Virus record (IMG/VR): IMGVR_UViG_3300047482_000019
Coordinates: 1-31,423 of that record
DNA from: a virus
Direction: 5' to 3' (one strand)
DNA: 31,423 nt
Shown: positions 1 to 31,423 of the stretch, piece after piece
How positions within the stretch are numbered: the stretch's first letter is position 1
How the letters are laid out: each line of letters opens with the position of its first letter
Translations under genes and position numbers: made by a program
The notes under the pieces: model-generated
The model's database searches: none
The model's input: only the letters and a program-made list of their open reading frames with translations
Told to the model about the DNA's origin: nothing

Positions 1-1
1 A

Positions 2-823
2 TCCGAACACGGCTATGACGCCAAGTTGCTGGCTGGTGGTCAAAGCCTCATTCCGACCATGAACTTTCGCCTGGCGCAACCAGCGGTGTTGATCGATCTC
101 AATGGTATTCCCGACCTGGCCTACATCCAACCGGCGGCTGACGGCAGTTTGCGCATCGGCACCATGACCCGCCAACGTGCGCTAGAAAAAAGCGACCTGA
201 TTGTCCAACATGCGCCACTCATCCACGCCACCATGCCTTATATCGCCCATGCCCAAATTCGCAACCGTGGCACCATCGGCGGCAGCCTGGCCCATGCCGA
301 CCCTGCCGCTGAGTTGCCGGTGATTGCCGTGGCGTTGGATGCCCAACTGAAAGTGTGCAGCAAATTGGGTGAGCGCTGGGTGAGCGCACAGGATTTCTAC
401 GTTGCCCTCTTTGCCACTGATCTGGCGCCGGATGAAATTTTGGCCGAGATCGTGCTGCCGCCGCTCCTGCCGCGCACTGGCTGGTCGATCCAAGAGGTTG
501 CTCGGCGTCGGGGTGATTATGCCATTGTAGGGGTGGCGACTACGGTGGGCTTGGATGAACAAGGTCGCTGTACAGATGCACGAATTGTCTTACTAAGTGT
601 TGGGGAAGGGCCAACACAGGCGCGGCAAGCCATGTCAATGCTCCAGGGTGAGCGACCGACGCCAGCCCTCATTGCCGCCGCGGCCGAGACCTGCGCAACC
701 AAGGATATTGATCCAACGGCTGATATTCACGCCTCGGTAGCGTTTCGTCGCCATTTAGCCAATGTGTTGACCAGACGGGCGCTGACCGAAGCCTTTCAAC
801 GGGCTGGACAGGAACCCTTATGA
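2..823 (+). CDS. FAD-binding subunit of a molybdenum hydroxylase (CoxM/XdhB type), 5' end outside window
   Basis: The frame is open from base 2 and the real start lies upstream of the window; the first possible start codon, a TTG at 26, falls inside the conserved FAD site. The family is the medium FAD-binding subunit of xanthine dehydrogenase and aerobic CO dehydrogenase, which passes electrons from the iron-sulfur subunit to FAD. Two classical FAD motifs are visible: A-G-G-Q-S-L-I-P close to the start, and R-N-R-G-T-I-G-G-S-L-A-H-A-D about 80 residues later. The C-terminal part (about residues 160-265) fits the CO dehydrogenase flavoprotein C-terminal domain. The stop overlaps the start of the next gene by ATGA, so the two are probably cotranscribed. 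This is host DNA, distinctly more GC-rich than the prophage. The substrate cannot be told without the large subunit. Confidence 0.9.
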   Translation, partial: SEHGYDAKLLAGGQSLIPTMNFRLAQPAVLIDLNGIPDLAYIQPAADGSLRIGTMTRQRALEKSDLIVQHAPLIHATMPYIAHAQIRNRGTIGGSLAHADPAAELPVIAVALDAQLKVCSKLGERWVSAQDFYVALFATDLAPDEILAEIVLPPLLPRTGWSIQEVARRRGDYAIVGVATTVGLDEQGRCTDARIVLLSVGEGPTQARQAMSMLQGERPTPALIAAAAETCATKDIDPTADIHASVAFRRHLANVLTRRALTEAFQRAGQEPL

Positions 824-1179
824 GCTTTCAACCCAATCGCAATCAACCCCATCTCATGGCGGCCTATGGTGGCGCAGGCTGGCAACCGCGCAGCCGTTCC
901 CTGGCCGGTGAATTAGGTAACATTTGGGGCGCCTGTGGCGTTAACAGCGAATGGTCGCCGCTGAAAGCCGTGTTGCTCCATCGTCCCGGCGCCGAATTGG
1001 CTGCTTCTGCGGAAGACCCAAATGCCGTTCAGATGGTCGCCCCATTGGATATTGCCAAAGCCCAGGCGCAACACGATGCCCTGGCCCAAGCCTATCGCGA
1101 CGCCGGTGTGACAGTGCATTATGTCAACCCGCCGGCAACACCCAGCCCTAACCAGATGTTTTGCGCTGACCTGAATTGA
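820..1179 (+). pseudogene. amidinotransferase-family gene, N-terminal fragment cut by prophage
   Basis: The 119-residue reading frame starts in an ATGA overlap with the flavoprotein gene. Residues 38-115 resemble the N-terminal part of the guanidino-group-modifying superfamily (amidinotransferases, arginine deiminase, dimethylargininase): S-E-W-S-P-L-K-A-V-L-L-H-R-P-G, then P-N-Q-M-F-C-A-D-L. In that family the A-D-L segment is followed by 150-200 more residues that hold the catalytic His and Cys. Here the frame ends two codons after A-D-L, exactly where the sequence becomes AT-richer and the phage gene order begins. I infer that a complete host gene was split by integration and that its 3' part lies beyond the right end of the prophage, outside the window. 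The fragment should be catalytically inactive. Confidence 0.75.
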
Positions 1180-1233
1180 TTGAACCACTGTAAGCGATTG
1201 TTTTTGCTTGCCAATTCTCGTGGATGTTTTGCG
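1155..1233. other. probable left host/prophage junction (attL region)
   Basis: The host amidinotransferase frame is lost at about 1170-1180. The 11-mer GATGTTTTGCG occurs at 1155-1165, inside the host gene, and again at 1223-1233, just inside the phage side. The direct repeat could be integrase arm sites or a remnant of an attachment core. The true core cannot be fixed without the right junction. No tRNA gene is present, so this is integration into a protein-coding gene. Bases 1180-1269 hold no gene. Confidence 0.45.
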
Positions 1234-1269
1234 TCGATTTTCAGATGCTACCAGATAAATCCTACTGTG

Positions 1270-1470
1270 TCAAATCGTCTTCTTGGGTCTACCACCCTTC
1301 TGCTTATCACGATTCATAAATCGTTCAATGTCGCTATCTGACCAAACGTAAGCGTTGCCAATCTTTGCCGCGGGGCGCAAGTGCTTGTGTCGCCATAGCA
1401 ATGTTGCGATAGTGGCGGCTGTCATGCCTAGCTGTTGCGCTACATCGTTTGTTGTTCTACCGTTTATCAT
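1270..1470 (-). CDS. small helix-turn-helix protein, excisionase-like
   Basis: This 66-residue basic protein has a MerR/excisionase-type winged helix: residues 8-20 (D-V-A-Q-Q-L-G-M-T-A-A-T-I) form the HTH, and residues 38-51 (I-G-N-A-Y-V-W-S-D-S-D-I-E-R) match the wing and following helix of the HTH_17/Xis class. The C-terminus is highly basic (K-Q-K-G-G-R-P-K-K-T). The ATG at 1470 has an AGGA Shine-Dalgarno 6-7 bases upstream and a near-consensus promoter at 1503-1531. Its position as the last phage gene next to the host junction is typical of a recombination directionality factor. That role is inferred; it could equally be a small repressor. Confidence 0.65.
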   Translation of the reverse strand: MINGRTTNDVAQQLGMTAATIATLLWRHKHLRPAAKIGNAYVWSDSDIERFMNRDKQKGGRPKKTI

Positions 1471-1483
1471 AGCTATCCTATCT

Positions 1484-1501
1484 GTTTATCTCATTATCAA
1501 C
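1484..1501. promoter_or_regulatory. operator-like dyad at the start of the HTH gene transcript
   Basis: GTTTATCTCATTATCAAC has GTTnAT/ATnAAC arms and lies one base downstream of the -10 box of the minus-strand promoter, over the expected transcription start. It matches the 18-mer at 2130-2147 at 13 of 18 positions. That site has the same position relative to the nuclease promoter, so a common repressor is plausible. Confidence 0.45.
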
Positions 1502-1502
1502 A

Positions 1503-1531
1503 AGTATACTACGTCTCATGCCGCATGTCAA
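1503..1531 (-). promoter_or_regulatory. near-consensus sigma-70 promoter for the HTH gene
   Basis: On the minus strand TTGACA (1531-1526) is followed by a 17-base spacer and TATACT (1508-1503), which is six of six and five of six consensus matches. It drives the HTH gene that starts at 1470, giving a leader of about 25 bases. Confidence 0.75.
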
Positions 1532-1550
1532 GTGGCTGATTGTGAAAGTC

Positions 1551-2066
1551 CTAAAACTTTAAGGTTGAATTCATTTTCTGTTGGCGCTTCGTGTTCGCCT
1601 CATCAATAATCTGTTGGCTAGGCGTTGGCGTAGGGGAAACGCTAGGCTTGCGCGGCTTATAGTCGTCGTTTAGGTAGCCGTTGTGCCTAAAAATAATCTG
1701 CTGCTCTAGTGAGTGCGGTAAGTCATAGATCCGAACCTTCCAATTACGGCTATCCTTATTCTCTGCTAGATATTTGCCAACTGTAGATGTCGGTTTACCA
1801 TCACCTGTTTTGTCTCCAAAGCCACGATGATCTAGTAGTCGCTGCCGTACACGCCCACGGCTCTTGCCTGTATAGACAAGTGCGCCAACGCTATCGTGAA
1901 TCGTGTAGATTTCGCAGCCATGCCAGCGTTCAGTGCATTGTCGGCTTTCCTCAAACTCACCAATCATTTTGTCGCCATCAGTCCACAGGTGCGCCCAACT
2001 CATTTCAATGTACGCAGCACCATCAATCGCCTGATTGCAGTAATTGTAAAATTGCTTCATATCCAT
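1551..2066 (-). CDS. GIY-YIG domain endonuclease
   Basis: This 171-residue protein contains a GIY-YIG nuclease fold: I-Y-T-I at residues 53-56, V-Y-T-G-K at 64-68, the conserved Arg in G-R-V-R-Q-R-L at 71-77, and a later L-E-Q-Q-I-I segment with the likely catalytic Glu, followed by Y-L-N. These families nick or cut DNA with one metal ion and include homing endonucleases and repair nucleases. The gene stands alone, not inside an intron, between the excisionase-like gene and the tail fibre. It could be a free-standing homing nuclease or a phage recombination or host-DNA nuclease. The ATG at 2066 lacks a good Shine-Dalgarno. A strong GAAAGGAG at 2093-2100 instead precedes a three-codon ORF (Met-Ile-Gly-stop, 2084-2073) that ends six bases before this start. 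Confidence 0.75.
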   Translation of the reverse strand: MDMKQFYNYCNQAIDGAAYIEMSWAHLWTDGDKMIGEFEESRQCTERWHGCEIYTIHDSVGALVYTGKSRGRVRQRLLDHRGFGDKTGDGKPTSTVGKYLAENKDSRNWKVRIYDLPHSLEQQIIFRHNGYLNDDYKPRKPSVSPTPTPSQQIIDEANTKRQQKMNSTLKF

Positions 2067-2127
2067 TGCAGATTATCCGATCATGTTCGTCGCTCCTTTC
2101 ATTTTGGCGATCTTGGTTATTGTCAAT

Positions 2128-2156
2128 TTGTTGATTACGTCATCAACATGTATAAT
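2128..2156 (+). promoter_or_regulatory. promoter for the small plus-strand gene
   Basis: A perfect TATAAT at 2151-2156 has a poor -35 candidate, TTGTTG at 2128-2133, at 17 bases. It overlaps the operator dyad at 2130-2147 and the divergent nuclease promoter. Confidence 0.45.
2130..2147. promoter_or_regulatory. 18-bp palindromic operator between divergent promoters
   Basis: GTTGATTACGTCATCAAC is a dyad with perfect six-base arms around an ACGT centre; two of its 18 positions break the symmetry. It lies inside the plus-strand promoter and just downstream of the minus-strand -10 box at 2154-2159. A bound repressor would block both genes. The related site is at 1484-1501. Confidence 0.55.
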
Positions 2157-2182
2157 ATAGCACAGCCGCATGGCGGGTGCAA
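2154..2182 (-). promoter_or_regulatory. promoter for the GIY-YIG gene
   Basis: On the minus strand TTGCAC (2182-2177), a 17-base spacer and TATATT (2159-2154). The -10 is good and the -35 weak. Transcription would start at about 2147, on the palindromic operator. Confidence 0.45.
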
Positions 2183-2230
2183 TGGTAGAATTGCTATGCT
2201 TTTTACGAGTTTTTAACAGGAGATTAGCAG

Positions 2231-2422
2231 ATGGATAGCAAACAGAAAGATAACGACAACGAGGATTTTGAGCGCGACGAACATGGTAATAGGATCTTCA
2301 AGCCAAATGAAGTGGTGTGGCTTGAAATTTTAGGAAACAAGGTGCCAATGGTCATGCGCAATACAAATCCTGCGCAGATTCTTGAATTTCCGATGCGATA
2401 CTTCGGAGTGATCAGAGATTGA
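2231..2422 (+). CDS. small acidic protein of unknown function
   Basis: The 63-residue protein runs against the surrounding phage genes. The ATG has a clear Shine-Dalgarno (AACAGGAG, nine bases before the start) and a TATAAT promoter with an operator about 80 bases upstream, which supports a real, separately controlled gene. The first 20 residues are strongly charged (K, D, E, N), followed by F-K-P-N-E-V-V-W-L-E-I-L-G-N-K-V-P, which looks like a short beta-rich domain. I recognise no family. Placement at the phage end beside an operator fits a lysogenically expressed accessory gene. Confidence 0.6.
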   Translation: MDSKQKDNDNEDFERDEHGNRIFKPNEVVWLEILGNKVPMVMRNTNPAQILEFPMRYFGVIRD

Positions 2423-2436
2423 GGTTTGTCATCTCT

Positions 2437-2487
2437 AGAATGAACACCATAACAGATCATACTGAGATTACTTATGGTGTTCATTCT
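2437..2487. repeat. palindromic element copy 3, 16-bp perfect arms
   Basis: Arms AGAATGAACACCATAA (2437-2452) and their exact complement (2472-2487) enclose 19 bases. It begins 16 bases after the tail fibre stop and also follows the convergent small gene. The inner 41 bp (2442-2482) have the same length and the same nine-base arms (GAACACCAT/ATGGTGTTC) as two copies inside the primase gene at 27499-27539 and 27628-27668. On the minus strand the similarity continues past the palindrome (TCTA..GA.GACAAA). There is no T-run on either side, so it is not a classical intrinsic terminator. Confidence 0.8.
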
Positions 2488-2502
2488 AACGATGGCAAAG
2501 TA

Positions 2503-5439
2503 TTACAGCACGCTAAATACGATGTTGAATAGTGATAGCCACGCCACACCGCCATTTATCACAGTCACGGCTCCGGTCGGAGAAATATCAACCCGCCCAG
2601 CGCCATCGCTAGTGTAAGAAGAAACCATATGCGATCCTTGCGGACGAAAGCCAACAGGAAGCGTGCAGATTGTCGGATCTATCCCGGTTGATCTGGTAGC
2701 CAACCCTCGCATGAACACCATATCGCCAATCTTCTTGTACTGCACGCCTGTCCAGCCGCCACCATAGTTGCCCCATCCGGTGCCAAAAACTACGTTTGAC
2801 CATGCCGATCCAATTCTTCCACTGATCAAAGTATCAGCGTTCAAGTTAATCAGTGCGGTACTAACTGAGCCGACATTGATCTCATTGGCTGACAAAAAGA
2901 TATTTGAAATTCCTGTCGCTGGTGCGACCAGTGATATTTCAGCCGTCTCTAGTGCTGTTGAATTGTACGATCTCAGAATGATCGTGCCAGCGGGATTTGC
3001 TGCAATCGCTTTGTTTTCAATGATCAGACTTGTGCTATCGCCAGATGCAAAAGCATCAAATCGCGCTACTGGATCGCCGGTGCCAAGTGCTTGCCGCCAT
3101 GTAATTGCTTGCGGTTGAAACTCAGCGCCAGGAAGTAAAAGATCAAGCCCGTAAGTAGCATCAAGCTTTACTTTCGTCACGCCACCCGACGACATAGAGA
3201 TCGGGATGTTGTTAAAGACTGGCGTGTCGCCTGACAAGCGCATGAATTTATCATTTACGCCAACGCCATTGCCAGCATACAATCCATAGTCGCCTGTGGT
3301 GCCGAAAAGATTGCCAACATCGCCAATCTGTGTGAAAGTCGCATAATTCGACGGCGAGATCGGATCTGAACCACTCCACTTGCGGAATCTAATGTATGGA
3401 GCGCCAGTAGCATCAATCGTACTCAAATGGATAATTGCCTGCCCACTTGCGCCGAAATTGGTGACAACGCGCCCCTTTTTGATTAGCTTACCCGTTGAAC
3501 CCGCGCGCAGTGTAAATATCCATGCCTGTGTTTCGGGGTCTAGGGGAGGTACTGGCGAAACGAAGACTTGCCCCCAAATCGTTTCGATCACGATCCCCGT
3601 ATCGATGTCTACCTGTTGCAACAATACCCAATCGCCTGGTGTAAATAGCTGACCGGGGACAAGTGGACTATTCTCAAATACCGCAACAGATGAACTCCCG
3701 ATTGCGCTTGGTGTCGTAAAATTAACCGCTAAGATCGCATACCCTTTTGCCCAATATTGATTTCCACGGTCGATCCGCGTCTCATTGGCGACGAATGTAC
3801 CAGCGGTCAGTTCGTTGACGACTACCTTCCCAATCGCTAGGACACTACCACCCGCCGTACTTGGGTTTTCATTGAACTGAAAGCCAGCAATCGGAAAGCT
3901 GCTATTGAAGTTGGTCGTCCTGATTACTTGGTTGACGGGCAAGATGATCGACCCGCCAGGATCAAGCGTTAGATCGCCGGTTGGGTTGATTAGTGTACTA
4001 GCACCCGAAATTGTAACGCCGCCTGTATTGGTCAGCAATGGCGTAATCACGCTGGTATTAGCGCTTACAGATTGTCCAACAGAAGCGCTGCTCGAAACAG
4101 CAAGCGATTGAGAGATTGAAGCGCTACCAGTCACAATAACCGATGGCGTAGCTGTATCGACTCTCAGGATTGACGTACCCGATTTTGATTGTATGTCTAG
4201 CGCCGCCGTGCTATCGGTGCGAACAATCATTGATCCATACATCGTGTCGCCGTTTGCGTGCATCCATGCACGACTGTACTGCGCAGCATAGTGACGTAGC
4301 CCGATCTGCGAGATCCATACATTGGCTTTCGACGCGTAGGCGGCATCCTCAAATCTGTTTGTCAGCGTGAATCGAACGTAGCGATACACGTTACCGGTGA
4401 TTACCGGATTACCATTCTTGCCCATCCATAAGCCAGGGACGATCTCAGCGGTATTAGCAGTTGTCGTCTCCCACTGCCCCGCTGTCGGCTTGAACCATGT
4501 CGAATTATTAGCTGATACCTCGCACACAATAGATCGATAGTGCGTAGCCTGTCCATTCATAGGCAAGCGATATTGCAAGAACGGTTGCCAGTTAGCCGCC
4601 CCATAGTTGGATTGATTCGCACCAAGATCGATATGGATTACGATCTGAGTGGTTGTGGAATCTGTGCCACTGATCGTCAAGAATCCGCCACGACTATTGA
4701 ATGCACTGTTGATAGTATTCGCCGTGACAGTACCAGCGCCAGTGATCTGGATTGATACAGTGCCGCGCAGATCGGCATTCGTTAGCTCATTCCGATCATA
4801 TAGTCCCAGCATCCCAAGATCGTTAGCCCCTTGTCCGCCAATGCCGATCACAGAGTCCTTAACCCAGCCAGCCGTGAGTGTTTTGGGAACGCTGACAAGC
4901 CCACTGCCAGCAGCGCGCAAAATTTCACTCGTAGTGGTGCCACTGGTGGCGTTCAACACTATATCTGTTCCCAATTGCGCTGTTGAGTGAACAGCGGAAG
5001 CTACCGCACGCACGCCTGCAACAATCAAGCCAGGAGCCGTCAGACTACTGTCGTTGGATTGAAAATTGATCCCGCCAATCGTGTCGCCAATAACGATAGC
5101 AGATCGTGAGCTACGCAGTGTAACCTGCGGTGTGGCAACATCTGTCGCAATCGCCACAATGCCCCTATTGAACTCTTGCGCCTGTGTTGTTGCGCCTGCT
5201 ACCGTGCCATCAATCCGCAAGAATCTACTATCCGCCACAATTGAATAGTTTTGGACGCCCGTAGCAATGTCAGTGGCAACCCACGGCGCTTGAGATCGCG
5301 ATAGTTCGCCATCCAAGCCTGACAGCGTGTGATCATGCTCACCAGAACCACCGCCACTAATGATCGTAGTCTGCCCGCCCGACTGTTGACGGTAAGATTT
5401 TAGCTTGCTGGCTAAATCGCTGATTCGTTCGCGCTTCAT
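2503..5439 (-). CDS. tail fibre / receptor-binding protein
   Basis: This 978-residue protein ends the tail module. The N-terminus (R-I-S-D-L-A-S-K-L) followed by a Gly/Ser-rich loop and H-D-H-T-L-S-G-L-D-G is typical of fibre shafts. About residues 250-390 look like a discoidin/galactose-binding-like beta-sandwich that ends A-N-V-W-I-S-Q-I-G-L-R-H-Y. The middle has Ser/Val/Thr-rich shaft repeats (S-A-S-I-S-Q-S-L-A-V-S-S-S-A-S-V). The last 90 residues match a common phage fibre tip: W-T-G-V-Q-Y-K-K-I-G-D-M-V-F-M-R-G-L, then L-P-V-G-F-R-P. It should recognise the host surface, probably through sugars. It starts at an ATG three bases after the stop of the previous tail gene, so it is in the tail operon. 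The palindromic element follows directly downstream. Confidence 0.85.
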   Translation of the reverse strand: MKRERISDLASKLKSYRQQSGGQTTIISGGGSGEHDHTLSGLDGELSRSQAPWVATDIATGVQNYSIVADSRFLRIDGTVAGATTQAQEFNRGIVAIATDVATPQVTLRSSRSAIVIGDTIGGINFQSNDSSLTAPGLIVAGVRAVASAVHSTAQLGTDIVLNATSGTTTSEILRAAGSGLVSVPKTLTAGWVKDSVIGIGGQGANDLGMLGLYDRNELTNADLRGTVSIQITGAGTVTANTINSAFNSRGGFLTISGTDSTTTQIVIHIDLGANQSNYGAANWQPFLQYRLPMNGQATHYRSIVCEVSANNSTWFKPTAGQWETTTANTAEIVPGLWMGKNGNPVITGNVYRYVRFTLTNRFEDAAYASKANVWISQIGLRHYAAQYSRAWMHANGDTMYGSMIVRTDSTAALDIQSKSGTSILRVDTATPSVIVTGSASISQSLAVSSSASVGQSVSANTSVITPLLTNTGGVTISGASTLINPTGDLTLDPGGSIILPVNQVIRTTNFNSSFPIAGFQFNENPSTAGGSVLAIGKVVVNELTAGTFVANETRIDRGNQYWAKGYAILAVNFTTPSAIGSSSVAVFENSPLVPGQLFTPGDWVLLQQVDIDTGIVIETIWGQVFVSPVPPLDPETQAWIFTLRAGSTGKLIKKGRVVTNFGASGQAIIHLSTIDATGAPYIRFRKWSGSDPISPSNYATFTQIGDVGNLFGTTGDYGLYAGNGVGVNDKFMRLSGDTPVFNNIPISMSSGGVTKVKLDATYGLDLLLPGAEFQPQAITWRQALGTGDPVARFDAFASGDSTSLIIENKAIAANPAGTIILRSYNSTALETAEISLVAPATGISNIFLSANEINVGSVSTALINLNADTLISGRIGSAWSNVVFGTGWGNYGGGWTGVQYKKIGDMVFMRGLATRSTGIDPTICTLPVGFRPQGSHMVSSYTSDGAGRVDISPTGAVTVINGGVAWLSLFNIVFSVL

Positions 5440-5442
5440 CTA

Positions 5443-7437
5443 CTATCCTTGCTGAATCGTGTTCAGATCCCAAACTGACCGCTTGCCCATCGGCTTAAGA
5501 TCGCTAATGCGCCGCTGCCTAATGCTATACTCTGCATATCCGATCAAAAAAGGTGAAAGTGGCGCTAATCCGTCGCCATCTGGTAATCCGTCAATTTCGC
5601 ACCATTTACCGACCGGTAGCACGCCAGAATCGATATTTGATCCCCGACTGGTCAACAAACGACCATCAGGCATTAGCTTGTACTCAGGAATCCGACTGGT
5701 ATCAGCCGCATCAATAATGCAGCGCCAGCCTACCGTAATCGTCGGAATTATAGATGTTCCCGACGATGCGCCAGCATCTAGCAGATTCTCAATCTCGCTC
5801 AGTGCCGTGCTTTCGCCATCACGGTAGGATCGCCGCCAGATGCCGCTATTGATTCGGTTATCCACGCCACTGATATATTGTCCCGAACTCACAATAATAT
5901 CTTGAATCAATTCACTGCTTTGTTTGTGTCCCCATAGCTGGAATGGCATCGAAGCATTTTTATCTCTAGCATTCCACGCTACATCGTCCCCGATCCAAAG
6001 TACGCCGTCATGCCCCCGATCCTCATCTAATCCAACAGCGTAGAAGCTGGTCGTGCTATTGCTACCAGTCCGCTGAATGGTAATCCAATACTTTGTACCT
6101 AAACTCAGCGTAGCCGTTCGGTTTAAGTTGAACTTAACCCAGCCCATCGACTTCGGTAATAGCGCACCCGAAATAGTCACTTGATCTAGCACAGTACCAG
6201 GAGCATTGCTACTGTCAGATCGTAGCTTTATCGTTACGCTATCCGCTGGCGATCCCTCGCGTCGAATTTTTAGCCACAATTCAGCAGGAGAGTACGGCTG
6301 TACATTCGACGCTGTGAATGAGTAAGCAAGCGCCGTTGTCGCCACAAGCGTTACCGTTGCCCCCGGCTTTTCTAATACAACATCAGATGATAGATTGAGC
6401 GCCGACCCCTGCTCAATCGTGATGTTAGCCCCAGCCGCTTCTGATACGACGTTGCCGGTAATCGATGTCGATGTAGCCACAGCGCCCCGTCCGGTTGCGT
6501 CAATCAAGTGGTAGCGGCTGTTTGCAGGCGACCCCGACACACGAATGTATGATCCCATCTCGATAAAGCCTAAGCCGCTCTTGGAATCCAATATATCGTC
6601 GCTGGCATTGAAGCTGATTGTATTGCTCGTGTACGCCTCCGTTTTGCCAGTCGTGCCGGTAGCAAACTTGACCCCGTTGTTTGATAATGAGCCAGCGATC
6701 CGAATTCGCTCACCATCTTGTAAGCCATCCAATCCGCCAGCAATCCGGTGAATCTTCCTATCCGCAAAACCAATATCAGTCGCCGTAATTCCCCAGCCGA
6801 TTGACTGTTCGGCGTTGTCATCGCCAGCGTATTGATCGTTATCCGATCTGTTCTCGTAGTAGATCCATTCCAGCGTATTCCACAAACCACTACAACGAAT
6901 GGTTGCCGTGTCACTGATTGAGAGATTGAAGTTCTGTTGAGCGAAGGCTGATTGACTCAGGATTTTAGCCGCCGCCGCCGCCGCCTGCTCTGTGCTTGCT
7001 TCTCCAATACTATAGCGCAACTCACGCTCACCAAAAGCGCCAATACTCCGTGCATCCTCATGCCAGTTGGTGATTGATGGCACAGGAAAGCCGTCGCCAT
7101 CCGTTACACTATGCAATACTCGCACGCGATTAGCCATATCACGCAAGCTGGCGACAATCTCAAGATTGCCGTAAACTGTGTTTACATCGACAACCTTTCC
7201 CCACCACACAGGGACGTTATTATCATTCCGAATGATGATGTAGTAGCCCAGCCAATTGCGTAGCGCCAGTAGTGATTCAGGCGTACCCGAAGCCTCTAGC
7301 ATTGCAGAGTGTGATCCACCAACCGCATAGCTATCGTATCGTAGCGGCTCAACCTCAACCGATGTGACAATCTGGCGTTTGTCTCTATCGAAAATATCAA
7401 CTGAAAACATTAGATTGTTGATCTCCGTGGTCGGCAT
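5443..7437 (-). CDS. tail hub / tail-associated protein with inserted adhesin-like domain
   Basis: The 664-residue protein lies between the distal tail protein and the fibre, where siphophages carry the hub or tail-associated (Tal-like) protein. Residues 1-120 (D-I-F-D-R-D-K-R, then W-L-G-Y-Y-I-I-I-R-N, then V-P-V-W-W-G-K-V-V-D-V) fit the start of such hub proteins, a beta-rich phage tail domain. Around residues 365-455 there is a beta-sandwich whose S-D-S-S-N-A-P-G-T-V-L motif resembles the choice-of-anchor/carbohydrate-binding modules of secreted bacterial proteins; it looks like an insertion. The C-terminal part resumes the hub-like sequence and ends R-S-V-W-D-L-N-T. The start overlaps the end of the previous gene by 28 bases. 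Function is inferred from order and fold-like motifs; no lysozyme or peptidase motif was seen. Confidence 0.6.
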   Translation of the reverse strand: MPTTEINNLMFSVDIFDRDKRQIVTSVEVEPLRYDSYAVGGSHSAMLEASGTPESLLALRNWLGYYIIIRNDNNVPVWWGKVVDVNTVYGNLEIVASLRDMANRVRVLHSVTDGDGFPVPSITNWHEDARSIGAFGERELRYSIGEASTEQAAAAAAKILSQSAFAQQNFNLSISDTATIRCSGLWNTLEWIYYENRSDNDQYAGDDNAEQSIGWGITATDIGFADRKIHRIAGGLDGLQDGERIRIAGSLSNNGVKFATGTTGKTEAYTSNTISFNASDDILDSKSGLGFIEMGSYIRVSGSPANSRYHLIDATGRGAVATSTSITGNVVSEAAGANITIEQGSALNLSSDVVLEKPGATVTLVATTALAYSFTASNVQPYSPAELWLKIRREGSPADSVTIKLRSDSSNAPGTVLDQVTISGALLPKSMGWVKFNLNRTATLSLGTKYWITIQRTGSNSTTSFYAVGLDEDRGHDGVLWIGDDVAWNARDKNASMPFQLWGHKQSSELIQDIIVSSGQYISGVDNRINSGIWRRSYRDGESTALSEIENLLDAGASSGTSIIPTITVGWRCIIDAADTSRIPEYKLMPDGRLLTSRGSNIDSGVLPVGKWCEIDGLPDGDGLAPLSPFLIGYAEYSIRQRRISDLKPMGKRSVWDLNTIQQG

Positions 7438-8639
7438 GTAACGACAACAGTAGATTGCCGTGATTGGTTATATGCGCCAAACTCATCGAATAATAGGTGT
7501 AGACGATTCGACCTGCCAGGATACGCCATTGGGACGCCACCAGATTTACGCAACGTAGCGTAGTTAATCCCACCAGTAGCGAAATATGGCATATCCTCAA
7601 TTGCGTCGTAGCCAATCTTTTCACCAGCCGCCCACGTATACCCCGCCGCTAAATTCATCGCATTAGTAGCAGGCGCAACCTGTGCCAATGCAAGCGTAGC
7701 GCTGCCCGTTGCAGAACTGTAGGCTGAAATTACGATTACCAACCCGCCATTAGCAACCTTTGGAACTTCTAGAGTCCCAAGATCAAAAAGAAGACGGGAA
7801 GACTCAACGTACTGCTCATTTGATAGATTGATTGGCGTATAGACGCCACCGTACAGCAGATATAGCCCTGCGCGTAGGTAGATACCAGCAGATATAGCCG
7901 AAAAGCCAGCTATGACACTGATTGATTTTCCCGCCAGTTTACCCGCCACTGTTGACGACAATGGAAGAGCATACAGTATGCTATTGTGTCCAACAGAACC
8001 AGTCCAATTGACTGTAGCCGTTGCCGGGATCAACAAATGTTCGTTGGTTGTCATACCAGCAAAAGCATCAGTGTTTAGGTAAAATCGCCTAGCTGTTAGC
8101 GTAGCGCCCGAAGCGTTCGTGATCTCCACTGATAGCGGTGTAGGCAATGAACCAGAAATTGTCGCAAGTGATATAGTATTAAAAGGCGACGTGTTGCCAT
8201 TGCGGATCGTAGTATTCGCCAGCGTTACAGGTTGACCCTCCCAAAAATCGACCCGCTCGATAAAAAACGCCAGTTCGCCCACCGCGTTAGATTCGTAGAT
8301 TTGGCGCAACTGTTTAGATTCGCCCCATTCGTCTCGTCCATCGACAATTTCAGATCGGTGAACGCTATCGCTTGCGCTTACTTGATATTCCAAGTAAATC
8401 CGATTATTGCCCCGTTCTACTTGTCTAGTCTTGGCATCTGATAGCAAGCGCTTAATCGCTCCAACAGTTGCAGCGATGTCGCCAAACGCACCAGCGAACG
8501 ATACGGTAATTGGCTCTGTTACGGTGTCGCCATCACCGGTGGTTGGGAAATAACGCGCCCCGATCAAGCCAGTAGCCACGCTACCACCATCATTATGGAG
8601 AGTGATTGTCGTTGTGCCGTCCGTGATTCTGAGTAGCAT
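7410..8639 (-). CDS. distal tail protein-like (Dit position)
   Basis: A 409-residue protein encoded directly after the tape measure: the stop at 8640 and the ATG at 8639 are adjacent. In siphophages this place holds the distal tail protein, which closes the tube and anchors fibres. Residues 1-135 (M-L-L-R-I-T-D-G-T-T-T-I-T-L, then V-E-R-G-N-N-R-I-Y-L-E-Y, then F-F-I-E-R-V-D-F-W-E-G-Q) look like the Dit ring domain. The remaining 270 residues are Ser/Thr/Ala-rich beta sequence, possibly a galactose-binding-like C-terminal domain. No catalytic motif is visible. The assignment rests mainly on position. Confidence 0.55.
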   Translation of the reverse strand: MLLRITDGTTTITLHNDGGSVATGLIGARYFPTTGDGDTVTEPITVSFAGAFGDIAATVGAIKRLLSDAKTRQVERGNNRIYLEYQVSASDSVHRSEIVDGRDEWGESKQLRQIYESNAVGELAFFIERVDFWEGQPVTLANTTIRNGNTSPFNTISLATISGSLPTPLSVEITNASGATLTARRFYLNTDAFAGMTTNEHLLIPATATVNWTGSVGHNSILYALPLSSTVAGKLAGKSISVIAGFSAISAGIYLRAGLYLLYGGVYTPINLSNEQYVESSRLLFDLGTLEVPKVANGGLVIVISAYSSATGSATLALAQVAPATNAMNLAAGYTWAAGEKIGYDAIEDMPYFATGGINYATLRKSGGVPMAYPGRSNRLHLLFDEFGAYNQSRQSTVVVTCRPRRSTI

Positions 8640-11297
8640 TTATACCCCCGCCAGCCGTTGCTGAATCTTATAAGCGATCTGCTCTACATCCATGTTGTTG
8701 TTCACATTTTGGACGTAAACGTTTACCGTTGCGCCAGATCGCGCCCCGCTTCTGCCATCTTTCGCTTTTGGTTCGCCGGTGTCAGCACCGCCACCACCGA
8801 GCCAGCTTGGTAGAGACGGCAACGATGGTGCCCAACTCAATAGGCTCGATACCCACGCTGGCGTTGCTGGCGTCCAATTCAGTAATGTACTAATCCACCC
8901 AGGAGCATCGGGAAACTTCCAGCCGAAGATCCGACTCCAAATCGCAGCCAATTCGCCGCTAAAGTCAGGAAATGTCCATGCGAAAATCTGCGCCCATGTT
9001 GCCAGCAGCCCCTCGCTGAATTCGGGGAATGTCCAGGCTACCAGTGCCGAAACATCGCTAGGAGGATCAGGGAAAGCCCACGCCAACAGGCTAGTTACGG
9101 CTGTCGGCGGACTTGGGAATGTCCAGGCGACTAGCGTCCCAACTGTCGCCGGTGTATCAGGAAAGACCCACGCCAACAGGCTACTTATCCACGCAGGCGA
9201 CTGCATATTTATAAAAGCATCCTTGACGCTATCGAATATGCCACCCGCCCATGTCACTTTTGACACATTGGCTTCTGTGTCGTAAGTATTCTTGTATAAG
9301 CCCCACAGCACAGATGTGATTGAACTATCAGCATTATAGGTGTGACGGAACAACCCCCAAGCAACGTCGGTGATGCCAGTCGTTGATTCGTAATGACCGT
9401 GCCACACGCCCCAAAGCACGTTAGAGATTGACGATTCGGCTGTGTATTTGTTGGTGAACAGCCCCCACAGCACATCCGTGACGCCAGCCTTTGCCCCGTA
9501 GTCGCCAAAGAATAGCCCCCACGCTACATCGGTCACGGACGCATCAGCATTGTAAGTATTCTTGTATAAGCCCCACAGCACAGATGTAATTGCGCTATCA
9601 GCATTATAGGTGTTACGGTACAAGCCCCAGACAACATCCGTGATGCCAGCATTAGCCTCATAGTGTCCGTAGTATAGTCCCCACAGGACATTATTAATCG
9701 TCACGCCCGAATTATAATTGGCAGTATAGCGACCCAATCCCCAATCTACATCGACAATGCCAGCATCAGCATCGTATTTGAACCTGAACTTACCCTCGCC
9801 AGCGTTCCAGTCGATTTTTTGAATGCCAGCATCAGCGTCGTACACCCACGACACGCCACCGCCGCTATAGGTTGTCCAATCAACCTTCGTTACCTTCGAT
9901 TCAGCGTCGTACACCCACGACGCCAACCCACCGACTGCCCAGCCAATCCAATCGACTTTTGTTACTTTTGAAAGTGCGTCGTATGTGTATGTGAAGTCTC
10001 CCCAATCGACGGTCGTCACTTTTGTTGTAGCGTTATAGTTCGTCTCAGCGCCAGTCAATGCGCCAACAGCGCCAACACTAGCGGCAACCTTACCGCCGCC
10101 GCCCTCCGACACAACCGTGTAGAAGGCTTTGGCTTTTTCAGCAGCAGCACTAACTTTCTTCTCAATAGAACTAAACGCCTCTTCAATCGCTGGTAGAGCG
10201 CCATTGGCAACTACTAGCAGCGCATCAGTGAGAGGCGAGATCGCAACGGTAGCGCGCCGCCACATTCCAGTAAAAAAGTTACCAAACGTCTTGTATTTCT
10301 CTTGAAGCTTATCGGTTGCGCCTTCCATATCCTTCAGTGCTGTTTTCGTTAGTGAAACCGAATCAACGAACGAATCGCCTAGATCCTCGTATTGTGTACC
10401 GATAACAGCAGCGCCAGCCTGCATTCTAACCGTGGCGTCATCCGTCTTTCGCAGTGCGTCGGTAACGATTGTCCATGCGTCCGCTACCGTCATCGTTCCG
10501 TCCGCCAACCCACGCGTAATCTGGTCGGCGTTCAGACCTAGCATCTCAAGACCTTTGCGCGTTGTGTCGCTGCCGTCTTGAATTCTTAGCCGAAATTCCT
10601 TAAAAGCATCCGCAGCCTTATCAGTGCCAAGCATCCCGCCTTGTAGCCCAGACTCCATCAGACTAAAAAACTGTTCAGCCGAAGCGCCGCCATTGGAGAA
10701 TTGCGTACTATATTCACCAACGGTATCAAGAAAATCACCAGAGCGATCTAATCCTTTTTGATAGCCAGCCGCAATGAAGTCGAACGCTTGATCGGACGTT
10801 AAACCGAAATTTTCCATAAGCGTCTTGGCAGCGCTAACTGATTCATTGACTCCTGTGTCGAATGAATCACGTAGCGCAAGTGCTTTTTCGGTGATATTGA
10901 CCAAGCTTGGATCGCTGGCAGACAATTCCAACTGTTTTGTGACTTCACCAACAGCGACACCAACATCAGTGATTGACTCACCAAAGTTGTTACCGTAAAT
11001 CTGCTTGATTGCGCCGCCAAATTTCTCAGCTTCCTCAAGCGGTAAGCCTAAACTAGCCGCCATATCAGCAGTAGCCGTGCGCAGATCATTGGATACATTG
11101 AAAGCCCCGACGCCAATAGCTGCAACAGAGCCAGCCAGGGCAGTAGTTCCAGCTAAGGCAGCACCGCCCATCAGCTTTGACACAGTGCCACCTAAGCCAG
11201 ATGCCCATGCGGATGTCTTATTTTTGGCTGATTCTAGTCCACTAACCAATCTCTTGTCGTCAGTGGCGAGATAAACAATCGCGTCTGCTAATCTCAT
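8640..11297 (-). CDS. tail tape measure protein with two repeat blocks
   Basis: The 885-residue protein sets tail length by spanning the tail lumen. Residues 30-65 are a Gly/Ala-rich hydrophobic stretch, and 70-400 resemble the TP901-type tape measure core (A-T-A-D-M-A-A-S-L-G, A-A-K-T-L-M-E-N-F-G-L). Residues 419-683 contain tryptophan-centred repeats; from 539 to 683 nine Trp-Gly or Trp-Ala positions are spaced exactly 18 residues apart. Residues 703-830 contain a second repeat, A-W-x-F-P-x-x-P, first at 15 and then at 19 residues. The last 30 residues (T-V-N-V-Y-V-Q-N-V-N-N-N-M-D) are a typical tape measure end. The start overlaps the chaperone stop by ATGA. With the usual rule of about 0.15 nm per residue the tail would be about 130 nm, but only if the repeats are helical, which their sequence does not suggest. 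Confidence 0.9.
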   Translation of the reverse strand: MRLADAIVYLATDDKRLVSGLESAKNKTSAWASGLGGTVSKLMGGAALAGTTALAGSVAAIGVGAFNVSNDLRTATADMAASLGLPLEEAEKFGGAIKQIYGNNFGESITDVGVAVGEVTKQLELSASDPSLVNITEKALALRDSFDTGVNESVSAAKTLMENFGLTSDQAFDFIAAGYQKGLDRSGDFLDTVGEYSTQFSNGGASAEQFFSLMESGLQGGMLGTDKAADAFKEFRLRIQDGSDTTRKGLEMLGLNADQITRGLADGTMTVADAWTIVTDALRKTDDATVRMQAGAAVIGTQYEDLGDSFVDSVSLTKTALKDMEGATDKLQEKYKTFGNFFTGMWRRATVAISPLTDALLVVANGALPAIEEAFSSIEKKVSAAAEKAKAFYTVVSEGGGGKVAASVGAVGALTGAETNYNATTKVTTVDWGDFTYTYDALSKVTKVDWIGWAVGGLASWVYDAESKVTKVDWTTYSGGGVSWVYDADAGIQKIDWNAGEGKFRFKYDADAGIVDVDWGLGRYTANYNSGVTINNVLWGLYYGHYEANAGITDVVWGLYRNTYNADSAITSVLWGLYKNTYNADASVTDVAWGLFFGDYGAKAGVTDVLWGLFTNKYTAESSISNVLWGVWHGHYESTTGITDVAWGLFRHTYNADSSITSVLWGLYKNTYDTEANVSKVTWAGGIFDSVKDAFINMQSPAWISSLLAWVFPDTPATVGTLVAWTFPSPPTAVTSLLAWAFPDPPSDVSALVAWTFPEFSEGLLATWAQIFAWTFPDFSGELAAIWSRIFGWKFPDAPGWISTLLNWTPATPAWVSSLLSWAPSLPSLPSWLGGGGADTGEPKAKDGRSGARSGATVNVYVQNVNNNMDVEQIAYKIQQRLAGV
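8808..9191 (-). repeat. A-W-x-F-P repeats in the tape measure (15-19 residues)
   Basis: Residues 703-830 of the tape measure. Trp occurs at 710, 725, 740 and 755 (15 residues apart), then at 774 and 793 (19 apart), mostly in the form L-x-A-W-x-F-P. Regularly spaced aromatic residues are known in other tape measure proteins, where an 11-residue period has been described. The 15-residue period with Phe-Pro here is different. Confidence 0.8.
9249..10043 (-). repeat. 18-residue (54-bp) tryptophan repeats in the tape measure
   Basis: Residues 419-683. The unit is roughly Y-N-A-D-S-x-I-T-x-V-x-W-G-L-Y. Trp positions 539, 557, 575, 593, 611, 629, 647, 665 and 683 are exactly 18 apart; earlier units (432, 450, 474, 497, 519) are looser. 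A stretch near 9281-9340 recurs almost unchanged about 270 bp (five units) away near 9553-9612, so a five-unit block was itself duplicated. Confidence 0.85.
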
Positions 11298-11910
11298 GTA
11301 AAGTCGATCCCGATCTGATTCAGCATAGCATCTGCATCAATCCGTTTGCCACTATTGCCTGATTTTGCCTCAGCTAGTGGCTTCAAAATTGCCAACGCTT
11401 GCAAGTTGGCTTCCCAGCGCTTTCGGTGCATGTAACTATGCGTCAACTGTACAATCGCCACTGAATCCAACTCATCAGCGAATATGCCCCATTGTGACAG
11501 CGCCAACTCGTCAATATCTACGGCTTCTGCGAGCCAATCTCTCTCATCAAATTCCGTAGCTTGCCGGAAAAAGGGAACGCCAGCGCCAACACCTCCACGA
11601 AGGCATCGATAATTTCTGACTCAAATCCCTCTGCCTCAATCCGATCACGATCCGCCGCCAGTTCGGGGGAATAAGCAAATAGAAGATCAGCAACGACTTC
11701 AATGCTTCCAAAGATTTTTGACGCCACACCCTGCACGGCGGTAGCAATGGTTGAGAGATCGTTGAGGCTAGTCCCCCCCGCAGTAGTTAGCGCATTCGCC
11801 AGTTCAGACCATTCCGTCGCCACACGCTTACGCCATTCTACCGACTTACGAATCGATAGCTCTTTAATCGTGTATTCGTTGCCAGCAATGGTAATTTTTG
11901 CTGTTTTCAT
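11294..11910 (-). CDS. tail assembly chaperone pair made by -1 frameshift (G / G-T type)
   Basis: The zero frame (11910-11518, 130 residues) starts at an ATG with an AGGAG site seven bases upstream. It resembles small tail assembly chaperones (V-E-W-R-K-R-V-A-T-E-W, then a helical acidic middle). At 11575-11569 the minus strand reads C CCT TTT in frame, a perfect X-XXY-YYZ slippery heptamer. A -1 slip here gives a 205-residue product of 114 zero-frame codons followed by 91 codons in the frame that ends at 11294: F-R-Q-A-T-E-F-D-E-R-D-W-L-A-E-A-V-D, then L-A-L-S-Q-W-G-I-F. The -1 frame is open across the whole overlap and has no good independent start (TTG at 11506). As in lambda gpG/gpGT, both products would coat the tape measure before tube assembly. 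The position, between the tail tube and tape measure genes, is the standard one. Confidence 0.85.
11569..11575 (-). other. -1 ribosomal slippery heptamer CCCTTTT
   Basis: Codon phase was checked from the ATG at 11910: CCT is 11574-11572 and TTT is 11571-11569, preceded by C at 11575. This is the canonical C-CCT-TTT arrangement, where both tRNAs can re-pair after a one-base slip. Confidence 0.85.
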
Positions 11911-11955
11911 GCTTTACTCCTATTTATTATCAAACTCTTGTGATTTTCCCTAAAA

Positions 11956-12048
11956 ATCGACCGAATAGGAAGCTCAGGATTAAACGATAGTAAGGCGTAG
12001 ATACATTTACAGCCTCAATATCAGAATAGCGCTTCTTATTCGGTCGAT
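11956..12048 (-). other. 93-bp inverted-repeat structure between tail tube and chaperone genes
   Basis: Arms of 18 bases at 11956-11973 and 12031-12048 match except for one position. On the minus (transcribed) strand the closing side is followed by TTTTT, so it could act as a terminator or attenuator. The 57-base loop holds nested pairs (GATA/TATC and AGGC-GTA/TACGCCT). It fills most of the 154-base gap between genes that are elsewhere tightly packed. It may lower expression of chaperone and tape measure relative to the abundant tube protein. Confidence 0.6.
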
Positions 12049-12064
12049 CTCCTACCACTGGATA

Positions 12065-12667
12065 TTAGGATGTAGCGTTAGCGGTTACTTTTTGGAATTT
12101 CAGCAGCCGTTGACCAATCGGCTTGCTCACATCTGCCAGCGCCTTGATCTGTAGCGGAATGCCGGTAGCTGCTTTCTTGGAGAATTCCAAGTTACCATTC
12201 AGCATTGCATTCGCTTTCCAAACGAACAGACGAACGGGGAACTGCACGCCAGCCGAATTAACATAGAGCGACTCAATCCCGAAAGCGTATTCGCTCACCA
12301 GCAGCTTACCGCCAGCGTTTACCTCAGTGAACCCTTTTTGACTAGCGCCAGCAGCCGTTGTCGTGACAGCGCCATCAAAAGCAAGCCCCAGGTTTACCCC
12401 CAGAGATTCAGCTAAAGTTGTCTCAATGGTCGCCTCTTCTTTGGATCGACCGCGCTTGACTGCAATCGTTGAGCTTTCGACCTCAATATCAAATAGCTCC
12501 TGATTGTAAGCAAACGTGACAGGCGTTAGCGTAGACCCCAAGCTCACCCAGCTACCGCCCCACGCCTGATCGTAGGCAATCGTTGTCTCACTAGGAATAG
12601 CCGCGCCAACAGGAGCGTAGTAGATTCGAGCAGGAGCAGCTAAAATATCAGCAACATTCACACTCAT
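12065..12667 (-). CDS. major tail tube protein
   Basis: The 200-residue protein sits after the tail completion gene (TAATG overlap, GAGGTG site four bases before ATG) and before the chaperone pair, the standard place of the tube protein. It starts S-V-N-V-A-D-I-L-A-A-P-A-R-I-Y-Y-A-P-V-G and contains E-L-F-D-I-E-V-E-S-S-T, a type of motif seen in phage tail tube proteins, and G-N-L-E-F-S-K-K-A-A-T-G-I-P-L near the end. A paralogue with extra domains is encoded at 16528-17958. No sheath gene is present, which supports a non-contractile tail. Confidence 0.75.
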   Translation of the reverse strand: MSVNVADILAAPARIYYAPVGAAIPSETTIAYDQAWGGSWVSLGSTLTPVTFAYNQELFDIEVESSTIAVKRGRSKEEATIETTLAESLGVNLGLAFDGAVTTTAAGASQKGFTEVNAGGKLLVSEYAFGIESLYVNSAGVQFPVRLFVWKANAMLNGNLEFSKKAATGIPLQIKALADVSKPIGQRLLKFQKVTANATS

Positions 12668-13050
12668 TATTCACCTCTTGAATATGCAAAAATATCAAAA
12701 TAGACCGTGTATTCGTTTAAGTCGGGATCATGATCGTCCGACATATTTTCTGGAATGATCGCGAAAGCGCCATACGTTGCAGCCTTGTTGTTGTAAGCCT
12801 TGAGCGCCTTGATCGCTTTGTGCGCCAGATCGTGAGCCGTATCATAAGAGCTTGCATGACAGGCAAGTTGTACCCGCCAGCGCCACAACTCGCTTACACT
12901 ATCAGCTTCATCAATCCGACTGATCACCTGATAGCGGATGGCGGGAAGTGTTGAATTTTGCGGCAAGACTAGCGGATAGCAGCGATTAGCGATAGCGGCA
13001 ACTACTTCTGTATTTGCCATCAACGCCGCTCGAACACTTTTACCAATCAT
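12667..13050 (-). CDS. tail completion protein (DUF3168 / gp17-like)
   Basis: This 127-residue protein resembles the DUF3168 tail terminator family: V-R-A-A-L-M-A-N-T-E-V at the start, the P-A-I-R-Y-Q-V-I-S core, H-D-L-A-H-K-A-I-K-A-L and a C-terminal beta strand with Y-T-V-Y-F-D-I-F. It joins the tail to the head and caps the tube. The start overlaps the previous stop by ATGA, with GGAAAGG as ribosome binding site; the stop overlaps the tube start by TAATG. Confidence 0.75.
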   Translation of the reverse strand: MIGKSVRAALMANTEVVAAIANRCYPLVLPQNSTLPAIRYQVISRIDEADSVSELWRWRVQLACHASSYDTAHDLAHKAIKALKAYNNKAATYGAFAIIPENMSDDHDPDLNEYTVYFDIFAYSRGE

Positions 13051-13436
13051 TCGATACCTTTCCGCAACCTGTTCACAATCGCCTTAGCCAGCGTGTCCTT
13101 AGAAGAATCCAGAGCAGGACGCATAAATGGTCTAGCTGCCATTCTGCTGGTGCCTCGCTCCAAAAACTTGGCGTAGAATGATGCAAACCCGACTACTGCC
13201 TCATTGTTTCGTGGCTTGATTTGGCGATTGCTTTTATTATCCGGCTCATACGTTGAGCGCTGCTTAGTGGCGACGTACCCAGACGCTTTTAAGTCGCCGC
13301 TGTCTTCCGGTGCGTTTGCCGTTGCCGCTCCAATCAGTATCTCGCCAGCCGTAAATAGCGCTTCATCTGCGTTTTCCTGAATCAGCTTCAGCAATTCGTC
13401 GTCGCGCCATTTCACTTGCACTCTACTGCGATTCAT
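13047..13436 (-). CDS. HK97 gp10-like head-tail joining protein
   Basis: The 129-residue protein has the hallmarks of the HK97-gp10 family: an amphipathic N-terminal helix, A-P-E-D-S-G-D-L-K-A-S-G, then Y-A-K-F-L-E-R-G-T-S-R-M-A-A-R-P-F-M-R-P-A, where E-R-G-T and R-P-F-M-R-P-A are diagnostic. It overlaps the head closure gene by 14 bases and the tail completion gene by four. It acts at the neck during tail attachment. Confidence 0.85.
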   Translation of the reverse strand: MNRSRVQVKWRDDELLKLIQENADEALFTAGEILIGAATANAPEDSGDLKASGYVATKQRSTYEPDNKSNRQIKPRNNEAVVGFASFYAKFLERGTSRMAARPFMRPALDSSKDTLAKAIVNRLRKGIE

Positions 13437-13752
13437 GCTCTGTGCATCCTAGAATCAATTCACGCCGATTACCATCTGGATCTGTCTGCGCTGTAATGTC
13501 CAGCTTCTTGCCGCGCCAATCAATCCGCATTCGATTGGAGATGTCTGAACGAAATCGAATCTTGATCCGATAGTCGATCCTAGCAATCTCACGATCCGCC
13601 CCACTGTTGAATTGCTCACTAGCGGATGGCGTGCGAACTTCAGCCCACAAGGTAGCGAATGGCGTCCAGGCTTTTACCTCCTGCCCATAAGCATCTTGCG
13701 TGCTGGTGTAGCTTTCTATGGTGATTCGCTCACCAAGTCGCCCGATCCGCAT
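13423..13752 (-). CDS. head closure / head-tail adaptor protein
   Basis: A 109-residue protein of the Phage_H_T_join type: I-G-R-L-G-E-R-I-T-I-E-S, D-A-Y-G-Q-E-V-K-A-W, L-W-A-E-V-R and, near the end, T-A-Q-T-D-P-D-G-N-R-R-E-L-I-L-G-C-T-E. It binds the connector ring and plugs the capsid after packaging. The frame is open from a GTG at 13761. I prefer the ATG at 13752, because its A is the last base of the upstream TAA (TAATG), the same coupling used elsewhere in this operon. Confidence 0.8.
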   Translation of the reverse strand: MRIGRLGERITIESYTSTQDAYGQEVKAWTPFATLWAEVRTPSASEQFNSGADREIARIDYRIKIRFRSDISNRMRIDWRGKKLDITAQTDPDGNRRELILGCTEHESQ

Positions 13753-14324
13753 TAGCGCCACCCTCGGTTCATCAACAGAATTGACTCAGCCCCCAGCGGC
13801 AACTTTGACGCCGATTGAAAGCTAACCTCTTCACGATTTTCGTACAAGTGCGCAAGTACAAGCTTGATCGCTGCCTTGTAATTATCAGGAACAGCACTAG
13901 CGCCACCGTATCCAGCCACATAGCGTATCTTGATGGCATTGATTGGTTGCAGTATAGTTGTCGGAAATGTAGCGCCATACACTAGTGCGATCCGCCCAGG
14001 TTCACCAGCGGTATCGACCACGTAGCGATTACTATTCAGCGTACTAGTCGCACCATTGCGATCTGTGTACTCAATCCCTGTCACCGAAACAAGTGGTGGC
14101 AATGGCAACTTAATCGCTTCCGTTGTCCACCAGCCATCTAGGAATAGGTCATAAGTCCGAGTGATAAATGATCGTCGCGCCACATCTTCACAGATGAACC
14201 GCGCCGACTTAATGAGCGCAGAGATTAGAGCGTCATCATCGGCAACGTCAACGCGTAGATGTGCCTTCGCTTCCGATAGCGTAATCGGCTCTTCTGTTGG
14301 TGCGGTGACGACTTTTAGATTCAT
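13752..14324 (-). CDS. head-tail connector (gp6-like)
   Basis: The 190-residue protein has the gp6-type connector start: E-P-I-T-L-S-E-A-K-A-H-L-R-V-D-V-A-D-D-D-A-L-I, then I-K-S-A-R-F-I-C-E-D-V-A-R-R-S-F-I-T. It ends with a helix (A-A-I-K-L-V-L-A-H-L-Y-E-N-R-E) as usual for the family. It forms the ring below the portal. Start and stop both use TAATG overlaps with neighbours. Confidence 0.85.
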   Translation of the reverse strand: MNLKVVTAPTEEPITLSEAKAHLRVDVADDDALISALIKSARFICEDVARRSFITRTYDLFLDGWWTTEAIKLPLPPLVSVTGIEYTDRNGATSTLNSNRYVVDTAGEPGRIALVYGATFPTTILQPINAIKIRYVAGYGGASAVPDNYKAAIKLVLAHLYENREEVSFQSASKLPLGAESILLMNRGWR

Positions 14325-14533
14325 TAGTCCTCAGTTTTGCGTTTGCGCTTCTGTACGGCTTTTTCAGTTTCATCAGGCATTGCAGCGGTTTCAATCCCTG
14401 AATCAATCGATTTAATTGCTCTACCGATTGAGATTAGAAATTTAGCCATTTGATCCGATGTGCCAATTGACTCACCAGCGACAAAATGTTTGCCATCAAT
14501 CAGAGTATCCTGCAATAGTTGGATGGTAATCAT
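14324..14533 (-). CDS. small protein between capsid and connector genes
   Basis: The likely start is the ATG at 14533, which has GAGGG six bases upstream and gives 69 residues; a frame open from 14578 has no such site. The sequence I-T-I-Q-L-L-Q-D-T-L-I-D-G-K-H-F-V-A-G-E-S-I-G, then M-A-K-F-L-I-S-I-G-R-A, resembles the small single-domain proteins often found beside phage capsid and connector genes, with a Lys/Arg/Glu-rich tail. No function is known to me. It overlaps the connector start by TAATG. Confidence 0.6.
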   Translation of the reverse strand: MITIQLLQDTLIDGKHFVAGESIGTSDQMAKFLISIGRAIKSIDSGIETAAMPDETEKAVQKRKRKTED

Positions 14534-14587
14534 TCGCAATCCCTCAGTAGTGAGTGGTGACAGATTGCCACCACTCACTAGATAGAA

Positions 14588-15880
14588 CTAGGTGGTCAAA
14601 GCATCCAACATAGCAGCGAAACTGGCGACGTTGCGGACAGCGAAGTCAACCGATTGGAACGCAACTACGCGCATAGTACCACTGGTCGATTGGCTGTACG
14701 GATCGACAATCACATCCAACCCACCCCACAAGCCCATGAGCAGATCAGCCCAATTGCCGTAGAGGATGGCACTGCAAACGCCAGTGGATGTACCTTTGGT
14801 CAGATTCGAGCGAACCTGATTGCTAGTCAAAGCCTTATAGCCGTTCAGCGTGCCGTTGTCCGTCCAAACGAACTGTGCAGTGCTGGTGGCTTTCTCGGTG
14901 GTCTTCAGCCTGCCCCGAACTCTAGCATTGGTCAGATACGCGAGTGTACCAAGATCGGCATTGTTGGTGGCGACCGCAGTTTCCAGCGCCACGATATTCG
15001 CCCAAGTCGGAGCAGCGCCGTTCGTACCACCAGCCACACTACCAATCCCGCTGGTCATCGCCACGCCACGCGGTTGATTGGTATCCGTCGCAGGATCACC
15101 ATGCAAGCCAGCGAAATCAATGGCGATCTGCAAGGTAGAAGCCAAATCACCGCGCACGAAATTTTCCACATCGACGCTAGACTGTTGCATCAATCGGCGG
15201 CTGTAATCAGTGAAAGCGCCAACGGTTTTAGGACTCATGACAACCTGACCAACAACCTGCTGACTTTCCGTAACAGCGCTACCTTCGCCAACCCAGTAGG
15301 CAGTAGCGCCGCCAGTCTGAGCAGGGATAGCGATATTGCCGACCAGATCACCCAGCACCGTAGCGCCAGCCTGACGCAGAATCAGGCGATTGCGCAGGAG
15401 TTCGATAAAGCTACCGGAAAGCAGATCAGTAGCAACCATGTTCCCGCCAGCGTTAGCAGTGCCGACCGTCAAGTCGCGACGTTCCTGACTCGCCCAATCA
15501 GAAGGAACGTAGAAGCCGCGCGGATCGCTACCAAGACGCTTGGCGGTAGCTTCCGAAGCTTCCCGCTCAAGTTCAGCCCCGCGCCAGTCACGATTAGCAA
15601 ACGCACTAATCGCACGCACCAGCGAATACTTGCGCAGATCCTTGTCGCTCATACCGATCTTGGAATCACGTTTACCGACCGGTTCAGCAGTCACGTCCTC
15701 AAGTTGCTCACGGCGACGGATCTCCTTGTCGAGATTTTCGATGTCGCCCATGAACTTGTCATAATCCTTGCTCTCCTGATCATTCATGGCTCGTTTTTGT
15801 TCGTCCACGATGTCAAACAGGTGTTGAGCCTTTTGCACCAGCGCAGCCTTGTCGCGGCGCAATTCGAGAATTTTACTCAT
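14588..15880 (-). CDS. major capsid protein, HK97 fold
   Basis: The 430-residue protein follows the protease gene and has a strong GGAGG site eight bases before ATG. Residues 1-80 are charged and helical, matching the HK97 delta domain that acts as internal scaffold. Then come D-L-T-V-G-T-A-N-A-G-G-N-M-V-A-T-D-L, R-N-R-L-I-L-R-Q-A-G-A-T-V-L, A-Y-W-V-G-E-G-S-A-V-T-E-S, the spine-helix region and a C-terminal P-domain strand (R-V-V-A-F-Q-S-V-D-F-A-V-R). These are standard HK97-type motifs. The delta domain is probably removed by the protease encoded just upstream. Confidence 0.95.
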   Translation of the reverse strand: MSKILELRRDKAALVQKAQHLFDIVDEQKRAMNDQESKDYDKFMGDIENLDKEIRRREQLEDVTAEPVGKRDSKIGMSDKDLRKYSLVRAISAFANRDWRGAELEREASEATAKRLGSDPRGFYVPSDWASQERRDLTVGTANAGGNMVATDLLSGSFIELLRNRLILRQAGATVLGDLVGNIAIPAQTGGATAYWVGEGSAVTESQQVVGQVVMSPKTVGAFTDYSRRLMQQSSVDVENFVRGDLASTLQIAIDFAGLHGDPATDTNQPRGVAMTSGIGSVAGGTNGAAPTWANIVALETAVATNNADLGTLAYLTNARVRGRLKTTEKATSTAQFVWTDNGTLNGYKALTSNQVRSNLTKGTSTGVCSAILYGNWADLLMGLWGGLDVIVDPYSQSTSGTMRVVAFQSVDFAVRNVASFAAMLDALTT

Positions 15881-15895
15881 TGTCTATTCCTCCGT

Positions 15896-16516
15896 TTAGG
15901 AAATTCTTAATAGATTAAGTCGTTGCCGTTGCAGCGCCCGCTGCCACGCCTCTGTATTTGAATCCTCAACATCATTCGCCTGAACGATGTCTGTTGGAAT
16001 CTCAGGAATATTCAGTAATGACCGCATCTGAACAGTTGTTTGTCCATAAGCGGGATATGTGACAACACTCACATCGCCATTATTAATGTTGACCTCATGC
16101 AATTCACGAATGATTGTGCCGTTTTGGTCGATCCAGTTGTCGGTGATGGTGTAAAACGCAAACGACATTTGGTTCAAGTCGCCACGCTTAACAAGCGTCT
16201 GCACATCCCGTCCAGCCTGTGTATCAGGTGGGAAAATCGTCACGCGTAACCCGATCTCATCCTCGACTAGCGTTAGTGTGCCGTTAGTTGTTCGACCAAT
16301 GGTCATCAATCCACTTTCATGGTTGACCAAAGCACGCACATCTGGATTAGCCGCCAGCGTTCGAGCGAAAGCCCCCGGCTTGATAACCTCAATAAACCCA
16401 CCTAGATCGTAGGAACGCTGATTAAATACAGCAGCGTATCCCGTAATCGTTGGCTTATCCTCATTCTCTACCATGCGCAGTTCAGGCGCGGTGGCAAATC
16501 GTCGTTCTTGATTCAT
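15896..16516 (-). CDS. prohead maturation protease (HK97 family, U35)
   Basis: The chosen ATG at 16516 has GGAGG seven bases upstream; an in-frame GTG at 16528 would overlap the previous stop and that ribosome site. Numbered from 16516, the serine-protease triad candidates are H66 (V-N-H-E-S-G), S118 (G-D-L-N-Q-M-S-F-A-F) and E138 or E141 (R-E-L-H-E-V-N). The pattern I-T-G-Y-A-A-V-F-N at residues 24-32, D-V-S-V-V-T-Y-P-A-Y after the Glu, and about 206 residues fit the family. It cleaves capsid delta domains and itself in the procapsid. Confidence 0.92.
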   Translation of the reverse strand: MNQERRFATAPELRMVENEDKPTITGYAAVFNQRSYDLGGFIEVIKPGAFARTLAANPDVRALVNHESGLMTIGRTTNGTLTLVEDEIGLRVTIFPPDTQAGRDVQTLVKRGDLNQMSFAFYTITDNWIDQNGTIIRELHEVNINNGDVSVVTYPAYGQTTVQMRSLLNIPEIPTDIVQANDVEDSNTEAWQRALQRQRLNLLRIS

Positions 16517-16527
16517 ATAATCCTCCA

Positions 16528-17958
16528 CTACGCTAATGGAACAGCGAACCCGCCAATCGTAGCGCTCGTGATCTTATTCCCGCTGTCTGTACTGAATGTC
16601 CCGTAGCGCAAGTTGTTGATAATCGTCGCATCAGCTACAGTCTGATTAGTCGTGACTTGAACATTGTTGTAGAAAAGCTGGAATGTGTTACCGGACGGGC
16701 GACGGATCTCAATCGCAGCATCTGCGACAAAAGTGCTTACGGCTGTAATCAGATTGGTGTAGACGCCGCTCACACACTTATCTAGATAAACATTGGTGCC
16801 ATCGTGATAAGCGATTAGGAAATTCTGCGGATTCGTCACGCTATCCAGATTAGCCACAGCGCCAACGTCGGTGCCAAACGCCAAGCTATTAGCCCGAACC
16901 GAAACGGTTGAGTTAGGCGAGCCGACAATAATAGTACGCATCAGTGATGGCAGTGACATAAGCTGCATCGAAGCATTGTCGATGCTTACCGTTGTTCCCG
17001 CTGACGTTGATCGGAATCCAGCCAGTGCCGTCGATGCCTGCCGTCCGGTATCCACGTAGCTGCCAACAGCGGTACGTGTCAGCCCAACCTGTGTAGTAGC
17101 GCCGTAGCGCGATGACACGCCACCACCTGTGAACGCCGTCACATCGAAGGCGTAGCGATACCAAGATCCAACCACTGCGACACTCTGCGTGAGATTGGAG
17201 TTAGCCGCTGCTGCCGTAGCCGTAGCTACACCACTGGCGATTGTCCACCCAGCGCCCTTTGTCCAATTCGTATCAGCAGCAAATGCGCCATTAGCAAATA
17301 GGTTACTGCCTAGCGTTGGCGTATTAAACGCCCTCCCGTTAGAGTCAATCGACCATGTTGCGCCAGCCCACTCGTAATCATTGATCCGCTGAATACGGAT
17401 CAACTTAGCGCCAACCGCTCTTGAATTATCATCAACAGATTCGATCCGAAGTGGGATACCAGTCGCGGCTTTTTTGCTAAATTCCAGGTTGCCGCCTAAT
17501 GTAGCCGTCGCCTCATGCAGAAAAACGCGGAATGGTGTTGATTCACCAAACTTGTCAACAATCAGCCCCTCGATACCAAATTGCCATTCAGCAACAGCAG
17601 TCGATCCCCCGGCATCAAGCGATGTAAAAGCTCTTTGTCCAGCGCCAGCCGCCGTACTGGTGACGTTTGCAGCAAAAGCCATGCCCAAATTTTCGCTGAT
17701 TGTTTCAGCCAGCGACGTTTCAATAACAATCTTTTCCTTTACAGCGCGTCTACCTACCGGCGTATAGGATTGCTCAACCTCGATGTCGTAAAACTCAACG
17801 TCACGAACCAGCGTGATCGGCGTGAGAGTCTCGCCCAGTTCCGTCCATGCGACTCCCCAATCGCCACCGTATGGAACGGTGAGCGCATCAGGTACGCTTG
17901 CGCCAACTGCCGCCCGAAATAATCGAGCAGGAGCCGCCATAATATCTGTTACTGCCAT
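16528..17958 (-). CDS. tail-tube paralogue with C-terminal carbohydrate-binding-like domains, in the head module
   Basis: Of 476 residues, the first 197 are plainly homologous to the tail tube protein at 12065-12667: A-A-P-A-R-L-F-R-A-A-V-G-A, E-F-Y-D-I-E-V-E-Q-S, and the 15-residue G-N-L-E-F-S-K-K-A-A-T-G-I-P-L is identical. The DNA under that stretch differs at synonymous positions, so the duplication is not recent. Residues 198-340 look like a galactose-binding jelly roll (W-T-K-G-A-G-W-T-I-A-S-G-V-A-T-A). Residues 340-476 look like a concanavalin/LamG-type sandwich (F-L-I-A-Y-H-D-G-T-N-V-Y-L-D-K). It is encoded between the portal-side membrane protein and the protease, not with tail genes. 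It may be a minor decorated tube ring, a neck or whisker protein, or a capsid decoration. Which of these is unknown. Confidence 0.7.
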   Translation of the reverse strand: MAVTDIMAAPARLFRAAVGASVPDALTVPYGGDWGVAWTELGETLTPITLVRDVEFYDIEVEQSYTPVGRRAVKEKIVIETSLAETISENLGMAFAANVTSTAAGAGQRAFTSLDAGGSTAVAEWQFGIEGLIVDKFGESTPFRVFLHEATATLGGNLEFSKKAATGIPLRIESVDDNSRAVGAKLIRIQRINDYEWAGATWSIDSNGRAFNTPTLGSNLFANGAFAADTNWTKGAGWTIASGVATATAAAANSNLTQSVAVVGSWYRYAFDVTAFTGGGVSSRYGATTQVGLTRTAVGSYVDTGRQASTALAGFRSTSAGTTVSIDNASMQLMSLPSLMRTIIVGSPNSTVSVRANSLAFGTDVGAVANLDSVTNPQNFLIAYHDGTNVYLDKCVSGVYTNLITAVSTFVADAAIEIRRPSGNTFQLFYNNVQVTTNQTVADATIINNLRYGTFSTDSGNKITSATIGGFAVPLA

Positions 17959-17961
17959 CGT

Positions 17962-18144
17962 CTAAAGCCCCTGTCCGAGAATAGAAAGAATATCGCTTAC
18001 GTCATAGCCAAAATAAACACCAAGAGCAATAACCACAATTGTGATCGTCGCCAGGACAACCTTACCCTCTTTGGCGTTGGCTAGTCGCTCGATCTGAGAT
18101 TTATCTAATCGTTTGATAATTTCAAAAAAGCTTTTTGTATCCAT
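17962..18144 (-). CDS. small single-span membrane protein
   Basis: Sixty residues: a charged amphipathic N-terminal half (I-K-R-L-D-K-S-Q-I-E-R-L-A-N-A-K-E-G-K) followed by one hydrophobic segment at about 29-45 (V-V-L-A-T-I-T-I-V-V-I-A-L-G-V-Y-F-G). The start shares TGATG with the portal stop. It could be a holin-like protein, since no other lysis gene is obvious, but nothing in the sequence decides this. Confidence 0.55.
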   Translation of the reverse strand: MDTKSFFEIIKRLDKSQIERLANAKEGKVVLATITIVVIALGVYFGYDVSDILSILGQGL

Positions 18145-20195
18145 CAGTCACGCACCGCCTTTACTGTGCAATCGCAACCTTTGTGTAGCGGACCGTACCG
18201 CTTCTTATGCCTCACAAGCATTGGCGTTGAGCCGTCGCCAGCGTCGATCTTTGCCCCAGCGCCGACAAAATGATTTTCGATGCCTACAACCTTACCGTCT
18301 AGGTCTTTGCAGAAAGGGCAAGAGTCACCACGCGCCATCCATTGCAGGAAAGTAACGCCTAATCCAGCGTAAGCCACCACAGACAGCGCATTCATGAATT
18401 CGTATGATTGCCCCATCGCCATCTTGTCGGCTTTTGTCTCTTCCCAACCGTTCAATCGCTCATCAATCAGGTCTGCGGGATCTGTATCTGTCTGGATCGC
18501 CTCATTAATCAGCGCCCCGACCTGATTCTGGCTCGATTCGATATAGGTGTTCGCCAGCGTGCCGATAAATCCATTGATCCAGTCGCGTAATTCGTCGGAT
18601 AGTTCAACTTCCGTGTCTAGCTCATCCCCAACCAGTGAAAGGATTTGGGGTGCAAACGAGACTAAGATTGGCGTCAAATTGTCAACAACCACGCCGCGGT
18701 AATCTGCGTAGAACTCAGTAAGCCATTGCTGAAAATCTTGTAAGCTACGTTTGCGCAGGTACTTGTTCACAGATCGGCGTAGATCGTTCGACTCACGACG
18801 CACAACTCGACTGATTGAGTCCTCAAGCGCCGGGATAAAGCTATTGGCAAGTTTTTGCTTACGCTTAAATAGCTTTTCCGTCTTAGCGTCTCTAGTCTCA
18901 ATCTGCTTTGGTGCTTCTCTGTGTTCAATGCCGCAAGTGCAGGCGTCTGCGCTACGCTGTGCTGGTGTGGCTACTGGTTCAGTACCGACCGGAACCATAT
19001 TCAGCGGCATTAAATATGTGTCGCCACCGTCGATTGGATTCATGTTCTCAAAGCTACGCACATCATTAGCTGATAGCCAACCACCCTGAATGCCCGTCTG
19101 GTAGCTGGTGTAGCGGCTCTGTAAATCGCCACGCAACAACGAGTCAAGTAGGTGTTCAACAAAAACTGTATTCTGTTCCGACTTCAGAAGTAGCGACCGC
19201 TTAATCTGCTGTTCCCAGCGCACCAGCCAGGGAGTTAGCGAATAGGTCACAAAGTCAAGCGACTGCTGTTCGATACTGGCGTAGCTGGCTTTATCTAGAT
19301 CGCCAACCATGTGCGCCGGTACACGAAAAATCGATGCAATCTCAGAACGCTGTAGCTTGCGCGTCTCAAGAAATTGCGCGTCTTCCGGTGCCATGCCCAC
19401 TTGGTCAATGCTCATCCCTTCTTCAAGGATGGCAACGCGGTGAGAATTTTCCAGCCCCTGGTGCCGTGCTTCCCATGAATCAATCAGGCGATCATAAGCG
19501 CCGTCCGAAAGATTGCCGGGATGCTTAACGACAATAGATGGTTTAGCGCCATTGGAAAAGAATTTGCTTCCGTAATCCTCCGTTGCTTTTGTCAGCCCAA
19601 GCGCATTGCGCATTAGCGAGATCGGGTTGTAGCCAAACAAACCATCAGGCGACAATCCCCGAATATGCAGGATTCGGTAAGCTGGCAATCGCACGCCCTC
19701 ACCAGATGGCAACCGATAGAAGTACCACAGTGAGCCATCAATACGCTGAATATCTTCCATTCGATCAGTGCGCAGAGGATACAGGGCAGATGGATAGCCC
19801 CGCCGATCCCATTCAATTTCAGCGTAGCCATTACCGCGCAAGACTGTGTGAGCCGTCAGCGCCTCACGCATATCCATAGCAGTCATATCAGCGTTAGGGG
19901 AATCATGCAGGAGTGAGTACAGCGGATGATCGGTTAATCGATCCTTGCGCTTGCCATTACGCTTGTAGGTAATTAGCGGTAGCGCTGCAATCGATTCGGA
20001 GATAACGCGGACACAAGCGTAGACTGTGCCGATAGATAGAGCCACGTCAGCGGAGATTGGGACACCAGAAGCCGACTGATAGCCAGCGCGCAGAGATGCC
20101 AGTAGCGCAAGTGGATCAGCGCTTCTTTGTTCTAGTTTCGGGTTAACCAGTCGATTCAGAAATCCCAATGTTTTAGTTGTCCCATAAAAACACAA
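18144..20195 (-). CDS. portal protein fused to MuF-type minor head protein
   Basis: The 683-residue frame has an HK97-type portal over about residues 40-420: I-G-T-V-Y-A-C-V-R-V-I-S-E-S-I-A-A-L-P, N-P-I-S-L-M-R-N-A-L-G-L, and F-R-V-P-A-H-M-V-G-D-L. A helical linker leads to a C-terminal MuF/SPP1-gp7-type domain with a likely zinc site: C626, C629 (S-C-P-F-C-K-D-L-D-G-K-V-V) and H671, C674, C676 (L-H-K-G-C-D-C). Portal and MuF are separate genes in most HK97-like phages. The start is uncertain: the first in-frame codon is a TTG at 20195, in the T-rich tail of a terminator hairpin, with no in-frame ATG before the conserved region. Another TTG or CTG a few codons later is also possible. Confidence 0.88.
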   Translation of the reverse strand: MCFYGTTKTLGFLNRLVNPKLEQRSADPLALLASLRAGYQSASGVPISADVALSIGTVYACVRVISESIAALPLITYKRNGKRKDRLTDHPLYSLLHDSPNADMTAMDMREALTAHTVLRGNGYAEIEWDRRGYPSALYPLRTDRMEDIQRIDGSLWYFYRLPSGEGVRLPAYRILHIRGLSPDGLFGYNPISLMRNALGLTKATEDYGSKFFSNGAKPSIVVKHPGNLSDGAYDRLIDSWEARHQGLENSHRVAILEEGMSIDQVGMAPEDAQFLETRKLQRSEIASIFRVPAHMVGDLDKASYASIEQQSLDFVTYSLTPWLVRWEQQIKRSLLLKSEQNTVFVEHLLDSLLRGDLQSRYTSYQTGIQGGWLSANDVRSFENMNPIDGGDTYLMPLNMVPVGTEPVATPAQRSADACTCGIEHREAPKQIETRDAKTEKLFKRKQKLANSFIPALEDSISRVVRRESNDLRRSVNKYLRKRSLQDFQQWLTEFYADYRGVVVDNLTPILVSFAPQILSLVGDELDTEVELSDELRDWINGFIGTLANTYIESSQNQVGALINEAIQTDTDPADLIDERLNGWEETKADKMAMGQSYEFMNALSVVAYAGLGVTFLQWMARGDSCPFCKDLDGKVVGIENHFVGAGAKIDAGDGSTPMLVRHKKRYGPLHKGCDCTVKAVRD

Positions 20196-20224
20196 AGACG
20201 CTAGTCCATTAGAACTAGCGTCTT
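20195..20224 (-). terminator. hairpin with T-rich tail upstream of the portal gene
   Basis: AAGACGCTAGT (20195-20205) pairs with ACTAGCGTCTT (20214-20224), a perfect 11-bp stem with an eight-base loop. On the minus strand it is followed by TGTGTTTTTATG. It separates the portal gene from the genes transcribed before it and implies a new promoter or antitermination. Confidence 0.65.
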
Positions 20225-20299
20225 GGCGCTTGGAGAAAAACTTTAATGGCTCGATTAGCTTATCATGACTAAAACGCAGTGACTAGGGTAAAAGTGCGG

Positions 20300-20494
20300 C
20301 TACTTCTGTTGCGTGTTAATCCTGGTGAAGTTTTTGCTAGAGCGTCGATCTACCTGAGCCTTACCACTGCGGATTGTTTCAAGAAAATCTATCCGGTAGA
20401 GCATCCCACCGTCCACAATTTCGATGATCCCAGATGGCGTAATCTCACAGAGTTTTTTACCATGCGATCTCACCTCAATATTTGATTTGTTCAT
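20300..20494 (-). CDS. small protein of unknown function
   Basis: Sixty-four residues. The ATG at 20494 overlaps the stop of the upstream membrane peptide gene by ATGA, with GAGGTG as ribosome site, so translation is coupled. The sequence alternates polar and hydrophobic residues (I-I-E-I-V-D-G-G-M-L-Y-R-I-D-F) and ends with a basic tail. I recognise no family. It is the last gene of the TerL transcription unit before the hairpin at 20195-20224. Confidence 0.5.
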   Translation of the reverse strand: MNKSNIEVRSHGKKLCEITPSGIIEIVDGGMLYRIDFLETIRSGKAQVDRRSSKNFTRINTQQK

Positions 20495-20637
20495 TGCTCA
20501 CCTCGCGCCATATATACAGCCAATCCAATCATACCGATGCCGACAATGCCGCACAACACAGCAACCCCCAACAGGCTGTAGATTGAGTAGCCTAGTAGAA
20601 CGCTGCCGCTAATAGCTATGTAATCGCTCTTGCTCAT
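20491..20637 (-). CDS. 48-residue membrane peptide encoded between TerL and the next gene
   Basis: A short frame from the ATG at 20637 to the TGA at 20491-20493. Both ends use ATGA overlaps: the start with the TerL stop and the stop with the next start. Residues 12-42 (S-V-L-L-G-Y-S-I-Y-S-L-L-G-V-A-V-L, then C-G-I-V-G-I-G-M-I-G-L-A-V-Y) are hydrophobic and could make one or two membrane spans; the C-terminus M-A-R-G-E-Q is polar. The doubly coupled arrangement argues that it is a real gene. Function is unknown; a holin-like role is possible. Confidence 0.6.
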   Translation of the reverse strand: MSKSDYIAISGSVLLGYSIYSLLGVAVLCGIVGIGMIGLAVYMARGEQ

Positions 20638-22334
20638 ATATATCGTAATCCTCTACTCTCATAAACTGATTCAGGCTCATCATCAGTATCATTGCGCACC
20701 GAACGATCTAGCGCCATCATTAAAGCGACCATGCCGTCGATCTTCTCTGTACTGCGCTTCTTATCAGGCTTTAGATTGCCTGCCGGATCTTGTGTCGCTA
20801 CCATGTTGCCAGCCATCCACGTCAGGATAGGATTACCACCATGCGCCAACTGTTCGGATAGCATAAGCACTTCAAGATTTTTCATTGCTGGCGACATTGA
20901 TTGATAGCCCTGTCCGAATTGGGCAATCTCAATTCCAGATTCTTGCAACTTCTGGCTAACTTGTACGCTACCCCAACGATCAAACGCAATCTCTTTTATG
21001 TCGTACTTCTGAGCCAACAGATCGATCTCATGCGTAATTGCGCTATGGTCGATCACGTTGCCAGGAGTGGATTTAATCAAACCCTGTTGGTGCCATGACA
21101 GATATGGTACGCCGTCACGATTGGATCGCAGCTTCATATTCTCATCTGGAATCCAAAATCTTGACACAATCTGATATGGCTCACCATCATCAATCGGCGG
21201 AAACACAAGAACGAATGCTGTAATATCAGTGGTACTCGAAAGGTCTAAGCCACCATAGCAAGCCCGACCAATCAGATCGTCCTCATTCACAGTCTTAGCG
21301 CAGGCTTCCCACTTTTCGGGATTAGTCCAACGTTCACTTGCTTGCGTCCAGATGTTCAACTCCAACCGTAGGAAAGCATTCAGAGCGCTAGGCATATCCT
21401 TTGCCCGTCGAAGTTTGCGCCGTAGATCGTCACGATTCTTAGATACGCCTAGATTGGGATTGGCTTTAATCCAACACGATTCATCTGAGTAGTCATCACC
21501 ATCGTCTAAGCTAAAGACAATCCCAAATAGTGAATCGTCGTCTGCTGTGCCTTCCAGTACGCGCTTGACCAGCGTGTTCATCTCGTAACAGAATGATGAT
21601 CGGTCATAGCCAGCGGTTGTAATCGCCAGCATTAGCGGCTGTCGTCTTGCACCAGTGGCGGTATCTAGCAAGTCCCAAACGTCACGCGTCTTGTGAGCGT
21701 GCAATTCATCAACGATAGCGCAATGGACATTCAAGCCATCCATCGAATTGCTGTCACGTCCCAGCGGCTCAAACTTGGAAGATGATTTTGGAACGTGCAG
21801 ATTGTCACGGAATCGCTTGATCCGTTTGCGTAATGCCGGGGATGAAGCAACCATACGGGTTGCCTCCTGGTGAACGATGCGCGCCTGATCTCTTTTTGTT
21901 GCCGCTGCATAGACCTCAGCGCCACCTTCACCATCAGCAGCCAGCATATACAGTCCCATACCTGAGAGCATGGTTGACTTACCGTTCTTGCGCGCCACTT
22001 CAATGTAAGCTGTTCTAAATCGGCGGTAATAATTCCCGTTGTCGGGACTTTTCTTCATCCAACCAAATACATTCCAGATAATGAACTGTTGCCACGGCTC
22101 TAACTCAAACGGCTTGCCTGAAAACTCACCTTTTGAATGACGCAAGAACTTGTAGAAGTCAATGGCGTGCTGTGCAGCATCAGCATCGAAGCGCAAGCCC
22201 CGACCTTTGCCCGTTTTTAGGTCGTCAAGGTAGCGCTTAACCGCCAATTTGACCCACTTGCAGGCTGCAATTGACCCATTTTCTACCCCATTTATGTACT
22301 TTTCCACTGCCGAATTGGTCGTTTTTTTAGCCAT
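20634..22334 (-). CDS. terminase large subunit
   Basis: The 566-residue packaging motor is of the Terminase_1/HK97 type. It has the ATPase Walker A-like E-V-A-R-K-N-G-K-S-T at residues 112-121, Walker B C-A-I-V-D-E at 205-210 with L-H-A-H after it, and a nuclease domain beginning G-G-L-D-L-S-S-T-T-D at 361-370, where D364 would bind metal. A further acidic residue lies in M-A-L-D-R near the C-terminus. It works with the TerS protein encoded just before it and docks on the portal. A terminator-like hairpin lies in its leader, 17 bases before the ATG. The stop overlaps a 48-codon gene. Confidence 0.95.
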   Translation of the reverse strand: MAKKTTNSAVEKYINGVENGSIAACKWVKLAVKRYLDDLKTGKGRGLRFDADAAQHAIDFYKFLRHSKGEFSGKPFELEPWQQFIIWNVFGWMKKSPDNGNYYRRFRTAYIEVARKNGKSTMLSGMGLYMLAADGEGGAEVYAAATKRDQARIVHQEATRMVASSPALRKRIKRFRDNLHVPKSSSKFEPLGRDSNSMDGLNVHCAIVDELHAHKTRDVWDLLDTATGARRQPLMLAITTAGYDRSSFCYEMNTLVKRVLEGTADDDSLFGIVFSLDDGDDYSDESCWIKANPNLGVSKNRDDLRRKLRRAKDMPSALNAFLRLELNIWTQASERWTNPEKWEACAKTVNEDDLIGRACYGGLDLSSTTDITAFVLVFPPIDDGEPYQIVSRFWIPDENMKLRSNRDGVPYLSWHQQGLIKSTPGNVIDHSAITHEIDLLAQKYDIKEIAFDRWGSVQVSQKLQESGIEIAQFGQGYQSMSPAMKNLEVLMLSEQLAHGGNPILTWMAGNMVATQDPAGNLKPDKKRSTEKIDGMVALMMALDRSVRNDTDDEPESVYESRGLRYI

Positions 22335-22350
22335 TCTTGCCTAAAAACCA

Positions 22351-22391
22351 ATAAAAAGAGCGCCTAGATCCATCGATCCAGACGCTCTTTT
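22351..22391 (-). terminator. terminator between TerS and TerL
   Basis: GAGCGCCTAGATC (22358-22370) and GATCCAGACGCTC (22375-22387) flank a four-base loop. In minus-strand RNA the two mismatched positions become G-U pairs, giving a 13-bp stem followed by TTTTTAT. The preference for minus-strand pairing shows which direction it serves. Confidence 0.75.
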
Positions 22392-22416
22392 GGCGTTCAA
22401 ATATAGTGATTTCGAG

Positions 22417-22875
22417 CTACTTACCGTTCAGAAAATCATCAAAATCGTCATCATCACCAGACCCAGGCACACTGATTCGACCCCTAGATGATGGCGTAAG
22501 CCCAAATTCAGTAGCGAACGCCCGCATTGTCTTGCTCTCCATATCAGCGATCTTGTGCCAGGGCGATGGACGCTGAAACCCTGTATCTGTATCGTAGACC
22601 ATGCCATCAATATTCAAACGATTAATAGCTTCAATCCAATTGGCGTAACTCTGGCAGTAGATAGCCAGTGATGCACGATCAACCTGCGTCAACAACCCTA
22701 AGTCAAAGAGCGCTTGCGCCATCCGTTGCCACTCAGCTTTGGCTTTATCCGATAATTCAGCAGGACAATCAGGTAGCTCTAAGTTAGGTTGCGGTTCACT
22801 CTTGCTTAGTGAGCGTTTGCCAGGGTTGCCTTGCAGCTTCTTAAGTTCGGTAGGCTTAGGTTTGCGTCCAGTCAT
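22417..22875 (-). CDS. terminase small subunit, P27 family
   Basis: The protein M-T-G-R-K-P-K-P-T-E-L-K-K-L-Q-G-N-P-G-K-R starts exactly like P27-family TerS proteins, so I place the start at the ATG at 22875 (152 residues). An open frame from a GTG at 22935 adds 20 non-conserved residues and has no better ribosome site. The core L-S-D-K-A-K-A-E-W-Q-R-M-A-Q-A-L and the C-terminal acidic tail (S-G-D-D-D-D-F-D-D-F-L) are also typical. TerS binds the phage packaging site and recruits TerL. The gene follows an HNH nuclease gene, the common arrangement in HK97-like phages. Confidence 0.92.
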   Translation of the reverse strand: MTGRKPKPTELKKLQGNPGKRSLSKSEPQPNLELPDCPAELSDKAKAEWQRMAQALFDLGLLTQVDRASLAIYCQSYANWIEAINRLNIDGMVYDTDTGFQRPSPWHKIADMESKTMRAFATEFGLTPSSRGRISVPGSGDDDDFDDFLNGK

Positions 22876-22986
22876 GCCGTATAAAATGTTCTCAAGAAAA
22901 AAGTTTTGGAATTGCGATTGTGAAAGTTTGACCACCAGCGACGGTCATCCAGCAGAGGGGTACATACATTTTTGACCCCCTACCCC

Positions 22987-23331
22987 TCAACCGCCACGCG
23001 CTGTAATCCCAGAGTGACACGGCTTACACAGTGCTTGCAGGTTATCGAATGAATCGCTACCACCATTGCGCTTGGCTACCTTATGATGCACCTCTGTCGC
23101 CTCACTCACTCTACTTGCAGCCTTGCATACTTCGCACAATGGATGTGAACGCAGGAAAGCCATACGAATCTTGCGCCATCGATAGCCATAGCCACGGCTA
23201 GATGATGATGCTCTATCATCCGGTCGGCTCAACCACTTGTGCCGCCCAGCCCCGCACTTGGTACACTCGCCATCGACACGGCAACCAGAACAGCCAGGAC
23301 GGTTACAGGCGACGGGTGCAAGCTTAGGCAT
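22987..23331 (-). CDS. HNH endonuclease beside the terminase genes
   Basis: The 114-residue protein has an N-terminal Cys cluster (C9, C14, C17, C23, C26), then R-G-Y-G-Y-R-W-R-K-I-R, a zinc pair C66/C69 with C102/C105, and the HNH core H82-H83, N97 (D-N-L) and H106. This is the standard phage HNH protein found next to TerS/TerL, needed in HK97 and similar phages for cos cleavage with terminase. This suggests cohesive-end packaging. It overlaps the upstream gene by eight bases. Confidence 0.9.
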   Translation of the reverse strand: MPKLAPVACNRPGCSGCRVDGECTKCGAGRHKWLSRPDDRASSSSRGYGYRWRKIRMAFLRSHPLCEVCKAASRVSEATEVHHKVAKRNGGSDSFDNLQALCKPCHSGITARGG

Positions 23332-23524
23332 TGTGCATCATCGCCATCGCCATCAGCGGTTGATACACAGGTTTGAGTTGATTACGTCGTTCTATCACAA
23401 CCTGCCTACGATCTAACCACGAATGAATAGTCTGTTGCGACTCAGTATCGCAGTGATTAAGTAATTGAATCTCTTGCAGCGTCATGCCTAGCTCGATGAG
23501 TTCGTCGGTGCGTTTGCTAACCAT
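23324..23524 (-). CDS. small protein of unknown function upstream of HNH
   Basis: Sixty-six residues, ATG at 23524 with GAGGA seven bases upstream. The sequence is helical and charged (T-D-E-L-I-E-L-G-M-T-L-Q-E-I-Q-L-L-N-H-C) and might form a small HTH-like bundle, but I recognise no family. It overlaps both neighbours (37 bases upstream, eight downstream), which suggests one packaging operon. Confidence 0.5.
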   Translation of the reverse strand: MVSKRTDELIELGMTLQEIQLLNHCDTESQQTIHSWLDRRQVVIERRNQLKPVYQPLMAMAMMHNA

Positions 23525-23733
23525 TCCTGAATCCTCTTGACAACATCTGGATCGGTGCTATCAATTTCAGAGCATGGTACGCCAAAGTTCTGGCGGCAAA
23601 AGTATTCAGCCTTGTAAATCATATCCCGATCCGATTGCACATTGCTATTGCGACATAGGATGATCGCCAGCTTCAGCATGGTAAGCTTGAACAATTGATC
23701 ATCGTTCACCACTCGCTCTGTCATGCCATCCAT
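23488..23733 (-). CDS. small protein of unknown function, first gene of the packaging unit
   Basis: Eighty-one residues from the ATG at 23733 (a second ATG at 23724 is possible), with AAGGGAG upstream. The sequence is mainly helical (L-F-K-L-T-M-L-K-L-A-I-I-L-C, then D-M-I-Y-K-A-E-Y-F-C-R). I recognise no family. It is the first gene after the terminator at 23819-23850 and so probably opens the late packaging transcript. Confidence 0.5.
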   Translation of the reverse strand: MDGMTERVVNDDQLFKLTMLKLAIILCRNSNVQSDRDMIYKAEYFCRQNFGVPCSEIDSTDPDVVKRIQEWLANAPTNSSS

Positions 23734-23818
23734 TGGCGGCGCTCTCCCTTTTATTTACAAATATATACGAGTGACAGTAGCATAGAGATTTTGCCGTAGC
23801 TAGGTATGAATTGAAGAT

Positions 23819-23850
23819 AAATAAAAAGAGGCTGGACATTGCCAACCTCT
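23819..23850 (-). terminator. intrinsic terminator of the HTH operon
   Basis: AGAGGCTGG (23827-23835) and CCAACCTCT (23842-23850) with a six-base loop. The single mismatch becomes a U-G pair on the minus strand, followed by TTTTTATTTAT. It follows the last HTH gene (stop at 23857). Confidence 0.85.
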
Positions 23851-23856
23851 CCTTAT

Positions 23857-24057
23857 TTACTTTGGATAGCCCATCTGCAACAATTTGACTATCATGTCAT
23901 TTCGGCTATCTGCGCATAGCTTCACTCGTATATTGTCGGCTATGTGTTGCGCTCTCAGTTTGCTAACGCTTAGGATCTCTGCTGCTTCAACAATATTATG
24001 ATCCGCTAACAGAACATTAGCCATTTCAGCCTCACGCTTAGTCAAATTGACGCTCAC
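23857..24057 (-). CDS. stand-alone GerE/LuxR-type HTH protein (third of three)
   Basis: The 66-residue protein is just a LuxR C-terminal-type DNA-binding domain: L-T-K-R-E-A-E-M-A-N-V-L-L at residues 5-17, an HTH around E-A-A-E-I-L-S-V-S-K-L-R-A-Q-H-I-A-D-N-I, and R-V-K-L-C-A-D-S-R-N-D-M-I at 46-58. It has no sensor or receiver domain. Its start is a GTG with GAGGG six bases upstream, and it overlaps the previous HTH gene by 20 bases. It probably regulates phage genes by binding DNA, perhaps together with the two paralogues encoded upstream. Confidence 0.75.
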   Translation of the reverse strand: MSVNLTKREAEMANVLLADHNIVEAAEILSVSKLRAQHIADNIRVKLCADSRNDMIVKLLQMGYPK

Positions 24058-24271
24058 GAATCGCCCTCTCCTCTTTGCCGTACCCTTTTTTGAACAATGC
24101 CACGATCAATCCATTAATCGTCCTAGCGCCTACCTTCTTACGTATTTCTCTTACAAGATCATAAGTGTGCTTTGCGCTGTAATGAACCTTCTTGGCTACC
24201 TCACCTTGCGTGTACCCAGCAGCCAGAAGATGAGCGATCTTAGATTCCAAATCACTGAATTGCAGATCCAT
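24038..24271 (-). CDS. stand-alone GerE/LuxR-type HTH protein (second of three)
   Basis: Seventy-seven residues: F-S-D-L-E-S-K-I-A-H-L-L-A-A-G-Y-T-Q-G-E-V-A-K-K-V with the recognition helix near S-A-K-H-T-Y-D-L-V-R-E-I and the conserved R-K-K-V-G-A-R-T-I. It has the most typical GerE sequence of the three, with a basic C-terminal extension (E-E-R-A-I-R-E-R-Q-F-D). It overlaps both neighbouring HTH genes by 20 bases each. The HTH-only form suggests a compact regulator whose activity depends on amount, dimer partners or another protein rather than a bound signal. Confidence 0.75.
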   Translation of the reverse strand: MDLQFSDLESKIAHLLAAGYTQGEVAKKVHYSAKHTYDLVREIRKKVGARTINGLIVALFKKGYGKEERAIRERQFD

Positions 24272-24464
24272 CGTTCTGTCGTTCCTTTCGCAAATGGCTA
24301 ATCAATTCCTTCTTAGATAAGAACCGCATCTTGATACGCATCCATTCAACGATGCCATTGATACGGCTTGCGCTACATCCAAAAAATACGGCAATCTCTC
24401 TTTGCTTCTTTCCATCTGCCAACATGCTGGCAATGGTCTTTTCCCTCTCAGAAAACTCAATCAT
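24252..24464 (-). CDS. stand-alone GerE/LuxR-type HTH protein (first of three)
   Basis: Seventy residues: F-S-E-R-E-K-T-I-A-S-M-L-A-D-G-K-K-Q-R-E-I-A-V-F-F-G-C-S-A-S-R-I, with the same helix pattern as the next two genes and a Lys-rich end. The ATG is coupled to the stop of the coiled-coil gene by TAATG. It diverges from the other two in the recognition helix, so the three are likely to bind different sites. Confidence 0.75.
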   Translation of the reverse strand: MIEFSEREKTIASMLADGKKQREIAVFFGCSASRINGIVEWMRIKMRFLSKKELISHLRKERQNDGSAIQ

Positions 24465-24643
24465 TATGCACCCTTCTTCCCTACCAATCCGATAGCCAAG
24501 AATTCGCCAAATGATTCAGGGCATTGGTTATTAGCCCGTATCCGTTCCATCTCTTTTTGCATTTCTACATTGTTGGCTTTCAACTGTTCTAGCATCGCTT
24601 GCATTTCCTCGAAGCTCAATTCCTTATCGTGCTGCTTGCTCAT
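24464..24643 (-). CDS. 59-residue coiled-coil protein, first gene of the HTH operon
   Basis: The frame runs from an ATG at 24643, with a clear AGGAG eight bases upstream, to a TAA that shares its last A with the next ATG (TAATG). Residues 10-38 (F-E-E-M-Q-A-M-L-E-Q-L-K, then N-V-E-M-Q-K-E-M-E-R-I-R) form a Met/Glu-rich coiled coil. The C-terminus (F-G-E-F-L-A-I-G-L-V-G-K-K-G-A) is hydrophobic to basic. The coupling to three HTH genes suggests an accessory or oligomerising partner. I do not recognise the family. Confidence 0.65.
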   Translation of the reverse strand: MSKQHDKELSFEEMQAMLEQLKANNVEMQKEMERIRANNQCPESFGEFLAIGLVGKKGA

Positions 24644-24689
24644 TTTGTTATTCTCCTATGTGTCAAAAAACTTAATCAACGATGACGAT

Positions 24690-24718
24690 AGTATAGGTCA
24701 GTGGACAGGTGTTGAGAA
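24690..24718 (-). promoter_or_regulatory. promoter of the coiled-coil/HTH operon
   Basis: On the minus strand TTCTCA (24718-24713), a 17-base spacer and TATACT (24695-24690), about 45 bases upstream of the first start codon. A half-site GTTGATTAAG, similar to half of the operator at 2130-2147, lies just downstream (24671-24680). Confidence 0.45.
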
Positions 24719-24754
24719 CGGATATATTGCTATAAAAAAACAGTAACTTATCAA

Positions 24755-24783
24755 TTGAATTCATGATCTGCAACCGCTATACT
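24755..24783 (+). promoter_or_regulatory. promoter of the glycoside hydrolase gene
   Basis: TTGAAT (24755-24760), a 17-base spacer and TATACT (24778-24783), then AAGGAG seven bases before the ATG at 24804. The leader would be only about 14 bases. The promoter is divergent from the HTH operon, so the two may be coordinated. Confidence 0.6.
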
Positions 24784-24803
24784 CAATCACAAGGAGTATA
24801 CAA

Positions 24804-26051
24804 ATGCTTAATTTACTAATGACTTTATCAATCGCTATACAGTTACTCAGCTATCCAGCCAACGCCATGCAGCGTATCGGATTAGCTGCTGATTACTCAT
24901 TGACTAAGGAAAGCATCACCGACTATCAGATCGATAAGTTGGGGATTGGCTGGTACTACGACTACCGCAATCAAGACAATCCCAATCGACCTATTGAGTA
25001 CGTTCAAACGTTATGGAGACATAATCGAATCACTAAGTCAGTGTTGCAGAATCGTGTTCGTCTTAACCTCGGATCAGCTTGGATTATTGGGAATGAGCCT
25101 GATCACGCAGGACAAGCCAACCTAACGCCACAAGTTTATGCAGACGCCTACTACAACGTGCATGGTTGGATTAGAGAGATTGATCCGACCGCCAAACTAA
25201 TCGTTGGCAATGTCACACAGCCATCACCGTTGCGCCTACGCTACTTGGATGCTGTGATTGATTACTATCGATTGAAGTACGGTGTAGCGATGCCTGTAGA
25301 CGCTTGGGGCATTCACGGCTATATCATGCCTGAAAACTGCGGTTGGGGCATCGGCTATCCGGTTGGTGCAACTGACACATCTGGCGGGATGCCGTGCAGT
25401 CATGGCGACAAGCATGGCGACTTAGCAACATTCCAATCCCAAGTGGTAGCATTCAGACAATGGATGAAGGAACGGGGATATGGCGACAAGCCACTATGGA
25501 TCACTGAGTACGGGATACTCTTGACGCCAGCGCACGGCTACGGTACAGAGCGAGTAGCCGACTATATGATTGGCACGATGGATTGGATGTTACGCGCAGC
25601 CAATTGCGACATTGGGCTTGTCAATGATGATTGTCGGCTGGTTCAGCGTTTTGCTTGGTTTAGCGTGAATTACTATCCGGTGAATGGACAACTATATGAT
25701 AATCAATCGAAGCAATTAAATGACTTGGGGATTAAACTAAAAGACTATACTGATCAGGTGGTTGCGGCTATCTTGCCAACTGCCACTGAGCCAGCAACGC
25801 CGACACCAACAGCAACGCCGACACCAACAACAACGCCGACACCAACAACAACGCCAACGGTTGGGGCGACTGTGACGGCAACAGCTACCCCAGCGCCAGC
25901 AGATGTAGACCCTACGCCGATACCCTACGTGCCAATTGTTCTGCCAACGATTGAACCTACCGCCACGTTGTCGATGCCAACGGCTATCGCTACCGTAGAG
26001 ATTGAGCCTGTGATCTACTCGCACTATCTCCCGTTTGTTCCTGTCGATTAG
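24804..26051 (+). CDS. secreted clan-A-like glycoside hydrolase with Thr-Pro linker (phage cargo)
   Basis: The 415-residue protein runs against the phage operons. Residues 1-21 form a signal peptide ending A-N-A. The catalytic (beta/alpha)8-type domain spans about 25-320, with acid/base candidate E98 in W-I-I-G-N-E-P-D and nucleophile candidate E235 in W-I-T-E-Y-G, the two Glu motifs of clan GH-A-like families. Residues 325-355 are a T-P-T-A-T-P-T-P linker, and the last residues Y-S-H-Y-L-P-F-V resemble the YLPLV-like tail common on secreted Chloroflexota proteins. It has its own promoter, a good ribosome site and a bidirectional terminator, as expected for a moron gene expressed from the lysogen. 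The substrate is unknown; it could act on host or competitor surface polysaccharide. It does not look like a normal endolysin because of the signal peptide and linker. Confidence 0.75.
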   Translation: MLNLLMTLSIAIQLLSYPANAMQRIGLAADYSLTKESITDYQIDKLGIGWYYDYRNQDNPNRPIEYVQTLWRHNRITKSVLQNRVRLNLGSAWIIGNEPDHAGQANLTPQVYADAYYNVHGWIREIDPTAKLIVGNVTQPSPLRLRYLDAVIDYYRLKYGVAMPVDAWGIHGYIMPENCGWGIGYPVGATDTSGGMPCSHGDKHGDLATFQSQVVAFRQWMKERGYGDKPLWITEYGILLTPAHGYGTERVADYMIGTMDWMLRAANCDIGLVNDDCRLVQRFAWFSVNYYPVNGQLYDNQSKQLNDLGIKLKDYTDQVVAAILPTATEPATPTPTATPTPTTTPTPTTTPTVGATVTATATPAPADVDPTPIPYVPIVLPTIEPTATLSMPTAIATVEIEPVIYSHYLPFVPVD

Positions 26052-26055
26052 ATGC

Positions 26056-26092
26056 AAAAAAGAGAGTGGCGATATATGCCACTCTCTTTTTC
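26056..26092. terminator. bidirectional intrinsic terminator
   Basis: AAAAAGAGAGTGGC and GCCACTCTCTTTTT flank the loop GATATAT: a perfect stem with an A-run and a T-run on both sides. It serves the hydrolase gene (stop at 26051) and, on the minus strand, the small gene ending at 26093, so it insulates the cargo. Confidence 0.95.
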
Positions 26093-26278
26093 CTACGCTT
26101 CAAATCCTACAGAATCTAAATCAATCTCAGGTTCAATCTCTACGTCGCTATCCTGCGTGCTACCGTAGCAGAACACTGGTGGCTTACGCTCAAATTTTGG
26201 GATACATCCGCCAGGGTGCAATAGCTCCATGTAAATTTGCTTCTTCCATTTAGCGGTGTCAAAAATCGGTTGACTCAT
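26093..26278 (-). CDS. small protein of unknown function after the VRR-NUC gene
   Basis: I choose the ATG at 26278 (61 residues), which has GGAGG eight bases upstream; an ATG at 26296 is possible but would include that ribosome site in the coding region. The sequence begins S-Q-P-I-F-D-T-A-K-W-K-K-Q-I-Y-M-E-L-L-H-P-G-G-C and ends with an acidic stretch (D-V-E-I-E-P-E-I-D-L-D). No family is recognised. It is the last gene of the primase/nuclease transcript before the terminator. Confidence 0.55.
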   Translation of the reverse strand: MSQPIFDTAKWKKQIYMELLHPGGCIPKFERKPPVFCYGSTQDSDVEIEPEIDLDSVGFEA

Positions 26279-26296
26279 CTTTATATCCTCCATCAC

Positions 26297-26590
26297 TTAA
26301 TTGTTTGCGAACCATTCAACTACGTCATCACTGTCAAACGCTACGACTAGCGGACCGTCCTCAAAATACTTGCCGTGCCAATCGATCTCATCATCGGTCA
26401 ACTTGCCGCCACGCTGCTTGACTTCCACCAGTAGCGCCAGAATCCGTCCAGATGACGATAGACCACTTACTATCAGATCAGGGACACCAGCGCCGACCGT
26501 GTGAATGTGTGTGACGTGGTATCCCAATCCTCTCAACTCAGCTACAATCTGCGGCTGATTCTTATCAACTCTTGCAATCCGTTTAGCCAT
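26297..26590 (-). CDS. VRR-NUC domain nuclease
   Basis: The 97-residue protein is a minimal VRR-NUC domain of the PD-(D/E)xK fold: D38 in G-A-G-V-P-D-L-I-V, and E56 with K58 in V-E-V-K-Q-R-G-G-K-L-T, followed by the helix D-E-I-D-W-H-G-K-Y. Phage stand-alone VRR-NUC proteins are thought to resolve branched DNA during replication or recombination. The ATG has AGGAG seven bases upstream. It follows the primase gene, as in many phage replication modules. Confidence 0.88.
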   Translation of the reverse strand: MAKRIARVDKNQPQIVAELRGLGYHVTHIHTVGAGVPDLIVSGLSSSGRILALLVEVKQRGGKLTDDEIDWHGKYFEDGPLVVAFDSDDVVEWFANN

Positions 26591-26632
26591 TGTGTACTCC
26601 TGTAATGGCGTTCTGGACGCTCTTGCGTTGAT

Positions 26633-29419
26633 TTAGTGCATTGCAACGTGGTATTTCACCTCTTTGGCGATTCTGGCAGCTTCTAGCGATGTGTATCCTG
26701 CCTGTTCAGCCATGCGATAAGCTTCTCGACCTTTGATCCCCTGACGTTTGAAGTCAATGATTGTTTGCGTCATCTGCTTACGGAATTCCTCTTTTTCCGC
26801 CACTCGAATATCGGCATCCTTGCTTTGATCGATACGATCCAGCCAGGGCTTCAAGGTTAGTTTTGGTGAGAAGATATACTTCTCAATTTCTTCTAGCGTC
26901 CAACCGGGATAAATCGCCGCTAACGCTACTGTTCGGCGTTCTACCGCACGATTCACACGCTTTTCCGCAACGTTTAGCGCCTGCTCATTTTGCTTTTCCG
27001 CAGCAGCATAAGCATCCATCTCAGCTTGCGTCTGCATTTGCTCTAGCCGACGCTCTAATCGCTGCACACCGATCTTGTATGTCCGCGTGTTGGCGATGCG
27101 CTCGGAGAACTGAATTAGCGCATCATCGGCAATCGTGTATAACTTTGGCTTACGCGGGCAGTCTTGTTCATACTCGACAACATTCCAATCCTCTAGCTTG
27201 CGCAGTGCGACACCAACAGCAGATGGTTTCATACCGCGACGCTGTGCGATCTCAGTCTTGGTCGTGCCAGGATTCTCTAGCAAGTCAACCACTGTAATCA
27301 GACCGAAGAATCCTAACCCCGGCAACATCTCATCTAGCGAATCCGTTATCTTGCGATCATCGTCGCCAATCGTTGCAATCTTAGCTTGCTTCTTCTGAAA
27401 TCGTGACGTACCTCTAGCGAATGAGTCATCAGCTTTCATGCCGCCAAGACTAAATGTGATCTCGCCAGTTTTGTCGTCACTTTTGTCGTCATTAGATTGA
27501 ACACCATGATCTTTCTCACTGTGATCTATTATGGTGTTCAAAGTAGAGACGGCAAAATCTACTAAATCAACGACAAGCCCCGACTTATGGTCACTACTTT
27601 TGTCGTCACTTTTGTCGTCATTAGATTGAACACCATGATCTTTCTCACTGTGATCTATTATGGTGTTCAAAGTAGAGACGGCAAAATCTCCATCTTTATC
27701 CTTATCAGGTACAGGTAGATCGCAATTGAGCAAAACGCCATTGACCCGATCAATAAAGTTGCGTGCGGTTACATGACTCGCAACCGCTACCTTGACACCT
27801 TCCGTATTGGTGCATTCGGTGATTGTGCGTAACGATAGTTTTAGACCCTTAATCCGACCAGCTTTCTTGGCGTAATCTAAACCGTTGTCGTACAGCATCC
27901 GATCTGTGTTGCCTGTCCGGTATCCCCGTTTTGACTGCCGATCAACCGGAACAATCTTGCTCCAATCGGCATTCAACACTAACGCACGGTGCCGCTTTAG
28001 AAAGTCTTCCATGTCGCCGTGCGTCAAGATCCCTAATTCCCGACCAATCTCCAACGCAGCGTCTTCATAGTCGCCACCAAACTGGTAAGCCACAACCACA
28101 TCAAATGGTGAACGTGGTCGGTTGCTATCATCAGTATAGAGAACATCCGACGATGAATGATGCCAAGAACGATTGTTAGGGAAGATCGCCACACTGTCAG
28201 AATCACGACCAGGGCGACATAAGCGCCCGTTGCTGCCGTTGGTGTATCCAAACCGCAACAACTCATCCTTAATGGTGCGCGTAGCATTGTATTCAGCCAT
28301 AATGCGAATAGCGTAAGCGCTTAAGTTATCGCAATCAAGATCGATGTCATCACCGTTGTCGATCTTGATATAGGCGGGTGGCGTAACAGTTGTTTTCTTG
28401 CGCTTCTCTACAGGCTTATTGTTCGTTTCCTCAATCACCGGAAACAGGTCGATAATCTGATTAGCGGAGTAGGTCAGGTTAAGATTGAAATCAACGTAAC
28501 GAACCAGTTGCGGCTCAGGGTAGATTTTTTTGATATTCCAGCTACCAGGGAGGCGCAAGATACGTGCAAGGTCTTTAGCCGCAGGATCGCCGCCAACAAA
28601 CTGCGTCCATCGGCGTTGTAGACTCTTAGCGTAGTTCAGCGTCTCAACATCTGAGATTGAAATTGTTTCGTCAAGCAACCACACACCTTGAAAGCCGCCA
28701 CCGCTGAACCACCAAGCGCTAGGCTGAATTGGTAGGTTGCGGATATATTCAAAAGCCATCTGATTGTAGCGGTTCATGTCGCCAGCAAACACATCTTCCT
28801 TTGCTGCCTTGATCGACATATTCCAAACCGTCTTATCGCGTGCAGTGGCGTGTTCTGGCGATTCACGTAAGATACTATACTTTGCCTCAACCATATCAGT
28901 GGTTGGTTCTGCAAAATCCTTGCCGTCGAAGTCTGCAAAAACGCAATTAACAGCGTTGATCTGGTTGTTCTTGCCGCGGGTATAGGATTGAATATATTCA
29001 TCAGACTTGCCGACCAAATAAGACTTTTGGCGGTCGGCATCAGTAATCGACACAGCAGCGGGATTGATACAGAAGTAGGTATGCTTCTTCTGACCAGCAT
29101 TGATCCAGTGTAGTGGTAAGTATCCAGACTCTTCGACTGGAACCCACAATGATTCTTTGCCATTGCCCGACTTGCGACCGTTTGGCGTCCAGAAGTGGCG
29201 TAACGTACCACCTACATGCAGGCGATCCAGTAACTCACGCGACCGATCCAGCGTCCAAGCAACATCCGCTTTTTTGCTGACAAAATCACTATAGCTCTTG
29301 ACACCGTTCTTTTTTTCTGTTACAATCGATATATAACCGTCCATTTGGTAGTAGACGGTCTTGCCGTTCAGGGTTTGATAAGTTGCACTGCCTAGATTGA
29401 CAGTGGTAGGCTGTTGCAT
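26633..29419 (-). CDS. archaeo-eukaryotic-type primase with C-terminal winged helix
   Basis: Of 928 residues, about 110-310 form a primase domain of the AEP type: F-A-D-F-D-G-K at 161-167 with the metal Asp pair D163/D165, W-W-F-S-G-G-G-F-Q-G-V-W at 236-247, and D-P-A-A-K-D-L-A-R-I-L-R-L-P-G-S-W-N at 278-295. A second conserved region around L-C-R-P-G-R-D-S-D-S-V-A-I-F-P follows. Residues about 577-650 are a low-complexity linker carrying a duplicated 30-residue segment (palindromic DNA element). Next comes a winged helix at about 695-765 (T-K-T-E-I-A-Q-R-R-G-M-K-P-S-A-V-G-V), a coiled coil and a helical C-terminus. It probably makes primers for phage DNA replication. No helicase domain is visible, so the helicase would come from the host or from outside the window. 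Confidence 0.82.
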   Translation of the reverse strand: MQQPTTVNLGSATYQTLNGKTVYYQMDGYISIVTEKKNGVKSYSDFVSKKADVAWTLDRSRELLDRLHVGGTLRHFWTPNGRKSGNGKESLWVPVEESGYLPLHWINAGQKKHTYFCINPAAVSITDADRQKSYLVGKSDEYIQSYTRGKNNQINAVNCVFADFDGKDFAEPTTDMVEAKYSILRESPEHATARDKTVWNMSIKAAKEDVFAGDMNRYNQMAFEYIRNLPIQPSAWWFSGGGFQGVWLLDETISISDVETLNYAKSLQRRWTQFVGGDPAAKDLARILRLPGSWNIKKIYPEPQLVRYVDFNLNLTYSANQIIDLFPVIEETNNKPVEKRKKTTVTPPAYIKIDNGDDIDLDCDNLSAYAIRIMAEYNATRTIKDELLRFGYTNGSNGRLCRPGRDSDSVAIFPNNRSWHHSSSDVLYTDDSNRPRSPFDVVVAYQFGGDYEDAALEIGRELGILTHGDMEDFLKRHRALVLNADWSKIVPVDRQSKRGYRTGNTDRMLYDNGLDYAKKAGRIKGLKLSLRTITECTNTEGVKVAVASHVTARNFIDRVNGVLLNCDLPVPDKDKDGDFAVSTLNTIIDHSEKDHGVQSNDDKSDDKSSDHKSGLVVDLVDFAVSTLNTIIDHSEKDHGVQSNDDKSDDKTGEITFSLGGMKADDSFARGTSRFQKKQAKIATIGDDDRKITDSLDEMLPGLGFFGLITVVDLLENPGTTKTEIAQRRGMKPSAVGVALRKLEDWNVVEYEQDCPRKPKLYTIADDALIQFSERIANTRTYKIGVQRLERRLEQMQTQAEMDAYAAAEKQNEQALNVAEKRVNRAVERRTVALAAIYPGWTLEEIEKYIFSPKLTLKPWLDRIDQSKDADIRVAEKEEFRKQMTQTIIDFKRQGIKGREAYRMAEQAGYTSLEAARIAKEVKYHVAMH
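27469..27689 (-). repeat. 92-bp perfect direct repeat with inner palindromes inside the primase gene
   Basis: Bases 27469-27560 and 27598-27689 are identical, with a 129-bp period (43 codons). Each copy contains the 41-bp palindromic element (27499-27539 and 27628-27668) with arms GAACACCAT/ATGGTGTTC, and both keep the reading frame open. Each begins with TTTTGTCGTCAC followed by TTTTGTCGTC. A related third copy is at 2437-2487. Confidence 0.9.
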
Positions 29420-29505
29420 TAAAATTGATTAAGCCTTTCAATTTATTGGCTTGAACCGTTGGTAGCGATTCAGGCTGATTGGTAGATTGATTGGTTGAGA
29501 CATTG

Positions 29506-29550
29506 GAGCGCTGTGAGTGGGCTAAAACACACAGCGCTCTTTTCTTTTTT
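29506..29550 (+). terminator. plus-strand terminator facing no annotated gene
   Basis: GAGCGCTGTG (29506-29515) pairs with CACAGCGCTC (29530-29539), and TTTTCTTTTTT follows on the plus strand. On the minus strand there is no T-run after the stem. It therefore ends a plus-strand transcript, yet no plus-strand gene lies upstream; an antisense RNA against the start of the primase gene is one possibility. Confidence 0.65.
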
Positions 29551-29755
29551 ATTGGGCATACCACACTTGCCCAAGTTTTGCCATATCGCGCTCTAACTTC
29601 TCATCTAGAGCCGTGCGAATATACTCGCTGACATTGAACCCGAACCGGCTACCAAGTTTTTCAACTTCATCGATCACTGTTGGATCGATACGCACCGGAA
29701 CATACTTCTTTGCCACTTGCCGCTTTACTTCGATACCACACTCGTTGGATAACAT
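29549..29755 (-). CDS. ribbon-helix-helix (CopG/Arc-type) DNA-binding protein
   Basis: I choose the ATG at 29755 (68 residues), which has GAAAGG about eight bases upstream; an ATG at 29776 lies next to the operator and has no ribosome site. The fold is seen as K-Y-V-P-V-R-I-D-P-T-V-I-D-E-V-E-K-L-G: a basic strand then helix A, then the turn F-N-V-S-E-Y-I-R-T-A-L-D-E-K for helix B. RHH proteins bind DNA as dimers and are often autorepressors or partition/copy-control proteins. The inverted repeat at 29778-29809 just upstream is a good candidate operator. Confidence 0.8.
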   Translation of the reverse strand: MLSNECGIEVKRQVAKKYVPVRIDPTVIDEVEKLGSRFGFNVSEYIRTALDEKLERDMAKLGQVWYAQ

Positions 29756-29777
29756 ATTTGAACCTTTCGTATTCATG

Positions 29778-29809
29778 ACTGTAAAACTATCTGTGTTACA
29801 GTTTACAGT
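29778..29809. promoter_or_regulatory. operator candidate for the RHH protein
   Basis: ACTGTAAA (29778-29785) and TTTACAGT (29802-29809) are perfect inverted arms. Between them is an additional TTACAGT, so TTACAGT occurs twice in tandem (29796-29809). Repeated short half-sites just upstream of the gene are typical for RHH autorepressors. Confidence 0.6.
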
Positions 29810-29823
29810 AAAAAAAAGGCAAT

Positions 29824-29855
29824 GAAAAGGGTAGTTTTGCTGTCCTTTTTCTTTT
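29824..29855 (+). terminator. second plus-strand terminator-like hairpin
   Basis: AAAAGGGTAG pairs with CTGTCCTTTT through a five-base loop using two G-U pairs that exist only in plus-strand RNA, then TTTTTCTTTTTC. As with the hairpin at 29506-29550, no plus-strand gene precedes it. Confidence 0.4.
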
Positions 29856-30080
29856 TCTTAAATCTCCTTTCGCCCACATATTACATCTGTTCCGGCTGAC
29901 CCGCTAAATCCCAAATATGTAAATTAATGAAACGTAAGTCATTTGTCGGCTCTATACGTTCACCCTACGATTGCTATACGACTACTTTAGGTTGAGTCAA
30001 TCTATAGCGCAAATTCCGATCTGTGTAAAACTCGCTATTTTGCGCCCATCTTTGTTAGCGTTGTGTTAGCGTTTTCTGAT

Positions 30081-30109
30081 AAAAGAAAAGGTAGACTGCA
30101 TTGTCTACC
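30081..30109 (-). terminator. terminator after the membrane/wHTH gene
   Basis: GGTAGAC (30090-30096) pairs with GTCTACC (30103-30109), and on the minus strand TTTTCTTTT follows. It is 28 bases past the stop codon at 30137. Confidence 0.8.
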
Positions 30110-30136
30110 TATAGCAATATTCAGTTTGTTCAAATC

Positions 30137-31327
30137 CTACGCCGCAACAACTTGCGCAATCTGGTACTTGCTACCAGCCTTGACAATCCGACCATCAGCC
30201 ATTAGGCTATTCAGATAATTGTAGATATTACCGCGGCTACAAACACTGTCACCGCCAATCAACCGATGAATCTCAGTAGCGCCAAGTGCCAGATGCTCAC
30301 TGACAACATTGACAATCTGATCTGTCAGGCTGACACCCGCATTGACACTTTTGTCAGTGCTGACAGTTGGGTTGACAACTTCTGACACCTCTGACAAATC
30401 CTCTGACAGTTCTGACACCATCGCATTGACACTTTTGTCAGTGCTGACAGTTGGGTTGACAACTTCTGACACCTCTGACAAATCCTCTGACAGTTCTGAC
30501 ACCATCGCATTGACACTTTTGTCAGTGCTGACACTTGGGTTGACACTTTTTGTCACCTCTAACAAGCCAGCTAACACATTGTTACCACCTGTATTGTCAG
30601 CCCTGACAGGCTGATTGACACTTTTGTTGTCAGGGTTAACAACCATATTAGCCTGATTGACAATTCGACTATCAGGGCTGACAACCTCTGACACCATCGC
30701 ATTGACACTTTCTGACACTTTGACAACTGCATTGTCAGTCTGACTGTCAGTCGAATTGATTCTGTCAAAAGCGCGTGCCAGCTTTTTCTCAACGACTGTC
30801 ATAGCCATCTCGTTAATTCGATCCTGCATTGCCGAAAGATCAATATGACTAACAGCCTCATGGATCTTAGCGTCCATCTTTCGGTCAATATTCGCAGTAT
30901 CAGCAGCCTCAGCTTCTCGTTTTTTCTTTTGCGACGATTCAAACATCGCCGCAGCATAAGCCAGTAGTCCCTCGAAGATTAGCGGGAAGCCGTAGCCTTG
31001 CAACATCGACTTAGCAACAATTCCCCACGTCCCATTGGTGCATATCTGTTCTTGGTTGACATAATGGCATATAGACGAATCGTAGTAAGCGATTGATTGA
31101 ATTGTGCCACTCAATAGAGCAACGGCAACCACAGCGCCAGTCATCCATTGCAAAGTCGTCTTGTCCTTAAAATCGACTTTTGACAGCATAATAGCTACGC
31201 CGACCAACCCCAACGATAAGCCAGCCGCAACAGCGTATGTCGTGATCGCGCCGTGACCATGTGCCAGCCAATCCTTTATTGTGCCGAATGATCCGAACGC
31301 CACTAATAGCATTACGATATGGATCAA
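30137..31327 (-). CDS. membrane-anchored protein with repeat region and C-terminal winged helix
   Basis: The 396-residue frame starts at a TTG (31327) or an ATG (31312); neither has a strong ribosome site, and the frame is open back to a TAG near 31367. Residues 1-130 contain three or four hydrophobic spans (near 2-14, 28-48, 62-84 and 108-130), a topology reminiscent of DUF2637/SpdB-like plasmid proteins. Residues 130-190 are charged and helical (K-K-K-R-E-A-E-A-A-D). Residues 200-340 are low-complexity Val/Ser/Asn repeats, including a 28-residue unit (S-V-N-A-M-V-S-E-L-S-E-D-L-S-E-V) repeated exactly. Residues 345-396 form a winged helix (G-A-T-E-I-H-R-L-I-G-G-D, N-I-Y-N-Y-L-N-S-L-M-A-D-G-R-I-V-K). 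It could tether DNA to the membrane or regulate early genes. The DNA array inside its own gene may be its target. Function is unproven. Confidence 0.65.
   Translation of the reverse strand: MIHIVMLLVAFGSFGTIKDWLAHGHGAITTYAVAAGLSLGLVGVAIMLSKVDFKDKTTLQWMTGAVVAVALLSGTIQSIAYYDSSICHYVNQEQICTNGTWGIVAKSMLQGYGFPLIFEGLLAYAAAMFESSQKKKREAEAADTANIDRKMDAKIHEAVSHIDLSAMQDRINEMAMTVVEKKLARAFDRINSTDSQTDNAVVKVSESVNAMVSEVVSPDSRIVNQANMVVNPDNKSVNQPVRADNTGGNNVLAGLLEVTKSVNPSVSTDKSVNAMVSELSEDLSEVSEVVNPTVSTDKSVNAMVSELSEDLSEVSEVVNPTVSTDKSVNAGVSLTDQIVNVVSEHLALGATEIHRLIGGDSVCSRGNIYNYLNSLMADGRIVKAGSKYQIAQVVAA
30301..30801. repeat. dense array of TGACA/TGTCA motifs with helical spacing
   Basis: I count 39 exact TGACA or TGTCA pentamers from 30301 to 30801, against about one expected by chance. 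Between 30301 and 30541 there are 24 sites, with steps of 8-14 bases and a mean of about 10.4. The 84-bp unit 30343-30426 is repeated exactly at 30427-30510 and partly after 30511; each unit holds eight sites, that is 10.5 bp per site. The sites include tight dyads TGTCAGTGCTGACA at 30352, 30436 and 30520. They occur in two codon phases and both orientations of the gene that overlaps them. Confidence 0.9.
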
Positions 31328-31392
31328 TGTTTCAACCGTAAACAGATGAGCAATAAAATTCTTCTAGTGACCCGACAGTTTGAAGGGATTGG

Positions 31393-31420
31393 ACAATAGA
31401 CAAGGTTTCGGATATGTTAA
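31393..31420 (-). promoter_or_regulatory. promoter candidate for the membrane/wHTH gene
   Basis: On the minus strand TTAACA (31420-31415), a 16-base spacer and TATTGT (31398-31393), five of six and four of six matches. It would start transcription about 60 bases before the TTG at 31327. The last 96 bases of the window hold no other feature. Confidence 0.4.
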
Positions 31421-31423
31421 GAG

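Follow-up and report, generated by a model that had tools for sequence, protein, structure and literature searches.

A helically phased TGACA array within a phage gene, probably an intragenic replication origin

Why would a phage gene carry one five-base word dozens of times, in both orientations and in step with the DNA helix? We addressed this question in a virus record of 31,423 bases (the window, here taken at its full length), which contains terminase, portal, capsid and tape-measure genes and whose right end is cut at position 31423. We regard the window as a probable prophage of a Chloroflexota host because a xanthine-dehydrogenase-like gene at its left end has its best relatives in that phylum (57-59% identity). 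Among the structural genes, the tape-measure gene (8640-11297) contains long runs of a degenerate repeat (..VLWGLYKNTYNADASVT..) as well as runs of AWTFPDPP-like repeats, and two evidently related genes (12065-12667 and 16528-17958; MSVNVADILAAPARIYYAPVGA.. and MAVTDIMAAPARLFRAAVGA..) apparently encode a duplicated tail-tube-like protein. The sole large plus-strand gene of the phage part (24804-26051) encodes a 415-aa secreted-looking protein with a TP-rich linker, which by eye resembles glycoside hydrolases and may be a cargo gene.

The word is TGACA, with its inverse TGTCA, and all 39 sites of the array fall within a single minus-strand open reading frame:
30301-30801, both orientations: TGACA/TGTCA array of 39 sites with steps mostly of 9 and 12 bp; proposed iterons of a replication origin
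30338-30589: 84-nt unit with 8 sites, present as an exact pair followed by a degenerate copy; its length equals 28 codons and 8 helical turns, which preserves both frame and phase
30137-31327, minus strand: host gene of the array, 396 aa, with a TTG start or an internal ATG at residue 6
30140-30331, minus strand: C-terminal domain with the predicted order helix-helix-helix-strand-strand, as in a winged helix-turn-helix; candidate for reading the array
30968-31327, minus strand: hydrophobic N-terminus; three segments exceed the hydropathy threshold, a fourth is probable by eye, and a role as membrane anchor is proposed

Read on the coding strand, the array consists of 28 TGTCA and 11 TGACA, and the other 30.1 kb of the window hold 64 such pentamers, roughly the chance rate. 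The exact copies of the unit lie at 30338-30421 and 30422-30505, followed by a third at 74% (30506-30589), and eight sites in 84 nt amount to 10.5 bp per site. A single 44-bp step occurs within the array (30551 to 30595), with wider steps further on. The initial annotation had described about 39 pentamers in 500 bp and an 84-bp unit with eight sites at 10.5 bp each; the exact count is 39, and the unit is indeed found twice exactly.

This array, although it lies inside a coding region, is under DNA-level constraint. Synonymous permutation of the array region yielded a mean of 9.5 sites (sd 2.5, maximum 20, n=5000), and resampling with phage codon usage a mean of 3.1 (maximum 12), versus the 39 observed. 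With the duplicated unit removed, 25 sites were observed versus 6.2 by shuffling (maximum 16, n=20,000), and the non-duplicated stretch 30541-30801 alone has 14 versus 4.5 (maximum 11, n=20,000). Positions that could encode the word are realised as TGACA/TGTCA in 39 of 47 cases (83%) in the array, as against 39 of 444 (8.8%) in 12 other genes, and the same shuffle test found no excess of either pentamer in five other genes. Among all pentamers, TGACA shows the strongest enrichment in the array region (z 9.7). Selection is acting on the DNA itself, since the sites recur at 10.4-10.6 bp, fall in two codon frames and point in either direction. These results agree with the initial annotation, which had argued that codon usage is insufficient, naming synonymous shuffles as its own refuting test (which did not refute it), that the motif is read in several codon registers and also inverted, and that the array extends beyond the exact 84-bp duplication.

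The strongest period of the array is 10.4-10.6 bp, with a Rayleigh R of 0.77 in the dense block (25 sites) and of 0.67 over all 39, and permuted gaps match the observed phasing in 0.07% of 1500 trials. The earlier idea of one site per DNA turn on average is in keeping with this period; the individual steps are mostly 9 and 12 bp, with others of 8, 10, 13 and 14 bp, instead of a uniform 10.5. When consecutive steps are summed in pairs, 21 is the most frequent value. Since 21 bp corresponds to two helical turns and to seven codons, units such as the 84-nt repeat preserve the reading frame and the helical face alike.

The 396-aa protein comprises a hydrophobic N-terminus, a charged helical middle, a V/S/N/D-rich linker that coincides with the array, and a predicted C-terminal winged helix. 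The array extends up to the first predicted helix of this last domain, that is, through the linker beside the putative DNA-binding domain. The model of the C-terminal 64 aa has a mean pLDDT of 60, and Foldseek returned weak matches, mostly to winged-helix chains (best E 0.43); from this modest model, the domain is a probable winged helix. In a profile comparison, its alignment to O-like winged helices is confined to the surroundings of the recognition helix (probability 2%, P 0.022), and we treat this alignment as no more than a lead. The full-length model has a pLDDT of 42, with N-terminal helices of low confidence. A membrane-anchored winged-helix protein had been proposed from the outset, and to this extent the hydrophobic segments and the predicted domain are in keeping with it. 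No relatives of the protein were found in phages, plasmids, viral contigs or genome contigs, and in Pfam, PHROG and NCBIfam it matches no initiator family and has no N-terminal winged helix of the HTH_36/Phage_rep_O type. The true start of the gene is uncertain because an in-frame TAG just precedes a hydrophobic in-frame extension (KNFIAHLFTVET; 31328-31366), an arrangement that possibly reflects a non-standard start, a frameshift or a broken 5' end.

Together with its neighbours, the array gene is part of what looks, from gene content, like a replication module:
29777-30136, no strand: AT-rich non-coding stretch with a GC of 0.372, the minimum among the 777 tiles of 360 bp that cover the window; candidate region for unwinding
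29549-29776, minus strand: small CopG/ribbon-helix-helix-like repressor gene (phrog_7325, E 4e-4), between the array gene and the primase gene
26633-29419, minus strand: primase-like replication protein of 928 aa with a RepB_primase domain and an internal winged HTH

The AT-rich stretch lies about 165 bp from the array, and the start of the primase-like gene is 0.9 kb from the nearest array site. The primase-like protein matches RepB_primase (E 2e-4), the phrog_2478 DNA polymerase/primase (E 9e-9) and HTH_24 (E 1.5e-4), and its internal winged HTH, with HTH_24/MarR-like similarity, spans residues 713-744. It has no relatives in viral contigs, and 400 Chloroflexota genomes gave partial matches in 5, none with arrays. 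Neither a lambda-P-like loader nor a replicative helicase was recognised in the contig, which ends at 31423. A GC-skew change at the array, which the initial annotation had suggested as a check, is absent: the skew keeps its sign there. Two further repeats lie in this region. At the start of the CopG-like gene, ACTGTAAAAC / GTTACAGTTTACAGT repeats read from the sequence (29770-29815) are likely that gene's own operator, and the primase-like gene contains a 99-bp direct duplication (27462-27689, 97% identical) that encodes a repeated DFAVSTLNTIIDHSEKDHGVQSNDDKSDDK.

TGACA arrays are associated with replication genes in other phages. A first scan of viral contigs for four TGACA at steps of 9-14 bp gave at least 120 matches, most comparison scans being samples, and nine-base codon repeats made up about half of the matches listed. 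Raw counts of pattern matches are not evidence, because control words also reach at least 120 through such codon repeats, and the comparison was restricted to complex, frame-independent arrays and their neighbour genes. After removal of repetitive and redundant cases, 34 arrays were left among the matches listed, and 29 were examined. Among these matches, 19 of the 29 independent arrays have a replication gene within about 1 kb (L003, L007, L011, L019, L021, L027, L031, L032, L041, L049, L051, L053, L058, L079, L089, L095, L106, L114 and L119), drawn from the D5_N, VapE-like, Prim-Pol, BT4734-like, Toprim, AAA_25, DUF3987 and HTH_36/DnaT families; the other 10 have no recognised replication gene nearby. 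The 46 near genes of the matches listed are dominated by AAA_25 (9), Prim-Pol, D5_N and HTH_36, whereas portal, integrase and terminase are commonest among the 79 genes at least 2.5 kb away at the same loci. For the control word ACAGT, 25 near genes of the matches listed include one AAA_25, one Prim-Pol and one HTH_36, and frame-independent arrays among the matches listed number 15 for TGACA versus 8, 1 and 3 for three control words.

In most comparison arrays the conserved part is TGACA only, often with a preceding G. Across many unrelated phages, the sites alternate between steps of 9 and 11-15 bp in mixed orientation, and the array in the window has the same core, the same 9 and 11-15 bp steps and both orientations. 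Many of these phages carry the array in non-coding DNA beside a primase-helicase, not in an O-like gene. Three comparison loci compared by Megablast with named phages had no annotated relative, and our literature search found no TGACA, TGTCA or GTGACA arrays tied to iterons or origins. In seven contigs related to L095 (L022, L039, L048, L091, L092, L115 and L117), as in L095 itself, a BT4734-like_N gene has a TGTCACGGAG/TGTCACGG array at its start. In a Chloroflexota plasmid-like contig (L263, 1-9920), three non-coding TGACA clusters lie between two divergent sets of genes, among them those for a PriCT_2/DUF3987 primase-helicase and for membrane proteins; the contig also encodes a Dam methylase and, near the array, a membrane-AAA-HTH protein. 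The clusters sit near both ends of the linear record, a 57-bp step recurs in each, and the contig is probably a circle. Two other Chloroflexota pattern matches (L266 and L267), with only 4 sites apiece, were set aside.

Among the closest parallels to the window are arrays inside initiator genes. A mixed-orientation pattern scan returned 39 loci in all and placed arrays within HTH_36-matching genes of 170-260 aa (L505, L516, L519, L520 and L537), two of which also match Phage_rep_O, more weakly; the first scan had arrays inside HTH_36-type initiator genes at L011, L114/L047 and L049. These in-gene arrays come after the N-terminal winged helix, in the linker, with steps such as 9-14-9-13-9-15-9 and in two or three codon frames. 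L114 and L047 are near-identical from the gene start, which encodes the winged helix, to the end of the array, and lose their similarity shortly beyond it; winged helix and array therefore travel as one module. The HTH_36/DnaT-type arrays share with the window the TGACA word, mostly in both orientations, the 9 and 12-15 bp steps and the use of at least two codon frames. They differ in having 7-10 sites instead of 39, and their genes have no membrane segments and carry the helix on the opposite side of the array.

Binding of an initiator within its own coding region has precedent in phages lambda, P22 (gp18) and L (gp18), whose initiators are described as binding iterons there (PMC8022706, PMC7466680). 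These systems share with the window, as interpreted here, the binding repeats in the initiator's own gene, a nearby AT-rich region and adjacent replication genes. In the lambda O type, however, the iterons number 4-6 and measure 11-20 bp, several-fold fewer copies than the 39 pentamers described here; the winged helix is N-terminal, whereas that of the 396-aa protein is predicted at the C-terminus and accompanied by a hydrophobic N-terminus; a lambda-P-like loader takes the place of the RepB-type primase; and the proteins have no sequence similarity. Because helix position, family and hydrophobic N-terminus differ, we file the proposed reader as one that would work like lambda O, not as a member of that type. 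Plasmid origins of the RepA/RepB/TrfA type (oriV) have iterons that are direct repeats of about 17-22 bp located outside the gene. The window resembles them in its phased repeats, proposed to bind an initiator, and its AT-rich flank, and differs in having a short core, in both orientations, inside a gene. The putative membrane protein also recalls the phi29 p16.7 type, phage membrane proteins that bind DNA during replication, although p16.7 is not known to bind such an array in the gene that encodes it.

Taken together, our data favour the view that the array is an intragenic origin of replication, which the C-terminal winged helix of the gene's own product probably binds. The array would be the iteron cluster of the phage origin and, like that of lambda in gene O, would be embedded in coding sequence. 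The winged-helix protein, in many copies, would occupy the TGACA/TGTCA sites along one side of the double helix, roughly one per turn, with sites 9 bp apart and pairs of them recurring about every 21 bp. The bound protein would bend the DNA and melt the AT-rich stretch close by; there the primase, whose gene lies just downstream, and a helicase would be loaded, and the hydrophobic N-terminus would tether the complex to the membrane. By analogy with the in-gene arrays of other phages, the most likely reader is this winged helix, which the array gene itself encodes.

The main alternative reader is the internal winged HTH of the primase-like protein. In this version of the origin explanation, that domain or a helicase encoded outside the contig would read the array, and the membrane protein would merely host it. 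The many non-coding arrays beside primase-helicases elsewhere fit such an arrangement, as does the HTH_24/MarR-like similarity of the primase-like protein; yet it leaves the place of the array in a winged-helix protein's gene unexplained, and in-gene arrays elsewhere sit in the gene of a winged-helix initiator, which makes this version rather doubtful in our judgement. The array could instead be a centromere-like partition or membrane-attachment site, at which the anchored protein would cover the gene encoding it and keep the phage DNA attached to the membrane for segregation. A dense phased array and a membrane anchor would suit a tether, and Chloroflexota mobile elements bear other small membrane and HTH proteins (L266, and the membrane-AAA-HTH protein of L263). 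However, no ParA-like or TubZ-like NTPase was recognised among the genes scanned, a weak argument given that the contig ends at 31423, and the comparison arrays adjoin replication, not partition, genes, so that we consider a partition role unlikely.

An autoregulatory operator array, through which the protein would repress transcription across its own gene, draws on the fact that a probable winged-helix protein is encoded by the very gene it would bind. This role seems quite improbable: 39 sites deep in a coding region are far above the need of an operator, and promoter-like sites in the array region are no more frequent than in shuffles. Of the three roles entertained in the initial annotation, the comparison arrays beside or inside replication-initiator genes favour the origin. 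Least probable of all is that a low-complexity protein repeat grew by slippage and left the array as a by-product with no DNA role. Two exact 84-nt copies and a repetitive V/S/N-rich linker would be expected of such growth, and nine-base codon repeats yield similar-looking matches in other viral genes. The synonymous-shuffle tests contradict it, given the excess beyond the duplication, and so do the two codon frames, the two orientations and the share of encodable sites used (83% versus 8.8% elsewhere).

To our knowledge, phage origins have rarely been mapped beyond model systems, and Chloroflexota phages have hardly been studied. More tentatively than for the origin itself, and with considerable doubt, we suggest that helically phased TGACA arrays may be a recurrent, so far undescribed origin grammar across unrelated initiators, here fused to a membrane-anchored initiator, such that the origin is both written inside the gene of a membrane protein and tethered by it. 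If TGACA arrays do mark the origins of unrelated phages, the sequence by itself could suffice to predict where replication starts, in Chloroflexota phages as well, and the question would arise why unrelated initiators share one five-base core. A membrane-anchored initiator that carries its own origin would, moreover, allow the old problem of the link between phage replication and the membrane to be approached directly by genetics.
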